DNA from: Vampirovibrio chlorellavorus
GTDB lineage: Bacteria > Cyanobacteriota > Vampirovibrionia > Vampirovibrionales > Vampirovibrionaceae
Direction: 5' to 3'
Assembly (NCBI GenBank): GCA_001858525.1
Contig: LAPX01000014.1
Coordinates: forward strand, 1 to 64,000
Length of the DNA: 64,000 nt
The translations under genes were made by a program, and so were the position numbers. Positions within the stretch are counted from its first letter, which is position 1. The number at the start of each line of letters is the position of its first letter. This document shows positions 1 to 64,000 of this stretch, one piece after another. Under the pieces are notes generated by a model. That model was not told the origin of the DNA, did not search any database, and saw only the letters and a list, made by a program, of their open reading frames with translations.

Positions 1-1028
1 CACTCCTCAGCGATCAGTCCGAGATGGGGCGGGTGGGGTTTGGGGCCGTACTGGGGGCACCCTATCACATCTGGCTGGGCCAAAAAATTCTCAAACACCT
101 GCAAGACTTTCAGCCGGACGCGGTTTTGCTGATTGATTACGGTGGTTTTAACCTGTACATGGCCGCCAAGCTTAAAAAACGGGGATACCGGGTGTTTTAC
201 TTCATCCCCCCACAAGTCTGGGCCACCCGCCCCGGGCGGATTCAAAAAATAAAAGCTTTTGTGGATCACGTCTTCTGCATTTTCCCCTTTGAGCAAGCTT
301 TGTATGAATCTCACGGCATTCCGGTCACCTATGTGGGGCACCCGCTGGTTGGCGAATTACCCCCGCCACCGGACAGAACGGCTTTTTGTCAGGATCATGG
401 ACTGCGGGTGGCAGATCCCATTGTGGCCCTCATGCCCGGCTCTCGCAAGCTGGAAATCGACTATCTGCTGCCTGCCATGATCGGCAGCCTCCCGCTTATG
501 CAGCGACAACAACCCAAGGCTCAGTTCGTGCTGGCTCAGGCGGGTTCTCTGAAGGATGACTTTTTCCACCCTCGGCTGGAGGCGGCCTGGCGCAAGGCGG
601 GAGGACAAGGCCAGCCGCCTGTCTACATTTTAAAAAAACAGAATCACGCCCTGCTCGGGGTGGCCGATCTGATGATTGCCGCCTCCGGCACGGTAACCCT
701 GGAGGGGGCCTTGTATAATACCCCCATGGTTTTAATGTACAAATTGCACCCGCTCATTCACCAAATCGCCATCCGTTTAATGCAGCTACCCTGTATGGGA
801 CTGCCCAACATCCTCACGGATATGGATCACCCCATGGTGCCAGAGCTGTGGCAGGGCAAAGTCAATCCGGAGAGCATCGCCCAGGCAGCCTTGCCCTTGT
901 TTGATCAGCAGTCGACACTGGTTCAACGACAACTCTCAGGCTTTACGAAAATCCGCCAATCCCTGAGTACCGGAGGAGCCCCTCGAAATGTGGCCGAGGG
1001 TATTTTGAGATTATTAACAATCCCTTAA
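1..1028 (+). CDS. lpxB: Lipid-A-disaccharide synthase, 5'-truncated by window edge
   Basis: LpxB (glycosyltransferase family 19) joins UDP-2,3-diacylglucosamine to lipid X to form the lipid A disaccharide at the inner membrane. The frame is open from base 3 and reads in with LLSDQSEMGRVGFG, matching the family's internal MG-x-x-E region, so the true start lies upstream of the window; about 341 residues are present against about 380 usual. Family motifs are PQVWATRPGR, VGHPLV, LPGSR and the ASGTVTLE segment near the C-terminus. It ends at a TAA and faces the next gene tail to tail. Its presence implies an outer membrane with lipid A. The call is firm. Confidence 0.95.
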   Translation, partial: LLSDQSEMGRVGFGAVLGAPYHIWLGQKILKHLQDFQPDAVLLIDYGGFNLYMAAKLKKRGYRVFYFIPPQVWATRPGRIQKIKAFVDHVFCIFPFEQALYESHGIPVTYVGHPLVGELPPPPDRTAFCQDHGLRVADPIVALMPGSRKLEIDYLLPAMIGSLPLMQRQQPKAQFVLAQAGSLKDDFFHPRLEAAWRKAGGQGQPPVYILKKQNHALLGVADLMIAASGTVTLEGALYNTPMVLMYKLHPLIHQIAIRLMQLPCMGLPNILTDMDHPMVPELWQGKVNPESIAQAALPLFDQQSTLVQRQLSGFTKIRQSLSTGGAPRNVAEGILRLLTIP

Positions 1029-1095
1029 ACAGGAGCAGTCAAACAGCCCCGGTAATTTTCGGCGAGCATTTTTGAACTCGTATTTTCCATAGTTT

Positions 1096-2031
1096 TTATG
1101 GTGCCGTTGAGATGTCCTCTCCGGCATCCTGAGTACCATCGGACGTGCTGGTAGTACCATCGCCCAACTGTTCTTCTACATTTTCTTCATACTGTTCTTG
1201 AGCTGCAGTAGGATCCTCTATAACAACATCGTCACTGGCATCTTGGGAAACATCACTAAAGTCAGCCACTTTTTCGGTCAATTGACTCACCAAAGCCTTC
1301 ACCGCCGGATCGTTTAAGGCACCGTCCTTCTCTGCCTGCTGATATAGTTCTTTTAACTTGTTCAGCTCCAAACCATTGGCGTTGGAATCCGGGATCAATG
1401 GGTTACCTTCACCGGTGGTGTTCTCTTTCCAGCCAATCATTTCAGCCAACTGGGCCACAGTATAGCCTTCACCATCCAGTTGCACCTGCAAGGAAAGAAG
1501 TATTTCATTATCATAACCCACCTGAGCCATAGCCGTCTCTATGGCCTTCTGGATTTGAGCCAATTTCAATGCCTGCTGGGCCAGGGCATCCAGATTGGCG
1601 GCCTCTTCCTCGGTCATTTTGCCCTCTTCAACCGATTTCGCCCACAGAGCTTTCAGCTGTTTGTAAGCATCCGCCGTGTTTCCGCTGGTGCCCGCGGTTT
1701 GAGTGGTGGGAGCCCCCAAAAATTGTGGCCCCACTTCAATGACTCGCCCATCTGTGCCTTTAACATCCATGGCGTTACCAATCGTTTGACCAAATTTTGC
1801 AAACCCTACAACTATCCCTCGAACCTGCATTTCAGCCTTAAGTACGGCAAAAGCCTTTGATAAACCACCGCCCAGCAAAAACCAAAGACCCACCGTGGCC
1901 ACCAAAACGGAAGCTCCCACCAGACTATATTCCGTGGCTGTGTTGCCCCGCTTGGCAGACATTTTCTGAACGGTTCGTGTTCCATTCTCAATAATGACGT
2001 CATCCCAATCTGTGTGATCAAAATTTAGCAT
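1096..2031 (-). CDS. Flp-like N-terminus fused to a long helical domain, unknown function
   Basis: This 311-residue protein was not recognised as a named family. Residues about 28-60 carry a class IVb (Flp) prepilin-like signature: basic residues, then RGNTATEYSLVGASVLVATV, a Gly followed by Glu-Tyr at +5/+6 and a hydrophobic stretch. The remaining 240 residues are soluble, acidic and mostly helical, with a Gln/Glu/Asp-rich tail. It is a clear paralogue of the next gene (2229-3020), sharing three blocks: the Flp-like segment, an AYKQLKALWAKS block at about residue 125 with the following helices, and a LNKLKELYQQAEKDG block near residue 225. A classical Flp pilin is only about 50-70 residues, so this is a pilin-like anchor or minor pilin with an added domain. 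Function is unknown. Confidence 0.75.
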   Translation of the reverse strand: MLNFDHTDWDDVIIENGTRTVQKMSAKRGNTATEYSLVGASVLVATVGLWFLLGGGLSKAFAVLKAEMQVRGIVVGFAKFGQTIGNAMDVKGTDGRVIEVGPQFLGAPTTQTAGTSGNTADAYKQLKALWAKSVEEGKMTEEEAANLDALAQQALKLAQIQKAIETAMAQVGYDNEILLSLQVQLDGEGYTVAQLAEMIGWKENTTGEGNPLIPDSNANGLELNKLKELYQQAEKDGALNDPAVKALVSQLTEKVADFSDVSQDASDDVVIEDPTAAQEQYEENVEEQLGDGTTSTSDGTQDAGEDISTAP

Positions 2032-2228
2032 TCAATGCGCCGCTCTTCTTCTTGCCAACTCAGAGTGGTATCGGACGCTTTAAAGCTTTTCTTGAGCCGA
2101 TTGTTACAAAAATTTATGAGATTAACGGACCCAAGCAACCCCAAATCTTATGTAATCCATACTTATAGAAGGCTAAAGCCAGCAAAAAAGGGCTTTTAGT
2201 TCCTCTTACACCACATCAAACCAATGGG

Positions 2229-3020
2229 CTAGACTTCGCCCCACCATATTTTATCGATAAACTCGGCCACCTCAGGGTCATCAAAGAGTCCAGATTCCTC
2301 AGCCTCAATATACAGCTTATCCAAGGACGCATACTCCGAATTATCCATGTAATAATCATCAGGATCATCAGAATCTTCAGAAAAACCAAACCAATAAAAC
2401 AATAAGAAATCACTATCCCATGTCAAGTCTAATTTTGCTGCTAACTCAGTGAGCAAATAAGTTTGCCCCTTAAACTGAATTCGCATATAAGGAACCATTT
2501 CTGGATTTTCTCCAGCCTGAACCTCCGCGTTGAAGACAAGATCCTCCAAATCGAGAATCAATAAAATCTGATCCGTAAGCCTTTGTAGCGTATCGGACTG
2601 TGCTTTAGTCAGGGTTCCCTTTCGGGTAGAACGAGCGATTAAGTCCTGCAAGGCTTTATAGGTGCTCACATGATCCCGGGTTCCATTACTCCCAGCAGTG
2701 CTCACCGGCGGATTGTTGTCTGAAGGATCAATACCTGAATTGCCAGTATTCGATGAAGAAGTTTTATACTTTTCCTCAAGCTGCTCCAACGTCATGCCAT
2801 TCGCATTGGAGACTTGCGTCAACATGTCCGTCCGGACTAACCCAAAAGCGTGCCGCAGTCCGTCGCCCAAGAAAAACCACATGCCAATTGTTGCTACAAG
2901 GACAACAGCCCCAATAAAGCCCATTTCTGTGGCGGTGGAACCTGATTTAGCAAGCTTTACCATAGGCATTGCCCGATACACAAATGTTCTAACCCATTGG
3001 ATATTAAAATGGTGATTCAT
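2229..3020 (-). CDS. Flp-like N-terminus fused to a long helical domain, paralogue of neighbour
   Basis: This 263-residue protein shares the architecture of the gene at 1096-2031. Residues 27-60 hold SGSTATEMGFIGAVVLVATI, an Flp-like processing site (Gly, Glu at +5, but Met replaces the usual Tyr) and one hydrophobic helix. A Ser/Asn/Gly-rich linker follows, then the shared TYKALQDLIARSTRKG helix block and the LDKLYIEAEESG block. The C-terminus is short and acidic. Both genes lie on the minus strand, about 200 bp apart, with this one upstream. No good Shine-Dalgarno precedes the ATG at 3020, and downstream Met codons (for example before VKLAKSG) are possible starts. No Tad assembly gene adjoins them. 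Confidence 0.72.
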   Translation of the reverse strand: MNHHFNIQWVRTFVYRAMPMVKLAKSGSTATEMGFIGAVVLVATIGMWFFLGDGLRHAFGLVRTDMLTQVSNANGMTLEQLEEKYKTSSSNTGNSGIDPSDNNPPVSTAGSNGTRDHVSTYKALQDLIARSTRKGTLTKAQSDTLQRLTDQILLILDLEDLVFNAEVQAGENPEMVPYMRIQFKGQTYLLTELAAKLDLTWDSDFLLFYWFGFSEDSDDPDDYYMDNSEYASLDKLYIEAEESGLFDDPEVAEFIDKIWWGEV

Positions 3021-3179
3021 AGTTCACGCAGCAATCTTATTCTGGCCATGCAAAAACTATCGGCAGAAACATTCCGAACTGAAGTGACTATTAAATAAAA
3101 TTAAGGCGAGTACCCACCAAACGCCAATCAATAATCCGCCCCTCAACTGGTGCAATCAATCAAACCCAAACCAAAGAAC

Positions 3180-4307
3180 TTACTTCAAAATCGCAGACAA
3201 CATGCGGCTTAACCGGCGGAAAGCCAGGAACTGCAAGTTGTTTAAGCCATGACTCTTGGGTTCAAAATTTTCCGGAAAATGAGTGGACATATCAAAGACG
3301 GCATCCTGAAAGTTGGCACTTTCCAGAGCCCGACATTGGGCCAAATCACTTTCGGCCAATTGGGTGGAGGCTAAATTGGTATCCTGCACCAGCGCCCGAC
3401 TCAGATCAACCCCATTCAACCGGCAGTTACTCAAATCTGCTCGGCTTAAATCAGCGCTGCTCATGTTGGCATCGCACAACCGGGCGTATTGCAAGCGGGC
3501 ATCGGACAAACGGGAGAAGCCCAAATTGGCATGCCGCAAGTCACAATGGCGCAACCGGGCCGATTCCAGATTGGCCATAAACAGGTTGGCCTCACGCAAA
3601 TCGGCGTTTTGCAGGCGGGTTTGCCGGAAATCGGCCTGATAGCAATCGGCGTTTCGCAAATCGGCCTTACGCAGATTGGCGGACTGGAACTGGGCCTCTT
3701 TGGCAATAGCCCCATTTAACCGAGCCCGGTACAAATTGGCCTCGGTCAGATGCGCGCCCCGCAGGTTGGCATAACTCAAGTTGGCTTCAATGAGGGTGGC
3801 CTTGTCCAGGTTGGCTTCGCTGAGGTTGGCAAAACGCAGATCGGCGCTGCTCAGCTCGGCTTCCGATAAATTGACCTGCTCTAGGTTTGCACACAAGAAG
3901 GAAGCCCCTTGCAGACAGGTGCCCATTAAAGACAACGGCCCTTCTGTGGAATGCAACCGCACCATTTCCAGATTAATATTAGGAAACTGCTTTCCCTGCA
4001 GGGACAGGGCGTTGGTGAACTCCAAGCGCAAAGGATTCCACTGGGTGATGGGCATGCCATGTTTCTTTAGCAAGGCCATCAACTGCCGTTTGCTGGTATT
4101 AAACGCCTCAACGGCTTCACCACTCAGGGCGGCCATCATATCAACCAGGATGCGATCGGCAACCTGAAATGCCTGCAAGGGCAATGGGGCCATGTTGTCG
4201 CAAAACAGTGTGCCCTGGGTGAACGCTGCATAATCAGCGGTCTCTTTGAGAGACGGGGTAACGCCAAGGGAAGAAACCGGGGGAATCTCAGTGTGCGTTG
4301 TGCTCAT
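3180..4307 (-). CDS. Pentapeptide-repeat protein
   Basis: This 375-residue protein is largely A(D/N)LxX pentapeptide repeats. From about residue 130 to 345 there are roughly 40 units with Leu or Phe at the central position (for example ADLRFANLSEANLDKATL), expected to form a right-handed quadrilateral beta-helix. The first about 125 residues are not repeated and include a helical segment (FNTSKRQLMALLKKHG). The last about 35 residues are also non-repeat. No signal peptide is visible, so it is probably cytoplasmic. Pentapeptide proteins range from gyrase-protecting Qnr/MfpA types to scaffolds of unknown role; nothing here decides between them. Overlapping reading frames in this region are by-products of the repeats. 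Confidence 0.9.
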   Translation of the reverse strand: MSTTHTEIPPVSSLGVTPSLKETADYAAFTQGTLFCDNMAPLPLQAFQVADRILVDMMAALSGEAVEAFNTSKRQLMALLKKHGMPITQWNPLRLEFTNALSLQGKQFPNINLEMVRLHSTEGPLSLMGTCLQGASFLCANLEQVNLSEAELSSADLRFANLSEANLDKATLIEANLSYANLRGAHLTEANLYRARLNGAIAKEAQFQSANLRKADLRNADCYQADFRQTRLQNADLREANLFMANLESARLRHCDLRHANLGFSRLSDARLQYARLCDANMSSADLSRADLSNCRLNGVDLSRALVQDTNLASTQLAESDLAQCRALESANFQDAVFDMSTHFPENFEPKSHGLNNLQFLAFRRLSRMLSAILK

Positions 4308-4491
4308 TCAAATTGACCTACAAAAGGGGATTAAGTAATGCACGATATCATATAAAGATGTTTGAACAAAAGTGGAAAATCAAAGGATCTTGCCCAATTA
4401 GTTACACATATTAACCAAAGCCCAATATGCGTTCAATCGAAAGTTAAAGGCCCAAGGGCTCCGGGCCAGGCAGCCCGGCCCTCAGAACTTT

Positions 4492-4514
4492 AAAAAACGG
4501 CGGATGGTTTCCGC
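4492..4514 (-). terminator. Rho-independent terminator after treT-like gene
   Basis: Read on the minus strand, GCGGA-AACCA-TCCGC forms a short hairpin followed by CG and six T. It starts 11 bp after the stop codon of the 4525-5883 gene. Confidence 0.65.
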
Positions 4515-4524
4515 GGATAGTTTC

Positions 4525-5883
4525 CTACGTGGTCGCACCCCTTAAATCCCGAACCAGCCGCAGATAATCAGCCACTTCCCGGGTAATCAGGAAATGCTCC
4601 GCCACCCGCTGATGGGCGTTTTCCCCTAGTTCCCGACGTTTCTCCGGTTCATTCAGTAACCAGCGGATGGCCTGTTTTACCTCATCCATGGTCTGTACCA
4701 GAAAACCGCTTTCATGGTCCACGATCTGATCCTGAATCCCACCAACTCGGCCCCCGATGACCGGCTGAAACTTCCACATGGCTTCCGATACAGTCAGACC
4801 GAAGCCTTCCTTGCTGGAGTACTGTAGAATCACGCTGGCGGCTCGCTGAAAGGCGTTGATTTCCAGATTTCCCACCCCGTGATAGTTGTTCAGGATAAAA
4901 ATATCGGGATCTTCCCCGGCCTTGCGCAGGGAACGCTCCCAGAACAACATGCCCTCCGGGTCATCGGTGGCCATGGAGCCCGCCAAAAGCAATTGCAAAT
5001 CCGGGAATTCAGACTTGAGATCTTTATAAACCTGAATGACCTCCAACGGCTGCTTCCATGGGTCAAACCGGGACACCTGCACCATCAAGGGCCGCCGGGG
5101 ATCAATGCCGTATTTCACCAGCATCCCGTCGATGGCATCCTGCTCCAGCTTGCTATTTTTGGGACTAATGGGGTCGATGGAGGGCGGGATAATGCGAATT
5201 TCCTTGAAGTCCGTCTGATCATGCACAAAGGACTCCCGGGTCCACACGGCCACATCATACTGCTTGGCAAACTTGCCGATAAAGTCCCACACTTCCGGGT
5301 TGGGAGCCGTGGTATCAATGTGACAACGCCACACCCACTGATTGCTTCGGTTGGCATACAGTTCAATCAACCCGGCAGGCTGGGGATCGTGGATAATTAC
5401 CACGTCATAATCATTCAGTTTGCCCCGGCTGTAGTTGGACAACAGGGTGCGGTAATACTGCTCTTTTTCTGCCTGATGAAGCCGCCCGGAATCCCCTTGC
5501 AGGGTATTATGGCACTTCTTGGTCATATCGTAAAAAGCAGGGTTCTCCACGTTGAGGATGAACCAGTCGGTGCAAAAACCGACCTCTTCCCCCAGTTGGT
5601 TCATCAACGGAATCTGGCGATGCAGCAACTCGGCCACCCCGCCCCCATAGGCCGTGGCATTGATATGCGCCACCCGCACATTGCCCAGTCCCTTTACCAG
5701 AGTACGCAGGGAGTCCAGCATCAGGCTGCCCAGCTCCCGCTCGTAGAGATCCACCATGTTCAGGTTATCGGGGTTGGTTTGAACCAGAATCAACCCATTG
5801 TCCTCAATCAGGTCCCGGTCCGGCAGCGTCCAAAAGCCAGAGGACTCCGTGATGTTGGGTGTCGTTGCCATTTCCATGCTCAC
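4525..5883 (-). CDS. treT: TreT-like trehalose synthase / GT4 glycosyltransferase
   Basis: This 452-residue protein matches trehalose glycosyltransferring synthase, which makes trehalose from NDP-glucose and glucose in one reversible step. Visible family features are VAHINATAYGGGVAELLH in the N-terminal Rossmann domain, MTKKCHNTLQGD, WRCHIDTTAPNPEVWDF, IPPSIDP at the domain boundary, and the GT4 region SSKEGFGLTVSEAMW with its E-x7-E type motif. The start chosen is GTG at 5883, ten bases after AGGAGG; an ATG two codons later would sit 16 bases away. It is transcribed divergently from cysK and ends at its own terminator. The exact acceptor and donor are inference. No other trehalose gene is in the window. 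Confidence 0.85.
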   Translation of the reverse strand: MSMEMATTPNITESSGFWTLPDRDLIEDNGLILVQTNPDNLNMVDLYERELGSLMLDSLRTLVKGLGNVRVAHINATAYGGGVAELLHRQIPLMNQLGEEVGFCTDWFILNVENPAFYDMTKKCHNTLQGDSGRLHQAEKEQYYRTLLSNYSRGKLNDYDVVIIHDPQPAGLIELYANRSNQWVWRCHIDTTAPNPEVWDFIGKFAKQYDVAVWTRESFVHDQTDFKEIRIIPPSIDPISPKNSKLEQDAIDGMLVKYGIDPRRPLMVQVSRFDPWKQPLEVIQVYKDLKSEFPDLQLLLAGSMATDDPEGMLFWERSLRKAGEDPDIFILNNYHGVGNLEINAFQRAASVILQYSSKEGFGLTVSEAMWKFQPVIGGRVGGIQDQIVDHESGFLVQTMDEVKQAIRWLLNEPEKRRELGENAHQRVAEHFLITREVADYLRLVRDLRGATT

Positions 5884-6073
5884 AGTATCAAGCCCTCCTC
5901 ATCGAATGAACCCGATGCCCTCAGGGCAATGGCTGACGCCGAACGTTTACAGCCCAGGTTCTGTAACTGATTGCAGAATTGTTGCCATCATATCGATTCT
6001 CATCGTTGCCCGCATCGGAGTGCTGGCTTACCCCGGTTGGTGAAATTTACCCGCAACCCAGCTTAACCAATCA

Positions 6074-6102
6074 TTGACCCCGGCCTGCCGCAAGTTTATA
6101 AC
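6074..6102 (+). promoter_or_regulatory. Sigma-70-type promoter of cysK
   Basis: TTGACC (6074-6079), a 17-base spacer and TATAAC (6097-6102) give a near-consensus promoter. A second -10-like TATAAT lies at 6103-6108. The leader to the cysK ATG would be about 35 bases. Confidence 0.65.
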
Positions 6103-6144
6103 TATAATCATTCATTGAGAGTGCTTGCGGCCAAGGAGTCCCCC

Positions 6145-7110
6145 ATGAAAATCGCCAAGGACGTTACCGAGCTGATTGGAAAAACCCCACTGGTTCAACT
6201 GAACCGGGTCACCAAGGGATGCCTGGCTCAGATCGTCTGCAAACTGGAAAGCATGGAACCCTGCAACAGCGTGAAAGATCGCATTGGCAAAAGCATGATT
6301 GAAGGGGCCGAGCAGCGAGGAGACATTAAACCCGGCGAAACCATCCTCATTGAGCCCACCAGTGGCAACACAGGTATTGCCCTGGCTTTTGTAGCCGCCG
6401 TTAAAGGCTACAAACTGATTTTAACCATGCCGGACACCATGAGCATGGAGCGACGGGTGCTGCTGAAAGCCTTCGGGGCCGAAGTGGTGTTGACCCCGGG
6501 CGCGCAAGGGATGAAGGGGGCCATCGCCAAAGCCAACGAACTGCTGGAAAAAACGCCCAACGCGGTCATGTTGCAGCAATTCGATAACCCGGACAATCCT
6601 CAGGTGCATTTCCAGAGCACTGGCCCGGAACTTTGGGAAGACACGGATGGGCAAATAGATTTTTTAGTGGCCGGTGTGGGCACCGGGGGCACCATCACCG
6701 GGTGCGGTAGCTACCTGAAACAGCACAAACCAACCCTCAAAGTGGTGGCGGTAGAACCCACCGAAAGCCCGGTACTGTCGGGTGGTCAGCCCGGCCCACA
6801 CAAAATTCAGGGCATTGGGGCAGGCTTTGTGCCCTCCATTTTACAAACCGATTTGCTGGATGAAATCTTCCAGGTTAGCAGTGACCAATCCATGGAAATG
6901 GCCCGCCGCCTGGCCAAAGAGGAAGGCTTGCTCACCGGGATTTCAGCGGGAGCTGCCGTGTTTGCCGCCGTGGAAATCGCCAAACGACCAGAGAACGCCG
7001 GCAAGTTGATAGTGGTAGTCATTCCCAGCTTTGGAGAACGCTACCTGTCCTCACCCCTGTTTGATGAATACCGCCAGCAAGCCTTGGCCATGGAGGCCGT
7101 TCCGGTTTAA
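6145..7110 (+). CDS. cysK: Cysteine synthase A (O-acetylserine sulfhydrylase)
   Basis: CysK is a PLP enzyme that makes cysteine from O-acetylserine and sulfide in the cytoplasm. The protein has [10 protein letters not shown] at the N-terminus, the PLP lysine in [12 protein letters not shown], the substrate loop [11 protein letters not shown], the phosphate-binding [10 protein letters not shown] loop, and a C-terminal GISAGAAV motif. The ATG at 6145 is chosen because AAGGAG ends six bases upstream and the protein then begins [12 protein letters not shown] as in the family; an in-frame TTG extends the frame to 6115. Length (321 residues) is normal. It stands alone, with mqnE about 100 bp downstream in the same direction. 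Confidence 0.96.
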
Positions 7111-7212
7111 GGCCAAAAGCCCAAGCCCTCACCTTGCGAGAATGGGCGATTTATTAGAAGATAGGGACAGGCCTACGCCCCTTCTCTCACCGCACAGTAA
7201 AAGGAATTTCCC

Positions 7213-8358
7213 ATGGCAACAGCATTGGTTGAAGATTATATTACCCGTCCTTCCAACCCCCTGAGCCGCTTTTACCGAAAAATCGTAGAAGGCCAGCGCA
7301 TTACCCGCGAAGAAGCGGTTGAGATTTATCAGTCCGACGATCTGCTTTCCATTGGCATTCTGGCGGACACAGCCCGGGTGGTCCGCACCCCGGAAGACGT
7401 TCGTAACTACGTATACTGGGTTCACAACTTTCACATCAACCCCACCAACATTTGCGAAGCCAACTGCCGCTTCTGCTCCTTTAAAAAAGGCCCCAAGTCT
7501 CCTTTTGCCTACGTGATGAGCGTGGATGACGTGGTGAACATGGTCAACAAGTACCCCATGAAGGATGAGTTGAGCGAGTTCCACGTGGTTTCCGGGCTCT
7601 ACGATCAGCAGGGTCTGGCTTATTACCGGGATTTGTTTGTGGCCTTGAAGAAAAACTTCCCGCACGTGCACATCAAAGGCCTGACTGCGGTGGAACTGGA
7701 TTACATTGCCAAGCTGGAAGGCATTCCGGTGGAAGAAGTGCTGACCATCCTGAAAGAGGCCGGTTTGGGCTCTCTACCCGGTGGCGGGGCCGAAGTCTTC
7801 GCCGAGCGGGTACGTCAACTGGTTTGCGTGGATAAAATTCCGGCCACCGAATGGCTGCGTATCCACAGTCTGGCCCATCAAATGGGCATGCAAAGCAACG
7901 CCACCCTGCTAGCCGGTCTGGGCGAAACGCCAGAAGAACGCATTGATCACATTCTGGCCATTCGGGAACAGCAGGATAAAACCGGCGGCTTTATGACCTT
8001 CATCCCGCTGAACTGCTACTACGACAACAACGCCGTCGATGCCTCCAACGCCCTGACCGGGGTGGAGAACCTGAAGAACTTCGCCATCAGCCGCATTCTG
8101 CTGGACAACGTCCCCCACATCAAATCCTTCTGGATTCACATTGGGGAAAAGCTGTCTCAGGTCAGCCTGAGCTTTGGGGTCGATGATATCGACGGCACCG
8201 TGGTGCAGGAGAAAATCGCCCACGCCGCCGGAACGGATACCTCCGAGGCGCTGACCAAGGCCGAGTTGCTCAACATGATTCAAAAAGCGGGTAAAATCCC
8301 GGTGGAACGAGACACCGTGTACAACATCATTCGTGTCTATGATTCAGTCAACGCATAG
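7213..8358 (+). CDS. mqnE: Aminodeoxyfutalosine synthase (radical SAM), menaquinone futalosine pathway
   Basis: MqnE condenses the MqnA product with SAM-derived adenosyl radical to give 6-amino-6-deoxyfutalosine, an early step of the futalosine route to menaquinone. The 381-residue protein has the radical-SAM CX3CX2C motif (CEANCRFC) after HINPTNI, the SLPGGGAEVF segment, and DDIDGTVVQEKIAHAAG near the C-terminus, which favours MqnE over the related MqnC. A Shine-Dalgarno (AAGGA) lies eight bases before the ATG. The gene overlaps mqnA, so the two are translationally coupled and supply consecutive steps. MqnC and MqnD are not in the window. Confidence 0.92.
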   Translation: MATALVEDYITRPSNPLSRFYRKIVEGQRITREEAVEIYQSDDLLSIGILADTARVVRTPEDVRNYVYWVHNFHINPTNICEANCRFCSFKKGPKSPFAYVMSVDDVVNMVNKYPMKDELSEFHVVSGLYDQQGLAYYRDLFVALKKNFPHVHIKGLTAVELDYIAKLEGIPVEEVLTILKEAGLGSLPGGGAEVFAERVRQLVCVDKIPATEWLRIHSLAHQMGMQSNATLLAGLGETPEERIDHILAIREQQDKTGGFMTFIPLNCYYDNNAVDASNALTGVENLKNFAISRILLDNVPHIKSFWIHIGEKLSQVSLSFGVDDIDGTVVQEKIAHAAGTDTSEALTKAELLNMIQKAGKIPVERDTVYNIIRVYDSVNA

Positions 8359-9217
8359 CCAAAGCCCAAGCCAAACAACCGTCCGACTCGGGGCGATTTC
8401 TTTCGTCAACACCATTCCCATTTACGCCCCGTACAAACCGACTGCTGATATCACGCTCATCTATGAGGTTCCGGCCCAGCTAAACCAGCTTGTTCTGGCT
8501 GGAAAACTGGATATCTCTCCGGTGTCCAGCGCCTGCTACCTGCGGCATCAACACGACTTGGTGCTTTTGGAAGACTTGTCGGTCAGTTCCCCCGGGGCGG
8601 TGGAGAGCGTGCTGTTCGTCTCAAAGGCCCCCTTGGGTGCTGCCCTGCTGGATGTCCCGGCCATTTGGGTGCCCAACGATTCGGAGACCTCCGTGGCCTT
8701 GCTGGCCCATTTGCTGAAACAGTCCGCCGGACAGGATTTGCGCCCCTGGTTTAAAATCTATGAGGCCAGTGACTATCAGTCAATCCTGAAACAAGGGGGC
8801 AATGGGCTGATCATTGGGGATAACGCCCTGATGATGAAGGAACAACTGGCCAAAGAAAAAACGCCCCTGCACTGCTACGATTTATCCTCCATGTGGCAGG
8901 CGCAGACCGGCTTGCCCTTTGTCTTTGCCGTGTGGGTGGCCCGTCGCCGTTGGGCCGAGCAGCACGCTGATCGACTCACCGAGATCAACTCGGCCTTGCG
9001 AAAAGCCCGAGAGGCCTTTTTTGCTTCTGACGCTGAGTATGAAGCCGGACTGGCATTGGCTGAAAACCGTAGCCATCTGCCCCGGCAAACCCTGGAGCGT
9101 TATTACCGCAAATGTCTCACTTACGGCCTGGACGCTTCCCATCAGCAGAGCCTTCAGCAGTTTTCCCAAATTTTGCAGCAACTGGACGCACAGGAGGTCA
9201 AGCCCATTGAGCACTGA
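8339..9217 (+). CDS. mqnA: Chorismate dehydratase, menaquinone futalosine pathway
   Basis: MqnA dehydrates chorismate to 3-[(1-carboxyvinyl)oxy]benzoate, the substrate of MqnE. The periplasmic-binding-protein-like fold shows LGAISFVNTIPIY, the VPAQLNQLVLAGKLDISPVSS motif region, and WQAQTGLPFVFAVWV. The gene starts inside the end of mqnE (ATG 8339; a GTG two codons earlier at 8333 is possible) and no separate Shine-Dalgarno is visible, consistent with coupling. The last 11 bases overlap the rsgA start. The C-terminal residues EVKPIEH include the sequence that serves as the rsgA ribosome-binding site. Confidence 0.93.
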   Translation: MIQSTHSQSPSQTTVRLGAISFVNTIPIYAPYKPTADITLIYEVPAQLNQLVLAGKLDISPVSSACYLRHQHDLVLLEDLSVSSPGAVESVLFVSKAPLGAALLDVPAIWVPNDSETSVALLAHLLKQSAGQDLRPWFKIYEASDYQSILKQGGNGLIIGDNALMMKEQLAKEKTPLHCYDLSSMWQAQTGLPFVFAVWVARRRWAEQHADRLTEINSALRKAREAFFASDAEYEAGLALAENRSHLPRQTLERYYRKCLTYGLDASHQQSLQQFSQILQQLDAQEVKPIEH

Positions 9218-10301
9218 GCAGAACCTCATCACCGGGCGTTTGCGCAAGTACCATTCCAACTTCTACTACGTGGAAGCGGATGGCGTTGAATATGAATGCG
9301 CCTTGCGCGGGTTGATCAAGAAAGAGGGCACCGAGCCTTTGGTGGGCGATTTCGTAGAACTGGACAGCGTTCAGCCCCAAAGCAAAACGGCCCGCATCCA
9401 CAGGGTTTTACCCCGAAAAAACACCATCAGCCGCCCCAAGCTGGCCAATGTAGATCAGGTCTTCGTAGTCTACTCGCTGAAAGAGCCCGACTTTGACCCC
9501 AACCAGATGGATCGCTACCTCACCCATATCGAATTGGCGGGTTTACGTTCCATTCTGTGCATTAGCAAAGCCGATTTAGCGGCAACGAATGAGGATTTGG
9601 CCAGCATCCAAACCCTGTACGGGGATCAATTGGGCTACACCGTGTTTTTTTCCTCCGTGCGTAACCCAAAAAGTCTAGAAACCATCCGGCAATTGGTGAA
9701 AGACAAGATCAGCGTATTGGCTGGCCCCAGTGGCAGCGGGAAATCCTCCCTGCTCAACGCCCTCAACCCCACTTTGCAGCTGCGGGTAGGGGAGATCTCT
9801 GAAAAGATAGCCCGAGGGCAGCACACCACTCGCCATGTGGAGTTATTGACCCTGTTTGCCGATCAACCGGAGACCCTGATCGCCGACACCCCCGGCTTCA
9901 GCAATTTAAAACTCAATTACGTGTTACCAGAGCGCTTGCGGGATGCTTTTCGGGAATTTGCTCCTTATCAGAGCGCCTGTGCCTTCTCCGACTGCTTGCA
10001 CGTGGATGAGGAAGGCTGTTCTGTATTGGCCCACCGGGCAAACATCGCCGATAGTCGTTATCAGAGTTATCTGAACATGCTGGCCGAAGCCCGCCAATAT
10101 AAGGAAACGGTGAATAGCAGCAGCCAAAAAGCCGAATTCGGCTACAAGCAACTGGACCGCAAAGGCAAGGACGGCCTGCGCATTTTGCGCTTGAAGGAAA
10201 AGAACCGGGATGCCTCCCGTCGGGTGGCCCGTCAGCAGGTCAGTCAGATGGAAGGCGAATTGCCAGAAGATTTGCTGACCTCGGATCTGGATGCAGACTA
10301 G
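9207..10301 (+). CDS. rsgA: Ribosome small-subunit-dependent GTPase A
   Basis: RsgA is a circularly permuted GTPase that acts in late 30S subunit maturation. In order the protein shows an N-terminal OB fold (TGRLRKYHSNFYYVEADG to VGDFVELD), the G4 motif SKAD, the P-loop GPSGSGKSSLLN, the G3 motif DTPGF and the C-terminal zinc knuckle CAFSDCLHVDEEGC. The start is TTG 9207: AGGAGG lies nine bases upstream, the frame then begins with the OB fold, and upstream in-frame sequence back to 8919 is only the shadow of mqnA. At 364 residues it is slightly long, with a Lys/Arg-rich tail. It is translationally coupled to mqnA with no obvious functional link. Confidence 0.93.
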   Translation: MSTEQNLITGRLRKYHSNFYYVEADGVEYECALRGLIKKEGTEPLVGDFVELDSVQPQSKTARIHRVLPRKNTISRPKLANVDQVFVVYSLKEPDFDPNQMDRYLTHIELAGLRSILCISKADLAATNEDLASIQTLYGDQLGYTVFFSSVRNPKSLETIRQLVKDKISVLAGPSGSGKSSLLNALNPTLQLRVGEISEKIARGQHTTRHVELLTLFADQPETLIADTPGFSNLKLNYVLPERLRDAFREFAPYQSACAFSDCLHVDEEGCSVLAHRANIADSRYQSYLNMLAEARQYKETVNSSSQKAEFGYKQLDRKGKDGLRILRLKEKNRDASRRVARQQVSQMEGELPEDLLTSDLDAD

Positions 10302-10309
10302 AATGAGCA

Positions 10310-10339
10310 TTCACAGAGCCCCTACCCGCCCGGTATAAT
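10310..10339 (+). promoter_or_regulatory. Promoter of ispA giving a nearly leaderless transcript
   Basis: TTCACA (10310-10315), 18 bases and TATAAT (10334-10339) match sigma-70 boxes. The -10 ends nine bases before the ispA ATG (10349), so transcription would begin within about three bases of the start codon. Confidence 0.65.
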
Positions 10340-10348
10340 GTTGAGCCT

Positions 10349-11311
10349 ATGAACACACAAACGCCCCAGCCCATGACCCACTTACCCACTCAAAGCTACG
10401 AAAGCTTATTCAGCGCCAGTATTGAACAGATCAATCAAGCCTTGGAGCGCGCTCTGGACAAGCGGGCCTACGACACCTCCTCCCAGGCCAACGGCTTGTG
10501 GGAAGCCATGCGTTACGGCACGCTGGATGGGGGCAAGCGGATTCGGTCCATCTTGGCACTGGAAGCCTGTAAGGCCTGTGGCGGGGACATCGAGAGCATT
10601 CTGCCGACGGCCTGCGCCATTGAGATGGTACACGCCCAAAGCCTGATTCATGATGACTTGCCCTGCATGGACAATGACGACATGCGGCGGGGCAAACCCA
10701 GTGTGCACAAAGCGTTTGGGGAATCCACCGCCGTGCTGGCCGGAGACGCCCTGATTGCCCTGGCCTTTGGCCTGATTGCCAAGGAAACCCAACTCCGTGG
10801 AAAAGCCACGCCCCAGCATCTCTTATCCGTGATTGGCGATTTTTCCGATGTGACCAGCGTTCAAGGACTGGTCAACGGGCAATTTGTGGATATTCTGTAC
10901 GAAGGCCAACCCTTCACCCCGGACATTCTGGAGTACATTCACACCTTTAAGACCGGGGCCCTGTTCCGTTTCAGCCTGCGGGCCGGTGCCAAACTGGCCG
11001 GAGCCGATGCAATCGTTGTGGATCGCTTTACCCAATTGGGCGAAAAACTGGGTCTGGCGTTCCAGATTGTCGATGATCTGCTGGACATTGACTCCACCAC
11101 GGAAACCCTGGGTAAAACGGCCGGGAAGGATCAGTTACAGGAAAAAGCCACCTATCCAGCCTTTTTTGGCGTAGAGGCCTCTCGTCAGCAAGTTGAACAA
11201 CTCTCTCAGGATGCCCTGGCCTTGCTGGAGGAGACAGCAGGCATGCCGCCGGGGTATGATAGTACTAATCTAAAAACCTTGGTAGCATTCATTGCCAACC
11301 GGCTCCACTAA
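10349..11311 (+). CDS. ispA: Short-chain polyprenyl diphosphate synthase (FPP/GGPP synthase)
   Basis: This trans-prenyltransferase condenses isopentenyl diphosphate with allylic diphosphates. The first aspartate-rich motif is DDLPCMDNDDMRRG, with the two extra residues typical of bacterial farnesyl/geranylgeranyl synthases, preceded by GGKRIR; the second is DDLLDIDSTTETLGKTAGKD. Length is 320 residues including a slightly long N-terminus rich in Gln and Pro. No Shine-Dalgarno is present, and a TATAAT nine bases before the ATG suggests leaderless or near-leaderless translation. Chain length cannot be fixed from sequence alone. Its product would feed undecaprenyl diphosphate and menaquinone side-chain synthesis. 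Confidence 0.92.
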   Translation: MNTQTPQPMTHLPTQSYESLFSASIEQINQALERALDKRAYDTSSQANGLWEAMRYGTLDGGKRIRSILALEACKACGGDIESILPTACAIEMVHAQSLIHDDLPCMDNDDMRRGKPSVHKAFGESTAVLAGDALIALAFGLIAKETQLRGKATPQHLLSVIGDFSDVTSVQGLVNGQFVDILYEGQPFTPDILEYIHTFKTGALFRFSLRAGAKLAGADAIVVDRFTQLGEKLGLAFQIVDDLLDIDSTTETLGKTAGKDQLQEKATYPAFFGVEASRQQVEQLSQDALALLEETAGMPPGYDSTNLKTLVAFIANRLH

Positions 11312-11399
11312 TTATTCAGGATTATAAGACCACCCCGTTGGCCACAAAGAGGTTCCTCAAAAGTAATTCGATGGTACAGTATTGTATTGGAAATCAGCC

Positions 11400-11858
11400 A
11401 TGAGCATGGGCGGTACCAGTCTGGAAGTGATTTTGGTGGGCGTCACCGCTGCCATTAGCGCCCAGTTGCTCAAATGCCTGATCAACTTTGTGTATCGCAA
11501 GCCGGTGGACTTTCGGTTGCTGGTACATACCGGCGGAATGCCCAGCTCTCATAGTGCTTTGGTGGCCAGCGTGGCCACCAGTGTTGGCCTGATTGACGGC
11601 TATCGCTCCACCACCTTCGCCGTGGCCTTTACCCTGGCTGCCATTGTCATGTACGATGCCGCCGGATTGCGCCGGGCCGCCGGAAAAATGGCCGGTATCC
11701 TCAACCGCATCACCGAAGATCTCTACATCCATCGCCCGGATCATGTGCCAGACCGCCTACGGGAATTGCTGGGCCATACCCCGGTGGAAGTCATCGCCGG
11801 AGCCCTGTACGGGGTATTCGTGGCCTATCTTTACCGCATTCAGCTCGGCGGCGTATGA
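11400..11858 (+). CDS. Divergent PAP2 family (DUF212/YuiD-like) membrane protein
   Basis: This about 152-residue protein belongs to the DUF212 family related to PAP2 phosphatases. It has the conserved HTGGMPSSHSALVASVATSVG block, ending in the phosphatase-like SSH, then MYDAAGLRRAAGKMA and LGHTPVEVIAGALYG. Four hydrophobic segments are visible. Family members are thought to act on lipid diphosphates, but no substrate is established. The ATG at 11400 (or 11406) is preferred over an upstream TTG at 11382. The stop overlaps the start of the GH6 gene by four bases (ATGA), so the two are co-translated. It follows ispA, hinting at an isoprenoid-phosphate role (inference). Confidence 0.88.
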   Translation: MSMGGTSLEVILVGVTAAISAQLLKCLINFVYRKPVDFRLLVHTGGMPSSHSALVASVATSVGLIDGYRSTTFAVAFTLAAIVMYDAAGLRRAAGKMAGILNRITEDLYIHRPDHVPDRLRELLGHTPVEVIAGALYGVFVAYLYRIQLGGV

Positions 11859-13084
11859 GCGTTCGGGCTATGAAGCCAGTGCTGTTCATTCTGAGTGGAG
11901 CCTTTCTTTTCCTGCTACTGGGCTGGACCTGGTCAGAATTGCCTCGCCCCAGCAGCCAGCTGGCCCCCATCTGGAGCAACAGCTATAAACTCTACGCACG
12001 GGCCCATGCCATTTGGCTGGATCGCTACGATGCAGTGGGGACCAACCTGCCCCTGTTGCAAAAAACCTTACAAGCGGCGGCCAAGGCCAAACAAATCCCG
12101 GAGCTGGTCATTTACGCCATCCCCTTGCGGGATTTGGGACAGGCCTCTGAAGGGGGCTTTGCCACCTATACTGACTACTGGGCAGACAACCAGAAAAACG
12201 CGGCGCTGATCGCTCAATTTCACCAGGCCACGGGGATTTCGCCGGTTATTTACCTGGAGCCGGACAGCTTGCCCCTGGCAGTGCAATATTGCCGCGATGA
12301 GGGCAACAGCGCTGAAGCCACCGGCATTTACGCGGAACGGGTGCGCATCATGCGAAAACTGATTCCCCTTTATCAGCAAGCCGGGGCCAAAGTGTATCTG
12401 GAAGCCGGACACAGCGGCTGGTTTGACTACGGGGATGAGGACATCCAACGCATCGCCCAAGCCATGATTGAAGCCAACATCGCTCAGGCCGATGGCTTGG
12501 CCACCAACGTTTCCAACCGACAACCGGTGGATCAGGAAGCCCACTACCTGCGCCGCTTATTGCCCCTATTAAAACAGCCCCGCCTCAAACAGCCTGGGCT
12601 GGATGTCCGAGTAGACACCAGTCGCAACGGTGGAAAAACCAAAGCCCGGCAATACTATCTGCATCCCAAGGGGCTGCTGATTGATAACGAACACCCCACG
12701 GGTCGCTGGGTGGGAACTTGGCAACCCGATGACCACGGTGTCATACTCCTGAAGCCTTTTTTCGGGAAGTCCCGCGCCTTGGCCCGCTTGACCGAGAAAG
12801 AAAAGTACACTTACGACGCACGACGGAACATATTGAGCGCTCCCCCTTGGCTGGATGCGGTGGGCGATGTCAAACTGGGGCCTGCTCCCAGCGATCAGCC
12901 ACCGGAGAGCGTAAGCGATGTGATTGGGCATTTTCGGGATATTAAACCGCCCGATGACTGCGATGGGGCGCTTAATTGCCCTCCGGGGGCCTCCAAGCAA
13001 AGCATTTGGCAGGAAACAGCCAACCGGCAGGGCCAACAGCAATGGACGGTACCAAAAGGCCTCTGGAGTCCCAGCCAGCCCTAA
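11855..13084 (+). CDS. Glycoside hydrolase family 6 (cellulase-like), membrane-anchored or exported
   Basis: The 409-residue protein matches GH6 endoglucanases/cellobiohydrolases, which cleave beta-1,4-glucan with inversion. Motifs in order: VIYAIPLRDLGQASEGG with the conserved Asp, PVIYLEPDSLPL with the general acid Asp, VYLEAGHSGWFDYG, DGLATNVSNRQP, DTSRNGGKTKA with the third conserved Asp, and IKPPDDCDG in place of the usual KPPGESDG. An N-terminal hydrophobic segment (residues 8-24) acts as signal or anchor. The C-terminal 40 residues are Gln/Pro-rich. It overlaps the DUF212 gene by 4 bp. A plant or algal cell wall is a plausible substrate, but a self-produced glucan cannot be excluded. 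Confidence 0.85.
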   Translation: MSVRAMKPVLFILSGAFLFLLLGWTWSELPRPSSQLAPIWSNSYKLYARAHAIWLDRYDAVGTNLPLLQKTLQAAAKAKQIPELVIYAIPLRDLGQASEGGFATYTDYWADNQKNAALIAQFHQATGISPVIYLEPDSLPLAVQYCRDEGNSAEATGIYAERVRIMRKLIPLYQQAGAKVYLEAGHSGWFDYGDEDIQRIAQAMIEANIAQADGLATNVSNRQPVDQEAHYLRRLLPLLKQPRLKQPGLDVRVDTSRNGGKTKARQYYLHPKGLLIDNEHPTGRWVGTWQPDDHGVILLKPFFGKSRALARLTEKEKYTYDARRNILSAPPWLDAVGDVKLGPAPSDQPPESVSDVIGHFRDIKPPDDCDGALNCPPGASKQSIWQETANRQGQQQWTVPKGLWSPSQP

Positions 13085-13190
13085 AGATCCGTGTCAAAAC
13101 AAAATCCAACAACCACCAAAGCGCAAACGCAAAGCAGCGTCCAATCGAGATTGGCACACCGTAAAGAAAGAGATAGGGTCAAGCTCGTGC

Positions 13191-13601
13191 TTAACGGGTC
13201 GCGAGCCCCTTCCGGGTGTCCTCTAACTGCTGAGAAGCGACTTTTCGCTCAACCAACGCTTGGGCGTCCACGCTCTCTAGCTTGTTCAGGCAACTGACCA
13301 GCTCGTTCACGTCGTTTTTAAAGTACTGCCGTACCACTTTTTTCAGGGCCAAAATACCTGCTTCATCCCGATCAACCACGGAACGGTACAGATACTTTTT
13401 GCCGTCCTTTTCCCGCACAGCGATTTCCTTGTCGACCAAGCGATCAAGGACTGTTTTTACGGTGGTATAAGCCCACTTTTTGCTGGGAGATTTAATCTTT
13501 TCCTGAATATCGCCTACAAAAATACGCTCACTGCCATCGCTCTCTAAATCCCAAAGCGCGTTGAGAATGATGTTCTCCAGATCACCCTGCTTTAAGTCCA
13601 T
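13191..13601 (-). CDS. BlaI/MecI/CopY-type transcriptional repressor
   Basis: The protein has the winged-helix layout of the penicillinase-repressor family: a first helix LENIILNALWDLES, the recognition region KKWAYTTVKTVLDRLVDKEI, a wing VREKDGKKYLYRSVV, and a C-terminal helical dimerisation part. Family members bind as dimers and are released by proteolysis or by metal. The ATG at 13601 is chosen because GGAGG lies 12 bases upstream; an in-frame ATG eight codons earlier would place this motif inside the gene. No BlaR1-type sensor is adjacent; a class A beta-lactamase-like gene exists 22 kb away. The target is unknown. It faces the GH6 gene tail to tail. Confidence 0.88.
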   Translation of the reverse strand: MDLKQGDLENIILNALWDLESDGSERIFVGDIQEKIKSPSKKWAYTTVKTVLDRLVDKEIAVREKDGKKYLYRSVVDRDEAGILALKKVVRQYFKNDVNELVSCLNKLESVDAQALVERKVASQQLEDTRKGLATR

Positions 13602-13932
13602 CCCTTCAATCTTCCTCCGAAACATCCATATCTCTAGTGAACTGATAACTGACTTGCTCTCACAATGATCACGAGCAACTGCCTGCCAATACGCGTCTGC
13701 TCAGGGAAAGAGCTTCTAAAAGCCTCACGTCACTTATAAACCCAGAAGGCCCTTCGACTAAATAAAAGGCATTGCTTTCTGAAAGACGAGTATATCCTCA
13801 AAAGCCTGAGCTTGTAAGGCCGTTGAATTAGTATAGTGAAATGAAGGCCGAAAAATCAATGACTTAGTGCAACCAATTTAGTAACTTTTCATTACAGGGC
13901 AGCCCTTTGCCATTTGACAAATGCCGAACCCG
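13602..13932. other. Intergenic region between the BlaI-type gene and scoB
   Basis: No gene was seen in this stretch. It holds the BlaI-type gene's promoter region and a perfect 6-1-6 inverted repeat, CATTTG-A-CAAATG, at 13911-13923, ten bases past the scoB stop codon. The repeat lacks a clear T run, so its role as terminator is uncertain. Confidence 0.4.
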
Positions 13933-14601
13933 CTAAAGTACCATCTCCGGCACGCTGTCCGGAATGACCAAATCGGCCTCGGTCAGGCGCTGAATTTCAT
14001 CCACGCTGACCCCAGGGGCCCGCTCCAGCAAATGAAACCGACCGTCAATCAGTTCCAGCACCGCCAAATCCGTAACCACTTTTTTCACGCAATGTACCCC
14101 GGTCAAGGGCAGGGTGCAGCGTTTTAAAATCTTGGATTCCCCAGCCTTGTTGGCATGCGCCATTGCCACAATAATGTTATCGGCCCCGGCCACCAGATCC
14201 ATGGCCCCCCCCATGCCCTTCACCAGCTTACCGGGAATCATCCAGGAAGCCATGCTTCCCGCTTCATCTACCTCAAAGGCCCCCAGCACGGTCAGGTCCA
14301 CATGGCCGCCCCGTATCATGGCAAAACTATCAGCAGAAGAGAAGTAACAGGCCCCGGTCACGGCAGTGACGGTCTGTTTACCGGCGTTGATCAAATCCGC
14401 ATCGACTTCCGCTTCGGTGGGGAAAGGCCCCATGCCCAGCAAGCCGTTTTCCGACTGGAACAACACCTCGATATCCTGAGGAATATAATTGGCCACCAGC
14501 GTGGGAATGCCAATCCCCAGGTTCACGTAATACCCGTCCCGCAGTTCCTGGGCAATGCGCTGGGCAATCTGATCACGGGTTAATGCCCCTGTAATAGACA
14601 T
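13933..14601 (-). CDS. scoB: 3-oxoacid CoA-transferase subunit B
   Basis: Subunit B of a two-subunit family I CoA-transferase (succinyl-CoA:3-ketoacid type or acetate/acetoacetyl-CoA type). It carries the catalytic glutamate in QSENGLLGMGP, the LGIGIPTLVANY segment near the N-terminus and GGAMDLVAGA further on. The ATG at 14601 lies ten bases after GAGGG; a TTG three codons upstream is the other option. About 222 residues, normal for the subunit. It follows scoA by 111 bp on the minus strand. With sucCD elsewhere in the window this could link acetoacetate or butyrate use to the TCA cycle, but the acyl acceptor cannot be read from sequence. Confidence 0.93.
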   Translation of the reverse strand: MSITGALTRDQIAQRIAQELRDGYYVNLGIGIPTLVANYIPQDIEVLFQSENGLLGMGPFPTEAEVDADLINAGKQTVTAVTGACYFSSADSFAMIRGGHVDLTVLGAFEVDEAGSMASWMIPGKLVKGMGGAMDLVAGADNIIVAMAHANKAGESKILKRCTLPLTGVHCVKKVVTDLAVLELIDGRFHLLERAPGVSVDEIQRLTEADLVIPDSVPEMVL

Positions 14602-14712
14602 TGTTTTCAAGCCCTCATAAATTCATGACTGTGTAAAAAGCCTTTGTCTGTAGCCATTCTTGCAGACGTCCTCTAACAATCAACCGAAAGAAGATTGACG
14701 CATTGGGCGGGT

Positions 14713-15435
14713 CTAGTGGCGCACCGTGCGCTGTTCGATACGCTTCTCAAAGTGCCCCTGAATGACCCGATCCACATAAATACCGGGCGTATGGATGTGC
14801 TCGGGGTCTAAAGTCCCTGCTGGCACAATCTCCTCCACCTCGGCCACTGTGATTTTACCAGCTGTCGCCATCATGGGGTTAAAGTTCATGGCCGTTTTGC
14901 GGTAAACCAGATTGCCCATGGTATCGGCCCGCCAGGCTTTCACCAAGGAAAAATCCGCGGTCAGAGCCGGTTCTAGCACGTACTGGCGCCCCTCAAAGGC
15001 TCGGGTTTCCTTACCTTCAGCCACCAGTGTCCCCACCCCCGTGGCCGTATAAAAAGCCGGAATGCCAGCCCCACCAGCCCGGATTTTTTCAGCCAGAGTG
15101 CCCTGCGGGGTTAAAATCACCTTCATTTCCCCGGACAGAAACAACTCCTCAAACAGGGCATTCTCGCCCACATAGGAGGCAATCATGGTGGCAATCTGGC
15201 GATTTTGCAGCCACAGCCCCAAGCCAAAGCCATCCACCCCGGCGTTGTTGGAAATACAGGTCAGGCCTTTTACCCCGGATTGATAGACGGCCTGAATCAA
15301 GCCTTCCGGAATGCCACAGAGGCCAAAGCCTCCCACCATAACGGTCATGCCCGCCTGAAAGCCCGCCAAAGCTTCCTCATAGGAAGACACCACCTTATGA
15401 AAGCCCTTACCGGACTGGGGTTGTAATACCGCCAC
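14713..15435 (-). CDS. scoA: 3-oxoacid CoA-transferase subunit A
   Basis: Subunit A of the same CoA-transferase. The glycine-rich [13 protein letters not shown] motif, the [15 protein letters not shown] segment, [19 protein letters not shown] and the late [12 protein letters not shown] block all fit the family. The start is GTG 15435, six bases after GGGAGGA. At 240 residues it is a little longer than usual at the C-terminus. It is the upstream gene of the scoA-scoB pair; the 111-bp gap is long for subunits of one enzyme but contains no obvious terminator. Confidence 0.93.
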
Positions 15436-15567
15436 GATTGATCCTCCCTTAAGCTATTCTCCCTCAAGCCCCTCAGCCTGATTCACTCTAGCTATTGTAG
15501 GCAAAGACCGCCCAAAACACCAGCCTTTTTCGCCTTTCAAACCTGAAGAAAAGCGGCCCAAGGCCAC

Positions 15568-16773
15568 TCAATCCAGCAATTGCAAGCGCATGGCCCCGTC
15601 GTAAATCAACTCCAATTGCAGCGCCTCGCCCTTTTTGACAAACCGGGTGGCGGGCAACGTGTAAATAAGATGCGTCCAATGGGTAGGCGGGGCCCAGGGG
15701 GAATTGGTCAGCACGGTTTCCGCATCCAGATGCGCTTTGAAATAACCGCAAAAACTGGTAATCGGACCGTCTTCTTTGGCCACCAACTCGAACCGGGTGA
15801 CAAAAGCCGGGTTTTCCAGAGTCATAAAGTCGATGGCCTGAACCAGTACCGGATCAGTTACCGCCTTATGCAAGGCCGTATTGAAGCGATCCAGCCGCAT
15901 GGTGGCCTTACCGCACAACACATGGCCCAACATGGTAAAGTCGATGCCGTAGAGGTCCTTGAACTCCTCCACTTCCTCCCAGCGGCTTTGATGCAGCCCG
16001 CAGTCAAAGCCAAAGAAGTAAATATCCAGTCCACAGGGGATCATTTGCGCACCGGGCGCTAAAAAGCGACGCCGGGCATCAATGGTGAACTCCAGCACGT
16101 TCTCTTCCAGAATGCCGTTGGCCAGAATCTCGGCCACCAGCAGATTGGGTTTGGGCTGTAAGCGCTCCTCGCTGATATGACTGGAGGCCCCTTCCACAAA
16201 CTCGATTTGAGTATCCAGACCGTTGGCCTTGGCCAGTTGTTCAGCCAAATAAATAATATCAGAGCGGCGTTCAATGGCAAAAATCTTACGGGCACCCGCT
16301 TTAGCGGCGAAGAAAGACAAAACCCCCGAACCACAACCCAAGTCCAGGGCGACGGTCTCCGGGGTGACAGCCCGATCAATGGCCCGGCGATAGGCGGCCA
16401 TGCGCACGTAATCCCGCAGCATAACATGGTGATTTTCCACGTTGATGTGGATATTTTTCCCCAATGTCTCGGACAGTCCGCTTTCTGAGGCCACGGCGGC
16501 TTCGGCTTCATCCGTAATGACAATGCGGCTGGCATACAGGGTTTCTAGATGGGCCTTGATTTTCTCCTGATCGCCCGGTGGCCAGGGTTCCACCAGCTCG
16601 CCCACGCTCTTCCAGTGAATCAACTCGTACAGAATGAGCATGATGTCGTACTTAATGCTCAGACCGTCATCGGAGTGAATATTTTTCAGCAGGATATGCT
16701 CGCCGCCATCGTACTTGAAGTAGGTTTCCGGGTTCAGTTTGACCCTGGTTTTTAAATCCTGAAATTGAGCCAT
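15568..16773 (-). CDS. PRMT-like SAM methyltransferase with PqqD-like N-terminal domain
   Basis: The C-terminal two thirds resemble protein arginine methyltransferases: MLRDYVRMAAYRRAI before motif I LDLGCGSGVLSFFAAKAGA, FAIERR, a double-E-like loop AEILANGILEENV with Glu nine residues apart as in PRMT1, and a THW-like PPTHWTHLIYTLP. Residues about 10-95 (numbered from MAQFQ) start RVKLNPETYF and look like a PqqD-type winged domain, which in other systems binds leader peptides. That N-terminal assignment is inference. ATG 16773 follows GAGAGG by six bases. The gene lies 11 bp downstream of a GNAT gene, so the two probably act together. The substrate is unknown; PRMT-like enzymes are uncommon in bacteria. 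Confidence 0.8.
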   Translation of the reverse strand: MAQFQDLKTRVKLNPETYFKYDGGEHILLKNIHSDDGLSIKYDIMLILYELIHWKSVGELVEPWPPGDQEKIKAHLETLYASRIVITDEAEAAVASESGLSETLGKNIHINVENHHVMLRDYVRMAAYRRAIDRAVTPETVALDLGCGSGVLSFFAAKAGARKIFAIERRSDIIYLAEQLAKANGLDTQIEFVEGASSHISEERLQPKPNLLVAEILANGILEENVLEFTIDARRRFLAPGAQMIPCGLDIYFFGFDCGLHQSRWEEVEEFKDLYGIDFTMLGHVLCGKATMRLDRFNTALHKAVTDPVLVQAIDFMTLENPAFVTRFELVAKEDGPITSFCGYFKAHLDAETVLTNSPWAPPTHWTHLIYTLPATRFVKKGEALQLELIYDGAMRLQLLD

Positions 16774-16784
16774 CAGTCGCCTCT

Positions 16785-17795
16785 CTAACACCATTTCCCG
16801 GGTTGAAACGCCCGCAGTTTTTCCCGCGTCAAATACAAATGCGGATAGTTGTACTCTTCTCGAAAACCCAGCCGCCGATACATTTTAATGGCCCGGATGT
16901 TATCCGTGTCTGTGGTGGCCTTAATCTTCAAAATACTGTTTTGCTCGGCCACCATGTCCTGCACGGTGCGCACAATACAATCTTTCAGCAGCAGGCTGCC
17001 CAGCTTTTTCCGGCGCTCGCCGGGCTTGATGCCAATCAGCGGAATATGCGCCTCCATCAAGCTATCCTGTAACAAAAAACAGAAGCCCACCGGCTCCCCG
17101 TTTTTGAGCAAAATACTGGTACAACGGGGCAAAAACTTACCCATCAACCCCGTGGTCATCAAACCCACCACCTTGCGGGCGCCAGACAGCGTGCGAAAAC
17201 GAGGGTCCCACAGGCTGTCCACGGCATTTTGAAAAGCCTCATGAATGCACTCAGCCACAGCTCCGGCATACTGCGGCTGCCAGCAATCCAGCTGATACTC
17301 CGTCTCCAGTGGTTCAAAGACCTGTTGCTGAAAAATCTGCAAACTGATGCTGTCGGTCAAATCCAGACAAAACTGGGCCTGCCCGATGGGTTTGAATCCA
17401 TACCAGGGCAGCGTTCTGACCAAAGCGTCCTGCGGGCCCAACATGGCGTAACTGACCACGTCCCAGCACTCGGTTTCCCGGTTGTCGGCAATAAAAAGGC
17501 GAATCAGCCGATCCGTGACCGTTTTCAGGTCATCCACTTCCACGTAAATCAGGTTAATTTCAATGGCCCGGTGCTCTTCCTGCCGGTACAACATCAGAGC
17601 AATGGGCTCTGGAGTGGCCGTATCTTCCACCCAGTAGCCGTACAACAGATTACGGGACAAGGATTGAACCAGCGTCTCAAAGGCGATGGGCTCATGGGCC
17701 CACCGGTACTCCGAAATGGCCTTTTGACAAAAGCGCTCGTAAAGACCCCGCAAGGCATCCACAGTGTCTGTCGTAATGCGATGGGCCTGTATCAT
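16785..17795 (-). CDS. Two-domain GNAT N-acetyltransferase
   Basis: This 336-residue protein appears to contain two GNAT folds. The C-terminal one is clearer: ILLKNGEPVGFCFLL, then the acetyl-CoA pyrophosphate loop region IGIKPGERRKKLGSLLL (the usual R-G-x-G-x-G/A is altered to R-K-K-L-G-S), and TDNIRAIKMYRRLGFREE. The N-terminal half (residues 1-150) has a weaker GNAT-like pattern including ETECWDVVSYAMLG and LPWYGF. It is directly upstream of the PRMT-like gene with an 11-bp gap. The acetylated substrate is unknown; double-GNAT proteins include mycothiol synthase-like enzymes, but nothing specific supports that here. Confidence 0.82.
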   Translation of the reverse strand: MIQAHRITTDTVDALRGLYERFCQKAISEYRWAHEPIAFETLVQSLSRNLLYGYWVEDTATPEPIALMLYRQEEHRAIEINLIYVEVDDLKTVTDRLIRLFIADNRETECWDVVSYAMLGPQDALVRTLPWYGFKPIGQAQFCLDLTDSISLQIFQQQVFEPLETEYQLDCWQPQYAGAVAECIHEAFQNAVDSLWDPRFRTLSGARKVVGLMTTGLMGKFLPRCTSILLKNGEPVGFCFLLQDSLMEAHIPLIGIKPGERRKKLGSLLLKDCIVRTVQDMVAEQNSILKIKATTDTDNIRAIKMYRRLGFREEYNYPHLYLTREKLRAFQPGKWC

Positions 17796-18039
17796 AAGTG
17801 CTTGGGGGGCTCTTTTTGAAGGATACTGCGCAAAATCCCAACCTCAACTCTCGGGCCAGTCACCACCCGCTTCCCGGCAGATTACTGGTCTCTGTTATTG
17901 TAGCCCTTTTTCAAAGCGGGAGGAAGAACCGACCGGCATCCCAGGCAGAACACCCGGCCACAGCCCTCCGCTGAACCCCAGCCTCTGGCATGCTTTGTGA
18001 GCCAGCGCTTCTGAAAAAGGCAAGACAAGGCCAGTCAAA

Positions 18040-18057
18040 AGTGCTAAGGTTAGCACT
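18040..18057. repeat. Perfect inverted repeat upstream of dinG-like gene
   Basis: AGTGCTAA-GG-TTAGCACT is a perfect 8-2-8 inverted repeat, 75 bases before the helicase ATG, in the 337-bp gap between the GNAT and helicase genes. Its arms equal the CIRCE half-sites but in everted order. It may be an operator for the helicase gene; no other gene was seen in the gap. Confidence 0.6.
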
Positions 18058-18132
18058 GCGAATGTTTTTTCGAGTATCCAAGATCCCGATTTGCAGCGTT
18101 ATTGAGTCAGAGAAACTTGCCACACCCGCTCC

Positions 18133-20142
18133 ATGAACATTCTGGAAAAATATTTTGAACTTTTAAGGCAGTTTGACAACTATGAGCCCCGCAAGGCCCA
18201 GGAAATGATGGTTTCCCGGGTGGCTCAAAGCATTGAATTGAAACAAACCCTGGTGGTGGAAGCGGGAACCGGCTCAGGCAAGTCCTTCGGCTACCTCATT
18301 CCAGCCCTGTTTCAGGAGAAGCTGGACGGGGAAGGAAAAAAAATCCCGGTGGCCATTTCCACAGCCACCATTGCCTTGCAGGAACAACTGCTGCAAAAGG
18401 ACATACCCTTTTTGGCCAAAGCCGCCGGGCTGGATCAACTCAAGGTTAAACTGGTCAAAGGCCGGGGCAACTACCTGTGCATTCAAAAACTGACGGAAGT
18501 GGAACGACAGGTAAAAACCAACTCCTCCGAGTTTCTGCACATTAACTACCTGAAGGCCGAGCTGCAACGGGGCTGGAACGGGGATATCGCCGAGCTGGAG
18601 TTTTCTATCCCCCAAGAACTGTGGAAGGAAATCCGGTCCGATTCGGAAGACTGCCTGGGTCGGCGCTGCCGGTTCTACGATCAGAACCCCTACCGGCAAG
18701 CTCGAGAGGATCTGGATCAGGCCGATGTGCTGATCGTCAACCACGCTTTGTATTTACAGGATTTATCAGCGGCCCAGAGCCTGCTGCCCCCGCATCAGGT
18801 GGTCATTTTCGATGAGGCTCACCAGATTAAGCACTACGCCCTGGGGGCCTTTACCGTGCGCATCGGCAAATTCGCCACCCAAAAGCTGCTACAAAAAATT
18901 CATCGCCGTCTGCAACCCCTGCCAGAGCATTTTCACCATCTGATCATGGAATCGGAATCGGCCATTTTTGAGTGGCTATTTCGGGCGGAGAACAGCGTTT
19001 TTCGCCTGTACCCGGATGAACTATTTCTGTACATCGTCAAAAAGCACATTCAAATTCTGCAGGATCTGGAGCAATGGCTGGTGGGCATGGATGTCAAGCA
19101 ACTCTCCATCATTCGGCCCGATTTGTTTGAGTCCGAGCTGGATATGGACAAGGCCAAAGCCCAGCGGGAAAAGCTCATTAAGCAATTGCAAGGCCTTATT
19201 GCTCGCTGGGAGTATTTTCTAGAGGAAGACCCCTTCTCCAAGCAGCGGGTCAACTGGGTGGAAGTGGACAAGGAACGCTTATACTACGAACTGAAATCCA
19301 CGCCCCTAAACATTGCCGACATTATGGGCACCCAGCTTTGGAAGGAAAAAATCGGTATTCTCACCAGCGCCACCCTGGCTGTGAACAATAACCTCAAGTT
19401 CATTCGGCAGGACTTGGGCATTGAGACCTCTGATGATCTGGTACTGCCCAGCCCCTTCCGCTATGAAGACCAGTGCGTCCTGTATCTGCCGTCTCACCTG
19501 CCCGATCCCAATAGCGATTTGTTCAACATCGCCATTACTGAAGAAATCGCCGATATTTTAACGCTTTCCCAAGGACGGGCCTTTGTCTTGTTCACCAGTA
19601 ATCAGGCCATGCGCCGCATCAGCGATGCCCTGATTCCCCGGTTGCCCTTTCCCTGCAAGGTGCAAGGGGAAATGCCCAGAAATCGCTTGATTGACTGGTT
19701 TAAAGAGACCCCCAATAGCGTCATTTTCGCCACCTCTACTTTCTGGGAAGGCATTGATGTACCGGGAGAATCGCTGAGTTGCGTAATTATGGACAAAATC
19801 CCCTTCTCTCCCCCCGGTGACCCGGTCAATCAGGCCGTGGTGGATTTCATCAAGGCCAAGGGCGATGACTGGTTCGGACAGTACGTGTTGCCGCAAGCCA
19901 TCATCAAACTCAAGCAGGGCTTTGGGCGATTAATTCGCACCGGCACGGACAAGGGACTGGTCACCATTCTGGACCCTCGCATTCGCCAAAAAGGCTATGG
20001 CAAGATCATTCAGCGTAGCCTGCCTTCTGTACAAACCATTTCTCGGCTGGCCGATGTGCCCGATTGGTTGTTTGGCGCCGTGGAGACACCGCCATCGGCA
20101 GAATCACCCCTCACAGAGCCCATTCAACCCCAATTATTTTAG
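18133..20142 (+). CDS. dinG: DinG/XPD-family ATP-dependent DNA helicase
   Basis: A superfamily 2 helicase of the DinG/YoaA type. Motif I is VVEAGTGSGKSFGYL, motif II is the DEAH box VIFDEAHQ, motif III region ILTSATLA, motif V FATSTFWEGIDVPG, and motif VI QGFGRLIRTGTDKG. The iron-sulfur domain shows Cys in GNYLC and the CLGRRC pair, but the fourth ligand position reads Asn (RFYDQNPYRQ) where relatives have Cys. The protein is 669 residues with no exonuclease domain. No Shine-Dalgarno precedes the ATG. The palindrome 75 bp upstream may control it. DinG proteins unwind forked DNA and R-loops, often after DNA damage. Confidence 0.9.
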   Translation: MNILEKYFELLRQFDNYEPRKAQEMMVSRVAQSIELKQTLVVEAGTGSGKSFGYLIPALFQEKLDGEGKKIPVAISTATIALQEQLLQKDIPFLAKAAGLDQLKVKLVKGRGNYLCIQKLTEVERQVKTNSSEFLHINYLKAELQRGWNGDIAELEFSIPQELWKEIRSDSEDCLGRRCRFYDQNPYRQAREDLDQADVLIVNHALYLQDLSAAQSLLPPHQVVIFDEAHQIKHYALGAFTVRIGKFATQKLLQKIHRRLQPLPEHFHHLIMESESAIFEWLFRAENSVFRLYPDELFLYIVKKHIQILQDLEQWLVGMDVKQLSIIRPDLFESELDMDKAKAQREKLIKQLQGLIARWEYFLEEDPFSKQRVNWVEVDKERLYYELKSTPLNIADIMGTQLWKEKIGILTSATLAVNNNLKFIRQDLGIETSDDLVLPSPFRYEDQCVLYLPSHLPDPNSDLFNIAITEEIADILTLSQGRAFVLFTSNQAMRRISDALIPRLPFPCKVQGEMPRNRLIDWFKETPNSVIFATSTFWEGIDVPGESLSCVIMDKIPFSPPGDPVNQAVVDFIKAKGDDWFGQYVLPQAIIKLKQGFGRLIRTGTDKGLVTILDPRIRQKGYGKIIQRSLPSVQTISRLADVPDWLFGAVETPPSAESPLTEPIQPQLF

Positions 20143-20334
20143 GCAAGCCCTTACCCCCCGAAGAGAACTATTGTTCTAACCCTCAAAAAGCACCACTTAC
20201 AGCCGTTTTATTTTGAAAAGCCTTCAAGAATAAGATGAAGCAATGTTAAGTTTCTAAATTTTAAGCTAAAGAATAACAATCCATTGCCGAGAACTTTTAA
20301 AGCAAAGAACTTACGATGCAAAGGTTATTGAAAG

Positions 20335-21003
20335 ATGCTGAAATCCAGACTGGATGCTCTTGCTTTGATATTGATAAACCAGATGTTTCCAGATAACAGT
20401 CCCTCAAACGCTCTCGAAAAAAAGGCCAGGAAAGCGCTGCGTGCTTTCACATTAGCCGAATTACTCATTTCTCTGGCAATTCTCGGAGTGATTGCGACCT
20501 TTAGCATTCCTAAAATTCTGGTGGCCCAACAGAATGAACGGTACAACGCAGCAGCCAAAGAGCTGGTCAGCATGGTATCCGCCGCCTACCAGCAAGCGCA
20601 GCTAGACGGCATCGTGAGCAGTAATACCCAAATGCGAGACCTGCTCCCTTATCTAAATTATGTACAAATAGACACAAGCGCCACTATTAATGACCGTAAT
20701 GGCCAAGGGACCCAAAATTGCTCAAACGTCATGTGGACTTGTATTAAATTACACAATGGAGGAATCGCATGGACTGCTGCGAATGCGCCTCCGGTCAGTT
20801 TCAATGGCACGTCCGCACTGAACTTTATCTGGGTAAATTTTGATCCCGATCCAAGTACAGACATAGCAGGGTCAGGGGTAAGTTTTGGGCTATACTACAA
20901 TGGACAAATAACGACTTATGATAATTTAAAACCAAGTTCAACCAACAGTTTGGGCACCCAAGGGGCCGAGCCCAACACGACCCCAAGCTGGTTTCACTGG
21001 TAA
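20335..21003 (+). CDS. Type IV pilin/pseudopilin-like protein
   Basis: A 222-residue protein with a class III prepilin signal RAFTLAELLISLAILGVIAT: Phe at +1, Glu at +5 and a long hydrophobic helix. The residue before the cleavage point is Ala rather than Gly. The leader of about 37 residues is unusually long; a Met at codon 17 (20383) would shorten it to about 20. After the helix, the body has a globular region with Thr/Asn/Gly-rich stretches, two Cys (NCSNVMWTC) and a Pro/Thr-rich end. It stands alone, with no secretion or pilus gene beside it, like the scattered minor pilins of many genomes. Confidence 0.85.
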   Translation: MLKSRLDALALILINQMFPDNSPSNALEKKARKALRAFTLAELLISLAILGVIATFSIPKILVAQQNERYNAAAKELVSMVSAAYQQAQLDGIVSSNTQMRDLLPYLNYVQIDTSATINDRNGQGTQNCSNVMWTCIKLHNGGIAWTAANAPPVSFNGTSALNFIWVNFDPDPSTDIAGSGVSFGLYYNGQITTYDNLKPSSTNSLGTQGAEPNTTPSWFHW

Positions 21004-21301
21004 GGTATTTTACGTCTTGGGCCAAATTTTACAGCGCGTTAAATCCACAGAGTGTAGGGCCTTCATCATCCTCCTGTAAAACGGGACTGGCCTTGGGGGT
21101 CTTGCTTGACTGTCTTTGTGATAAACTCAAGCTTGTTTGTAGAGGATTGGGCGATTCGCTCACGCAGCACCAAGCCCAAGCGTCCCGGTCTGCTCCTCCG
21201 CATCGGAAACACTGGCCGGAAATTTTCTCGGCAACCCAAGCGAAAACACCCTCACCCGACATACTATCTATCTAAATTAACATCAAAAAGGACAGCACCC
21301 A

Positions 21302-21682
21302 ATGATTGAAAATGGCCGCGCCAGCGAAAACGGAAGCTACGTTGAAACCGATATCATCGAAACCACCGATGAAGACGGACAGGTTCACGTTTTTGAAAAA
21401 GTCAGCGAGTTAGAGGTGGATGGGCAAGATTACGCGCTGCTGATCTACAAAGGCAATCAGGCCGAAGACCAGGAAGACGAAGAGGCCAAAGAAGGTGAAG
21501 AAGGCTACGAGGAAGAAGTCGTGGTCATGCGCATCACTTACGAAGATGGCCAGGAAGTCTATGAAGCCATTGAAGATGAAGCCGAATTCGAAAAAGTAGT
21601 GGCCTTCATTGACAATATGGACGACGAAGAGGGTGACGTGGAAATCGATGTCACCGACTTCACCGAAAACAACGAAAACTAG
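21302..21682 (+). CDS. DUF1292 family acidic protein
   Basis: A 126-residue, strongly acidic protein matching DUF1292 (YrzB-like): residues 15-45 read TDIIETTDEDGQVHVFEKVSE style, then DGQDYALLIYKG, a Glu-rich insertion, and VVVMRITYEDGQEVYEAIED followed by EAEFEKVVAFID. Family members are small cytosolic proteins of unknown function, often near conserved housekeeping genes in Firmicutes. AAGGA lies ten bases before the ATG. A strong UUCG-capped terminator follows directly, so it is probably a single-gene transcript. The 298-bp gap upstream holds no gene that I can see. Confidence 0.85.
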   Translation: MIENGRASENGSYVETDIIETTDEDGQVHVFEKVSELEVDGQDYALLIYKGNQAEDQEDEEAKEGEEGYEEEVVVMRITYEDGQEVYEAIEDEAEFEKVVAFIDNMDDEEGDVEIDVTDFTENNEN

Positions 21683-21691
21683 CATTCATAA

Positions 21692-21720
21692 CGCGGGGAT
21701 CTTCGGATCTCCGCGTTTTT
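21692..21720 (+). terminator. Rho-independent terminator after DUF1292 gene
   Basis: A ten-base stem CGCGGGGATC / GATCTCCGCG with one G-U pair is capped by a TTCG tetraloop and followed by TTTTT. Confidence 0.92.
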
Positions 21721-21817
21721 AACCGGTTCACCCCTGGGGAGAGCAGGCTTCAGGGTGTGAAGGGTCAAGCATCCCCGCCCATAGCATTTCATTTTCTGTA
21801 TAGATAGAGGTTGACTG

Positions 21818-22996
21818 ATGAAAATCCATGAGTTCCAAGCCAAAGAGCTATTTCGCAAGTACAACATTCCCGTACCGGAAGGCCAGGTAGCGTTTAACGC
21901 CGATGAGGCCGTTCAAGTGGCCCAGATCCTGAAAACCAAGGACAACCGCTACGTGGTCAAAGCCCAAATCCACGCCGGTGGCCGGGGCAAAGGCGGCGGC
22001 GTAAAAGTCGTGGATTCTCTGGATGGGGTGCGGGAAGCAGCCAAACAAATCATCGGCATGCAGCTGGTCACCCACCAGACTGGCCCAGAAGGCAAAAAAG
22101 TAAAATCCGTACTGGTGGAAGAAGCTTCCTCTATCGCCCGTGAGCTGTACATCAGCATCGTGCTGGATCGGGCCACCTCTCGCCCGGTGATTATGGCCTC
22201 TCAGGACGGCGGCATGGACATTGAGGAAGTCGCTGAAAAAACACCCGAGCGCATTATCAAGGAATTCATTCACCCGGTTATTGGCTTGCAGCCCTATCAG
22301 GCCCGCAAAATCGCCTACGCTCTCAACATTCCCGCAGAAGGCATGAAAGACGCCCTGAAGCTGATCACCAACCTGTACAAGGTCTTCATCGAAGCCGATT
22401 GCGCGATGGTGGAAATCAACCCTTTGGTGGTCACCACCGACAACCGGGTATTTGCTCTGGATGCCAAAGTGGACTTCGATTCCAACGCCCTGTTCCGCCA
22501 CCCGGACATCGTGTCCTACCGGGATTTGGACGAGGAAGATCCACTGGAAGTGGAAGCCTCTCGCTACAACCTCAACTACATCAAGCTGGAAGGCAACGTG
22601 GGCTGTCTGGTCAACGGGGCCGGTCTGGCAATGGCCACTATGGACATCATCAAGCAATACGGCGCCGCACCGGCCAACTTCCTGGATGTGGGTGGTAGCG
22701 CCACCGATGAAGCGCTGGAAAACGCCTTCCGCATTCTGTTGTCCGATGAAACCGTGGAAGTGGTGTTTATCAACATCTTCGGCGGCATTCTGCGTTGCGA
22801 CAAACTAGCCGAAGGCGTGGTGAAAGCCGCTCGCAAGCTGGAAATGCGCTTGCCTTTGGTCATTCGTATGAAAGGCACCAACGTGGACTTGGGCAAGCAA
22901 ATCCTGGCGGACTCCGGCATTAAATACGCCGTTGAAGAAACCCTGGAAGCCGCTGCCAGCAAAGTCGCCAGCTTCCTGAAGCAACCCGTCGCTTAA
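21818..22996 (+). CDS. sucC: Succinyl-CoA synthetase beta subunit (ADP-forming)
   Basis: SucC forms the nucleotide-binding subunit of the TCA enzyme converting succinyl-CoA and ADP (or GDP) to succinate and ATP. The protein begins MKIHEFQAKELFRKYNIPVP, has the ATP-grasp segment KAQIHAGGRGKGGGVK, MVEINPLVVT, NGAGLAMATMDIIK, and the C-terminal FINIFGGILRCDKLAEG. Its 392 residues are normal. A Shine-Dalgarno (AGAGG) lies seven bases before the ATG. It is followed by sucD after 24 bp in one operon ending at a terminator. Confidence 0.97.
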   Translation: MKIHEFQAKELFRKYNIPVPEGQVAFNADEAVQVAQILKTKDNRYVVKAQIHAGGRGKGGGVKVVDSLDGVREAAKQIIGMQLVTHQTGPEGKKVKSVLVEEASSIARELYISIVLDRATSRPVIMASQDGGMDIEEVAEKTPERIIKEFIHPVIGLQPYQARKIAYALNIPAEGMKDALKLITNLYKVFIEADCAMVEINPLVVTTDNRVFALDAKVDFDSNALFRHPDIVSYRDLDEEDPLEVEASRYNLNYIKLEGNVGCLVNGAGLAMATMDIIKQYGAAPANFLDVGGSATDEALENAFRILLSDETVEVVFINIFGGILRCDKLAEGVVKAARKLEMRLPLVIRMKGTNVDLGKQILADSGIKYAVEETLEAAASKVASFLKQPVA

Positions 22997-23020
22997 GTTT
23001 TGGAATAAAGGAATTGATCA

Positions 23021-23920
23021 ATGGCAGTTTTAGTTGATAAAAACACCAAATTACTCGTACAAGGCATAACCGGGAAAGAAGGCTCTTTCCACGCGGAAGG
23101 CTGCATGAAATACGGCACCAACCTGGTGGGCGGCGTCACCCCCGGCAAAGGCGGCACCAGCGTAGAACTGGACGGCAAGCAAATCCCCGTATTCAACACC
23201 GTGCGGGACGCCCGGGAAGCCACCGGGGCCAACGCCACGATGATCTTCGTGCCCCCGCCATTTGCCGCTGATGCGGTCATGGAAGCCACCGCCGCTGGCA
23301 TCGAGCTGGTCATCTGCATTACCGAAGGTATTCCGGTGAACGACATGATGAAGGTCAAACAGTTCATGCGCGATTACCCCAACACCCGCCTGATTGGCCC
23401 TAACTGCCCCGGTGTCATTTCTCCGGAGCTGGCCAAGATCGGTATTATGCCCGGCTCCATCCACAAAAAAGGCCCGGTCGGCGTGGTCTCCCGGTCTGGC
23501 ACCCTGACTTACGAAGCCGTGGATCAGCTGACCCAGCGTGGCATCGGCCAATCCACCTGCATCGGTATTGGTGGGGACCCCATCAACGGCACCAACTTCA
23601 TCGATGCCCTGACCTTGTTTGAAGCCGATCCGGAAACCAAGGCCATCATGATGATTGGTGAAATTGGCGGGTCCGCTGAGGAAGAAGCCGCTGAATTCGC
23701 CAAAAAGCATGTCACCAAGCCCATTGTGTGCTTTATCGCCGGGCAAACAGCCCCCACCGGGAAGCGCATGGGCCACGCCGGGGCCATCATCTCCGGGGGC
23801 AAAGGCACCGCCGCCGAGAAAATGAAGGCACTGGAAGCCGCCGGTATCACCGTAGTGGTTAGCCCCGCTGAAATGGGTGAAACCATCGCCAAGAAACTGG
23901 GTGTGCCCGCTTTGGCATAA
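23021..23920 (+). CDS. sucD: Succinyl-CoA synthetase alpha subunit
   Basis: SucD carries CoA binding and the phospho-histidine. The protein shows [13 protein letters not shown], the CoA-binding [13 protein letters not shown] region, [21 protein letters not shown], and the active-site histidine in [23 protein letters not shown] lies eight bases upstream of the ATG. The 299-residue length is typical. Together with sucC it forms a complete enzyme. Confidence 0.97.
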
Positions 23921-23947
23921 GCCCATAACCAGCGACACACTCAAAAA

Positions 23948-23976
23948 CGGGAGGCCTTATCAGCCTCCCGTTTTAT
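23948..23976 (+). terminator. Rho-independent terminator after sucCD
   Basis: CGGGAGGC-loop-GCCTCCCG, eight base pairs with a seven-base loop, followed by TTTTATTT. Flanking A and T runs make it usable from the opposite strand as well, where the 24018-24779 gene ends. Confidence 0.9.
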
Positions 23977-24017
23977 TTGCTTAGAATTTGCTTAGATTTG
24001 GCCTCAATTTGCCAGTA

Positions 24018-24779
24018 TTAATCTGAAGCGCTGGTTTTGTCGTTTTCGGTTTGACTGCTGACCAACGTTTTCAGCAGTTGCAAGCGTTGTTGCAACTCCG
24101 AGCGCCAATCGTTCAGGGCCCAATAGGCCACAGTGGCTTCATGGACGTCCGGGAACTGCAAGTACCGGTTATGCGCTAAAACTTGGGCTTTCAGGGAATT
24201 ATCCGGATTTGCGGCCCACTCTGCATCGGGGGTGATGAAATATTTCAGCGTTTGGGATCCCGTCCACACCATGGCCCCCGGAACACCCACCAATGTTCTG
24301 GCATTGTGCGCCACATCTTCCCAACTGGAAACGGGTCGGAACAATGCCAGCTTCTGAGACAAACGGTCCCAACCATTGGCAGCAGGCATCACGCTCAAGC
24401 GCTTCTCCAGACGTTCCAGCGCCTTGGCGTCCACCGGTTGTCCATTGAGCCACTGAGTCAGTAACTCCCGCATGGCTTGGCTGTTTTGTTTCAGATTTTT
24501 ATGTACCGCGCCAAGCACCGGGTATTTTTTCACAATCTCAGGCTGGAATGGCTCCTTCTCCAGTGTATTGGGCAGAAATTGCTCCAAAGTGGCCTGCAAT
24601 GACTGGGATTCCCTTGAAGCAGCCTTTAAACGACGCGGGGCTATGAAACGATCCGCTGCGTTGCGCATAAAAGGCGACGAGGATGGGGACAGCTGAAACC
24701 GTGATGGCGAAGGCTTGGGTTTAGCCGTGGCATGGTTAATATTGCTGTGCGAAGACACAGCCAAAAGACTGGATTGCAT
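24018..24779 (-). CDS. Hypothetical protein, unknown family
   Basis: A protein of about 253 residues that I do not recognise. The N-terminal 50 residues are Ser/Pro/Lys-rich and look disordered. The rest is predicted helical, with a Gln/Leu-rich start (SLQATLEQFLPNTLEKEPF), a run KALERLEKRLSVMP, a short apolar stretch VGVPGAMVWTG and a coiled-coil-like end (WRSELQQRLQLLKTLV). No signal peptide is visible. The ATG at 24779 is preferred over an in-frame start 11 codons upstream on position within the gene only; the Shine-Dalgarno is weak. It is convergent with sucCD and shares the intergenic space with the GHL10 gene. Confidence 0.65.
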   Translation of the reverse strand: MQSSLLAVSSHSNINHATAKPKPSPSRFQLSPSSSPFMRNAADRFIAPRRLKAASRESQSLQATLEQFLPNTLEKEPFQPEIVKKYPVLGAVHKNLKQNSQAMRELLTQWLNGQPVDAKALERLEKRLSVMPAANGWDRLSQKLALFRPVSSWEDVAHNARTLVGVPGAMVWTGSQTLKYFITPDAEWAANPDNSLKAQVLAHNRYLQFPDVHEATVAYWALNDWRSELQQRLQLLKTLVSSQTENDKTSASD

Positions 24780-24885
24780 AGTATGAATAGCCCTACTTGA
24801 ACAAAAAATCAACAGGGCTATTCTAACGCATGTGCTTCAGCAATAAAAGGGCCGAATTCAGCCAGGGCAAAGCACAAAGACTTGT

Positions 24886-27800
24886 TTATTTCTTGATACC
24901 ATCACCCAATGGCCCCTGACTGAGGACATCCACCGGAGAAGGCCGTAAAGCCTTGACCGCCGGCGTGCTCTTATCGATCAGATAACCCAATAACTCACCC
25001 AGTAACTGAACCTTCTGGTTGAAATAGCGAGCCCGGTAGCGATTCTCAGTCTCTGTTTGCAACCAGCTACCAGTTGCCGTTTGCAACCCGCTCAAGGCTT
25101 GCTGGGCGGCCATCAGGTGATCCGACGGCATATGCGCGGGGTTCTTGAAAGTGGACAGTATGCTCAATTGCTCGTTCAGTTGAGTAATGGCCCCCTGAAT
25201 GGCCTGAGCCTGAGGCCCCGGCAAATTGGCCAAGGCGCCCTTGGCTTGCAGGGTGACGAATTTCTGATGGTAGTCCTCCAAAACCAGTTGCAAGGATTTC
25301 ACCACATCCCGATGGGGAGGCAGACTGTTCATGGCCTTATAAGGACCACTGCCCAGCACTTCTATCTTTTCCGCATCCAGGTGAGCGCCAGCAAACAGGG
25401 TGGCCCCCAGACCGCCATGCTCTCGCAAAGCTTCCAAATGCTGCACCAGTTGCCCACCATCCAGCCGGTGCAGGGCAATGCCCGGATAAATCAGGGAGCG
25501 CTTCTGTGGGGAGGACTGCACGTAGTCAAACATGCCCTGCAAGCGTTCCGGATCGGTGGTGTAGGACATAGGACTCAGCGTATCCACCCAGCCGTTCTCA
25601 ATCCAGGTTTCCCAATCCTGTTGAATGGCTACAATTCGACTTTCCCGGCGCATAGGAAACACCGCCGCCGAAATCTTGATTGTGGGTTTGATACTGCGCA
25701 AGCTGCCAGAAACCTGCTGTACAAAGGAGCTGACCTGATAGGTTTTCCAGGCAATCCACAGTTTGGCGGTGTAATCATCCAGATTGTCAAGGGTTTGACC
25801 GGTGGCCCGGTAAAAACGATCCCGACCAACGGCATCATAGCCCATCCGGGTGCCAGCGGTCTGGAAGGGGTAACGAATGTAATCCAGTTGCAGGCCGTCC
25901 ACATCGTAACGACTCACAATCTCCCGGTAGACACTCAACAGGTATGTGCGACCCTTTTCACTGGCCGGGTCCAGCCAGAATTCGTTTTGTCGGCCATCCA
26001 CTTCCAATCCCCCGCCACTATTGCGCAGGGCTTCACTCATTAGGCCATTGTCTGACAAAATGGGGCCAGGGTAGGTGGCGGGCTGACTGATCAAGGGATT
26101 ATGGCGACGGTTGCCCACAGCAAAAGCCCACACCCAAGCGTGGACTTCCATGCCCAGTCGATGACCCTCTTCCACAGCCACTTTCACGGGATCCCAGCCT
26201 TGCACCATGGGGTTATTTTTTAAAATGGCGCTGGGATAAATAGGAAACCCGGCGTTCAGGGTTTCAAAGTAAACAATATTAATGCCAGCCTGATGCAATT
26301 TTTGGATTACTTTTTTCAGGCCTTCTGGATTTTGAGCACTGACAATGGTGCCCCGATCCAGCCAAATGGCCCGAGCTTCCACCCGAGGCGAGTCACTGGT
26401 CAAGGCCAGTGCCTTCAGGGTTAACCTGCGGGCTTCCGCATAAGCGTCCAACCCCGCTTGTGTCTGCCCGTTCAGATACAGCGACTCGAATTTGCGCTTG
26501 TTTTGATGGGCTTCCCACAGCAACTTGCGAATTTTTTCATCCGGGATTTCCATGGACAGTTGCTTGGCCGTCTCGGTAGCCTCGTTGATACGCCGCCGGT
26601 AATCTTCCAATACCCGCAAATTAAAAGAATACGTGCCATAATCAAACTCTGGGGCAATCACGGAAGCCGCTTCCGGGTCCAAAAAGCTGAAACGCTTTTG
26701 GGGCTGTGCCGGATCACCCGGTTTCTGCTCCGCAGCAGGGGCGCTACCAGTCGCCGCTGGTGCAGCTTGCTCTGGTCGGCCCAGGATGTTATCCAACACT
26801 TCGGTCTCCGCATCCGGAGTCTGGGCAGTAGCACCGGGCTTGGCAGCCGATTTGGCCTCGGCCTGAGCGATTTCCATCGTTCGCTGGGCCGTTGGCTGAC
26901 TGGGGAATAGACTCTCCCGCAAAGCGGCAGGCAGGGTGGCAATAAAACGCTCCGGGGTTTCTTCCAGTGCCAGGGGTTCCTTCAAGGCCAGGGCTGCCTG
27001 CGGGGGAATGGCAGCGTCCGTAGGGGGAACGGCTGGCGTGGAAACCGACTGAGCAGAGGACGGCAGATGAAGTGCAGGAGGCGGACTTAAGGTCAGCACA
27101 GCAACTGGGGGGGCAGAGGCGATGGGTTGGGCTGGCTTGACTGGTTTGTCAGCCACAGGCCCCGCCTGATGAGCAATGTCTGGGGTAACTTGCCTTTGGG
27201 GAGAGACCGGCCCGTTCAAGGCGGCCATAGGCTGCATGGGATTGACCTTGGTTTGCCCCGCAACAAGCCTGTTTTTAGTGGTCTTCAGCACCACGGAATC
27301 TGGGGGAGCCAAAGGCATGGACTTGGCCAGCGCCATCATCAAAGTAGCCCGTGACAATCGCTGCCCGGACGGCCAGTTGAGCAAGGCCCCTTTGGAGGTG
27401 GTAATCAGGGCCGGATACTGCTCGCCCCAAGTGGCCAAAACCGATTGCCCCAAACCGGGCTGCAAACGCAGCAAGCGGCTGCCCGCGCGTAGAACATCAT
27501 CACTGGACTGAGCGGCGCCTTGCCAAAACAGCGGTTGTTCCACAGCCACGGCTTCTGAACCCGTTGGATTCAGGCCGATCAACTCCAGCAGGCGTTGGGC
27601 AGAGGGGGACAGCGGTAACTGCTCTGGCAATAGCAACAAATGCCCGCCCGCCTGCACATAGCGGTTCAGCATGGCCAAGGCCGATGCATCCAGCTGACGG
27701 CTCAAGGGAACCAGCACATAGGGCGTGGTACTGGGGTTCATGGAAAACAGAAAATCGTCGCCCTTCACCCGGTGCGGATGGTAGCCAATCTCTTCCAGCG

Positions 27801-28035
27801 ATTTCAAAAATCGACCCGGCCCACCACCAGTCCCTGCGGACACGCCGGTGTCATAAACGGGCAGCCGTTGAGCGGCCATTGCATTCAATTGACTCGATAC
27901 GTTCAGTTGAAATGCCAGTGACAAGAGTACTAAAATAAAAGTACGGCCTTGACTTTGGCGATTGCGCCAGCCAAATGCTTGCGTTATGTTCAATTGATGC
28001 TTCACTTTCTCTTCAATCCGCGCCAGACAAAACAA
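24886..28035 (-). CDS. Large GHL10 (DUF187-type) glycoside hydrolase-like protein
   Basis: A 1049-residue exported protein. A hydrophobic segment near residue 32 (TFILVLLSLAFQL) is the signal or anchor. Residues about 55-260 form a Rossmann-like domain with VQAGGHLLLLPEQLPLS, possibly amidotransferase-like. Then comes a Pro/Ala/Gln-rich linker of about 180 residues, a helical segment, and from about 570 to 900 the GHL10 barrel: ARAIWLDRGTIVS, NIVYFETLNAGFPIYPS, MEVHAWVWAFAVGNRR, DGLQLDYIRYP, TLSPMSYTTDP. The GHL10 family is assumed to hydrolyse glycans, with substrates mostly unknown; a related cyanobacterial type is common. The start is uncertain (TTG 28035; GTG or TTG further in are possible). 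Confidence 0.82.
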   Translation of the reverse strand: MFCLARIEEKVKHQLNITQAFGWRNRQSQGRTFILVLLSLAFQLNVSSQLNAMAAQRLPVYDTGVSAGTGGGPGRFLKSLEEIGYHPHRVKGDDFLFSMNPSTTPYVLVPLSRQLDASALAMLNRYVQAGGHLLLLPEQLPLSPSAQRLLELIGLNPTGSEAVAVEQPLFWQGAAQSSDDVLRAGSRLLRLQPGLGQSVLATWGEQYPALITTSKGALLNWPSGQRLSRATLMMALAKSMPLAPPDSVVLKTTKNRLVAGQTKVNPMQPMAALNGPVSPQRQVTPDIAHQAGPVADKPVKPAQPIASAPPVAVLTLSPPPALHLPSSAQSVSTPAVPPTDAAIPPQAALALKEPLALEETPERFIATLPAALRESLFPSQPTAQRTMEIAQAEAKSAAKPGATAQTPDAETEVLDNILGRPEQAAPAATGSAPAAEQKPGDPAQPQKRFSFLDPEAASVIAPEFDYGTYSFNLRVLEDYRRRINEATETAKQLSMEIPDEKIRKLLWEAHQNKRKFESLYLNGQTQAGLDAYAEARRLTLKALALTSDSPRVEARAIWLDRGTIVSAQNPEGLKKVIQKLHQAGINIVYFETLNAGFPIYPSAILKNNPMVQGWDPVKVAVEEGHRLGMEVHAWVWAFAVGNRRHNPLISQPATYPGPILSDNGLMSEALRNSGGGLEVDGRQNEFWLDPASEKGRTYLLSVYREIVSRYDVDGLQLDYIRYPFQTAGTRMGYDAVGRDRFYRATGQTLDNLDDYTAKLWIAWKTYQVSSFVQQVSGSLRSIKPTIKISAAVFPMRRESRIVAIQQDWETWIENGWVDTLSPMSYTTDPERLQGMFDYVQSSPQKRSLIYPGIALHRLDGGQLVQHLEALREHGGLGATLFAGAHLDAEKIEVLGSGPYKAMNSLPPHRDVVKSLQLVLEDYHQKFVTLQAKGALANLPGPQAQAIQGAITQLNEQLSILSTFKNPAHMPSDHLMAAQQALSGLQTATGSWLQTETENRYRARYFNQKVQLLGELLGYLIDKSTPAVKALRPSPVDVLSQGPLGDGIKK

Positions 28036-28096
28036 TGCGTTTCCAAAACCATAGTGCCAACAGAGTTTGAAATCGATTTCCAGAAGGTTTGCTCAC

Positions 28097-28792
28097 ATGC
28101 CGGATGATACAACTCCCATTGAAACCGCTATAAGTATTTTAAAGCAAAAAACGTATCCGCCTGCCAGCCGAATGAATGCCATTCTTTATATGTTGGAAAA
28201 ATTCGAGCCGCAGTGCCTCCCCGTGCTGGAGGAAGTTCTAAACGATTCGGAAGAAGAGCCGGAGGTCAGAAGTGCCGCCGCATTGGCTTTGGGAAAAGTC
28301 GGTGGAGACCGGGCTTTGGACTTGCTCAAGCAAATGGCCAATACCGACGATGCCACCCTCAAAAATTACGCCATGCAGGCCCTGGGCATGACCGGCCGGG
28401 AGGAAACCATTCCCATTCTCCTGAACGCCTTGAAGGATCAGGACAACGCCGTCTTTGCCTCCGCCGCGGAAGCGCTGGGACAAATCGGCAAGCCGGTGGT
28501 GCCCCACCTCATCGACCTGTTGAACAACAGCAAGGCGGAAGATGCCCGTTGTATCGCCGCCTGGCAACTGGGAACCCTACGCTACACCGAAGCGGTCCCC
28601 ACGCTGGTGGAAGTCATTCGCACCGATAGCAACACCGAAGTGATGGCCCTAGCCATTTGGGCCTTGGGTGAAATCGGCTTTGGCCCGCCGGACGTGCTGG
28701 AATTGCTTCAGCAACAACGGGCCCATCAGGACCCCACCATTAACAAACGGGCGGAAATGGCCATTAAAAAAATCACCCGCCACGTCAATTAA
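28097..28792 (+). CDS. HEAT-repeat protein
   Basis: A 231-residue all-helical protein of HEAT-like repeats of about 30 residues, for example EVRSAAALALGKVGGDRALD, LKNYAMQALGMTGREETIP, AVFASAAEALGQIGKPVVP and EVMALAIWALGEIG. Such repeats form a curved solenoid used for protein binding; some relatives are phycobilin lyases of the PBS-lyase HEAT group, but no lyase activity can be argued here. ATG 28097 is chosen because AAGG lies nine bases upstream; an in-frame TTG at 28067 has none. It is divergent from the GHL10 gene, with the starts 60 bp apart. Confidence 0.88.
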   Translation: MPDDTTPIETAISILKQKTYPPASRMNAILYMLEKFEPQCLPVLEEVLNDSEEEPEVRSAAALALGKVGGDRALDLLKQMANTDDATLKNYAMQALGMTGREETIPILLNALKDQDNAVFASAAEALGQIGKPVVPHLIDLLNNSKAEDARCIAAWQLGTLRYTEAVPTLVEVIRTDSNTEVMALAIWALGEIGFGPPDVLELLQQQRAHQDPTINKRAEMAIKKITRHVN

Positions 28793-28915
28793 TATTCCGC
28801 AGAGCTTTGCTCCCACCGAATTAAACCCAGCAATTAGCTGGTTGGCTAATTGCGACAGGCTCAACTTTAGCCAATACTAAGCCCATTATTATCAAGCGCA
28901 AACGCAACAGGCACC

Positions 28916-30733
28916 ATGAACGGCAGCTGTCCAGACTCCCAAAGCCCCAGCCCTAACAACCGAAAACTCGCCTTTTGCGGGTTATGGGTGGCTGGCCTCA
29001 TGCTTTTCAGCGCACAGCCCATGTATGCCGAAACCCAGTGGCGGGACATTCCAGATGACTTCTGGGCCAAATCCGCCATTGAAAGCCTGAATGAACGGGG
29101 CATCCTCAGCGAAAGCAACGATCAGCGCTTCTATCCCTACCGGCCAATCACCCGAGCCCAATTTGCCAGCATTTTAGCCAAAAGCCTGCCTCAAAAAGGC
29201 ATCATTATTACCTCGCCGCATTTTGCCGACATCCCGAAGCATCACTGGGCAGCCCACGATATCCAAACTGTGGTCAGTCAGGGCTGGATGAGCGGCGTTA
29301 CCCATCAGCAATTCAGGCCCAACCAGATTTTAACCCAAGGAGAACTATACGCCAGTCTGGGGCAAGCCCAGCAACTGTCTCTGGACGCAACCCAAGCCGA
29401 GACGATTCTAGCCCCCTATCGGGATCAAAATCTGCTGCCAGGTTGGGCCAGAATCCCGGTGGCCCAGGCCATTGCCAGTGGGCTTACCCTGAGCGAGCGC
29501 TCCAAAACCAGACTGTCTCCCAATATCCCGGCCACCCGTGCCAGTGTAGCCGCCTGTGTGGTCAAAGCCATGCAAGCCGACCTTTACACCCAGACCACAC
29601 CACAGGAAGCCGTGGCCCCGGCAGCCCCCAACAAACTCGCTTCAGGCAGCACCCACATGGCCCTGACCAAGAGAGCCCCTTTGGACGTCAGCATTCCGGC
29701 CGCCAATGTGGTTGGCCAATTGGCAACTGGAGAGGAACCTGATTCCTGGCAACTCATCCGAGCCGATGGCAAGCGCTTTCGTCTGGACACCCAAACGCTG
29801 AATCTTGCAGACCGGGCGAACTGGCAAGCGGGGCAATCCGTGCGTGTGACCGGGAATCTGGATGCCGTGCGGGGAACCGCTGAAGACCCCATTTTAGTAG
29901 TGCAAACCTGTTGGCCCCTAGAAACTCTCAACCCTACCCTCACCCCGACTAAAATCAACGCTCCCGCGGTAGAAGCCCGCCCCCAGGCCACCCAAAATCC
30001 CAAGGCAGAAACGGCCTCCGCAGAAAAGACTTTCCCAGAAAAGGCTCCCACAGAAAAAACGCCCCCACAAAGAACTCCCGAAGTTACGGTGACGGCTCCC
30101 GAGTCCTCCACCCCGACTGCCGAAGACACCGAAACACCCCCTGCCCTGTTTGAACCATCTGAAGCCCAAAGTGACACTCCGGAAACGGAACAGCCCAATC
30201 TTGCGCCACCCGAAGCAACGACTTCCATCCCAGCGTCAGAGCGTGCCATCGCCACCACCCTCCCATTGGAACCCCAAGCAGCCAACGCTCTCCCTGAAGC
30301 GACATCAGAAACGTCGCCTGAAATCAACAAGACTGCACCCGAATTAAAGTTATACTTTCCCAATTTGGCCAATCTGGTCAGCGATCCCAGTCTGATGCTG
30401 GGCGAGGCAGTGGCCCGAGAGGGGCTAACGGGCATAAACCCGCGTCAGGCCGTTGAAGCCATTCTCGGTGGGCCGACCGAGTCCGAAAAGCGGTCAGGCT
30501 ACTTTATGGATCACGATCTCAAACGTCTACGGCTGGACAAGTTCAACCTGAACGAAACGGGATTGGCCAATGTGCAGCTCTATGCGCCCGGCGATTTTCA
30601 GTTCAGCAACAGCAGCGTGCCGGCCCGGCTGGCCGAGCAGATTCGGCGCACCCTGAAGCAATTTGAGGGCATTCAACGGGTCAGCGTATCCGTTAAAAAC
30701 CCAAAAGACAAAGTTCTCTGGATTTCACCATAA
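28916..30733 (+). CDS. SLH-domain envelope protein with C-terminal GerMN-like domain
   Basis: A 605-residue exported protein. Residues 17-38 are a signal peptide ending near PMYAET. Two clear SLH units (residues 40-95 with WRDIPDDFWAKSAIESL and ITRAQFASIL; 100-155 with HFADIPKHHWAAHDIQ) and a weaker third to about 220 should bind peptidoglycan-linked polymer. A beta-rich segment (about 250-330) and a Pro/Thr/Glu-rich linker follow. The last 125 residues resemble GerMN: GPTESEKRSGYF, then VQLYAPGDFQF and LAEQIRRTLKQFEGIQRVSV. In diderms SLH domains tether outer membrane to the wall. The pairing with GerMN is unusual. A terminator follows. Confidence 0.85.
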   Translation: MNGSCPDSQSPSPNNRKLAFCGLWVAGLMLFSAQPMYAETQWRDIPDDFWAKSAIESLNERGILSESNDQRFYPYRPITRAQFASILAKSLPQKGIIITSPHFADIPKHHWAAHDIQTVVSQGWMSGVTHQQFRPNQILTQGELYASLGQAQQLSLDATQAETILAPYRDQNLLPGWARIPVAQAIASGLTLSERSKTRLSPNIPATRASVAACVVKAMQADLYTQTTPQEAVAPAAPNKLASGSTHMALTKRAPLDVSIPAANVVGQLATGEEPDSWQLIRADGKRFRLDTQTLNLADRANWQAGQSVRVTGNLDAVRGTAEDPILVVQTCWPLETLNPTLTPTKINAPAVEARPQATQNPKAETASAEKTFPEKAPTEKTPPQRTPEVTVTAPESSTPTAEDTETPPALFEPSEAQSDTPETEQPNLAPPEATTSIPASERAIATTLPLEPQAANALPEATSETSPEINKTAPELKLYFPNLANLVSDPSLMLGEAVAREGLTGINPRQAVEAILGGPTESEKRSGYFMDHDLKRLRLDKFNLNETGLANVQLYAPGDFQFSNSSVPARLAEQIRRTLKQFEGIQRVSVSVKNPKDKVLWISP

Positions 30734-30760
30734 CCCAATAATCCCAATATCTTGATTTCC

Positions 30761-30788
30761 GGCTCCATGCGCTTGCATGGGGCCTTTT
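30761..30788 (+). terminator. Rho-independent terminator after SLH gene
   Basis: GGCTCCATGC-GCTT-GCATGGGGCC forms a ten-base stem (one G-U) with a four-base loop, followed by TTTTTC. Confidence 0.88.
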
Positions 30789-30870
30789 TCTTGATGACCC
30801 GATACAGGCTGGCACTAGGCTTCCCCCGGTTATTTCTGGTATAACCGCAACAGTACAAAAGGAAACGCCC

Positions 30871-32499
30871 ATGGCCTGGCCCCCTGTAATTGACAAAATC
30901 AGCCGAAATGAACCCTTGACCGTCAGCCTTATTCTGTTGCTGGCGCTGGGTTTACGACTCATCAATCTGGATGCCACCAGCCTGTGGATTGATGAAATTT
31001 ACTCCCTGATGGTGGCCAACACCCATGTGTACCCCACGCATCTCAATCCAGCCATCCACAGCGCCACCGAATTTTACCAGCACTTCCTCAGCTGGCAACC
31101 CATGAATCTAGATCGTCTGCTGGCCCTGCTGAAAATTAACGTGCATATGCCGCTTTACTATTTGCTGCTCAACCCCTGGCTCGACTGGTTCGGTAACAAC
31201 GCGGTGGGCTTGCGCAGTTTTTCCGCCGTGTGGTCCGCCTTACTCATCCTTCCCGTATTTGGGCTGGGCAAGGCCTTGGGGGGGCGTCAGGCCGGATACC
31301 TGTGCGCTTTGGTCACCGCCTTGTTGCCCTTTCAAATTTACTACGGGCAAGAGGGCCGCATGTACGCCCTGAGCCTGTTCTGGGCGGGTTGGGCCGGACT
31401 GGCCTTTTGGCAAGTGCTCTTTGGAAAACGCCCAGCCTTATGGAGCTGGATTTACGCCCTAGCCGTCAGCGGGGGGATGCTGAGCCATTACATGTTCGTC
31501 TTTTTTCTGGGCTTTCAGGCCCTATATGCGCTGGTGTTCGGGTGGCAAAGCCAACAGTGGAAGCGCTTGATTTATGCCATTCCGGCTGTGCTGGCTTTGG
31601 GCGCCATTGCCCTGTGGTGGGCCCCGGTGTACCAGCTGCAACAACAAGGGGTGAACGGGGAGTACCACTTCGCCAAGGGGCTGGTGGGCTGGAGTCGCTA
31701 TCTCAGCGTGCCATTCTGGCAGCCGCTGGTGGTGGTGGCCGGGGATAATCGTCTCTGCCGACTGATTTACATTCCCCTCACCCTGTTGCTGTTCCTATTT
31801 GCCTATCGGCCCCACAAGGCAGGCCAAGCCAACCTGCGCTTAAGTACCTCCGAAAGCACCTTCGGATACTTGCTGAGCTGGCTCTGGCTCCCGCTGCTCC
31901 TGCAAATCGCCTACGATTTTTTGAAGCACACCCATATTTCCATCATCGATCGCTACGCCATGCTGATTTCTCCGGCCATGTGCCTGCTGCTGGGGCTGGC
32001 CCTGGCACGATTATGGACACCGCGATCCGATGCCAGCATCGCCTCTCACAAACACGGGGGACGACTGGGGGTCAGCGTTATTCTATCTGCCCTGCTGATT
32101 GTGGCCCTGGCCAACGTGGCTTCCCCCTCCCCCCTTCGGGATGAGCACAATAAGGACGATCATATTCGGGAAAAAATCGGGTATTTCCTCACCCAGGTTC
32201 AACCCGGCGATTTGATCTTTGTGAATGGGCCACTGGGCGCCCCCAATCTGGCCGCCTTCTACCTCCAGCCAACTCGCCCACAGCAGCCCATGGTGTACTG
32301 GATCAGTCGGTATCAGGGACAACCGGTACCTCTGCCTCCCCCTGACCTGTTTCAACCCTATCAGCGGGTGTGGCTATTCCGCCACCGGGCCAATAATGAA
32401 CGGGGACTGCAAACGGCCAAGGATTACTTAAAATCCATGTACCCTCAGGTCACACAAACCCATGACTGGTTTTTATTCAGTCAGCAAACTAATCTCTGA
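30871..32499 (+). CDS. GT39/PMT-like integral membrane glycosyltransferase
   Basis: A 542-residue polytopic protein of the dolichyl/undecaprenyl-phosphate-sugar transferase type (GT-C fold). The first external loop holds LWIDEIYSLMVA with the paired Asp-Glu expected for catalysis, followed by HMPLYYLLLNPWLDWFG and the second-loop YYGQEGRMYALSLFW. About ten hydrophobic helices follow, and a soluble periplasmic tail starts near residue 410. It would move a sugar from a lipid carrier to a lipid, glycan or protein; the acceptor is not evident. AAGGA lies eight bases upstream of the ATG. It is isolated by the terminator before it. Confidence 0.85.
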   Translation: MAWPPVIDKISRNEPLTVSLILLLALGLRLINLDATSLWIDEIYSLMVANTHVYPTHLNPAIHSATEFYQHFLSWQPMNLDRLLALLKINVHMPLYYLLLNPWLDWFGNNAVGLRSFSAVWSALLILPVFGLGKALGGRQAGYLCALVTALLPFQIYYGQEGRMYALSLFWAGWAGLAFWQVLFGKRPALWSWIYALAVSGGMLSHYMFVFFLGFQALYALVFGWQSQQWKRLIYAIPAVLALGAIALWWAPVYQLQQQGVNGEYHFAKGLVGWSRYLSVPFWQPLVVVAGDNRLCRLIYIPLTLLLFLFAYRPHKAGQANLRLSTSESTFGYLLSWLWLPLLLQIAYDFLKHTHISIIDRYAMLISPAMCLLLGLALARLWTPRSDASIASHKHGGRLGVSVILSALLIVALANVASPSPLRDEHNKDDHIREKIGYFLTQVQPGDLIFVNGPLGAPNLAAFYLQPTRPQQPMVYWISRYQGQPVPLPPPDLFQPYQRVWLFRHRANNERGLQTAKDYLKSMYPQVTQTHDWFLFSQQTNL

Positions 32500-32597
32500 A
32501 AATCCAATATTCTCAGTATTCTGTTGGGGAATTACGAAGCGACGGATTTATTATGAGGGGGCGAGTGGTATGATTAACCTTATGTGTATCCTCATTA

Positions 32598-33608
32598 ATG
32601 GTTCAGGTGAGTCTCTTGTCGAAAAATAGTGCTTTCAAACACAAACCCATTCCCTGGATGTATTCCACCGCTGGTGCCATGGTGGCGGCCGCTATTATGA
32701 AACTCAATCCCATCCATCGACGTCTGTCCGAGATGGAAATCCGTAATATTCAGGATTATTTCGACAGCGATTTCATCAGCCCCAAGCAGCGTCGGAACAT
32801 CAACAACCTGATGGCCTTTATGATGAGCTACTATCATGCCATCAAACGCCTAGGTAAACTGGGCAAACTGGCCCGCCAGGATTATTACGCCCTGAACCGG
32901 CAAGGCTGTTTTGCCTTGAATGAAATACCCCGTATCGGGGACGCCGGGCTGACCAGCCAGAAAACCCCCTTGCTGATTGTACCGGGTCTGAATACCCCGC
33001 CCGTATTTTTCCGTGAAATGCACGCCTACTTTACGGCCAAAGGCTACCCGGTGGAAGTGATGTCCTTGCCCGAGAATGGCCTGGCCGATGTGGCTACCGC
33101 TGCGGCCAAGCTGGAAGAAGAATTAAATTTGCTTAAGAAAAAATGCGCCGCCACCAAGGTGAATGTGGTCGGTCACTGCCTGGGTGGGGTCATTGCCCAT
33201 TACTGGCTGCAAACCCAAGCCATACAAACTGGCTCCGTGGCCAATCTGGTCTCTTTAGGCACGGGCTTTTTGGGCGCCGAAGGGGTGCAAGAGCTAAAAA
33301 ACTTGTGGATTCCCCGTAATCCGGGCAAACCAGTACCCAAAGTGTTTGACGAGTTAATTCACTGGAACCGCAACATGGTGCGCACCTCCACCGAGGTGGC
33401 CTACCACAGCCTGATCACGGTGTGGGACTTCATGGTGCACTTCCGCAAAGGACTTTTAGAGGCGGCCTCCGATATGCCTTGCCAAATCAACAACCTGATT
33501 TTGGACAACCCGGATATTGATCACCTGACCATTGCCCTGAATCATGAAGTGTTTGAGTACATTGAGCGTATGATTCGCCCGGGCATCAGCGGGACTCAAA
33601 CCACCTAG
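32598..33608 (+). CDS. Alpha/beta hydrolase with Cys nucleophile motif (lipase/PHA-synthase-like)
   Basis: A 336-residue alpha/beta hydrolase. The oxyanion/first strand is PLLIVPGLNTPPVFF, the nucleophile elbow is VNVVGHCLGGVIAHY and a candidate catalytic His is in DNPDIDHLTIAL. The elbow reads G-H-C-L-G, with Cys where lipases have Ser; Cys at this point is characteristic of polyhydroxyalkanoate synthases (G-x-C-x-G). The first 120 residues are helical and basic with a short apolar stretch (YSTAGAMVAAAIM). The start is uncertain: ATG 32598 lacks a Shine-Dalgarno, while TTG 32616 has AGGTGAG upstream. No phasin or PHA gene adjoins it, so activity is open. Confidence 0.82.
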   Translation: MVQVSLLSKNSAFKHKPIPWMYSTAGAMVAAAIMKLNPIHRRLSEMEIRNIQDYFDSDFISPKQRRNINNLMAFMMSYYHAIKRLGKLGKLARQDYYALNRQGCFALNEIPRIGDAGLTSQKTPLLIVPGLNTPPVFFREMHAYFTAKGYPVEVMSLPENGLADVATAAAKLEEELNLLKKKCAATKVNVVGHCLGGVIAHYWLQTQAIQTGSVANLVSLGTGFLGAEGVQELKNLWIPRNPGKPVPKVFDELIHWNRNMVRTSTEVAYHSLITVWDFMVHFRKGLLEAASDMPCQINNLILDNPDIDHLTIALNHEVFEYIERMIRPGISGTQTT

Positions 33609-33715
33609 GGCCGCCCGTTTTTCAAACCGCCAAAATGGAACACATCGCTTTCCAGTGAGTCATGGTCTGAAGCAGTTTTTATTGAACGCATCGGCATTGT
33701 GAGGGTTCCAAAGTG

Positions 33716-33988
33716 ATGGCCAAAAAACCGGCTGTTTTCATCCCCAACGCGGCAGCAAGCGCTGTCAGTTCTGGCCGTCTGCCGGTGCCCGCCTATCGAT
33801 TTTACGTGCCCCAGGACAAGGCCAAGCGCAAAAGCCGAGCCGCCTTTCATCAACATGAATTTTTAAGCGACGTATTTGCCAGTGACGGGGCCAGTCGTTT
33901 TTTCAAAACTTTTTTGCTGCGCTTTTTGTTCGACTCCGGCAAGACCACCTCTGAAGAGTCCGCCACAGGCATGCGCCTGGCTGCATAA
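33716..33988 (+). CDS. Small hypothetical basic protein
   Basis: A 91-residue protein, not recognised. It begins MAKKPAVFIPNAAASAV, has a Lys/Arg-rich middle (PQDKAKRKSRAAFHQHEF) and an amphipathic FFKTFLLRFLFD segment. GAGGG lies ten bases before the ATG (seven before an adjacent GTG). Coding is supported by that site and the size of the open frame only. It sits between the hydrolase gene and the speD leader. Confidence 0.5.
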   Translation: MAKKPAVFIPNAAASAVSSGRLPVPAYRFYVPQDKAKRKSRAAFHQHEFLSDVFASDGASRFFKTFLLRFLFDSGKTTSEESATGMRLAA

Positions 33989-34051
33989 AAGCCAGGCCCT
34001 GTCCTCCCTGCGCCACTCAGAAATAAGAAAAGAGAAAGCCTCTTTTGAGCG

Positions 34052-34091
34052 GGCTTTTCAAGCCTGCCTGATGAATCAGGCGATTCATCGG
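34052..34091 (+). promoter_or_regulatory. Candidate bistable RNA leader upstream of speD genes
   Basis: Two mutually exclusive hairpins overlap. One is GCCTGA-TGAA-TCAGGC (34066-34081). The other is CTGATGAATC-AGGC-GATTCATCGG (34068-34091), ten pairs with one G-U. A third hairpin, GGCTT-TTC-AAGCC, precedes them (34052-34064). The set ends 60 bases before the speD ATG. This is read from base pairing only; there is no match to a known riboswitch that I recognise. Confidence 0.5.
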
Positions 34092-34150
34092 CTTGCAGTG
34101 GGCCAGGGAACAGCCGTGTATTTACGCTTAACGCAAAGAGGAATTTGCCC

Positions 34151-34597
34151 ATGACTGATATTCTGGGTCGTCATTTGTTGGTGGAATTTTACGGTTGCCA
34201 GCCCGAAACGCTGGATTCCGTTACGGCCATTGAAACCCACATGAATGCAGCCGCTCTGGCCTGCGGGGCCACCATCGTGCAATCCACCTTTCATCGCTTT
34301 GAGCCGTGGGGGGTGAGCGGGGTGGTGGTCATCTCGGAGTCACATCTGGCCATTCATACCTGGCCAGAGTATGGCTATGCCTCCGTGGATCTGTACACCT
34401 GCGGCGCTCACGTGGAGCCCTTGGCTGCTTACGAGCACCTGCGATTAATGTTGGGCGCTCAACAGGCGGAAATTCAGCAGATCCAGCGGGGCAATCTGGG
34501 GTACATTCGATCCCTGCAACCATGTCCGTACCCGCTGCCGTCCGACCCCGGCAAGTCCGAGAACCAGAACTTGATAAAGGGAGGGATCCTCGCATGA
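34151..34597 (+). CDS. speD: S-adenosylmethionine decarboxylase proenzyme (SpeD)
   Basis: A 148-residue prokaryotic class 1B AdoMetDC, which makes decarboxylated SAM for spermidine synthesis. It is made as a proenzyme that cleaves itself before a serine, turning it into a pyruvoyl group. The Glu-Ser cleavage site and the catalytic His and Cys are conserved in [20 protein letters not shown] and the following LYTCG; in Thermotoga numbering these are Ser63, His68 and Cys83. The start ATG 34151 lies eight bases after AGAGGA; a TTG two codons earlier is less likely. The stop overlaps the next gene by four bases (ATGA). No speE lies in the window. Confidence 0.94.
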
Positions 34598-35049
34598 CCC
34601 CAATTATCTCAATCTCCCAAACCGCACCCGCCATGGCCGAAGGGTTGAATCCGGCAGCACCAAGTTCTATTGGATTTGGCCCACACCTGATGCTGGATTG
34701 CAGACAGTGTGACCCGGGTAAAATCGGGGATGTGGCCTACGTGTTTGAGGTGCTCAACACCCTACCGGCCCAAGTGGGCATGACCGCCATCACGCAGCCC
34801 TATGTCTTCCCCTACGCGGGGCTGGTTCCCGAAGATCGCGGAATCACCGGCATGGTGGTCATTGCGGAATCCCATCTGTCCTTTCACTCCTTCACTGAAA
34901 AAGACTACTTCTTTTTCGACCTGTTCAGCTGCAAACCCTTTGATGTGGACGCGGCGGTGCAGTTTATAGTGAAGGCTTTCGCGGTGAAGGACTGGGAGCT
35001 GCATTACGCCGAACGGGGCCGACACTTCCCGCGCGGAGTATCTGGGTAA
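34594..35049 (+). CDS. Second, divergent AdoMetDC-family pyruvoyl decarboxylase
   Basis: A 151-residue protein of the SpeD fold, coupled to the preceding speD by ATGA, with GGGAGGG upstream of its ATG. It keeps the cleavage Ser and the key His and Cys at the same spacing ([17 protein letters not shown], then DLFSC), so it should form a pyruvoyl group. The surroundings differ greatly from the first copy: [18 protein letters not shown] replaces [16 protein letters not shown], and the N-terminus is 20 residues longer. SpeD homologues that became arginine or ornithine decarboxylases are known, and this tandem pair could supply both amine and aminopropyl donor. That assignment is inference. The residues 34306-34593 in the same frame belong to the shadow of the first gene. 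Confidence 0.88.
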
Positions 35050-35077
35050 GGACAATCAGGCCCCTCCCCAAAAAAAG

Positions 35078-35113
35078 GGCGGCACCTCTTGAACGGGGTG
35101 TCGCCTATTATTT
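35078..35113. terminator. Hairpin terminator between speD pair and arsR
   Basis: GGCGGCACC and GGTGTCGCC pair over nine bases (one G-U), followed by TATTATTTA. It lies between converging genes and could serve either strand. Confidence 0.65.
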
Positions 35114-35179
35114 AGCAGTTACCATGATGGTCTCCAGAGAGACCCTTTCTTTCTTACTGAAGTCTGAATTTCTAAAGCT

Positions 35180-35467
35180 TTAAAGCCTGCCGTACAACTC
35201 TTGCAGTAAGTCCAGCAGGTTAAAGGTACGGGGATCGGGTACAGAATAAAACACCTGATTGGCCTGCTTACGGGTGGTCAAAATGTCTTTGTCCCGCAGT
35301 TGGGCCAGGTGCTGGGAAATATTAGACTGGGTGGTGCCCATCAAGGCTTCCAGTTGATAGACGTTTTTTTCGCCGGAACGCAGCACATTGAGAATCCCCA
35401 AGCGAATGGGATGACTGAGGGCTTTGAGCCGTCGGCATACTTTTTCAGAGGGGGGTGCTGGGTTCAT
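35180..35467 (-). CDS. ArsR-family transcriptional regulator
   Basis: A 95-residue winged-helix regulator: LKALSHPIRLGILNVLRSG, the helix-turn-helix MGTTQSNISQHLAQLRDKDIL and the wing TTRKQANQVFYSV. There is no ELCVCD-type metal-binding motif in the recognition helix and only one Cys (KVCRRL) near the N-terminus, so metal sensing is not apparent; other ArsR members respond to redox or small molecules. Start ATG 35467 follows a purine-rich AAGGGA by 12 bases. The 500-bp gap upstream holds the promoter of the divergent beta-lactamase-like gene. Target genes are unknown. Confidence 0.9.
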   Translation of the reverse strand: MNPAPPSEKVCRRLKALSHPIRLGILNVLRSGEKNVYQLEALMGTTQSNISQHLAQLRDKDILTTRKQANQVFYSVPDPRTFNLLDLLQELYGRL

Positions 35468-35967
35468 TCCGTATGCTGTCCCTTAAATTTAGCCCTTAAT
35501 TGATTCAATACTTTCAAACCGAATGCGCATTAACCAAAACTTTTTCATGGAAGGTTTCGCTCCACACTCATTATACATCATCTTATTAGTAAATTCTAAT
35601 ATTTTTACTTGTTAATGGTTTACGATTTTGCAGGTTGCTTCAACCATTCATGATGCCAATCAATTCACCACTATTCGCGATTTTAGACGAACTTCGCCCA
35701 GTTACCCAAAGTCATGGGTTGTTCGCCATGGCCAAAAACCGTTACAATAGACAAACGAATCGGTTGGGCTTTTTATCAGCCCAGGAGTGCAGCCCAGAAT
35801 CAAGGCCTATAGCTTTGCCCTGTTGGTATGTCCCACACTGATTGACGTGATCAGTCTCAACAGGTCGGCCAAACGGGCCGTTACACCGAGTGATTTTGTC
35901 AGCGTATTTTGTCAGAGAGTGCAGAGTGAGAGCGCCAAACCTGAGTCATCCCGCAAAGGGTCATTCA
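35468..35967 (+). promoter_or_regulatory. Long divergent intergenic region with promoter and 200-base leader
   Basis: TTGTTC (35719-35724), 18 bases and TACAAT (35743-35748) form a plausible promoter toward the beta-lactamase-like gene. It leaves a leader of about 210 bases containing a small hairpin (GGGCT-TTTTATC-AGCCC) but no gene I can support. The AT-rich stretch at 35560-35620 probably holds the arsR promoter. Confidence 0.45.
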
Positions 35968-37239
35968 ATGTCACGACGAAACTATCAACCCCGATCACTG
36001 GCGGCACGCAGGTACCAGTTCCAAAAACAAAAGCAGCAACGCTTGGCAATTCTGGTTTTGGCAGGCCTGTTATTGCTGGCTTTAATCGGGGGCGGAATTT
36101 GGGGCGCCATTCAAATCATTCCCAAGGTCATGGCTCAGGGCATTGATGTGCTGCCCGACCTACCCAAAATGCCCAGCTTTGCCCAAAAAACTGCCAATAC
36201 AGACGCGTTTGAAGCTTACATGAACCGGGATTTCGGCCTGCTGAAAACACCCAGCTTACTGTATTACCACAATCTGGATTACACCCTGATCAGCCACCCC
36301 TCGGTGGGCTCCCTGCAAGAGCAACTCTTACCGGTGATGCCAGTATCCGAAGACACCGCCCTCAAAGCGCAACTGGAAAGTATTGTGGCGGCCTTCCCGG
36401 CGGATCGGTTTAAAACCCATCTGTACTTCTATAATCCTCAGGACCGTCAATTCGTAGAGATTAACGGTTATGAGCCGGTGGCTGCGGCCAGCGTCATCAA
36501 GTTACCCATCCTGCTGGAATACCTGATGAGCCTGGATCGCAACATCATGACCATTGACACCCCGCTCCTCTATGCGGAATATCACCGGGCCGGGGGCTCA
36601 GGTGATTTGCAGTTCAAGGATTCTGGCAAGGAGCTGTCCGCCAACGATGTGGCCGGGCAGATGATTCGCATCAGCGATAATACCTGCACCAACATGATGA
36701 TCCACTACCTGGGCGGCACCGAAGCGGTCAACCGCAAGCTGGCCAACCTCGGTCTGGTGCATACCCGTATCCGTAACTGGTTGCCCGATTTAAGCGGCAC
36801 CAATACCATTTCTCCTTACGAAATGGTCAATATTTTGTACAACATCGACTCCGGGCCGCTTATCTCCGAAATGTCCCGCATCAACGGTACGGAAATTCTG
36901 GAAAGCACCCATAACCGGCATCTCATGGTTTGGTCGCTACCCCGGGAAGCACGGGTGGCCCATAAAACAGGCGATGTGGCTACCGCCTTGGGAGATTCTG
37001 GAACCGTCTACTTGCCGGATGGCCGCCGGTATTACCTGTCCATTCAGGTGGAACGCCCCTACAATGACTACAGCGTTCGGGATCTCTTCCATCAGGCTTC
37101 CCGAGTGATTTACGATCACGTGGCCGCTCAACCGGCAGAAACCAATCAGTTACTGCAACCCTTGCAACTGACTCAACAGGGACAATCGACCGAGCTGACC
37201 GCCCAGCCGGTGGCCTCCACGGTTGCCGTTCCTAACTAG
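35968..37239 (+). CDS. Class A beta-lactamase-like serine hydrolase, membrane-anchored
   Basis: A 423-residue protein of the beta-lactamase/DD-peptidase fold. One transmembrane helix (LAILVLAGLLLLALIGGGIW) lies at residues 25-45 after a basic, Gln/Arg-rich start; the rest is periplasmic. The SxxK motif is AASVIKLPIL, SDN is RISDNTCTN and KTG is AHKTGDVATA. The omega-loop region RNWLPDLSGTNTISPYE shows no Glu at the expected 166 position, so efficient penicillin hydrolysis is doubtful and a D,D-peptidase or other serine hydrolase role is possible. The ATG at 35968 lies seven bases after AAAGGG; upstream in-frame codons lack a site. The tail is Gln/Thr/Pro-rich. Confidence 0.85.
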   Translation: MSRRNYQPRSLAARRYQFQKQKQQRLAILVLAGLLLLALIGGGIWGAIQIIPKVMAQGIDVLPDLPKMPSFAQKTANTDAFEAYMNRDFGLLKTPSLLYYHNLDYTLISHPSVGSLQEQLLPVMPVSEDTALKAQLESIVAAFPADRFKTHLYFYNPQDRQFVEINGYEPVAAASVIKLPILLEYLMSLDRNIMTIDTPLLYAEYHRAGGSGDLQFKDSGKELSANDVAGQMIRISDNTCTNMMIHYLGGTEAVNRKLANLGLVHTRIRNWLPDLSGTNTISPYEMVNILYNIDSGPLISEMSRINGTEILESTHNRHLMVWSLPREARVAHKTGDVATALGDSGTVYLPDGRRYYLSIQVERPYNDYSVRDLFHQASRVIYDHVAAQPAETNQLLQPLQLTQQGQSTELTAQPVASTVAVPN

Positions 37240-37272
37240 TACTAATTAGCAGCAGTCCCATTCAATCCCGAT

Positions 37273-37860
37273 TTATAAACCCGGATACAGGCGTTGCCAT
37301 TCCCGATGGGCCAACTCCACCAGATCGCTGGCCTCATAGTGATTCAGGTACCCCTGAAACAAAAAAGAACCCGGCCCTTTATAGCCTTCAAACCACAGGC
37401 GAATGATCTCCACAGCGCCGGGATAACGCATCAGTAAATCCTGAATATCCTGCACGTTCTCAAACGGCCCCCCATTCAGCAGGCCAATCATCTTGGTATC
37501 CTGCTCACCCCGCTCAGAGAGTTGCAAGGCCCCAATCAGGCGGACTTCATCCACACAGCCACGCTCACGGGCTGGTGCCAGGGTAATAATATCCATGGGA
37601 TCGCCGTCCCCGCCCTTGTCCTTGGGCAACAGAGTTTGCGGGATAAAGCCATAGTTCATGGGATAGGGCAAAAAGTTGATCACCCGAGGTACGCCATCAA
37701 TGGCATCGTGATAAAAAGCCCCGGTTTCCGGGTCAGTTTGCCATTTCTCGGTGGTTCCCGCCGGGATTTCCACCAGCATTTGATACAAGCCTTTGGGGCT
37801 TTTATAGGGAATCCCGTGTACCGGGTTCACACCGGCGGGGACCATACACTGTTCCTTCAT
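37273..37860 (-). CDS. ppa: Inorganic pyrophosphatase
   Basis: Family I soluble pyrophosphatase, hydrolysing PPi to phosphate in the cytoplasm. It has VEIPAGTTEKWQTDPETG, PYPMNYGFIPQTL, and the signature DGDPMDIITLAP with its metal-binding Asp residues, then a KMIGLLNG segment. The C-terminus (YKGPGSFLFQGYLN) also fits. The ATG at 37860 gives 195 residues; a GTG four codons upstream (37872) is possible but leaves no room for the GAGG site. It is convergent with the beta-lactamase-like gene. Confidence 0.93.
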   Translation of the reverse strand: MKEQCMVPAGVNPVHGIPYKSPKGLYQMLVEIPAGTTEKWQTDPETGAFYHDAIDGVPRVINFLPYPMNYGFIPQTLLPKDKGGDGDPMDIITLAPARERGCVDEVRLIGALQLSERGEQDTKMIGLLNGGPFENVQDIQDLLMRYPGAVEIIRLWFEGYKGPGSFLFQGYLNHYEASDLVELAHREWQRLYPGL

Positions 37861-37979
37861 GGGGTATGCCACCTCTCTGATGCGTTCAACTCAATTGCAA
37901 GGCTACTTTAGCACAGCAGAGCCTGCTTGGCACATCCACGGAAATTCATAGGTCCCCGGCGTTTCAGAAACCAGTCGAA

Positions 37980-38354
37980 CTACAAACGGGTGGGGTAGCG
38001 CTGCACGGGCAAGGCAAACATCAGGGCGGTGGCGGTTAACGCCAAATGCAACACGTTGTCGGCCATGTTAAATTGCATGCCCAGCACCCGGCCCTCCGTG
38101 GCCAAGAAGCCAACCAGGGTCAACAGGCCATATACAGCGGCAAAGCCCAGCACCAAGCGACGGGAAACATCCCACTGCACCCCGAACCCGGCAGTCAGAA
38201 GCACCAGACCGGAAATCAGGTGAAACAGATTATGAACCATATCCACCATAAAAATGCCAAACAACATGCCATCGGGGGCAAACATGGGGATGCCTCCCAG
38301 GATGCCCACCAAAAACATCAAGGCACCAACGACCTTTGCGTATATGCTGACCAT
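37980..38354 (-). CDS. DUF4383-like small membrane protein
   Basis: A 124-residue protein with four hydrophobic helices. It has the family-like MVDMVHNLFHLISGLVLLTA segment with paired His, and a second MADNVLHLALTATALMFAL near the end, fitting the DUF4383 group. Its function is unknown. GGAGGA lies seven bases before the ATG. It sits alone between ppa and the AAA ATPase; about 200 bp upstream (38355-38551) contain no recognisable gene. Confidence 0.82.
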   Translation of the reverse strand: MVSIYAKVVGALMFLVGILGGIPMFAPDGMLFGIFMVDMVHNLFHLISGLVLLTAGFGVQWDVSRRLVLGFAAVYGLLTLVGFLATEGRVLGMQFNMADNVLHLALTATALMFALPVQRYPTRL

Positions 38355-38551
38355 GACGGCTCCTCCATAAGGGGATGCGGGACCTTTTAAAAAGGGGAGA
38401 GTTGCTTCAACAGGGGAGAAACATTAATCAACCAGAAGGCTGAGTCGATTGAAAGATAATGGCACTTATACCCAATTCATACAAAAATAACACCGCAAAT
38501 CTCCCCGGACCATTAGCCAGCGGTCTAAACAATGCAATCCGGTCTGTGCGA

Positions 38552-39877
38552 CTATTCGTTGCCCATGGCCGCAAAGTAATTACGGCAAGCCATATCCAGC
38601 ATCGCTTCCGTCAAAACAGGGGCCGCCTTTTGATAGGAAGCCGCGTTTAAAACCTGCTCTAACAGGTCACGGGGCTGACACCCTCGAAATGGACGCTTCC
38701 CCAGATAGTGCTTATGAATCAGCCGATCAACCTGCGCCTCATCATAGGCAATCTGGTACTTATTGCACAACAATTGAAAAATCTGCTTAAACTGGGCCTC
38801 ATCCGGATCTTTGACATGAATTTTATAGGGAATCCGCCGCAGAAAGGCGTCATCCACCAAAGACTTGGGGTCCAGGTTGGTGGAAAAAATAATCAACTCA
38901 TCAAAGGGCACTTCAATTTTTTGACCGTTGGGCAGCACCAAAAAATCCACCCGTTTTTCCAGGGGAACGATCCACCGGTTTAACAAGTCGATGTGGCTGA
39001 CTCGCTGGCGCCCAAAGTCATCAATCAGGAACACCCCGCCGTTGGCCTTCATTTGCAATGGCGCTTCCGATACCCTCAAAATGGGATTGTACTTAATTTC
39101 CAGAGCGTCCATCATCAGTTCCCCGCCCACCATGACCGCCGGTCGCTTAATCTCAATCCAGCGCTGATCGTACTTGGCAATCAGGGCATTGTCCCCAGGT
39201 ACCGGATCGTGGTTCTGGGGGTCAAACAATTGTAAAATCTGACCTTCCACAAACAGGGACTTGGGTATAAAAATATCGTGGTTAAAGCACATGGCCAGCT
39301 TTTCGGCGATGGTGGTTTTCCCGTTCCCAGGCTCTCCGTACAAAAACAGCCCCCGCCCGGAATTGATGGCCGGACCGATCGTATCGAACAGGGCCTCATC
39401 AAAAATCAGGTCTTTAAACGCCTGTGCCAACACCGCGTAATCGGGCTTTTCGTTGCGAATGGACTGGGCCTTGACGGAAGCCAGATAATCCTGGAACGGC
39501 ACCGGTGCGGCCCCGGCGTAGGCAGAGATTTCACGGGCCATAATGGCCTTTTCCTGCCCCACTTCGCTGAGGATATAGAGAAAGTCTCCCATATTGGAGC
39601 TGTTTTTGTGCATGACCAGCAGGCGACTTTTTAAGTCGGCCAAAATGCTTTCCACCAGAGAAAAGTGCAAGCAAAGATCCGTAGACAACTCCCGACCGGT
39701 CATGGCCCCTTTGGCCAGCATAATTTTCAAGATCAGCTCTTCCACCACCACCTGCACCAAGCCGGTTTCGGCCAGGGTTTTGGGCACAGCGGGAACGAAC
39801 CGATCAACCGGTTGTTGCGTTTGCTTGGCAGAGGCATTATCCATGGCGGCCTGATAGTGATCGAGAATAGAAGACAT
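38552..39877 (-). CDS. AAA ATPase with N-terminal winged-helix-like segment
   Basis: A 441-residue cytoplasmic ATPase. Residues about 45-110 look like a winged-helix element (ILKIMLAKGAMTGRELSTDL). The ATPase core has Walker A FLYGEPGNGKTTIAEKL, Walker B GGVFLIDDFGRQRV, sensor 1-like LIIFSTNLDPKSL, and an arginine-finger region DDAFLRRIPYKI. It ends with a small helical lid. I cannot assign a named family. The AAGGA site lies nine bases before the ATG. It is divergent from a TadG-like gene about 230 bp away, so a surface-structure or assembly link is possible (inference). Confidence 0.85.
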   Translation of the reverse strand: MSSILDHYQAAMDNASAKQTQQPVDRFVPAVPKTLAETGLVQVVVEELILKIMLAKGAMTGRELSTDLCLHFSLVESILADLKSRLLVMHKNSSNMGDFLYILSEVGQEKAIMAREISAYAGAAPVPFQDYLASVKAQSIRNEKPDYAVLAQAFKDLIFDEALFDTIGPAINSGRGLFLYGEPGNGKTTIAEKLAMCFNHDIFIPKSLFVEGQILQLFDPQNHDPVPGDNALIAKYDQRWIEIKRPAVMVGGELMMDALEIKYNPILRVSEAPLQMKANGGVFLIDDFGRQRVSHIDLLNRWIVPLEKRVDFLVLPNGQKIEVPFDELIIFSTNLDPKSLVDDAFLRRIPYKIHVKDPDEAQFKQIFQLLCNKYQIAYDEAQVDRLIHKHYLGKRPFRGCQPRDLLEQVLNAASYQKAAPVLTEAMLDMACRNYFAAMGNE

Positions 39878-40104
39878 TCAGCTCATTCCTTTACTTTTTT
39901 CAAAAAGTTAACAGCGCTGATGAAACAGTACCCACATTCCCCCAATCGGAAACCAACCCTTACAATTTATTGCGTAAACAATTGCCAAGGAATCTGAAAT
40001 GATTGTTTTAAAACCCGGTTTTTGAGGTATTTCAACAATGCGTCTATAGATTTGATTTCAATGGGCAAGTTTGGTTAGTGAAGACATCAATGGAAGTGAA
40101 GCGA

Positions 40105-41208
40105 ATGCGTGCAAGTTTTAACGGTAATTTCACCATTCAACTCGTTGGGCTGATCATTATCACCCTTATGTTCGCCGCCATGGGTGTGGACATGGCCTAT
40201 TACTTCGCAGCCCAAAACCAGCTACAGACAAGCGCCGATAGTGCCGCACTGGCTGCCACCACCGAGTTGTACCGGAGTATTGAAGTCGATCCGGCCACCA
40301 AGCGGGATGATGCCGAGGCCGTAGCCGTCGATCTGGTTCAGGCCAACAATGAAGCGCTTACATTAGCCAGCGAGGATGTCACGTTCGGCTTTATCGATCC
40401 GGTGAGTAAGTTATACAATGCAGGGACCTTTGCCACCCCCAGCACCAATCCAGACTATACTGCCACCGGCGGATACAATGCGGTGAAAGTGACCGTAAAA
40501 CGCCGTGAAGGTAGCGTCAACGATCCGCTACCCACCTTTTTTGCCAATCTGTTTGGCGTGGATCACATGGACACTGAAGCCAGTTCGGTGGCCTTGATTG
40601 ATCAAACCGTCAACGGCATTACCAACGGTGGATTGCGACCCATGTATGTCTGCGAGGCTCAATTTAACCGAGCCATGCAGGATGGTGTCCCCGATAACAA
40701 CGTGGTAAGAATCTATGGCGATCATGTGGAGGTGGATGGTGTTCAGAACCAATCAGGCTGTCCCGCTATGGGCTCAGGAAACTGGGGATTTGCAGACCTG
40801 CGTAACTGTAGCCCGGACGCCGTAGGTAGCAGCACCATTCGGGACTGGTTAGCCACTGGATTTCCAGGAAGCGTCAATGTCGGTCAATGCTACAGCAGCA
40901 GCCCTGGTAACTTTATTTCCAGTGCTAGCAACCAGTTAGACAACTTAATCAGCAACGGTACACTCTTTCCGTTGCCACTCTATGACAGTTGGGGTGGTAA
41001 TGGTTCAAATACAACAGTCAACGTCAGCGGGTTTGTAGGATTCAAAATTACATCTTATAGAGCAAACGGTGCGGCAGCCGGTCGTTATATCGAAGGGCGT
41101 TTCCATCGCTACACCTGTAAAACCGGTTGCACCACCGGCAATAGTAACGATGGTGGAACCACCACCCCGGGCGGCTCCGTGGTCAAAATTCGACTGGCAG
41201 CCTTGTAA
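40105..41208 (+). CDS. TadE/TadG-like pilus-assembly protein
   Basis: An about 367-residue protein with the Tad-like N-terminus (PF13400 type): NFTIQLVGLIIITLMFAAMG with a hydrophobic helix, then VDMAYYFAAQNQLQTSADSAALAATTEL, the D-A-A-L pattern of that family. The remainder is a secreted Cys-containing domain; SGCPAMGSGNWGFADLRNC and the later GFVGFKIT and YTCKTGC suggest disulfides and the GNWG-type domain found in such proteins. It may be a minor pilin or anchor for Flp pili. Start codon is uncertain: GTG 40078, ATG 40090 and ATG 40105 are possible; GGAAG precedes the last. No tadA-C genes are in the window. Confidence 0.82.
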   Translation: MRASFNGNFTIQLVGLIIITLMFAAMGVDMAYYFAAQNQLQTSADSAALAATTELYRSIEVDPATKRDDAEAVAVDLVQANNEALTLASEDVTFGFIDPVSKLYNAGTFATPSTNPDYTATGGYNAVKVTVKRREGSVNDPLPTFFANLFGVDHMDTEASSVALIDQTVNGITNGGLRPMYVCEAQFNRAMQDGVPDNNVVRIYGDHVEVDGVQNQSGCPAMGSGNWGFADLRNCSPDAVGSSTIRDWLATGFPGSVNVGQCYSSSPGNFISSASNQLDNLISNGTLFPLPLYDSWGGNGSNTTVNVSGFVGFKITSYRANGAAAGRYIEGRFHRYTCKTGCTTGNSNDGGTTTPGGSVVKIRLAAL

Positions 41209-41269
41209 AGCCTCCGGGCACAGTGTTGCCAATGCGGATTTTCAAAAGGGCCTGTCCAGAAATAAAACC

Positions 41270-42391
41270 CTATTGACTGCGTCGGCAAGTCACCCGGTAT
41301 AGGGCCTTGGCCACAGGCACGCCGTCCAGAATATATTCGGCCATCAGCTCCCCTTCCAGGGTCTGTTCATCCATGTAAGAAACCATCAGCGTCTCTTCCC
41401 GCTTCCACAGGTTATTGGTTTCATACTGATAACTGGTGTTGATCACTGCCATAGGGCCGTAAATGCGGGAAGGACGCTCAGAAATACGGAACAAGCGCAC
41501 CCGTTCCGGTTCGATGTTAATGCCAAAATTGTCGTAGACCACGTCCACTAAAGTGCCCGATTCCATCCAGTCCCCACAGAACTTATCGGCATCAAAGGCG
41601 GCCCGCATAGCCTGAATTTTTTCATCGCGCTGCCTGACTTGCAACTGCAAATCATCGTTGTGCATTTTTTGGCGCAGAATCTCTTCCTGTTTGTATTGGC
41701 TGAGCTTTTCAGCGTCAATCAACTGCTTTTGCAGGCGGGCTTTATCATCGAGTAATTTAAATTTTTCGTTCTCATTAAAGTTTTCACGCAGCTTCTGCAT
41801 TTGCAGGGTCAAATCCCGAACTTTTTTGTGAAACAGGCTATTGGCGCTGTACAAATGCGAATTGAGCTTCTCCGTTTCCAGAAGCTTTTTGTACAACTGG
41901 TCTTTCTCTTTGTTTAACTTGTGAACCAGATTAACCACGTTGGCAGCCCCGGAGGCAGAAGCGCCCGGCACATTAGGCCGCTTGGGCACGGAAGCATAGG
42001 GGGATTTTTGAATGACTTTGGCAGCAGCAGGGCTAACCGTAGAGGCGGATTGGGCAGTGGCGACAGTCTGTGGAGCTGATTGCTGCACCGGCGCTGCTGG
42101 GAGCGGACGCACTTCACGGGGCTTGGAATTCTCCAACGGGGGCAAGCTAATCAGCTGCCGGATCTCTTCGATGGTTCTTCCCAGTGCGATGTGCTTTTTA
42201 ATGTTTTTAAAAAGGTTGACGTGATGCGGACTGTACTGCTTACGACCGTATTCGTCCACCGGAATTTCCAGGCTCAGTTCTCGCTCCCAAGCGAGCAGGT
42301 CACCCTCGTGTATATCGTACTTTCGCAACGATTCTAAGGCGGTATCAACGGTGTACAATCTGATGTCCCCTATATCTTGCTGGCTTCCCAC
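41270..42391 (-). CDS. MerR-like N-terminus with coiled-coil protein, unknown function
   Basis: A 373-residue protein. Residues about 15-80 resemble a MerR winged helix: LRKYDIHEGDLLAWERELSL, DEYGRKQYSPHHVNLFKNI and a GRTIEEIRQLI helix. Then come a Pro/Ala/Gln-rich linker, about 100 residues of coiled coil (KLNKEKDQLYKKLLETEKLN onwards), and a C-terminal globular domain (VDVVYDNFGINIEPERVRLF, MAVINTSYQYE) not recognised. MerR proteins are usually 120-270 residues with a short ligand domain, so the arrangement is unusual. The start is uncertain: GTG 42391 is only one base after AGGAGG, and TTG 42358 follows GGGGA by seven. A perfect inverted repeat lies over the ribosome site. Confidence 0.75.
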   Translation of the reverse strand: MGSQQDIGDIRLYTVDTALESLRKYDIHEGDLLAWERELSLEIPVDEYGRKQYSPHHVNLFKNIKKHIALGRTIEEIRQLISLPPLENSKPREVRPLPAAPVQQSAPQTVATAQSASTVSPAAAKVIQKSPYASVPKRPNVPGASASGAANVVNLVHKLNKEKDQLYKKLLETEKLNSHLYSANSLFHKKVRDLTLQMQKLRENFNENEKFKLLDDKARLQKQLIDAEKLSQYKQEEILRQKMHNDDLQLQVRQRDEKIQAMRAAFDADKFCGDWMESGTLVDVVYDNFGINIEPERVRLFRISERPSRIYGPMAVINTSYQYETNNLWKREETLMVSYMDEQTLEGELMAEYILDGVPVAKALYRVTCRRSQ

Positions 42392-42393
42392 AC

Positions 42394-42410
42394 CTCCTAT
42401 TATATAGGAG
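42394..42410. repeat. Inverted repeat over the ribosome site of the MerR-like gene
   Basis: CTCCTAT-TAT-ATAGGAG is a perfect 7-3-7 inverted repeat. On the minus strand its downstream arm is the gene's AGGAG sequence, so an RNA hairpin would cover the Shine-Dalgarno, or a protein dimer could bind the DNA. Confidence 0.6.
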
Positions 42411-42504
42411 CCGTTCAGCCTGTAAATATTACATTCGTCATATCCTCCAGATGAAGGAGTCCCGAAGTCTGACTCGATGTTTGCCTGGCTAGGGCTTTGG
42501 CTAA

Positions 42505-43620
42505 TTATGTATTTGGATTGATGAATGTATTGTAAATATCATTCCCCAAAATAAACACAATCAAGGCCAAAAGACCCATAAAGCCAACCTGGGTAAAGCG
42601 TTCCCGCAGTTCCTGCTTCACCGGAGAGCCCTTCAGGGCTTCGATCAGCAAGAAAAAGATGTGTCCGCCATCCAAAGCCGGAATGGGCAGCAGGTTCATC
42701 ACCGCCAAAATGGTACTGATAATGGCCGTCAGCATCAGACCGGTTTGCACCCCGTTCTGATCAATCATATTGGCGCCTTCTTTCACAATGCGAATAGGGC
42801 CAGCCAATTCTTTCAGGGGCATTTGACCGGTAAACAAACGACCAAAGGCCTCAAACTGCTTGACAATCACATTGCCCAGGAAAGACGTGGCCTTGACCGC
42901 GCCATCCACAGGCCCGTGAATGGCATCGTAGCGCTGTATAGCAGCTAGCTGCACCCCAATGGCCCCTTTGGCGTTGGGGGTAACGGTCAGAATAACCGGC
43001 TGGCCATTGCGCAGGACTTCCACGGGAATGGTATGAGCGGCCTGCTTTTTAAACAGGGCCTGAACATTGTAGGTCATGCTGCGGTAGTCTTGGCCCTGAA
43101 TGGGCGTGTTCTGGATTTTTTTGAGCTCATCGCCTTTGCGGAATCCAGCCTGGGCCGCAGGAGCGGTGTCGCTGGTCACGCCCGCGATCATGACCTTGCG
43201 CTCGGCTTCCCCGCTGGGGTAGCCCCAGTTCATAAACACAAAAAACATCAGCACCCAACCCAGAATGGCGTTGACCGTTACTCCGGCCACCATGACGGCA
43301 AAGCGGGAAAGGAGGGGCTGGTTTTCAAAGCGCTGGGGAGAATCGGCGGGCAAGGGATTCTCCGGATCATCGTCGGGAAAGGAGACATACCCGCCAAACA
43401 GGCAAGCGTGGATGCAATATTCCACATCCCCAATTTTTTTGGACCACAGGGTGGGGCCAAAGGGCAACCCAAATCCAAACCGTTCTACCTTCACCCCACA
43501 CTTGCGGGCCACGAAAAAATGCCCCATCTCATGGGCAATAATCAACACGCTGATAAAAATCAACATGGTCAGGATGGAACCGATCTTGGACAGATCCGGG
43601 ATAGCCATTAATTCGTACAT
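42505..43620 (-). CDS. rseP: RIP metalloprotease RseP (site-2 protease)
   Basis: An intramembrane M50 protease that cleaves anti-sigma factors and signal peptides within the membrane. The zinc motif HEMGH lies in the first helix (VLIIAHEMGHFFVARKCGVK), a PDZ domain spans about residues 130-240 (AQAGFRKGDELKKIQNTPIQ), and the conserved NLLPIPALDGGHI with the third zinc ligand is near the C-terminus. About four membrane helices and a 371-residue length suit the family. No Shine-Dalgarno precedes ATG 43620; Met codon five is an alternative start. Neither bamA, dxr nor cdsA, frequent neighbours elsewhere, is adjacent. Confidence 0.93.
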   Translation of the reverse strand: MYELMAIPDLSKIGSILTMLIFISVLIIAHEMGHFFVARKCGVKVERFGFGLPFGPTLWSKKIGDVEYCIHACLFGGYVSFPDDDPENPLPADSPQRFENQPLLSRFAVMVAGVTVNAILGWVLMFFVFMNWGYPSGEAERKVMIAGVTSDTAPAAQAGFRKGDELKKIQNTPIQGQDYRSMTYNVQALFKKQAAHTIPVEVLRNGQPVILTVTPNAKGAIGVQLAAIQRYDAIHGPVDGAVKATSFLGNVIVKQFEAFGRLFTGQMPLKELAGPIRIVKEGANMIDQNGVQTGLMLTAIISTILAVMNLLPIPALDGGHIFFLLIEALKGSPVKQELRERFTQVGFMGLLALIVFILGNDIYNTFINPNT

Positions 43621-43887
43621 GGACTGCAGGGGCCTCTTCTATTCAAATCAGAACCTTATTCAAGCCAGAACCTCGTCGTACCGGTGCCCTACGAGAACAA
43701 AGCATCACAGGGCGGAAATCTTGCCTCTGGCAGTGCCTAAAGACGACAGACCAGAAAATGACAGGAAAGATTGACGGATTAGTTTTATTCTACCAAATTA
43801 AAGCGCTGAAATCCCCCCTGAATTCTGCGAACTGCCCGCATCATCCAATCAATGTCAAAAGGGAAGTACCATCAGGCCCTCTAGCCC

Positions 43888-45069
43888 CTAAAACCAGCGC
43901 CACTGGCTCAACAAAAAATCAACCAGCCAAAAGGCCACGGCAAAGGATGCCAGCATCTGGAAAAAGCCAGCGCCCCACAGTCGGCGCCAAAAACCGGGAT
44001 CCCCATGGGGACGTTCAGAAAACCGGGTCAGTAGTTCCCGCCCCGCCTTTAGCCCGCTTTCCAGCTGAGAGGCCGTGGGTGGCTTGGTGGTAAAGTGCCG
44101 TTGCACCCACAAGCCCAGAGGTCGCCAGTAGGAAAACACCAGCCAGGACCACAGTACTGTGTACAAAAACAACCCCGTCCCATTCAGGCGAGTGAGTCCC
44201 ATGTAAAAAGACAAGCCAATCAACTGCACCCCGCCCAAAAGCACCAGCAAATTGGTGCCACAGCGGCGATGCTCCCTGGGTTGGGCGCGCACCACCGATT
44301 CTGTTAAGGGTAAATCTCGCTCCAGGGCATTGATGGTCATATGCTCGGCGGCGTGCAGGCCCGCCAACGGGCTCAATCGAAGCAGGGTCAACATGCTCAC
44401 CATCAGCAAACCCAGCTCCAGCAAGGTCTGTTCCTGCTCGGGCAAGCGCAACACCACCGGGAACATGGTCACAACGGCGCTGTACCCAATCAGCCCCACC
44501 CAGTCCATCAAGCGGGCCAAAACACCAAACAAAAGCCCAGTGGCCAGTAAGCCCGGCCAACCAGCCCCCACGTTGTAATAACCGCTGGTCATATACACCC
44601 CCAACGGGGTAGCCAAGCCACCCACCCGACGGGGCCGCAGGGTTTTACGCACCAGCCGCAGCAAACGCTCGGCGCTGGCACACTGGCCCGTATATCGACC
44701 TTTTCCATCCACCAAGGGCACAAACGGTAAGTCGCAAGTCTCCAACACCTCGCCCACGTCCCCAACCGAAGCCTTTAGCATCAGGCAAGGCGTTAAAAAC
44801 CGATCCGGCACTTCCTGATAAGCCTGATTCAGCCAATTCTGGGGTAAATTCTGAACATCCAGCAGTTGCCCCCTGGCAATGCCTCCCAAAACCTGACGAT
44901 TGGTCCCCACCAGCACCACAAACTCACTCATCGAAAGACACCGCAGCACATCAGAAGCGGAGGCCGTCAAGGGCAAAGCAGGCACAGGTTCGGCCACCAC
45001 CTCCGCAGTCAGCCCTGCGAAGTCGTGTTTCAGAGCGTCCATGGACTGAGCGGCAAGCGGGAAATGCAT
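43888..45069 (-). CDS. CBS-pair plus DUF1385 membrane protein
   Basis: A 393-residue protein. Residues about 20-140 form two CBS-like modules (LTASASDVLRCLSMSEFVVL, GGIARGQLLDVQNL; second TCDLPFVPLVDGKGRYTG), ending before RLLRLV. The rest resembles DUF1385 (YqhQ): GGLATPLGVYMTSG near residue 150, four or more hydrophobic helices, LHAAEHMTINALERDL with the conserved His-x-x-Glu-His and PREHRRCGTNLLVL. DUF1385 proteins are conserved in Firmicutes and Cyanobacteria with no firm function. A CBS pair, which binds adenosyl compounds elsewhere, is not a regular part of that family. AAGG lies six bases before the ATG. Confidence 0.8.
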   Translation of the reverse strand: MHFPLAAQSMDALKHDFAGLTAEVVAEPVPALPLTASASDVLRCLSMSEFVVLVGTNRQVLGGIARGQLLDVQNLPQNWLNQAYQEVPDRFLTPCLMLKASVGDVGEVLETCDLPFVPLVDGKGRYTGQCASAERLLRLVRKTLRPRRVGGLATPLGVYMTSGYYNVGAGWPGLLATGLLFGVLARLMDWVGLIGYSAVVTMFPVVLRLPEQEQTLLELGLLMVSMLTLLRLSPLAGLHAAEHMTINALERDLPLTESVVRAQPREHRRCGTNLLVLLGGVQLIGLSFYMGLTRLNGTGLFLYTVLWSWLVFSYWRPLGLWVQRHFTTKPPTASQLESGLKAGRELLTRFSERPHGDPGFWRRLWGAGFFQMLASFAVAFWLVDFLLSQWRWF

Positions 45070-45269
45070 AAGAGACCTTCAATTGTTAGAGTGAGTCCAT
45101 TATAAACCGACCTGAGAAACACCCAATCAACAATCCCTGTCACAAGCCCCGTCACAAGTCCCCATCTGCCCCGCTTCAATCGAAACGCAGATCTCTCCCC
45201 CAATAATAGGCAGTCAGCAGACAAGCCAACAGACCATTCACCGGACAAACCGGCTTATCGGCAGTCGAA

Positions 45270-45503
45270 TTAGCTGACTTTCAGGTTGGCGTCCGACAAC
45301 AGACGATTCAGGTAGCTCATGTGTCTGGGCGGACCTTCCAGCCGGACGTTAAAGCCCCGAATTTCGTTGTTATCAGCGTAAATGGGATCAATGGCGTTGA
45401 TGGCCACCTTTTTAGCCTTCTGCACGTACTTGTTCAGCAGGCCAATTTTGTGGGTGACGCGTAAATTTTCCGTCACCAATAGTTCTTGGGTCGTTGTTTC
45501 CAT
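45270..45503 (-). CDS. Small hypothetical protein
   Basis: A 77-residue protein, not recognised. It starts METTTQELLVTENLRV and has a basic, possibly helical KYVQKAKKVAINA stretch and the C-terminal RHMSYLNRLLSDANLKV. ATG 45503 follows AGGTG by eight bases; a GTG three codons earlier would remove that site. It is between the CBS-DUF1385 gene and the transaldolase gene, on the same strand as both. The size, the initiation site and codon bias support a real gene. Confidence 0.6.
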   Translation of the reverse strand: METTTQELLVTENLRVTHKIGLLNKYVQKAKKVAINAIDPIYADNNEIRGFNVRLEGPPRHMSYLNRLLSDANLKVS

Positions 45504-45880
45504 CCGACACACACCTATTGTTATAGAAGGAACAGAGGTTGCAGTACTTTCTTACGTAAAACAGGAATGGCAGCGGTTATAGGATGATGACTACTTTAAA
45601 CATACCAGTACATTCCTCTCATCTCCATTATACGGATAGAGGATTTTTTGCGTTTATCTTGTAACAAAATTAAACGCAATTTTACATAACTTTGTACTCA
45701 CCCAAAGTTTGTGTGTCTATTCAATTGTGGATGGATTCACGGCTTCAATTCAGCCCTCACAGGCCGACCGTCTGCAACTGACCTCAAACTCTCTTGGTTC
45801 ACGCTCCTTCGATACAAAAATATCCCAACAATCCGGGAAAAACGACCGGGAGCTGCGCAAGCAGCCCCAATCTAAACCTT
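45504..45880. other. Intergenic region with terminator and minus-strand promoter-like box
   Basis: No gene is supported. A minus-strand TATAAT (complement at 45627-45632) could drive the 45270-45503 gene. The terminator of the transaldolase gene is listed separately. The middle is AT-rich and otherwise featureless to me. Confidence 0.4.
45838..45868 (-). terminator. Terminator after the transaldolase gene
   Basis: On the minus strand GGGGCTGC-TTGC-GCAGCTCC (one G-U pair) precedes a short spacer and TTTTT, starting 13 bases past the stop codon. Confidence 0.7.
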
Positions 45881-46543
45881 CTATACAGCCAACGTGGCGT
45901 TCAACTTTTCCCAATCCGCCTTGAACTGGTTCATGCCCTTCTCCGTTAACGGGTGATCATACATTTGCTTGATCACTTTAAAGGGAATGGTGGCGATATC
46001 TGCGCCAGCAGCGGCGGCCTGAGTCACATGCAAAGGGTGGCGGATACTGGCGGCCAGAATTTGGCTGGAAAATCCGTGTTGGCGCATCAAATCAACCGAT
46101 TCGGCAATGATCTGCATGCCATCAAAGCCAATGTCATCCAAACGGCCCACGAAAGAGCTGATCAGTGTGGCACCGGCATTGGCCGCCAACAGCACCTGGT
46201 TAGTAGAAAACACCAGGGTCACGTTGGTATGAATGCCTTCCTGAGAAAACCACTTCACGGCCTTCATGCCTTCCACGCAAAAAGGAACTTTCACATAAAC
46301 ATTGGAAGCCCAGGTGGCAAATTCCTTGCCCTCTTTAATCATCTGCTCAGCGGTCTCGCCAACCACTTCCATGCTCACCGGGCCATCCGGCACCAGTTCA
46401 CAAATTTCGCGAATGACACTTTTAACATCGCCACTGCCATTTTTGGCCAACAGGCTGGGGTTGGTAGTCACCCCGGAAATCACGCCCAAAGAGGCGGCTT
46501 CACGAATTTCTTTCAGGTCAGCGGTATCCACGAAAAGTTGCAT
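45881..46543 (-). CDS. fsa: Transaldolase / fructose-6-phosphate aldolase family (FSA/TalC)
   Basis: A 220-residue member of the small transaldolase/FSA family. It begins MQLFVDTADLKEIREAASLG, then GVISGVTTNPSLLAKNG, and the Schiff-base lysine is in NVYVKVPFC; the later TNVTLVFSTNQVLLAANAGA and ISSFVGRLDDIG also match. The enzyme either acts as transaldolase in the non-oxidative pentose phosphate pathway or as aldolase on fructose-6-phosphate; sequence alone does not separate them with certainty. The start at 46543 gives the usual family N-terminus; an upstream ATG (46564) has no better site, and AAGGA is 13 bases away. It ends at a terminator and stands alone. Confidence 0.92.
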   Translation of the reverse strand: MQLFVDTADLKEIREAASLGVISGVTTNPSLLAKNGSGDVKSVIREICELVPDGPVSMEVVGETAEQMIKEGKEFATWASNVYVKVPFCVEGMKAVKWFSQEGIHTNVTLVFSTNQVLLAANAGATLISSFVGRLDDIGFDGMQIIAESVDLMRQHGFSSQILAASIRHPLHVTQAAAAGADIATIPFKVIKQMYDHPLTEKGMNQFKADWEKLNATLAV

Positions 46544-47021
46544 AATCGGATTATCATCCTTCATTCAAGCTCAATGCCATGGGGTGCTTTGCGTTCAGCC
46601 AGATCTGGACCACTCATCCTGTCCGCCCCAGTTCTAAAAGAGCGCATCTTAAGGGTACTTTCCACACAAAGCCACAGCATCTTACCAGAAAAATCATCTA
46701 CGACAAAAAGGCATTGGTAAAGTTTTTTACACAAGCAAACAACCAATCAGCCAACGCCTTATTAAATAACATCCTGCCTACGGGTGGAAAATACCGCCAA
46801 TGCCTCTCCTACCCCATGCAATCTCATGCTTACAGGCCAGCGCCTCAGGCATTCAGGGGATACCCGATGCCCATGCGGTAAGGTAAACTGAAAAGACCGT
46901 TCGGTTTTATGAATTTAATACCGAATGATTGATGCCAAATGACTCACAGGGAACCCGATTGCTTTTTTCTCTTCTATACTCTCCTCTATTAAACTAGGCC
47001 TACAATGCGGAGTTTAGCCGA
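46544..47021. other. Divergent intergenic region, no gene seen
   Basis: No coding frame longer than about 60-100 codons with a ribosome site was seen. It must contain the promoter for the transaldolase gene and that for the 47022 gene; TACAAT near 47001 is a weak candidate for the latter. Confidence 0.4.
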
Positions 47022-48182
47022 ATGACCCACCCATCCTGTCCTCGTTTCAAGCAACGCGTTAGCAGCCTAGTGCTGAGTATGTTACTGCTTGGCAATGCGC
47101 CACTGGCCAGCCTGTCCTACGCGGAAGAGGCCGGTTCCACCGTGTTGAAGGGGAACGTCATTCAAACCAACAAACGAAACAACACCCCCACGGTGAATGA
47201 AGACGACATCAAGGCCATTCCGCCCGGCAGTACATTGGATATGGTAATTTCAACCGCCGTGACCACCGGGGTCAGTGTGGAAGGGGACGAGTTTTTCGGC
47301 AAAGTCAGCAAGGATTACACCGTAGACGGCAAGGTGGTCATTCCCAAGGGCACCATCGTGCATGGGCTGGTTGAGGAGATGGAAGGCCCCAAGCGGGCTG
47401 GCCGCAATGGCTACATCAGCACCAAGTTTGATTATATGATTACCCCGGATGGCCGTGAAATTTCCATTGAAGGCAAAAACACCACCCGGGATTCTAAAGT
47501 CAAGGCCGCCGCCAAAGTGGTGGGCCGGGCTTCCGGCTTTACCGCCGTGGGTGGCATTGCCGGTGCAGTCATGGTTCTCAAGTATGGCGGATTGGCTGCG
47601 GTAGCGGCCTCTAATGGCTATGCCCTGGCCGGTGGCGCTGCCGTTGGTGGAACCATTGGACTGACTGCCGCCATGTTAACCAAAGGCAAAAACGCCATGA
47701 TCCAGCCCGGTGCTGAGATTCGGGTCAAACTGGCTGAAGATTTGCACCTGCCCACAATGAACATGCCGGATGCCTCCGCTGAAAACTATGTGCTAGAGGG
47801 CTTAAAAGTAAAAGTCGTGGGCCTTCGCTTTGACAAAGACCCCTTTGGCGAACCCACTGAAATCAATTTGACCCTGGATGTGACCAATCACACCGAAAAT
47901 ACATTCTCCACCTTTGAAATCGGGCTGGAAGACGAGTATGGCAACCTGTTCTACCCCTCCCCTTTTGGTGATACCGGCATGTGGTTCAGCAAAATCACGC
48001 CCAATACGCATGTCACTAGCAATATCACCTTTAATGTGGACAACATTAAGACAGCCCATAAACTGGTTTTTTTCAAACAGTACAGCCGAGAGCCTCTGGC
48101 CAAAATCGCCTTGACTGACGCCATGGTGACCGATAAAAAAAGCGGCCGCACCAAGAAAGCTGAACAAGCCGCCAATAATTAG
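47022..48182 (+). CDS. Exported protein with C-terminal DUF4352-like domain, unknown function
   Basis: A 386-residue secreted protein with a signal peptide (residues about 10-34, ending LSYAEEA). After a short linker there is a beta-rich region (VISTAVTTGVSVEGDEFFGK, KDYTVDGKVVIPKGTIVHG) that is similar in pattern to the barrel of VirB10/TrbI-type proteins, although this is only a resemblance. A hydrophobic, Gly/Ala-rich stretch (residues about 165-220) follows. The C-terminal 110 residues, VKVVGLRFDKDPFGEPTEIN to HKLVFFKQY, look like a DUF4352/Telokin-like beta sandwich. CGGAG lies nine bases before the ATG. It precedes rpsB but about 250 bp separate them. Confidence 0.75.
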   Translation: MTHPSCPRFKQRVSSLVLSMLLLGNAPLASLSYAEEAGSTVLKGNVIQTNKRNNTPTVNEDDIKAIPPGSTLDMVISTAVTTGVSVEGDEFFGKVSKDYTVDGKVVIPKGTIVHGLVEEMEGPKRAGRNGYISTKFDYMITPDGREISIEGKNTTRDSKVKAAAKVVGRASGFTAVGGIAGAVMVLKYGGLAAVAASNGYALAGGAAVGGTIGLTAAMLTKGKNAMIQPGAEIRVKLAEDLHLPTMNMPDASAENYVLEGLKVKVVGLRFDKDPFGEPTEINLTLDVTNHTENTFSTFEIGLEDEYGNLFYPSPFGDTGMWFSKITPNTHVTSNITFNVDNIKTAHKLVFFKQYSREPLAKIALTDAMVTDKKSGRTKKAEQAANN

Positions 48183-48433
48183 GCTTGAAAGCAGACCACC
48201 GGCTTCTGTAAGATAGATGAACATCAAGCATGCCAAACACTACCGGCACGGCTAGCCCGTTGCTTGTAGAAAATGTTTCAGTGTGTAAGATTATTTGAGC
48301 ATCTTTTGCAAACTCGTCCCTCACTGATTTTTTATTCAATGAAGAGAGCAGAGCGCTGCAAACTGTTACCGCTTATTTTGGTATTGTCTGTATCACCCAC
48401 GTGAAAACATTATTGAAGGAGAAAGAACTACAT

Positions 48434-49255
48434 ATGCCAGTCGCATCCCTACAAGAGTTGCTGGAAGCCGGCGTCCACTTCGGCCACCAGGTACACCGTT
48501 GGAACCCCAAAATGAAACCCTACATCTGGGGCGAGCGCAACGGTATTTACATCATTGACTTGACCAAAACCAGCCACCTTCTGGATCAGGCTTATGAGTT
48601 CATGAAGAAATCCGCTGCCCAGGGCAAGAAAATCGTTTTCGTGGGCACCAAGCGTCAAGCCTCCGACATCGTTGAAGAAGAATCCACTCGCTGCGGCGCC
48701 TACTTCATCAACAAACGCTGGTTGGGCGGCACCTTGACCAACTTTGAAACCATCCGCACCCGTATCAACAAGCTGCGTGAACTGGAAGAAATGCGGGACA
48801 ACGGGCACTTCGAGCGTTTGGGCAAAAAAGAAGTGGCTGTATTAACCCGTCAGCTCAGCAAACTAGAGCGCTCCTTAGGCGGTATTAAAGAAATGCGCGG
48901 CATGCCCGACGTTCTGTTCGTGGTTGACCAGCGCAGAGAGTCCATTGCTGTTCAGGAAGCCACCAAAATCGGCATTCCCATTGTCAGCATGGTTGATACC
49001 AACTGCAGCCCCGACAATATTAAATATGTGATTCCCAGCAACGATGACGCCACCCGCTCCATCCGTTTGATCTGCAAGAAAATGGCCGATGCCATCATCG
49101 AAGGCAACGCCAGCCGTGAAGATCACGTGAACAAAATGCGTAGCGGTCAGGCTGGTACTGCTGTCAGCGTTGAGGAAATGTCTGGTGAACAGGCTGCTGA
49201 AGCCGTTAAGACCGAAGAACGTGAAGTGGTCGCTGCTGCCAACCAGGAAGGTTAA
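48434..49255 (+). CDS. rpsB: 30S ribosomal protein S2
   Basis: S2 sits on the back of the 30S subunit. The protein begins [19 protein letters not shown] and holds [39 protein letters not shown] and [19 protein letters not shown], all standard. The ATG at 48434 gives the family N-terminus; the GTG at 48401 adds 11 residues that include the Shine-Dalgarno AAGGAG. The C-terminal tail is longer than in E. coli and Glu/Ala-rich. It leads the usual rpsB-tsf-pyrH cluster. Confidence 0.97.
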
Positions 49256-49348
49256 GGCAGGCTCGGCGCTTGATGGCGCCTGAGGCAACCACCGTCATAT
49301 TCAAATCATTAATTTAAAAATTGATTTTAAATAAGGAATCAATCCAAA

Positions 49349-50287
49349 ATGGAAATTACAGCATCGCAAGTGAAAGAACTGCGTGAAAAAACCGGAGCCG
49401 GCATGATGGATGCCAAAAAAGCTCTGGTGGAAGCAGGCGGCGATATGGATAAGGCCGCAGAAGTTCTGCGCCAAAAAGGGATTGCCACTGCTGAAAAGAA
49501 AAGTGGCCGTACCGCAGCAGAAGGCCAAGTGGCTTCTCTGATTTCCGCTGATGGCAAAACTGGTGCCATGGTTGAAGTCAACTGCGAAACCGACTTTGTA
49601 GCCAAAGGCGAAGCCTTCCTGGCTATGGTGGCGGAAGTCAACCAGCAAGTGCTTGAAGATGCCCCCGCGTCGGTGGAAGCCCTGTTGGCTCAACCCAGCA
49701 AGGCCCAGGCTGGCGCTAGCGTACAGCAGTACGTGACCGAAAAAATCGCTGCCATTCGCGAGAACCTGAGTATTCGCCGCTTTGTGCGTTACCAGCGCGA
49801 AGGTCAAGGTGCCGTTCACTCCTACATTCACACCGGTGGCCGGGTGGGTGTTTTGGTGGAACTCCAGGCCAGCAAGCCGGAAACCGCTGGAACCGAAACC
49901 TTCAAGCAACTGCTGAAGGATGTAGCTATGCAAATCGCCAGCGCCGCGCCGGAGTTTGTGACCCGTGCCGACATTGATCCTGCCGTGATTGAAGAAGAAA
50001 CCCGGGTAGAAATGGGCAAGGAAGACTTGGCCAACAAACCCGAGGAGATTCGCCGCAAGATTGTGGAAGGTCGCGTTTCCAAAATTCTGGGCCAACGCTG
50101 CCTGATTGAGCAACCATTTGTGAAGGATCCCTCTCAGTCCGTAGACGATGTCATCAAGGCTCGTGCTACCGAACTGGGCGATCCGGAAGTCTCGGTGGTT
50201 CGCTTCACCCGTTACGCCTTGGGTGAAGGCATCGAGAAAAAAGAAACCAACTTTGCCGAGGAAGTGGCAGCCGCCGCCCGCGTGTAA
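49349..50287 (+). CDS. tsf: Translation elongation factor Ts
   Basis: EF-Ts exchanges GDP for GTP on EF-Tu. The N-terminal UBA-like domain reads VKELREKTGAGMMDAKKALVEAG, the core TDFVAKGEAFLAMVAEV follows, and the coiled-coil dimerisation half includes KPEEIRRKIVEGRVSKIL. The 312-residue length is normal. AAGGA lies ten bases before the ATG, 93 bp after rpsB. A strong terminator follows, so pyrH may have its own promoter. Confidence 0.97.
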   Translation: MEITASQVKELREKTGAGMMDAKKALVEAGGDMDKAAEVLRQKGIATAEKKSGRTAAEGQVASLISADGKTGAMVEVNCETDFVAKGEAFLAMVAEVNQQVLEDAPASVEALLAQPSKAQAGASVQQYVTEKIAAIRENLSIRRFVRYQREGQGAVHSYIHTGGRVGVLVELQASKPETAGTETFKQLLKDVAMQIASAAPEFVTRADIDPAVIEEETRVEMGKEDLANKPEEIRRKIVEGRVSKILGQRCLIEQPFVKDPSQSVDDVIKARATELGDPEVSVVRFTRYALGEGIEKKETNFAEEVAAAARV

Positions 50288-50300
50288 AGCTCCTTTTGAA

Positions 50301-50333
50301 AAGCCCCTCCCCATTCCAGGGAGGGGCTTTTTT
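50301..50333 (+). terminator. Rho-independent terminator after tsf
   Basis: AAGCCCCTCCC and GGGAGGGGCTT pair over 11 bases around CATTCCA, followed by a T run. Confidence 0.95.
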
Positions 50334-50395
50334 CAGAAAATATGAATCCGCTCTATTCCTCTTGTAACCTTTAAGACCAGCGAGTGTGCCACCCC

Positions 50396-51175
50396 ATGAC
50401 CCCGACCGACATTGAGACTTTGACCATGACCCAACCAACGCCTCCCACCCAAAGCATCAAGTACAAGCGTATTCTCTTAAAAATCAGCGGAGAAGCGCTG
50501 ATGGGCGATCAGGGCTTCGGCATTAAGCCGGAAGTGATCAGTCTGGTGGCTGACGAGATCGTGGAAGCGGCCTCTCTCGGTTGCGACGTAGCCGTGGTGG
50601 TGGGTGGCGGTAATATTTTCCGGGGCGTGCAAAACTCCACCAAATTGGGCATGGATCGGGCCGCAGCGGACTACGTGGGGATGCTAGCCACAATCATGAA
50701 CTCCCTCATCCTGCAAGAAACCGTCAAATCAAAGGGCATGCAGGTTCGGGTGATGAGCGCCATTGGGATGGATCGCATCGCGGAACCTTATATTCGCCTG
50801 AAAGCCGTGCGTCACCTGGAAAAAGGCCGGGTGGTCATTTTTGCGGGCGGTACCGGCAACCCCTTCTTCTCCACCGACACCACCTCTGCCTTACGGGCCG
50901 CCGAAATTGGCGCCGATGTCATTATGATGGCCAAAAACGGGGTGGATGGCGTTTATGATAAAGACCCCAAAACCAACCCGGATGCAGTCAAATTCGACAC
51001 CCTGACCTACGATGACGTGCTGATGAAAGACCTAAAGGTCATGGATCAGACCGCAGTGACCTTGTGTAAAGAAACCAGACTGCCCATTCTGGTCTTTGAC
51101 TTCAACCAGCAAGGGGCCATTAGCCAGATTTTGCAAGGCGAAACAATCGGTACCTACATCGGCGGACAGCGATAG
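50396..51175 (+). CDS. pyrH: Uridylate kinase (UMP kinase)
   Basis: PyrH phosphorylates UMP to UDP; bacterial members are hexamers of the amino-acid kinase fold. The protein has [27 protein letters not shown], the [17 protein letters not shown] segment, [12 protein letters not shown], and [15 protein letters not shown]. Start is uncertain because no Shine-Dalgarno is visible: ATG 50396 gives 259 residues and ATG 50426 gives 249, closer to the usual 240. frr, which follows pyrH in many bacteria, is absent here; a small minus-strand gene follows instead. Confidence 0.95.
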
Positions 51176-51192
51176 AGTCTTATCTAGCGGCC

Positions 51193-51381
51193 CTACTCTG
51201 GATGGGTGGCCAAATACTTGTCGTAAGCCTTACGGCCTTCGTCCCGCAAGGCGTCTGCGGCTGGCGCCAAGCCTTTGCGCTCATAAGAGAGGGCCCACTC
51301 AAAAAGCCGCTTGGCCTCTAACAGGTCATCGGAACCGAAGATACTACCGTTGAACGCCAAATCATTGATGTCAACAACCAT
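51193..51381 (-). CDS. Small hypothetical protein
   Basis: A 62-residue protein, MVVDINDLAFNGSIFGSDDL at the start and a Lys/Ala-rich helix (YERKGLAPAADALRDEGRKA) at the end; no family recognised. GAGGT lies about nine bases before the ATG, which is good support for a short gene. It is convergent with pyrH, 17 bp from its stop. Confidence 0.6.
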   Translation of the reverse strand: MVVDINDLAFNGSIFGSDDLLEAKRLFEWALSYERKGLAPAADALRDEGRKAYDKYLATHPE

Positions 51382-51604
51382 GTGCTCAACACCTCGCCAA
51401 AACTGTTGCTAAAAGCCAGTACAATTCGCGGAAATTTCAAAAAACAGCGTTCGCTACAGCGCTGTGTATCAATAGTTGTTTTATTTTAGCTCATGCACAA
51501 TGATTTGAAAATGCCCGTATATTTTATAAATAAAACCAATACATCCGAAACTCACTAGTCACGCCTGACAATCCTAAGGCAAAGCAACGAGACAAGACAG
51601 CCTT

Positions 51605-52066
51605 TCAGTTTTCCCCAAAAAACTCGTCCAGCATTTGTTCACGATAATCCCATAGGCGCTCCAGTTGGGAACGCACCAACAGGGCGGCCAAATTCCCGGC
51701 AAGCCCGCCCGGTAAGGCGTAATGAATGACCTCCCGGATTTCCACGCCATTGGAGACCGGTTCAATAAAGTGTTTGTGCTGCCAAAACGCAAACGGCCCC
51801 AGCTTTTGCGATTCCACAAAATAAGCCATGGGTTCTACATGGGTAATTTCAGAGACCCAACGGTAGTTCAGCAAACCAAACGGCTTCATCTGATAGATTC
51901 TGAGCAGACCGGGATAAATTTCTCGGGACAGTTCATAGCTTTCATCCTGCAAATGAACCCAGTCTGGAGTGATTTGCCCCACACTGGCCGGGTTGGCGAA
52001 AAAAGCCCAGGCCACATCCACGGGAATGGGCAAGTTCTGGGATCGAATCAGACAATAAACTTTCAT
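51605..52066 (-). CDS. SRPBCC (START-like) family protein
   Basis: A 153-residue protein with the SRPBCC/polyketide-cyclase fold pattern: MKVYCLIRSQNLPIPVDVAW starts the first strand and helix, FFANPASVGQITPDW follows, and the end LLVRSQLERLWDYREQMLDE is the long C-terminal helix. The middle (VSEITHVEPMAYFVESQKLG) fits the beta-sheet. Such proteins bind lipids or other hydrophobic ligands; no specific ligand is evident. The ATG at 52066 is chosen as the natural N-terminus; the open frame extends 29 codons upstream with no site. It is divergent from the matrixin-like gene. Confidence 0.8.
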   Translation of the reverse strand: MKVYCLIRSQNLPIPVDVAWAFFANPASVGQITPDWVHLQDESYELSREIYPGLLRIYQMKPFGLLNYRWVSEITHVEPMAYFVESQKLGPFAFWQHKHFIEPVSNGVEIREVIHYALPGGLAGNLAALLVRSQLERLWDYREQMLDEFFGEN

Positions 52067-52180
52067 TTCTCTATTGTGACTGATCTTTAACAATCGAGCC
52101 AGATGAACGCAGCGTTCAGCGAAGGCATCGAAAAATAGAAAAAATAGAAGCAAAGGCTACCGGTTGGGCCCCGGCAACTC

Positions 52181-52186
52181 TATAAT
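52181..52186 (+). promoter_or_regulatory. -10 box placing the start of transcription at the matrixin ATG
   Basis: TATAAT lies six bases before the ATG at 52193, so a transcript would begin at or next to the start codon (leaderless). No convincing -35 hexamer is present. Confidence 0.5.
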
Positions 52187-52192
52187 GGCTTT

Positions 52193-53005
52193 ATGGAAAG
52201 AACGTATCTTGACCAGTGCTTGAAAGACGGCCTGACGGTCCGTTGGCCGGATTCGGCCATGCCCATCAAAGTATATGTGGCTCCCTTTCGCTGGTACGAA
52301 AAATCCAAACAAAACGAGTCCTATGCCTACAACCAAATGGTATTCGACGCCTTTGAGCTGTGGAGTAAAGTCTCCGAGGGGAGAGTGCGCTTTAAGCAAG
52401 TGTCCCAGCTGGATGGATCTCAAATTGATATCAGCTGGCGACGGGTGGATCGCAAGTCGCTGGGGCATTGTCAGTACCTGGTGAACCAGCAGTCCCTGAT
52501 GTACTCAGCGGAAATTAAAATTGGCATATCCGATGGGCTGGTACACGGGCAATACAACGACATGGACGAGGTCAAGCACACCATTCTGCACGAAATTGCC
52601 CACGCTCTGGGCTTGATTGGTCATAGCGACGGGGGCGAGGACATTATGTACGTGCCTCACCAGTATGGGGTCATCAACATTTCCCAACGGGATATTGAAA
52701 CCCTAAAGACCTTGTACAAACTCCCCCCGGCTTTCGATTACCTGGCCGTGGGTCGCAAGTTCAAGCTCAAGGAACCCTTTACGATGCATCAGGTATTGGA
52801 TCGTCTGGAGGGCCGCAGCGAGGCGGAAGGCAAAAAAATCGACTTCATTCCCCCACCGCCGCCCGAAAATCCTGCGGTGCTGCAAAGCCAGCACGATATT
52901 CTCAGCCACATGGGGAAATTCCACCTGGCCACCCAGAACATCAAGGTGGACCCCACCCTGAAAAAGATGTTTATTGCCAAAAAGCAAAGTCCCCCCCCGC
53001 TTTAA
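52193..53005 (+). CDS. Matrixin-like zinc metalloprotease
   Basis: A 270-residue metzincin. The zinc motif HEIAHALGLIGH lies in VKHTILHEIAHALGLIGHSD, followed by the Met-turn region GGEDIMYVPHQYG. N-terminal sequence (LTVRWPDSAMPIKVYV, FDAFELWSKVSEGRVRFKQV) fits the M10 catalytic domain. No signal peptide or propeptide with cysteine switch is visible, so export would require an unusual route or it acts in the cytoplasm. The last 60 residues have a poly-Pro stretch (PPPPPENPAVLQ) and a basic end. A -10 box abuts the ATG. The three Flp-like pilin genes follow; a processing role there is speculation. Confidence 0.86.
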   Translation: MERTYLDQCLKDGLTVRWPDSAMPIKVYVAPFRWYEKSKQNESYAYNQMVFDAFELWSKVSEGRVRFKQVSQLDGSQIDISWRRVDRKSLGHCQYLVNQQSLMYSAEIKIGISDGLVHGQYNDMDEVKHTILHEIAHALGLIGHSDGGEDIMYVPHQYGVINISQRDIETLKTLYKLPPAFDYLAVGRKFKLKEPFTMHQVLDRLEGRSEAEGKKIDFIPPPPPENPAVLQSQHDILSHMGKFHLATQNIKVDPTLKKMFIAKKQSPPPL

Positions 53006-53108
53006 ACAATCATCATATTTCGTAACAAACCCTTCAGTTATGGGGGAAACCGCCGATTCTGATTAAGGACTGATCTTTTTTGAGCCCTGCAATCTGGAAG
53101 GTGCGTAT

Positions 53109-53669
53109 ATGACTTTGAAGACCCGACATCGTGGAAGCGCCACTGAATATGGCATCCTTTTGGCCTTAGTGGCCGGTGTTTCCCTTTATGGGCTGCAGAC
53201 ATTAGGGCCTGCCCTCAGCGGTAATTTCAAGAAAGTGGATAGCATCGGAACGCTAAGTCTGCTGGCCCCCCTGGGGGCTTCTGGAGCCGGGCAGCATTCC
53301 GGGGGGAGTCCTGGAGATGCTGTATCTGGTGCTCAAGGCAATGGCCCCAATGGTGCCAATCCCATCATATCCGGCCCTAGGGGAATGAACAACGTACTGG
53401 ATGATCCCGATCAAATTTCAGACACACCAGGGTATGACAACCTGGCTTCAGGCAGCTTGGGTCAGGAAGGTCAAAAGCCTGCTAAAGAAAATGAAATCGA
53501 TAAAAATCCAGCGCCAAAGCCGCCCAAAAGACCGCCCTCCAATGAGAGCTCCTCTGAGAGTTACATACAGATATCAGCCCCAATTGCCATAGCAGCTCCC
53601 GCAGTTGAAGACGCAGCAACAGCAGACGTAAAAAGCAGTGCTGGTGGTGATATGGAAGTCTCTCTTTAA
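53109..53669 (+). CDS. Flp-like pilin protein with extended acidic tail
   Basis: A 186-residue protein. The N-terminus MTLKTRHRGSATEYGILLAL has a basic leader and the Gly then Glu-Tyr pattern of Flp pilins, but the Glu is at +4 after the Gly instead of +5. One hydrophobic helix follows, then a Gly/Ser/Pro/Asn-rich, probably disordered region and an acidic tail, much longer than typical Flp. GGAAGG is seven bases before the ATG. It is the first of three related genes in a row. Confidence 0.78.
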   Translation: MTLKTRHRGSATEYGILLALVAGVSLYGLQTLGPALSGNFKKVDSIGTLSLLAPLGASGAGQHSGGSPGDAVSGAQGNGPNGANPIISGPRGMNNVLDDPDQISDTPGYDNLASGSLGQEGQKPAKENEIDKNPAPKPPKRPPSNESSSESYIQISAPIAIAAPAVEDAATADVKSSAGGDMEVSL

Positions 53670-53740
53670 TCGTTAAATTTACATCGTTACTCATCCATAA
53701 TGGTTTACCTTACTTCAGTTCGGCGAAAAGAGTAAGAAAC

Positions 53741-54127
53741 ATGCCCCAACGTTCCTCAAAATCCGGCGTTAGTCTGGCCGAATATGGCCTGATTTTAGCT
53801 TGCGTGGTGTGCGTGTGTATTGCCGCCCTACAGAGCCTAGGGTCACAGATCAGTGGAAGTTTTGACTTTATCTCCCAGGAAATCGGTAAAGTCAGTGGCA
53901 GTATAAGCGGCGCATCCAACTCTGCAATTCCACCGGCCGTAATCCCTAACTTGAATGACATTAAGCCGAACACAAACATGAATCCCTATCCTGAATTCGG
54001 TATTGCTGGTACTGCACAAAGTTTCAAGCCTCGTGAACCTGGTGAGAACGGTGGATCCACCGTCATTGGTGAGACTGACTTGTTCGTTGGCACAGTAGCC
54101 GCCCCCCCACGCCCAAAAGGCAAGTAA
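53741..54127 (+). CDS. Flp-like pilin protein
   Basis: A 128-residue protein. The leader MPQRSSKSG precedes VSLAEYGLILACVVCVCIAA, a typical prepilin site (Gly, Glu at +5, Tyr at +6) and helix; LQSLGSQISGSFDFISQEIGK follows as in the next gene. The C-terminal part is Pro/Asn/Gly-rich and ends with basic residues. A purine-rich stretch precedes the ATG. The next gene is its close paralogue, so this appears to be a recent duplication. Confidence 0.82.
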   Translation: MPQRSSKSGVSLAEYGLILACVVCVCIAALQSLGSQISGSFDFISQEIGKVSGSISGASNSAIPPAVIPNLNDIKPNTNMNPYPEFGIAGTAQSFKPREPGENGGSTVIGETDLFVGTVAAPPRPKGK

Positions 54128-54252
54128 TAAAAATGAAGCGAAAAACAAACTTCCCGTGAGTTAAGCACCCAAATATGCAGTCCAACTGCCTGAATCCACC
54201 ATTGCCTCACTGAACACTTCCAGGCAATTCCTACCAACAAAGGGCATCATCT

Positions 54253-54666
54253 ATGTCACATCGTTTATCACAATCGGGCATTAGCCTGGCCGAATATGGC
54301 CTGATATTGGCTTGTGTGGTGTGCTTGTGCGTTGTGGGCTTGCAAAGCCTGGGATCTCAAATCAGTGGAAACTTTGACTTTGTCGCCAAGCAAATTGGTA
54401 AAGTCAGTGGGAGTTTAAATAGCAACAATAGCCCTGCAAGTTCTCCTCCCTCCAGACCCAACCTGAATGGATTTAGCCCAGACACAGATATGGAGCCTTA
54501 TTCTGAAGTCGGCGTCGCTGTTGCCCTGGGAACTTTTATGTTTGAGCCGGAACCAATAAATTTTATATTTGAGGTGAGACCAATAGAAGCCCTGGCACCG
54601 CCAGCAAAGGAACCAATATCCATATTTGCACCCCCTCCGGCCGTTAACCATAACGAAAAAGAGTAA
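54253..54666 (+). CDS. Flp-like pilin protein, paralogue of preceding gene
   Basis: A 137-residue protein with leader MSHRLSQSG, then ISLAEYGLILACVVCLCVVG, and the same LQSLGSQISGNFDFVAKQIG block as the preceding pilin; the two are nearly identical over the first 50 residues and diverge after. The tail is Pro/Glu-rich (EPINFIFEVRPIEALAPPAK). AAAGGG lies eight bases before the ATG. Several Flp-type pilin copies in tandem are common where several subunits or dose variants exist. Confidence 0.82.
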   Translation: MSHRLSQSGISLAEYGLILACVVCLCVVGLQSLGSQISGNFDFVAKQIGKVSGSLNSNNSPASSPPSRPNLNGFSPDTDMEPYSEVGVAVALGTFMFEPEPINFIFEVRPIEALAPPAKEPISIFAPPPAVNHNEKE

Positions 54667-54789
54667 GTTAAACAACACTGCCATCTGATTCTCAGAGACC
54701 TGTTTTAGTAACTTGTCCACACCATGAGTTATTCAGGCCCTTATCCTCAATAAAGCCCCTTGTGTAGAAGATCCAAATTGTTCTTTAAA

Positions 54790-54837
54790 TTACCCCTTCA
54801 AAATATTGCGGGCAATGACAATGCGCTGAATTTCGGA
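54790..54837 (-). pseudogene. Remnant of a second acyl-CoA dehydrogenase 3' end
   Basis: On the minus strand these 48 bases encode [15 protein letters not shown] and a stop, matching the last 15 residues of the acd gene that ends 167 bp away ([15 protein letters not shown]). The nucleotide differences are nearly all at third positions, so the copy diverged as a coding gene. Upstream of this point similarity stops abruptly. Confidence 0.75.
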
Positions 54838-54956
54838 AGGCCAGCCGGGCCTGACAAAGCTTTGAGCCCTCAACATAATGAGCCTAAAGAGAGAAAGAAA
54901 CCTACCCAAAAGAGCAAAGTCAAAGGGCCAGGCCCATTCATTTTGAATAAGTATGA

Positions 54957-56126
54957 TTACCCGTTTAGAATATTTCGGGCAATCACAATGCGCTGGATTT
55001 CAGAGGTGCCTTCCCCGATCTCGCACAGTTTGGCATCCCGCAAGTACCGCTCCACCGGGAAATCCTTGGTGTAGCCATAGCCACCATGAATCTGAATGGC
55101 CGCATTGGCCGCTCTGGAAGCCACCTCAGAAGCGTACAATTTGGCCATGCTGGCCTCCTTGGTAAAGGGCAATCCAGCCAGCTTCAAGCGTCCGGCATTG
55201 TAAACCAGCAAGCGGGCCGCCTCAATTTCCACGGCCATATTGGCCAGCATAAACTGAATGGCCTGGAACTCGGCGATGGCCTTGCCAAACTGCTTACGCT
55301 CCCTGGCGTAGCGCAAGGCTTTATCCAAAGACCCTTGCGCAATGCCCACGGCCAAGGCCCCAATGGAAATGCGCCCATTGTCCAGGGTTTGCATAAAGTA
55401 CTTGAAGCCTTTGCCCTCTTCACCAATCAGGTTTTCCGCCGGAATTTTGGCGTTATCGAATTGCAGCGTGCCCCAGTCAGAGCCCCGCATGCCTAGCTTC
55501 TCATCCTTGGCCCCCAGTGAAAAGCCCGGTGTGTCTTTCTCAAAGATAAAGGCACTGATTCCCTTGGTGCCGACGCCTTTTTCAGTAACCGCAGTGGCAA
55601 TAAACGTTTCCGCGTAGTTGGCATTGGTAATAAAAATTTTGGTGCCATTCAAGACATAATGATCGCCCTGTTTGACGGCATTGGTTTCAGTGCCACCGGA
55701 ATCTGATCCGGCATTGGGCTCCGTCAGACCATAAGCGCCCAAGCGTTTCCCGGAACACAAATCGGGCAAATATTTCTGCTTCTGGGCCTCATTGCCAAAC
55801 AGGTAAATGGGCATCACCACCAGAGAGGTATGAGCCGCCACCCCCAAGGCCGTGGAAGCACACACCCTGGCCAATTCTTCCACCGCAATGGCATAACTGA
55901 GGTAATCCGCACCAGCCCCGCCGTATTGCTCATCCACCGGCAAGCCCAGCAGACCCATCTCGGCCATTTCCTGGAAGGTTTCCACCGGAAAACGGCAGTT
56001 CCTATCAATTTCTGCGGCACGAGGCTCCACGGTACTGACGGCATAATCCCGAACCATATCGCGAATCATTCGCTGCTGCTCGGTTAAACCCCATTTGTCC
56101 TCACTGACGTCTACTGTAAGCGCCAT
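54957..56126 (-). CDS. Acyl-CoA dehydrogenase
   Basis: A 389-residue FAD enzyme of the short/medium-chain acyl-CoA dehydrogenase type, making trans-2-enoyl-CoA. It has [18 protein letters not shown], the flavin-binding [14 protein letters not shown] region, [17 protein letters not shown] and the C-terminal [20 protein letters not shown] with the catalytic Glu in [12 protein letters not shown]. The chain specificity is not determined; butyryl-CoA dehydrogenase-like sequences are close. AAGGAGG lies four to five bases before the ATG. A remnant of a second copy follows it, and a candidate structured RNA lies about 200 bp upstream. No ETF genes are in the window. Confidence 0.93.
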
Positions 56127-56325
56127 GCTGCCTCCTTAATCTTCACTGCCGCCCAAGCAAAAAAGGCGGACGACTCATAAAACAGTTCATAAAACGATTC
56201 AAAAATGCTTGCTGTGGTCAGCCCCGCGCTCATTCAGCAAAGCCTAAATTGGATGTCCCTCTATTGTACGTCATTCTGAACGTCATTTTGAATTCCAGAG
56301 CCCCCCGTATTTCGGTAATTCCAAT

Positions 56326-56408
56326 AAAAAGAGCCCATCCAAACCAGCTTGGCTGGATTCACCGTACCCATCACTCGGTGCATTGAATGATTTATACTAT
56401 ACGGGCTC
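56326..56408 (-). ncRNA. Candidate structured RNA, upstream of acyl-CoA dehydrogenase gene
   Basis: On the minus strand, GAGCCC (56408-56403) and GGGCTC (56336-56331) close a junction holding two hairpins, CACCG-loop-CGGTG and ATCCA-CCA-loop-TGG-TGGAT with an internal loop, and TTTTT follows. The layout suits a leader or small RNA ending at an intrinsic terminator. It is not a recognised family and lacks the T-arm of a tRNA. The rest of the 419-bp gap (56127-56545) shows no gene. Confidence 0.4.
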
Positions 56409-56545
56409 AACAGCACAATTCAATGCCTCGGCCAGAACATCCATTTGCCAAACGCAAACGCCTTCATTATTCTGAATGCAGCTCCCCCTTCTCCGGTACA
56501 AAAAAACCTGTGTTGATATTCATAGAATTGCGGAATTGAACCACC

Positions 56546-57211
56546 ATGAACCCAAGCGACCCTGATTCCACCACCTTTTTCAAAACCTTTCCTGTTGGCC
56601 CTTTGCAATGCAACTGCACCATTATTGGCGATAAAGTCAGTGGGGAAGCCATTTTGGTGGATCCGGGTGGCAGTCCAGAACGCATTATGAGCATTCTGAA
56701 CGAAGCGGGATTGCGAGTGACCCGAATTATCCATACCCACGCCCACTTCGATCACTTTTTGGCCGCCGGGCAAATTCATGAGCAAACCGGCGCCCCGCTT
56801 TGCCTGCACCAAGAGGACAAGCCCCTGTGGCAAAATCTGGAAATGCAGTGCAGCCGCTTTGGAGTCCCCTTTGAACCGGTGCCAGAACCCCATCAGTGGC
56901 TGGAGCATGAGGAAACACTTCAGGCAGGCAGCGTGACCGGTCAAGCCTTGTTCACCCCGGGTCATACCCCAGGGTCTATGAGCTTTTGGTTTGAGGACAG
57001 CAATCTACTGATTGCCGGGGATACCTTATTTAAAGGGGCCATTGGACGCACCGATTTATGGGGTGGCGATTATCCCACCATTGAACGCTCCATCCAATCG
57101 CAGCTTTACACCCTGAATGAAAGTGCTACAGTCATCACCGGCCATGGCCCTTCCACCGTGTTGGGCGATGAAATGCGTCACAATCCTTACGTGCGTGCGC
57201 TGCCAAAATAA
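56546..57211 (+). CDS. MBL-fold (glyoxalase II-like) metallo-hydrolase
   Basis: A 221-residue metallo-beta-lactamase fold hydrolase. The metal ligands are in HTHAHFDH, GHTPGS, GDTLF and TGHGPST, the order of the glyoxalase II / YcbL group. The N-terminus (FPVGPLQCNCTIIGD) is also typical. At this length it lacks the C-terminal domain of true hydroxyacylglutathione hydrolase, so it is the short YcbL type with unclear substrate. No Shine-Dalgarno is obvious before the ATG. It is divergent from acd. Confidence 0.88.
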   Translation: MNPSDPDSTTFFKTFPVGPLQCNCTIIGDKVSGEAILVDPGGSPERIMSILNEAGLRVTRIIHTHAHFDHFLAAGQIHEQTGAPLCLHQEDKPLWQNLEMQCSRFGVPFEPVPEPHQWLEHEETLQAGSVTGQALFTPGHTPGSMSFWFEDSNLLIAGDTLFKGAIGRTDLWGGDYPTIERSIQSQLYTLNESATVITGHGPSTVLGDEMRHNPYVRALPK

Positions 57212-57264
57212 GAAGCGTCTCTTCTAAAACTTTTAGACTGTTGCCAGAAAAAATGGTCAGTGGC

Positions 57265-60200
57265 CTAATTTTGATGAATGGGCAAAGTCACCACAAACGT
57301 GGTACCGCAACCCAATTGACTGCGCGCGGTGACCTGACCGTGATGGCGATCCACAATTTTTTTAACAATGGCCAGTCCCAAGCCAGAACCGCCCCCATAG
57401 TCCTGTTCCCCGTGCAAACGCTCAAACAGGGTAAAAATACGATCCAGATACTTTTCATCAAAGCCAATGCCGTTATCCTGCACCCGGATCTCGCAGCGCT
57501 GATCACCCACCGGTACTGCCGAAACTTCTATCACCGGCGGTACACCCGGACGATGAAACTTGAGGGCATTCCCAATTAAATTTTGCAGCACCTGCTGCAT
57601 TTGCACGCCATCGGCATCAATGGTCACCATCGGTCCAATGCTGATTTTTCCGGCGTTTTCCCGAACCATCCCCTCTAAATCAGAAACCACCTCTTCGGCA
57701 ACCTGTTTTAAATCCACGGGCACAAAGGGCTTTCCCTTTCGACCAATGCGAGACAAGGCCAGCAAATCGCTGATCAGGCTTTGCATTTTAGTGGTGGCAC
57801 GCTGCATACGGTTCAGATAATCCAGACTTTCCTCATCCAGCCGATCGGCCACAGCTGTTCGTAAGTAATCGCTAAACATCATGACCTTTCGCAATGGAGC
57901 TTGCAGATCGTGGGAGGCCACGGTGGCAAATTGCTCCAGCTCCTTGTTGCTGTATTCCAAACGAGCCGCGTAATTTTTAAGGGCCTGCTCGCTCAATCTC
58001 AACTCCTGCGTCAACCGTTCCCTTAAGGCTTCACTACGAACCGCCAGAATCAAGTTGGCGCAAGCCGCCAAATAGGGGGCCAAATTATCAGCCAGCGCTT
58101 GGCTATAGCCCTGCGGTCGATTGGCCAGACCCACCATGCCAATCATCTGCTCTCCCTTGTGGATGGGTAGTCCCATAAAGGCGTTCAGGGGTGGATGCCC
58201 ATGAGGCAGCCCACCTCGACGGGGATCGTGAACCGGGTCTTCGGAAATCACCACTTGTCCGGACAACATGACCGCACCGAACAAGGTTTTAAGATTATGG
58301 AACTCCATGCCATTGTCCAGACTTTGCTGGTAAAGACGATTGGTTTCCTCGTTCCAGGAAATATCGGTTAAAAAATTGGTTTTGAGGTAAGGCTGACCCT
58401 CACTGTCCGTAAACACCTCTCCAATAAATCCATATTCACTGTTGGTATATTCCAGCAAACGGTTAAGCAGGTTTTTAAATACCTGCTTATTATCCTGCGT
58501 GCCAATAAACTGATTTTGCGCATCGCTGATGATATTAATGAGATTGTAGCTGTTTTCCAGCGCCTCAATGGCCTTTTGCTCTTGCTGATGCAACTCCAGC
58601 TGATAAAAAACCAGGCCCAGATAATTGCTGACATCTTGCAACGCCTCCAGGTCCGTGTCCGACCAAAAATCGGCGATAGAGCAATGTTGTACATTCAAGG
58701 AGCCATACGTTTTGCCCAAATAGCGCACCGGCAAACGAATGTAGGAACGAATTTGATACCGTTCCAACAAAATAGTTTTCAACTCTGACGAGGCTTCTTC
58801 CGCCTGATGCGCAGGGACAGCGGCATCTTTCAAACACTTCCCCAAAATTTCCATAAACACATCAACCGAAGTGATGGGAGAGGTCAATGCTTTCAAGCAG
58901 TCCGTCAGATACAGCCTGGCAAACTCGGTTAAGGCCGGCGAGAAATCTGAAGCATGAAATGGCACAATATCCTCAGACCTTAAATATTGATATGATAAAT
59001 CAAAAGAAGACCCCTCACCGGCTGAGTCAGAGGCATAGTAAATTATCACAACCCGATCAGCATGCATTTGCTTGCCAACCATCCGAACCGCCTGATCAAA
59101 GACCGACTCGACATTCCTGGCCCTGGAAGCCAACTCCAATATGGTGCGGATCAATTGCTCCCGCTCCAGATTTTTTTGCAAACTCCGCTGAGCCTCTTTT
59201 TGCTTGGAAATATCCATAATCAGCACCACCGCGGAGTTATTGTCACCATCCTCCAGTGTGGCGACTGTAACCAGCGCATCCATCCGAGTGCCATCTTTGC
59301 GGAAATACTGTTTTTCAAAAGCCCGGTATATTCCAAACAGCTTTAACTGGGAAACCATTTCATGGCTGAAGTCCATATATTCAGGCGGGGTGATCCCCCA
59401 CATATTCAATCCCTCTGCAATGTCATCCCGAGTAAAACCGGTCATTTGCTCAAAGGCTTGATTAAAGTCTAAAATCTTTCCATCCATTTGGGTGTACAAA
59501 ATACCAATCAAATTGGCGTCCATCACCCGCTGCATACGCAGGCTGGACTGGCGCTCCTCGGTGGCGTCAACCGCCAGCATGATGTACCCCATAAATTGAC
59601 CATCTGACTGAAAGCGAGGAACGCCGTTGTTTCTCAAAAACCGAACGGCGCCATCATGTCGAATCGCTCGATACTCAAAAGTAAATGGCTGATGCTTTGG
59701 AAAGGCGGCATTATAAATTTCTATGAGTTTTTGGCGATCCTCTGGGAGAATAAATCGCGTCAAGCCTTTTTCTACCAGCGATTGAGAGGACTCATTGGTA
59801 AAGTCCTGACAAGCCCGATTGTAATACACAGCGTCTCCCGTCGCGTCAGTAAGTACAATAAAAGCAGGGGTGGCATCCGCCAGAATCTGAAACCGGGATT
59901 CACTTTCAACAACCTGTTGGCGCACTTCCTTCAATTCAGTGATATCGGAAACCAGCCCCAACACACGGGGAAGCCCCCCATCCCGTCGGGGGATAACGCT
60001 GGCCCGAACATACAAAAGCCGATAAGAACCATTGGCATGCCGCATCCGCATTTCAAATTCATACAACTTTTGTTCGCTCAGGCTGACTTGCACAAAAGAC
60101 TGTAAACGGACCACATCATCCGGATGATACAAGTGCTCCACGTCTTCAAGACGCAAAGGTTTTTGCTGTTTCTCCAAACCCAGCATTTCATAGAGGCGAT

Positions 60201-60915
60201 CGTTCCAATAAACCTCGTTAGTGCGGAGATCCCATTCCCAAATTCCATCGCGACTGGCCGTTATCACCAGCCGCATGCGATCATCCACCTCTTGCGCCTC
60301 AGTGGCCAAGATTTTCCGTTCAATCAACAGTCCCAGTAACTGAGCCACGGTTTGTAAAAACACCAATTCCGCGCTTTCAAACACACGCTCGTCATAGCCA
60401 GCCACTTCCAAAGCGCCAAATCCATGCCCCGCCCCTGAAATGCGAACGGTCAGGCCACAGACAAACCCTTGATAATCAGGCTGGCTGAAATCGGGCTGTT
60501 CCGCATTTAACAAAGATGAAAAAACCACGGACTGCCCACAGACCATGGACATGGCATAACTGGCCCATTGCCCAAAGCCAGACGGCAGCAATTCATCCAC
60601 GGGATGATGGTTCCAGTCCTGGTTGGCCCGCAATATCCATCCTTGCTCCTGGGCCAACTCCAGCACCCGGGCGCATGGCAAGCCCAAGGCCCAGCAAACA
60701 TCCTGAGTCACCTGCTCCAAAAGGGCGGCCAGCGTCAATGTTTTGGCCTCATCGTGAGTCAGGCGGTTATAAACCGATTGAAAACGTCCCTGTAAGTCCA
60801 ACTGACGCTGTACGGCCATGGCGTCCTCATCTGCAGAACCGGATTCGCCAGACTGGGCTGGACTCGTGGCTGACTCCGAAGCATTCATAAAACTTGAATC
60901 TGATGGGTCGTTCAT
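57265..60915 (-). CDS. Multi-sensor PAS/GAF histidine kinase
   Basis: A 1216-residue soluble sensor kinase. In order: an N-terminal GAF-like domain (about 50-205), three PAS domains (about 215-335 with GIWEWDLRTNEVYWNDRLYE, 340-460, 465-585 ending ISKQKEAQ), a second GAF (about 595-780), a third GAF (about 800-990), a HisKA domain with phospho-His in ASHDLQAPLRKVMMF, and an HATPase with NALKFH, DNGIGFD and GGGSGLGLAIVKK. There is no membrane segment and no receiver domain. No response regulator gene is adjacent, so the partner is unknown. The first GAF shows no obvious chromophore Cys. ATG 60915 is chosen; a TTG at 60951 extends it. Confidence 0.92.
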   Translation of the reverse strand: MNDPSDSSFMNASESATSPAQSGESGSADEDAMAVQRQLDLQGRFQSVYNRLTHDEAKTLTLAALLEQVTQDVCWALGLPCARVLELAQEQGWILRANQDWNHHPVDELLPSGFGQWASYAMSMVCGQSVVFSSLLNAEQPDFSQPDYQGFVCGLTVRISGAGHGFGALEVAGYDERVFESAELVFLQTVAQLLGLLIERKILATEAQEVDDRMRLVITASRDGIWEWDLRTNEVYWNDRLYEMLGLEKQQKPLRLEDVEHLYHPDDVVRLQSFVQVSLSEQKLYEFEMRMRHANGSYRLLYVRASVIPRRDGGLPRVLGLVSDITELKEVRQQVVESESRFQILADATPAFIVLTDATGDAVYYNRACQDFTNESSQSLVEKGLTRFILPEDRQKLIEIYNAAFPKHQPFTFEYRAIRHDGAVRFLRNNGVPRFQSDGQFMGYIMLAVDATEERQSSLRMQRVMDANLIGILYTQMDGKILDFNQAFEQMTGFTRDDIAEGLNMWGITPPEYMDFSHEMVSQLKLFGIYRAFEKQYFRKDGTRMDALVTVATLEDGDNNSAVVLIMDISKQKEAQRSLQKNLEREQLIRTILELASRARNVESVFDQAVRMVGKQMHADRVVIIYYASDSAGEGSSFDLSYQYLRSEDIVPFHASDFSPALTEFARLYLTDCLKALTSPITSVDVFMEILGKCLKDAAVPAHQAEEASSELKTILLERYQIRSYIRLPVRYLGKTYGSLNVQHCSIADFWSDTDLEALQDVSNYLGLVFYQLELHQQEQKAIEALENSYNLINIISDAQNQFIGTQDNKQVFKNLLNRLLEYTNSEYGFIGEVFTDSEGQPYLKTNFLTDISWNEETNRLYQQSLDNGMEFHNLKTLFGAVMLSGQVVISEDPVHDPRRGGLPHGHPPLNAFMGLPIHKGEQMIGMVGLANRPQGYSQALADNLAPYLAACANLILAVRSEALRERLTQELRLSEQALKNYAARLEYSNKELEQFATVASHDLQAPLRKVMMFSDYLRTAVADRLDEESLDYLNRMQRATTKMQSLISDLLALSRIGRKGKPFVPVDLKQVAEEVVSDLEGMVRENAGKISIGPMVTIDADGVQMQQVLQNLIGNALKFHRPGVPPVIEVSAVPVGDQRCEIRVQDNGIGFDEKYLDRIFTLFERLHGEQDYGGGSGLGLAIVKKIVDRHHGQVTARSQLGCGTTFVVTLPIHQN

Positions 60916-61095
60916 AACCTGAAACAGCGAAAGCCGTTTATTGAAAGACAAAACTGGAAGTTATACTAGGAGAAAGTTAATCATAAAGATACTTTCATCT
61001 AAATTAGCCAATTCGCTTAAAATATCAAAGATACCGGTTTTTCAAATGCCCCTGAAATAGCGGACACCCCTATTAAACCCCTTAATGCCGCCCGA

Positions 61096-61971
61096 ATGAA
61101 AACCACCCACCCCCATTCAACCAGAGCCAACTCACCAAAATCCGTGCTGATCAGTGGCGCCAATAGCGGCATTGGTCTCTGTTGCGCCGTGCACCTAGCG
61201 AACAAAGGGTACCGGGTCTTTGCGGGTTACCGCAATCCGGCAGACGCAGCAAGACTGGCAGCCAAGCATCCGGCGATCATTCCGGTGCCTCTGGAATTAA
61301 CCAGTCAAACCAGCCTTAAAAATGCGCTGAGCACCATCACTGAACAATTAAACGGTGCTTCTCTGGATGGATTGGTGAATAATGCCGGCGTGGTTATCAG
61401 TGGCCCGCTGGAATTTGTGTCGCTGGCGGGTTGGCGGCACCAACTGGAGGTCAATTTAATGGGGCCAGTGGCGTTAACCCAGCAGTGCCTGCCATTGTTA
61501 CGCCAAAGCAGAGGCCGGATTATCAACATCGGTTCTGTGTCAGGCATTATGACCCTGCCCTTTCTATCCCCCTACTCTGTCTCCAAATTGGGATTGGCCG
61601 CCATTTCTGACGCCTTGCGTGTGGAACTCAAGCCCTGGGGCATTCAGGTAGCCCTGATTGAACCCGGTAATATCAACACGCCCATCTGGGAAAAATCACT
61701 GAACACCGCCAAAACCGCAGAGTGCAACTACCCGCCCGACTATGCCAATTTATACGGGCAGGCCATGGACAAAGTAAAAGCCGCCTCCCAAAAAGCGGCC
61801 GCCAAAAGCATTGAAGCCGAAGTGGTGGCCAAGGCGGTCTATCATGCCCTCAGCGCTCCCCAAGCCAAAACGCGATACCCACTGGGCCTTGAAGTGCAAC
61901 TGCGCCGACTGCTGACCCTGCTTCCCGACAAACTACGGGATTGGCTTATTACCCGGCAATTGACGCTTTAA
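61096..61971 (+). CDS. Short-chain dehydrogenase/reductase (SDR)
   Basis: A 291-residue classical SDR. The NAD(P)-binding motif is VLISGANSGIGLC (TGxxxGIG with Ser), then NNAGVV, and the catalytic IGSVSG Ser with YSVSK (Tyr and Lys). The Arg residues after the first strand (FAGYRNPADA) favour NADP. The C-terminal region (GNINTPIWEKSL and onwards) is longer than average and helical, similar to retinol/steroid-type members. No substrate can be named. There is no visible Shine-Dalgarno. It is a single gene, convergent with the next. Confidence 0.88.
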   Translation: MKTTHPHSTRANSPKSVLISGANSGIGLCCAVHLANKGYRVFAGYRNPADAARLAAKHPAIIPVPLELTSQTSLKNALSTITEQLNGASLDGLVNNAGVVISGPLEFVSLAGWRHQLEVNLMGPVALTQQCLPLLRQSRGRIINIGSVSGIMTLPFLSPYSVSKLGLAAISDALRVELKPWGIQVALIEPGNINTPIWEKSLNTAKTAECNYPPDYANLYGQAMDKVKAASQKAAAKSIEAEVVAKAVYHALSAPQAKTRYPLGLEVQLRRLLTLLPDKLRDWLITRQLTL

Positions 61972-62016
61972 GCTTAAGCAAGAAGCCGCGTGTGGTGAAG
62001 GTCGCTTCATCCAAAT

Positions 62017-62538
62017 TTAAAGCTTGTGGGGGGTGAAAAAGCGATTCAGAATGGGGATCAATCGATCCGGGAAGCGCTCATCATCGTGAGGAGCCACCAC
62101 AATGCGGGAACAAAACTGGGGGGAACTTAATCGGTCCAGGGTGCCACAACGGGCCAGTTCCGGAACCAGAATGTTTTGGACAGCCACCACATTCACCCGA
62201 CGGCCCAGAGCATAGCCCACTTCAAAGGCGGTCAACGGATCAAACTCCTCGCCATAGTATATGGCGATCATCAAGTTGGCCCGGTTAATGGCATCCAGGC
62301 AAGCTTCCGTGTACAAAATGTCCAAATCTTCGGCAGCGTTGCCGGTTAAGGTTAAATCAGCGGCCGGTTGCCAATGTTCCAGAGCGCCATGCTCAGCCAG
62401 CTCCGGACGAATTTCCTCCGGCATGAACAGCGGATAGTTGTAAGAACGCACCAACTTGGCCACCCGCTGATTGAAAGCGCGTTGCTCTGGGGTGTCATAA
62501 GGAGCGGCAAGGTAAACCAATTCTGTGAAACTTAACAT
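62017..62538 (-). CDS. Nucleoside 2-deoxyribosyltransferase-like protein
   Basis: A 173-residue protein matching the nucleoside 2-deoxyribosyltransferase family in layout: a first strand LVYLAAPYDTPEQRAF, LDAINRANLMIAIYYGEE with the Asp-rich turn, and DPLTAFEVGYALGRRVNV with the catalytic Glu. Members transfer deoxyribose between bases or hydrolyse nucleotide bonds; many relatives are of unknown substrate. The ATG at 62538 is the only evident start. The gene is convergent with the SDR. Confidence 0.8.
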   Translation of the reverse strand: MLSFTELVYLAAPYDTPEQRAFNQRVAKLVRSYNYPLFMPEEIRPELAEHGALEHWQPAADLTLTGNAAEDLDILYTEACLDAINRANLMIAIYYGEEFDPLTAFEVGYALGRRVNVVAVQNILVPELARCGTLDRLSSPQFCSRIVVAPHDDERFPDRLIPILNRFFTPHKL

Positions 62539-62844
62539 GGGTATTAGTTTAGCGGAAAGCCAGGGCCTTGAAAATGCGCTGGGTCATTTCGATACCGGAC
62601 CGTGATCCGAAATAGGGATCGAAACAGGCAATTTTGACCAATTGATTGTTTTTATTAAAAAGTAGGCTGTACTTGGGTAGGAATAACGTGTGTGAGAGCA
62701 ATGTCAGTCATTGCAATGAATCTCAACATTCGCCTGAAAGCGTTTGTGAGCTTCTAAGACACAGCTAAGCCAAACCCCAAGACTATTTCATTGAAGTCAT
62801 CAAGGTACATTACGTGTGTGACGGTGTGGGAAGGATGTGGACAT
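62539..62844 (+). promoter_or_regulatory. Intergenic region with short inverted repeat
   Basis: No gene is seen. GCAATG-TCAGT-CATTGC (62698-62714) overlaps the palindrome CATTGCAATG (62709-62718). TTGACC lies near 62634, but no convincing -10 follows at a regular distance. Confidence 0.35.
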
Positions 62845-63057
62845 ATGCAACAACAAACGCAAACCCCGCAAAGAGGACGGCAACATCAAGCTCCTGGAAA
62901 TCCTTACTTGCAAGTGGCGGCCAAGGCTCCGCCCAAACCGAAGCAATCGCTGTCGTATGCTTCGTTCGCCATTAATTACCGCAATCGGTCCACACCGGCC
63001 ATCTTGCACGATCTGGTGCAAATGGTGGGCTATCAGGCCAAAGCCCTGCTGAAATAA
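62845..63057 (+). CDS. Small hypothetical protein
   Basis: A 70-residue basic protein beginning MQQQTQTPQRGRQHQ, with Gln/Pro/Lys-rich first half and YASFAINYRNRSTPAILHDL near the end; no family recognised. AAGGA lies nine bases before ATG 62845, whereas the open frame extends upstream to 62791 without a site. It ends about 190 bp before hom. The initiation site is the main support. Confidence 0.6.
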   Translation: MQQQTQTPQRGRQHQAPGNPYLQVAAKAPPKPKQSLSYASFAINYRNRSTPAILHDLVQMVGYQAKALLK

Positions 63058-63135
63058 AGCCGGGCAAAGACTCACATCGGGATCGGCCATTGGGGATAGT
63101 TTCTGTGGTAAGGGTTGTCAGATTATAAACACTGA

Positions 63136-63172
63136 GGGCCGTGCTGACCAAGCACGGTCCTTGTGCTAGGAT
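63136..63172 (+). promoter_or_regulatory. Promoter with overlapping inverted repeat upstream of hom
   Basis: GGGCCGTGCT-GACCA-AGCACGGTCC (63136-63160) is a ten-pair inverted repeat with one G-T. CTGACC (63144-63149), 17 bases and TAGGAT (63167-63172) form a weak promoter overlapping it, so the repeat could be an operator; as RNA it lacks a T run. Confidence 0.45.
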
Positions 63173-63249
63173 ATTGGCGTTTTCGTTTATGATTCGCGCT
63201 TTGCCAGCCCGTCTTGCTATCAATAGAGTGTCCGAAGGAGTTTCCTCAC

Positions 63250-64000
63250 ATGTCCCTCTCGTCCAGCCAAACCGTGCCGAGCCCAACCGGCATGCCCCTC
63301 TCCTCCAGCGTTTCCCCCAAAGTGGTAATTGGCATGATTGGTCTGGGTACCGTGGGTTCAGGCGTATTTAAAATTTTTCGGGATCAGCCCGAGATTTTTT
63401 TCCAGAAGATTGCGGTAAAAGACGCCAGCAAAACCCGCACCATCGATGATCTGGATTTAGATCTCTTGTCGCAAGACCCCCATGCGGTGGTCAGTGACCC
63501 GGAAACCCAGGTCATTGTAGAACTGATGGGCGGGGCAGAACTGGCCAAGGATTTGGTGGTGGCGGCCATTCAAAACGGCAAGCACGTGGTTACCGCCAAC
63601 AAGGAACTCATCGCCAAGCACGGCCCGGAGCTGTTTGAACTGGCCCGCCAGCACAACGTGCGCATTTTATTTGAAGGGGCCGTGGCCGGGGGCATTCCCA
63701 TCATCATGCCCCTCAAACTCTCTCTGGGAGCCAACCGCATTGAGGAAATCGCCGGTATTTTAAACGGCACCACCAACTACATCCTGACCAAAATGACTCA
63801 GGAAGGCTGGAGCTTTGAGCAAGCCTTGCAAGAGGCTCAGGCCAAAGGCTTTGCCGAGGCCGACCCCACCAATGACGTGGAAGGCTTTGATGTGGGCTAC
63901 AAAATTTCGGTGTTGTCTCTCATTGCCTTCAAGCAAGTGGTGGACCCTCTGGCCATTCACCGGGAAGGCATTACCCACATCACCGCCGAGGACATTGAAA
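63250..64000 (+). CDS. hom: Homoserine dehydrogenase, 3'-truncated by window edge
   Basis: Hom reduces aspartate semialdehyde to homoserine, feeding threonine and methionine synthesis. The NAD(P)-binding motif is VIGMIGLGTVGSGVFKIF, then VVTANKELIAKHG, the VAGGIPIIMPL segment, the LNGTTNYILTKM motif and the EADPTNDVEGFDVGYK catalytic region. The N-terminal 20 residues are Ser/Pro-rich and non-conserved. ATG 63250 follows GGAG by nine bases. About 250 residues are present; the rest of the substrate domain and any ACT domain are beyond the window. Confidence 0.95.
   Translation, partial: MSLSSSQTVPSPTGMPLSSSVSPKVVIGMIGLGTVGSGVFKIFRDQPEIFFQKIAVKDASKTRTIDDLDLDLLSQDPHAVVSDPETQVIVELMGGAELAKDLVVAAIQNGKHVVTANKELIAKHGPELFELARQHNVRILFEGAVAGGIPIIMPLKLSLGANRIEEIAGILNGTTNYILTKMTQEGWSFEQALQEAQAKGFAEADPTNDVEGFDVGYKISVLSLIAFKQVVDPLAIHREGITHITAEDIE

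Follow-up and report, generated by a model that had tools for sequence, protein, structure and literature searches.

This locus raises the question of what an arginine N-methyltransferase of the PRMT type, found mostly in animals and plants, does in a little-studied nonphotosynthetic relative of cyanobacteria, where it appears to be fused to a domain resembling a RiPP-type recognition element (RRE) and sits next to an acetyltransferase. In the window (the whole 64,000-nucleotide stretch that was analyzed, from a Vampirovibrionales genome), both open reading frames are on the minus strand. The upstream gene encodes a tandem GNAT acetyltransferase of 336 amino acids (16785..17795), and the downstream gene encodes the RRE-like/PRMT fusion protein of 401 amino acids (15568..16773, read from the ATG at 16773), with 11 bases between the GNAT stop codon and the PRMT start codon, just as the first-pass annotation had described them. 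A Shine-Dalgarno-like AGAGAGG is located about 6 bases upstream of the ATG at 16773; an alternative in-frame ATG at 16794 would yield a protein of 408 amino acids and a 10-base overlap with the GNAT gene. The two genes are presumably expressed from one transcription unit. A scan for promoters and terminators returned 5 and 8 consensus sites, respectively, versus 2.0 and 4.0 expected, and was not used as evidence. Genes near the pair in the window encode CoA-transferase subunits, a penicillinase-repressor-type regulator, a helicase, and a GH6-family glycosyl hydrolase (window positions 11855-13084); as context for the last of these, the organism is related to an algal predator.

The identity of the methyltransferase core (residues ~113 to 390; 15604..16437, minus strand) was examined in several ways. 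A search of PDB sequences matched PRMT1, PRMT3, PRMT7, and PRMT8 over residues ~113 to 390, with E values down to 9.9e-28 (PRMT1). A profile built from 11 orthologs matched PRMT1 with an E value of 1.7e-44 over profile positions 120 to 390, with the double-E and THW loops aligned, and the window protein scored 42 bits against the Pfam PRMT_C model, for which the cut-off is 27. Both glutamates of the double-E loop (E215 and E224; 16102..16131, minus strand) and the T364-H365-W366 residues of the THW loop (15676..15684, minus strand) were invariant in the alignment of all 11 orthologs. A Rossmann SAM fold and a PRMT barrel were found together with a significant profile match. By sequence, then, residues ~113 to 390 are a real PRMT with intact catalytic residues, and the PRMT assignment made by the first-pass annotation held. 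The window protein shares with the type I-like enzymes PRMT1, PRMT3, and PRMT8 the catalytic core and barrel, motif I, the double-E loop, and the THW loop; it differs from them in its N-terminal, predicted RRE-type domain, in its place in a bacterial gene pair, and in having no recognizable YFxxY helix. The YFxxY motif lies in the helix before the core in eukaryotic PRMTs and is a refinement that was not treated as defining here. No such motif was visible in the ortholog alignment, in which the corresponding stretch reads HINVENHHVML.

Arginine chemistry requires both double-E glutamates and the THW residues, and the acceptor of this core would be arginine. It could be argued that the core, although shaped like a PRMT, acts instead on another acceptor (RNA, a small molecule, or a residue other than arginine), given that YFxxY was not seen and that PRMT-fold relatives in lasso-type clusters (see below) have changed catalytic loops, so that the fold may perform other tasks. 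The invariance of both glutamates and of THW among the PRMT fusion orthologs speaks against this possibility, which we regard as very improbable.

The N-terminal region (residues ~9 to 92; 16498..16749, minus strand) was examined with AlphaFold2, which was run on six sequences. Among five models, the overall pLDDT values were 76.8, 76.0, 64.1, 48.9, and 44.8, with only the first two confident; over residues 1 to 90 of the PRMT fusion, pLDDT was about 84. DSSP assignment of the model gave strands at residues 10 to 13 (extra and short), 17 to 21, 26 to 31, and 38 to 41 and helices at residues 42 to 52, 57 to 61, and 66 to 81, and the predicted fold is a beta3-alpha3 winged helix. RREs led the lists of fold matches. 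They stood at the head of the Foldseek results, where the best E value was 2.6e-3 and none was below 1e-3, and the top VIA-align matches were TigE (Z 10.3; rmsd 4.1; 93 residues aligned) and the PbtF RRE (Z 9.7; rmsd 2.4; 81 aligned), followed among the RREs by MibB (9.1), NisB (8.7), ThcOx (8.7), MccB (8.3), TbiB1 (8.1), and LarB1 (7.3), with PqqD itself at Z 7.0 (rmsd 2.8; 84 aligned). Since VIA-align Z values below 8 may reflect only a common arrangement, the case for an RRE depends on the highest-scoring matches and on the fact that these all belong to one kind. Residues ~9 to 90 are therefore predicted to adopt an RRE/PqqD-type fold, shared with PqqD, the PbtF RRE, TbiB1, NisB, MccB, and TigE.

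Sequence comparison gave a different picture. Neither the window protein nor any other scanned ortholog matched the Pfam PqqD model (PF05402), and NCBIfam likewise gave no PqqD match. An N-domain profile searched against PDB sequences returned chance matches only (best E value, 0.36). When the N-domain was compared by HHalign with PqqD domains from Cyanobacteriota genomes (23 domains, after two cut ones among 25 loci had been dropped), 76 columns fell in register at a score of 15.4, which was not significant: 13 of 200 column shuffles reached that score, 0 of 200 aligned 70 columns, and GNAT slices used as controls scored higher (up to 18.2) over 16 columns. The first-pass annotation had likened the N terminus to PqqD and had proposed comparing its predicted structure with PqqD/RRE folds. 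That comparison yielded an RRE-type match, so the predicted fold is not unlike PqqD; the likeness stood in the predicted fold, but it found neither a Pfam match nor a significant HHalign score. The domain is thus RRE-like as modeled and not proven to be an RRE by sequence or function. It is present in all 11 full-length ortholog rows, where its mean pairwise identity of 51% lies between those of the methyltransferase fold (62%) and the C-terminal barrel (46%); this conservation, together with a dN/dS of 0.064 for residues 1 to 95, argues for a functional domain.

Binding of a peptide by the RRE-like domain would fit its predicted fold; however, winged-helix domains can also serve in dimerization or nucleic acid binding. 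The main rival explanation is that the enzyme modifies an abundant housekeeping protein, ribosomal or otherwise, and that the winged helix serves for dimerization or for docking on a folded target, as in NO66, MINA53, and YcfD, rather than for leader-peptide capture. The winged-helix domains of these ribosomal oxygenases were the other enzyme family to recur in the fold lists (MINA53, Z 7.9; NO66, 6.6; YcfD, 4.8). The YcfD entry is titled ribosomal oxygenase, and that of a Rhodothermus relative (4csw) is titled L16 arginyl hydroxylase. The PRMT gene, moreover, is single copy in the searched genomes and lies outside any biosynthetic cluster. All of these enzymes modify proteins and carry a similar winged-helix domain, but they are oxygenases with that domain at the opposite, high-numbered end of the chain, whereas the window protein is a methyltransferase with an N-terminal domain. 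RREs also outscored the ribosomal-oxygenase domains, and we consider this explanation unlikely, although it deserves weight.

The distribution of the two genes bears on whether their association is meaningful. PRMT-type proteins occur in few genomes of the phylum: PRMT_C was detected in 9 of 386 genomes, with two hits from the window's family and the remaining seven from beyond the class, and in 0 of 14 control genomes. PRMT matches elsewhere in the phylum span the core only. Within the order, the PRMT fusion was found in 12 of 18 genomes and in 10 of the 12 with at least 90% completeness and at most 5% contamination; it was absent from all four genomes of the family designated f44, and the two other order genomes lacking it are 76% and 78% complete. 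Full-length orthologs occur in other genera and families. By coordinates, the GNAT and PRMT genes were adjacent in 11 of the 12 PRMT-bearing genomes, and in the twelfth (G389) the PRMT gene is cut by a contig end, so the neighborhood on which the first-pass annotation had staked its proposal was conserved. GNAT was directly followed by PRMT in nine of nine PRMT loci examined, the distance from the GNAT stop to the longest PRMT open reading frame ranging between -10 and +42 bases; beyond the pair, no neighbor was conserved across families at these nine loci. In comparisons of the window with its nearest relative (G398), dN/dS was 0.04 for PRMT (0.034 for the core) and 0.10 for GNAT, showing that the pair is under strong purifying selection. 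Because orthologs are present in other genera and families and dN/dS is low, the pair is more than a chance association.

A tree was built from 24 rows without the partial G389 sequence, after trimming the Vampirovibrionales proteins at their N termini and removing residues 1 to 515 from an Eleftheria protein. The Vampirovibrionales fork (97/100) comprised 11 rows plus a very long plasmid row from Azospirillum, unresolved inside the fork. Seven plasmid records were retrieved, none of which matched the N-domain, and of the four that were opened, those read were TPR-type or divergent as judged by eye. No homologue was found on viral contigs. The Vampirovibrio lineage includes a known predator of Chlorella, and a eukaryote-like PRMT in such a lineage might suggest a secreted effector that acts on the algal host. 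Its presence in two-thirds of the order genomes (12/18), joined to a class-wide GNAT, and an N terminus predicted to be a folded domain make such a role highly improbable.

The acetyltransferase has a broader distribution. Its structure model (pLDDT, 87.7) aligned across its whole length with tandem GNATs, namely MAB_4324 (Z 22.7), MshD (21.2), and the clavulanic-acid tandem GNAT (20.6). Pfam detected Acetyltransf_1 in the C-terminal half only, and the N-terminal half is a GNAT by predicted fold. Two GNAT folds are thus predicted in one chain, in agreement with the two-domain acetyltransferase originally proposed. The same organization is found in VipF as well as in the three proteins named above (identity at the best Z, 12%). 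A sequence search of the PDB at an E value of 0.1 retrieved none of the four, and, in contrast to them, the window GNAT belongs to a class-specific family. The gene was found in 83 of 194 genomes of a phylum sample, all 83 within the window's class, and in 295 of 382 genomes of that class, mostly without PRMT. GNAT is thus the wider and probably the older gene, downstream of which the PRMT fusion sits in two families. The further idea of an obligate modification pair is not supported by these counts, given how often GNAT occurs without PRMT. At 7 of the 11 PRMT-less loci examined (L065 and L067 to L072), GNAT sits after two genes reading as ribE-ribBA, which we take to encode riboflavin synthase and RibBA; this suggests a class-specific link between GNAT and riboflavin genes.

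The next alternative to be weighed is a role in RiPP tailoring, in which the PRMT fusion would modify in trans a small precursor peptide whose gene lies at another place in the genome. No RiPP genes were found beside the pair at the PRMT loci examined. A comparison of 940 small open reading frames around nine pairs revealed no conserved candidate precursor; cross-genus matches that could be placed were other frames or strands of conserved neighbors (DinG helicase and CoA transferases), and none was common to all families at the nine loci. The short conserved open reading frames sought near orthologues at the suggestion of the first-pass annotation were thus not found at these loci, and a RiPP-style peptide pathway is therefore without local support. 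No PqqD gene exceeded the cut-off in the 18 order genomes. In having no RiPP genes or conserved small open reading frame found next to it, in giving no Pfam PqqD match, and in being fused to a PRMT, the N-domain differs from the RREs that it is predicted to resemble.

The RiPP alternative draws on the modeled RRE-type fold and on PRMT-like enzymes encoded in lasso-type clusters of photosynthetic cyanobacteria. Three of the nine PRMT-like loci outside the class (L123:3126-9635, L121:1413-6679, and L120:4876-9962) adjoin lasso-peptide-type genes, in varying combinations of a PqqD-type RRE, an asparagine-synthase-like cyclase, a precursor-like open reading frame, and an HPrK-like gene. These enzymes (373 to 388 amino acids) have a PRMT-like core, as does the window protein. 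In L120 and L123, however, the PqqD-type RRE is a separate gene nearby, whereas the RRE-like domain of the window protein is fused. Their catalytic loops are also altered: the double-E loop is changed in all three (for example, SDLRG replaces the first double-E segment) and THW is changed in L121 and L123. Because of these altered loops, and in keeping with their position on a separate side of the tree, they constitute a different branch, and the one thing that they demonstrate is that a PRMT-like gene can have an RRE gene as its neighbor; since they do not retain all of the double-E and THW residues, they are not near counterparts in function. The near-uniform presence of the PRMT fusion in two families is likewise unlike that of patchy RiPP clusters, and we judge a RiPP tailoring role to be quite unlikely. 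The lasso-cluster enzymes also carry a C-terminal tail whose helical half is weakly PqqD-like (PF05402 E value of 0.037, in L123 only).

The explanation that we favor, with modest confidence, is that the fusion protein is an arginine N-methyltransferase with an RRE-type domain for substrate capture and that it is a housekeeping enzyme expressed in one transcription unit with the class-wide GNAT. The RRE-like domain would most likely hold its dedicated substrate, a protein or peptide presumably encoded at another place in the genome, by a short recognition segment and would present it to the SAM-dependent PRMT core (PRMT1/3/8 type), which would then N-methylate one or more arginines of that substrate. 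The PRMT fusion gene occurs singly in its genomes, in two families, and does not belong to any cluster, which makes a housekeeping protein a likelier substrate than a RiPP. The gene itself would have been passed on vertically in these two families of the Vampirovibrionales as a housekeeping gene. GNAT probably works on its own, acetylating an amine substrate, which might or might not be the PRMT target as well; the link between the two genes is positional, and a functional link may accompany it. More tentatively, the locus may represent a hitherto unrecognized bacterial system of arginine methylation, in which a RiPP-type recognition element, taken up in a setting other than secondary metabolism, confers substrate specificity on a PRMT in two families of this nonphotosynthetic order, in an operon with a class-specific GNAT that possibly shares the substrate.

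By sequence, the window protein is a true PRMT; its accessory domain, whose fold is predicted, is of a new type. In the PMC literature, as far as it was covered, no paper was found that describes a PqqD/RRE domain linked to a PRMT or that deals with the window gene, and the term PRMT was absent from the parts consulted of two RRE surveys (PMC12710340 and PMC7470986), the latter of which treats RREs as markers of RiPP biosynthesis. If correct, the PRMT-RRE fusion would extend RREs from such markers to ordinary protein modification and would provide a small system, open to experiment, in which to study how arginine methyltransferases find their targets. For genome miners, it would be a caution that an RRE fold alone does not mean a natural-product cluster. 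The combination of a PRMT and an RRE-like domain beside an acetyltransferase suggests a previously unrecognized protein modification system.

Two other candidate readings were considered and dropped. RRM proteins as RGG-type substrates showed no correlation with PRMT, as one was present (E value, 1e-5) in 6 of 12 PRMT-bearing and in 6 of 6 PRMT-lacking order genomes. A role in defense was abandoned when PADLOC gave only a methyltransferase-domain match to mad2 at 43 bits. The RRM proteins themselves (L083 to L104) have two RRMs in tandem in the matched f1 and f43 genomes, whereas those of the f44 family have a single RRM and glycine-rich tails. A Tropicibacter plasmid (L107:4835-6981) carries a GNAT gene directly upstream of a PRMT-like gene, with no kinship to the window pair implied. 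Finally, a cyanobacterial locus (L118:5226-6332) encodes a PRMT1-like protein (PRMT_C, 88 bits), upstream of which lies a gene for a 372-amino-acid protein with no Pfam match at 0.001.
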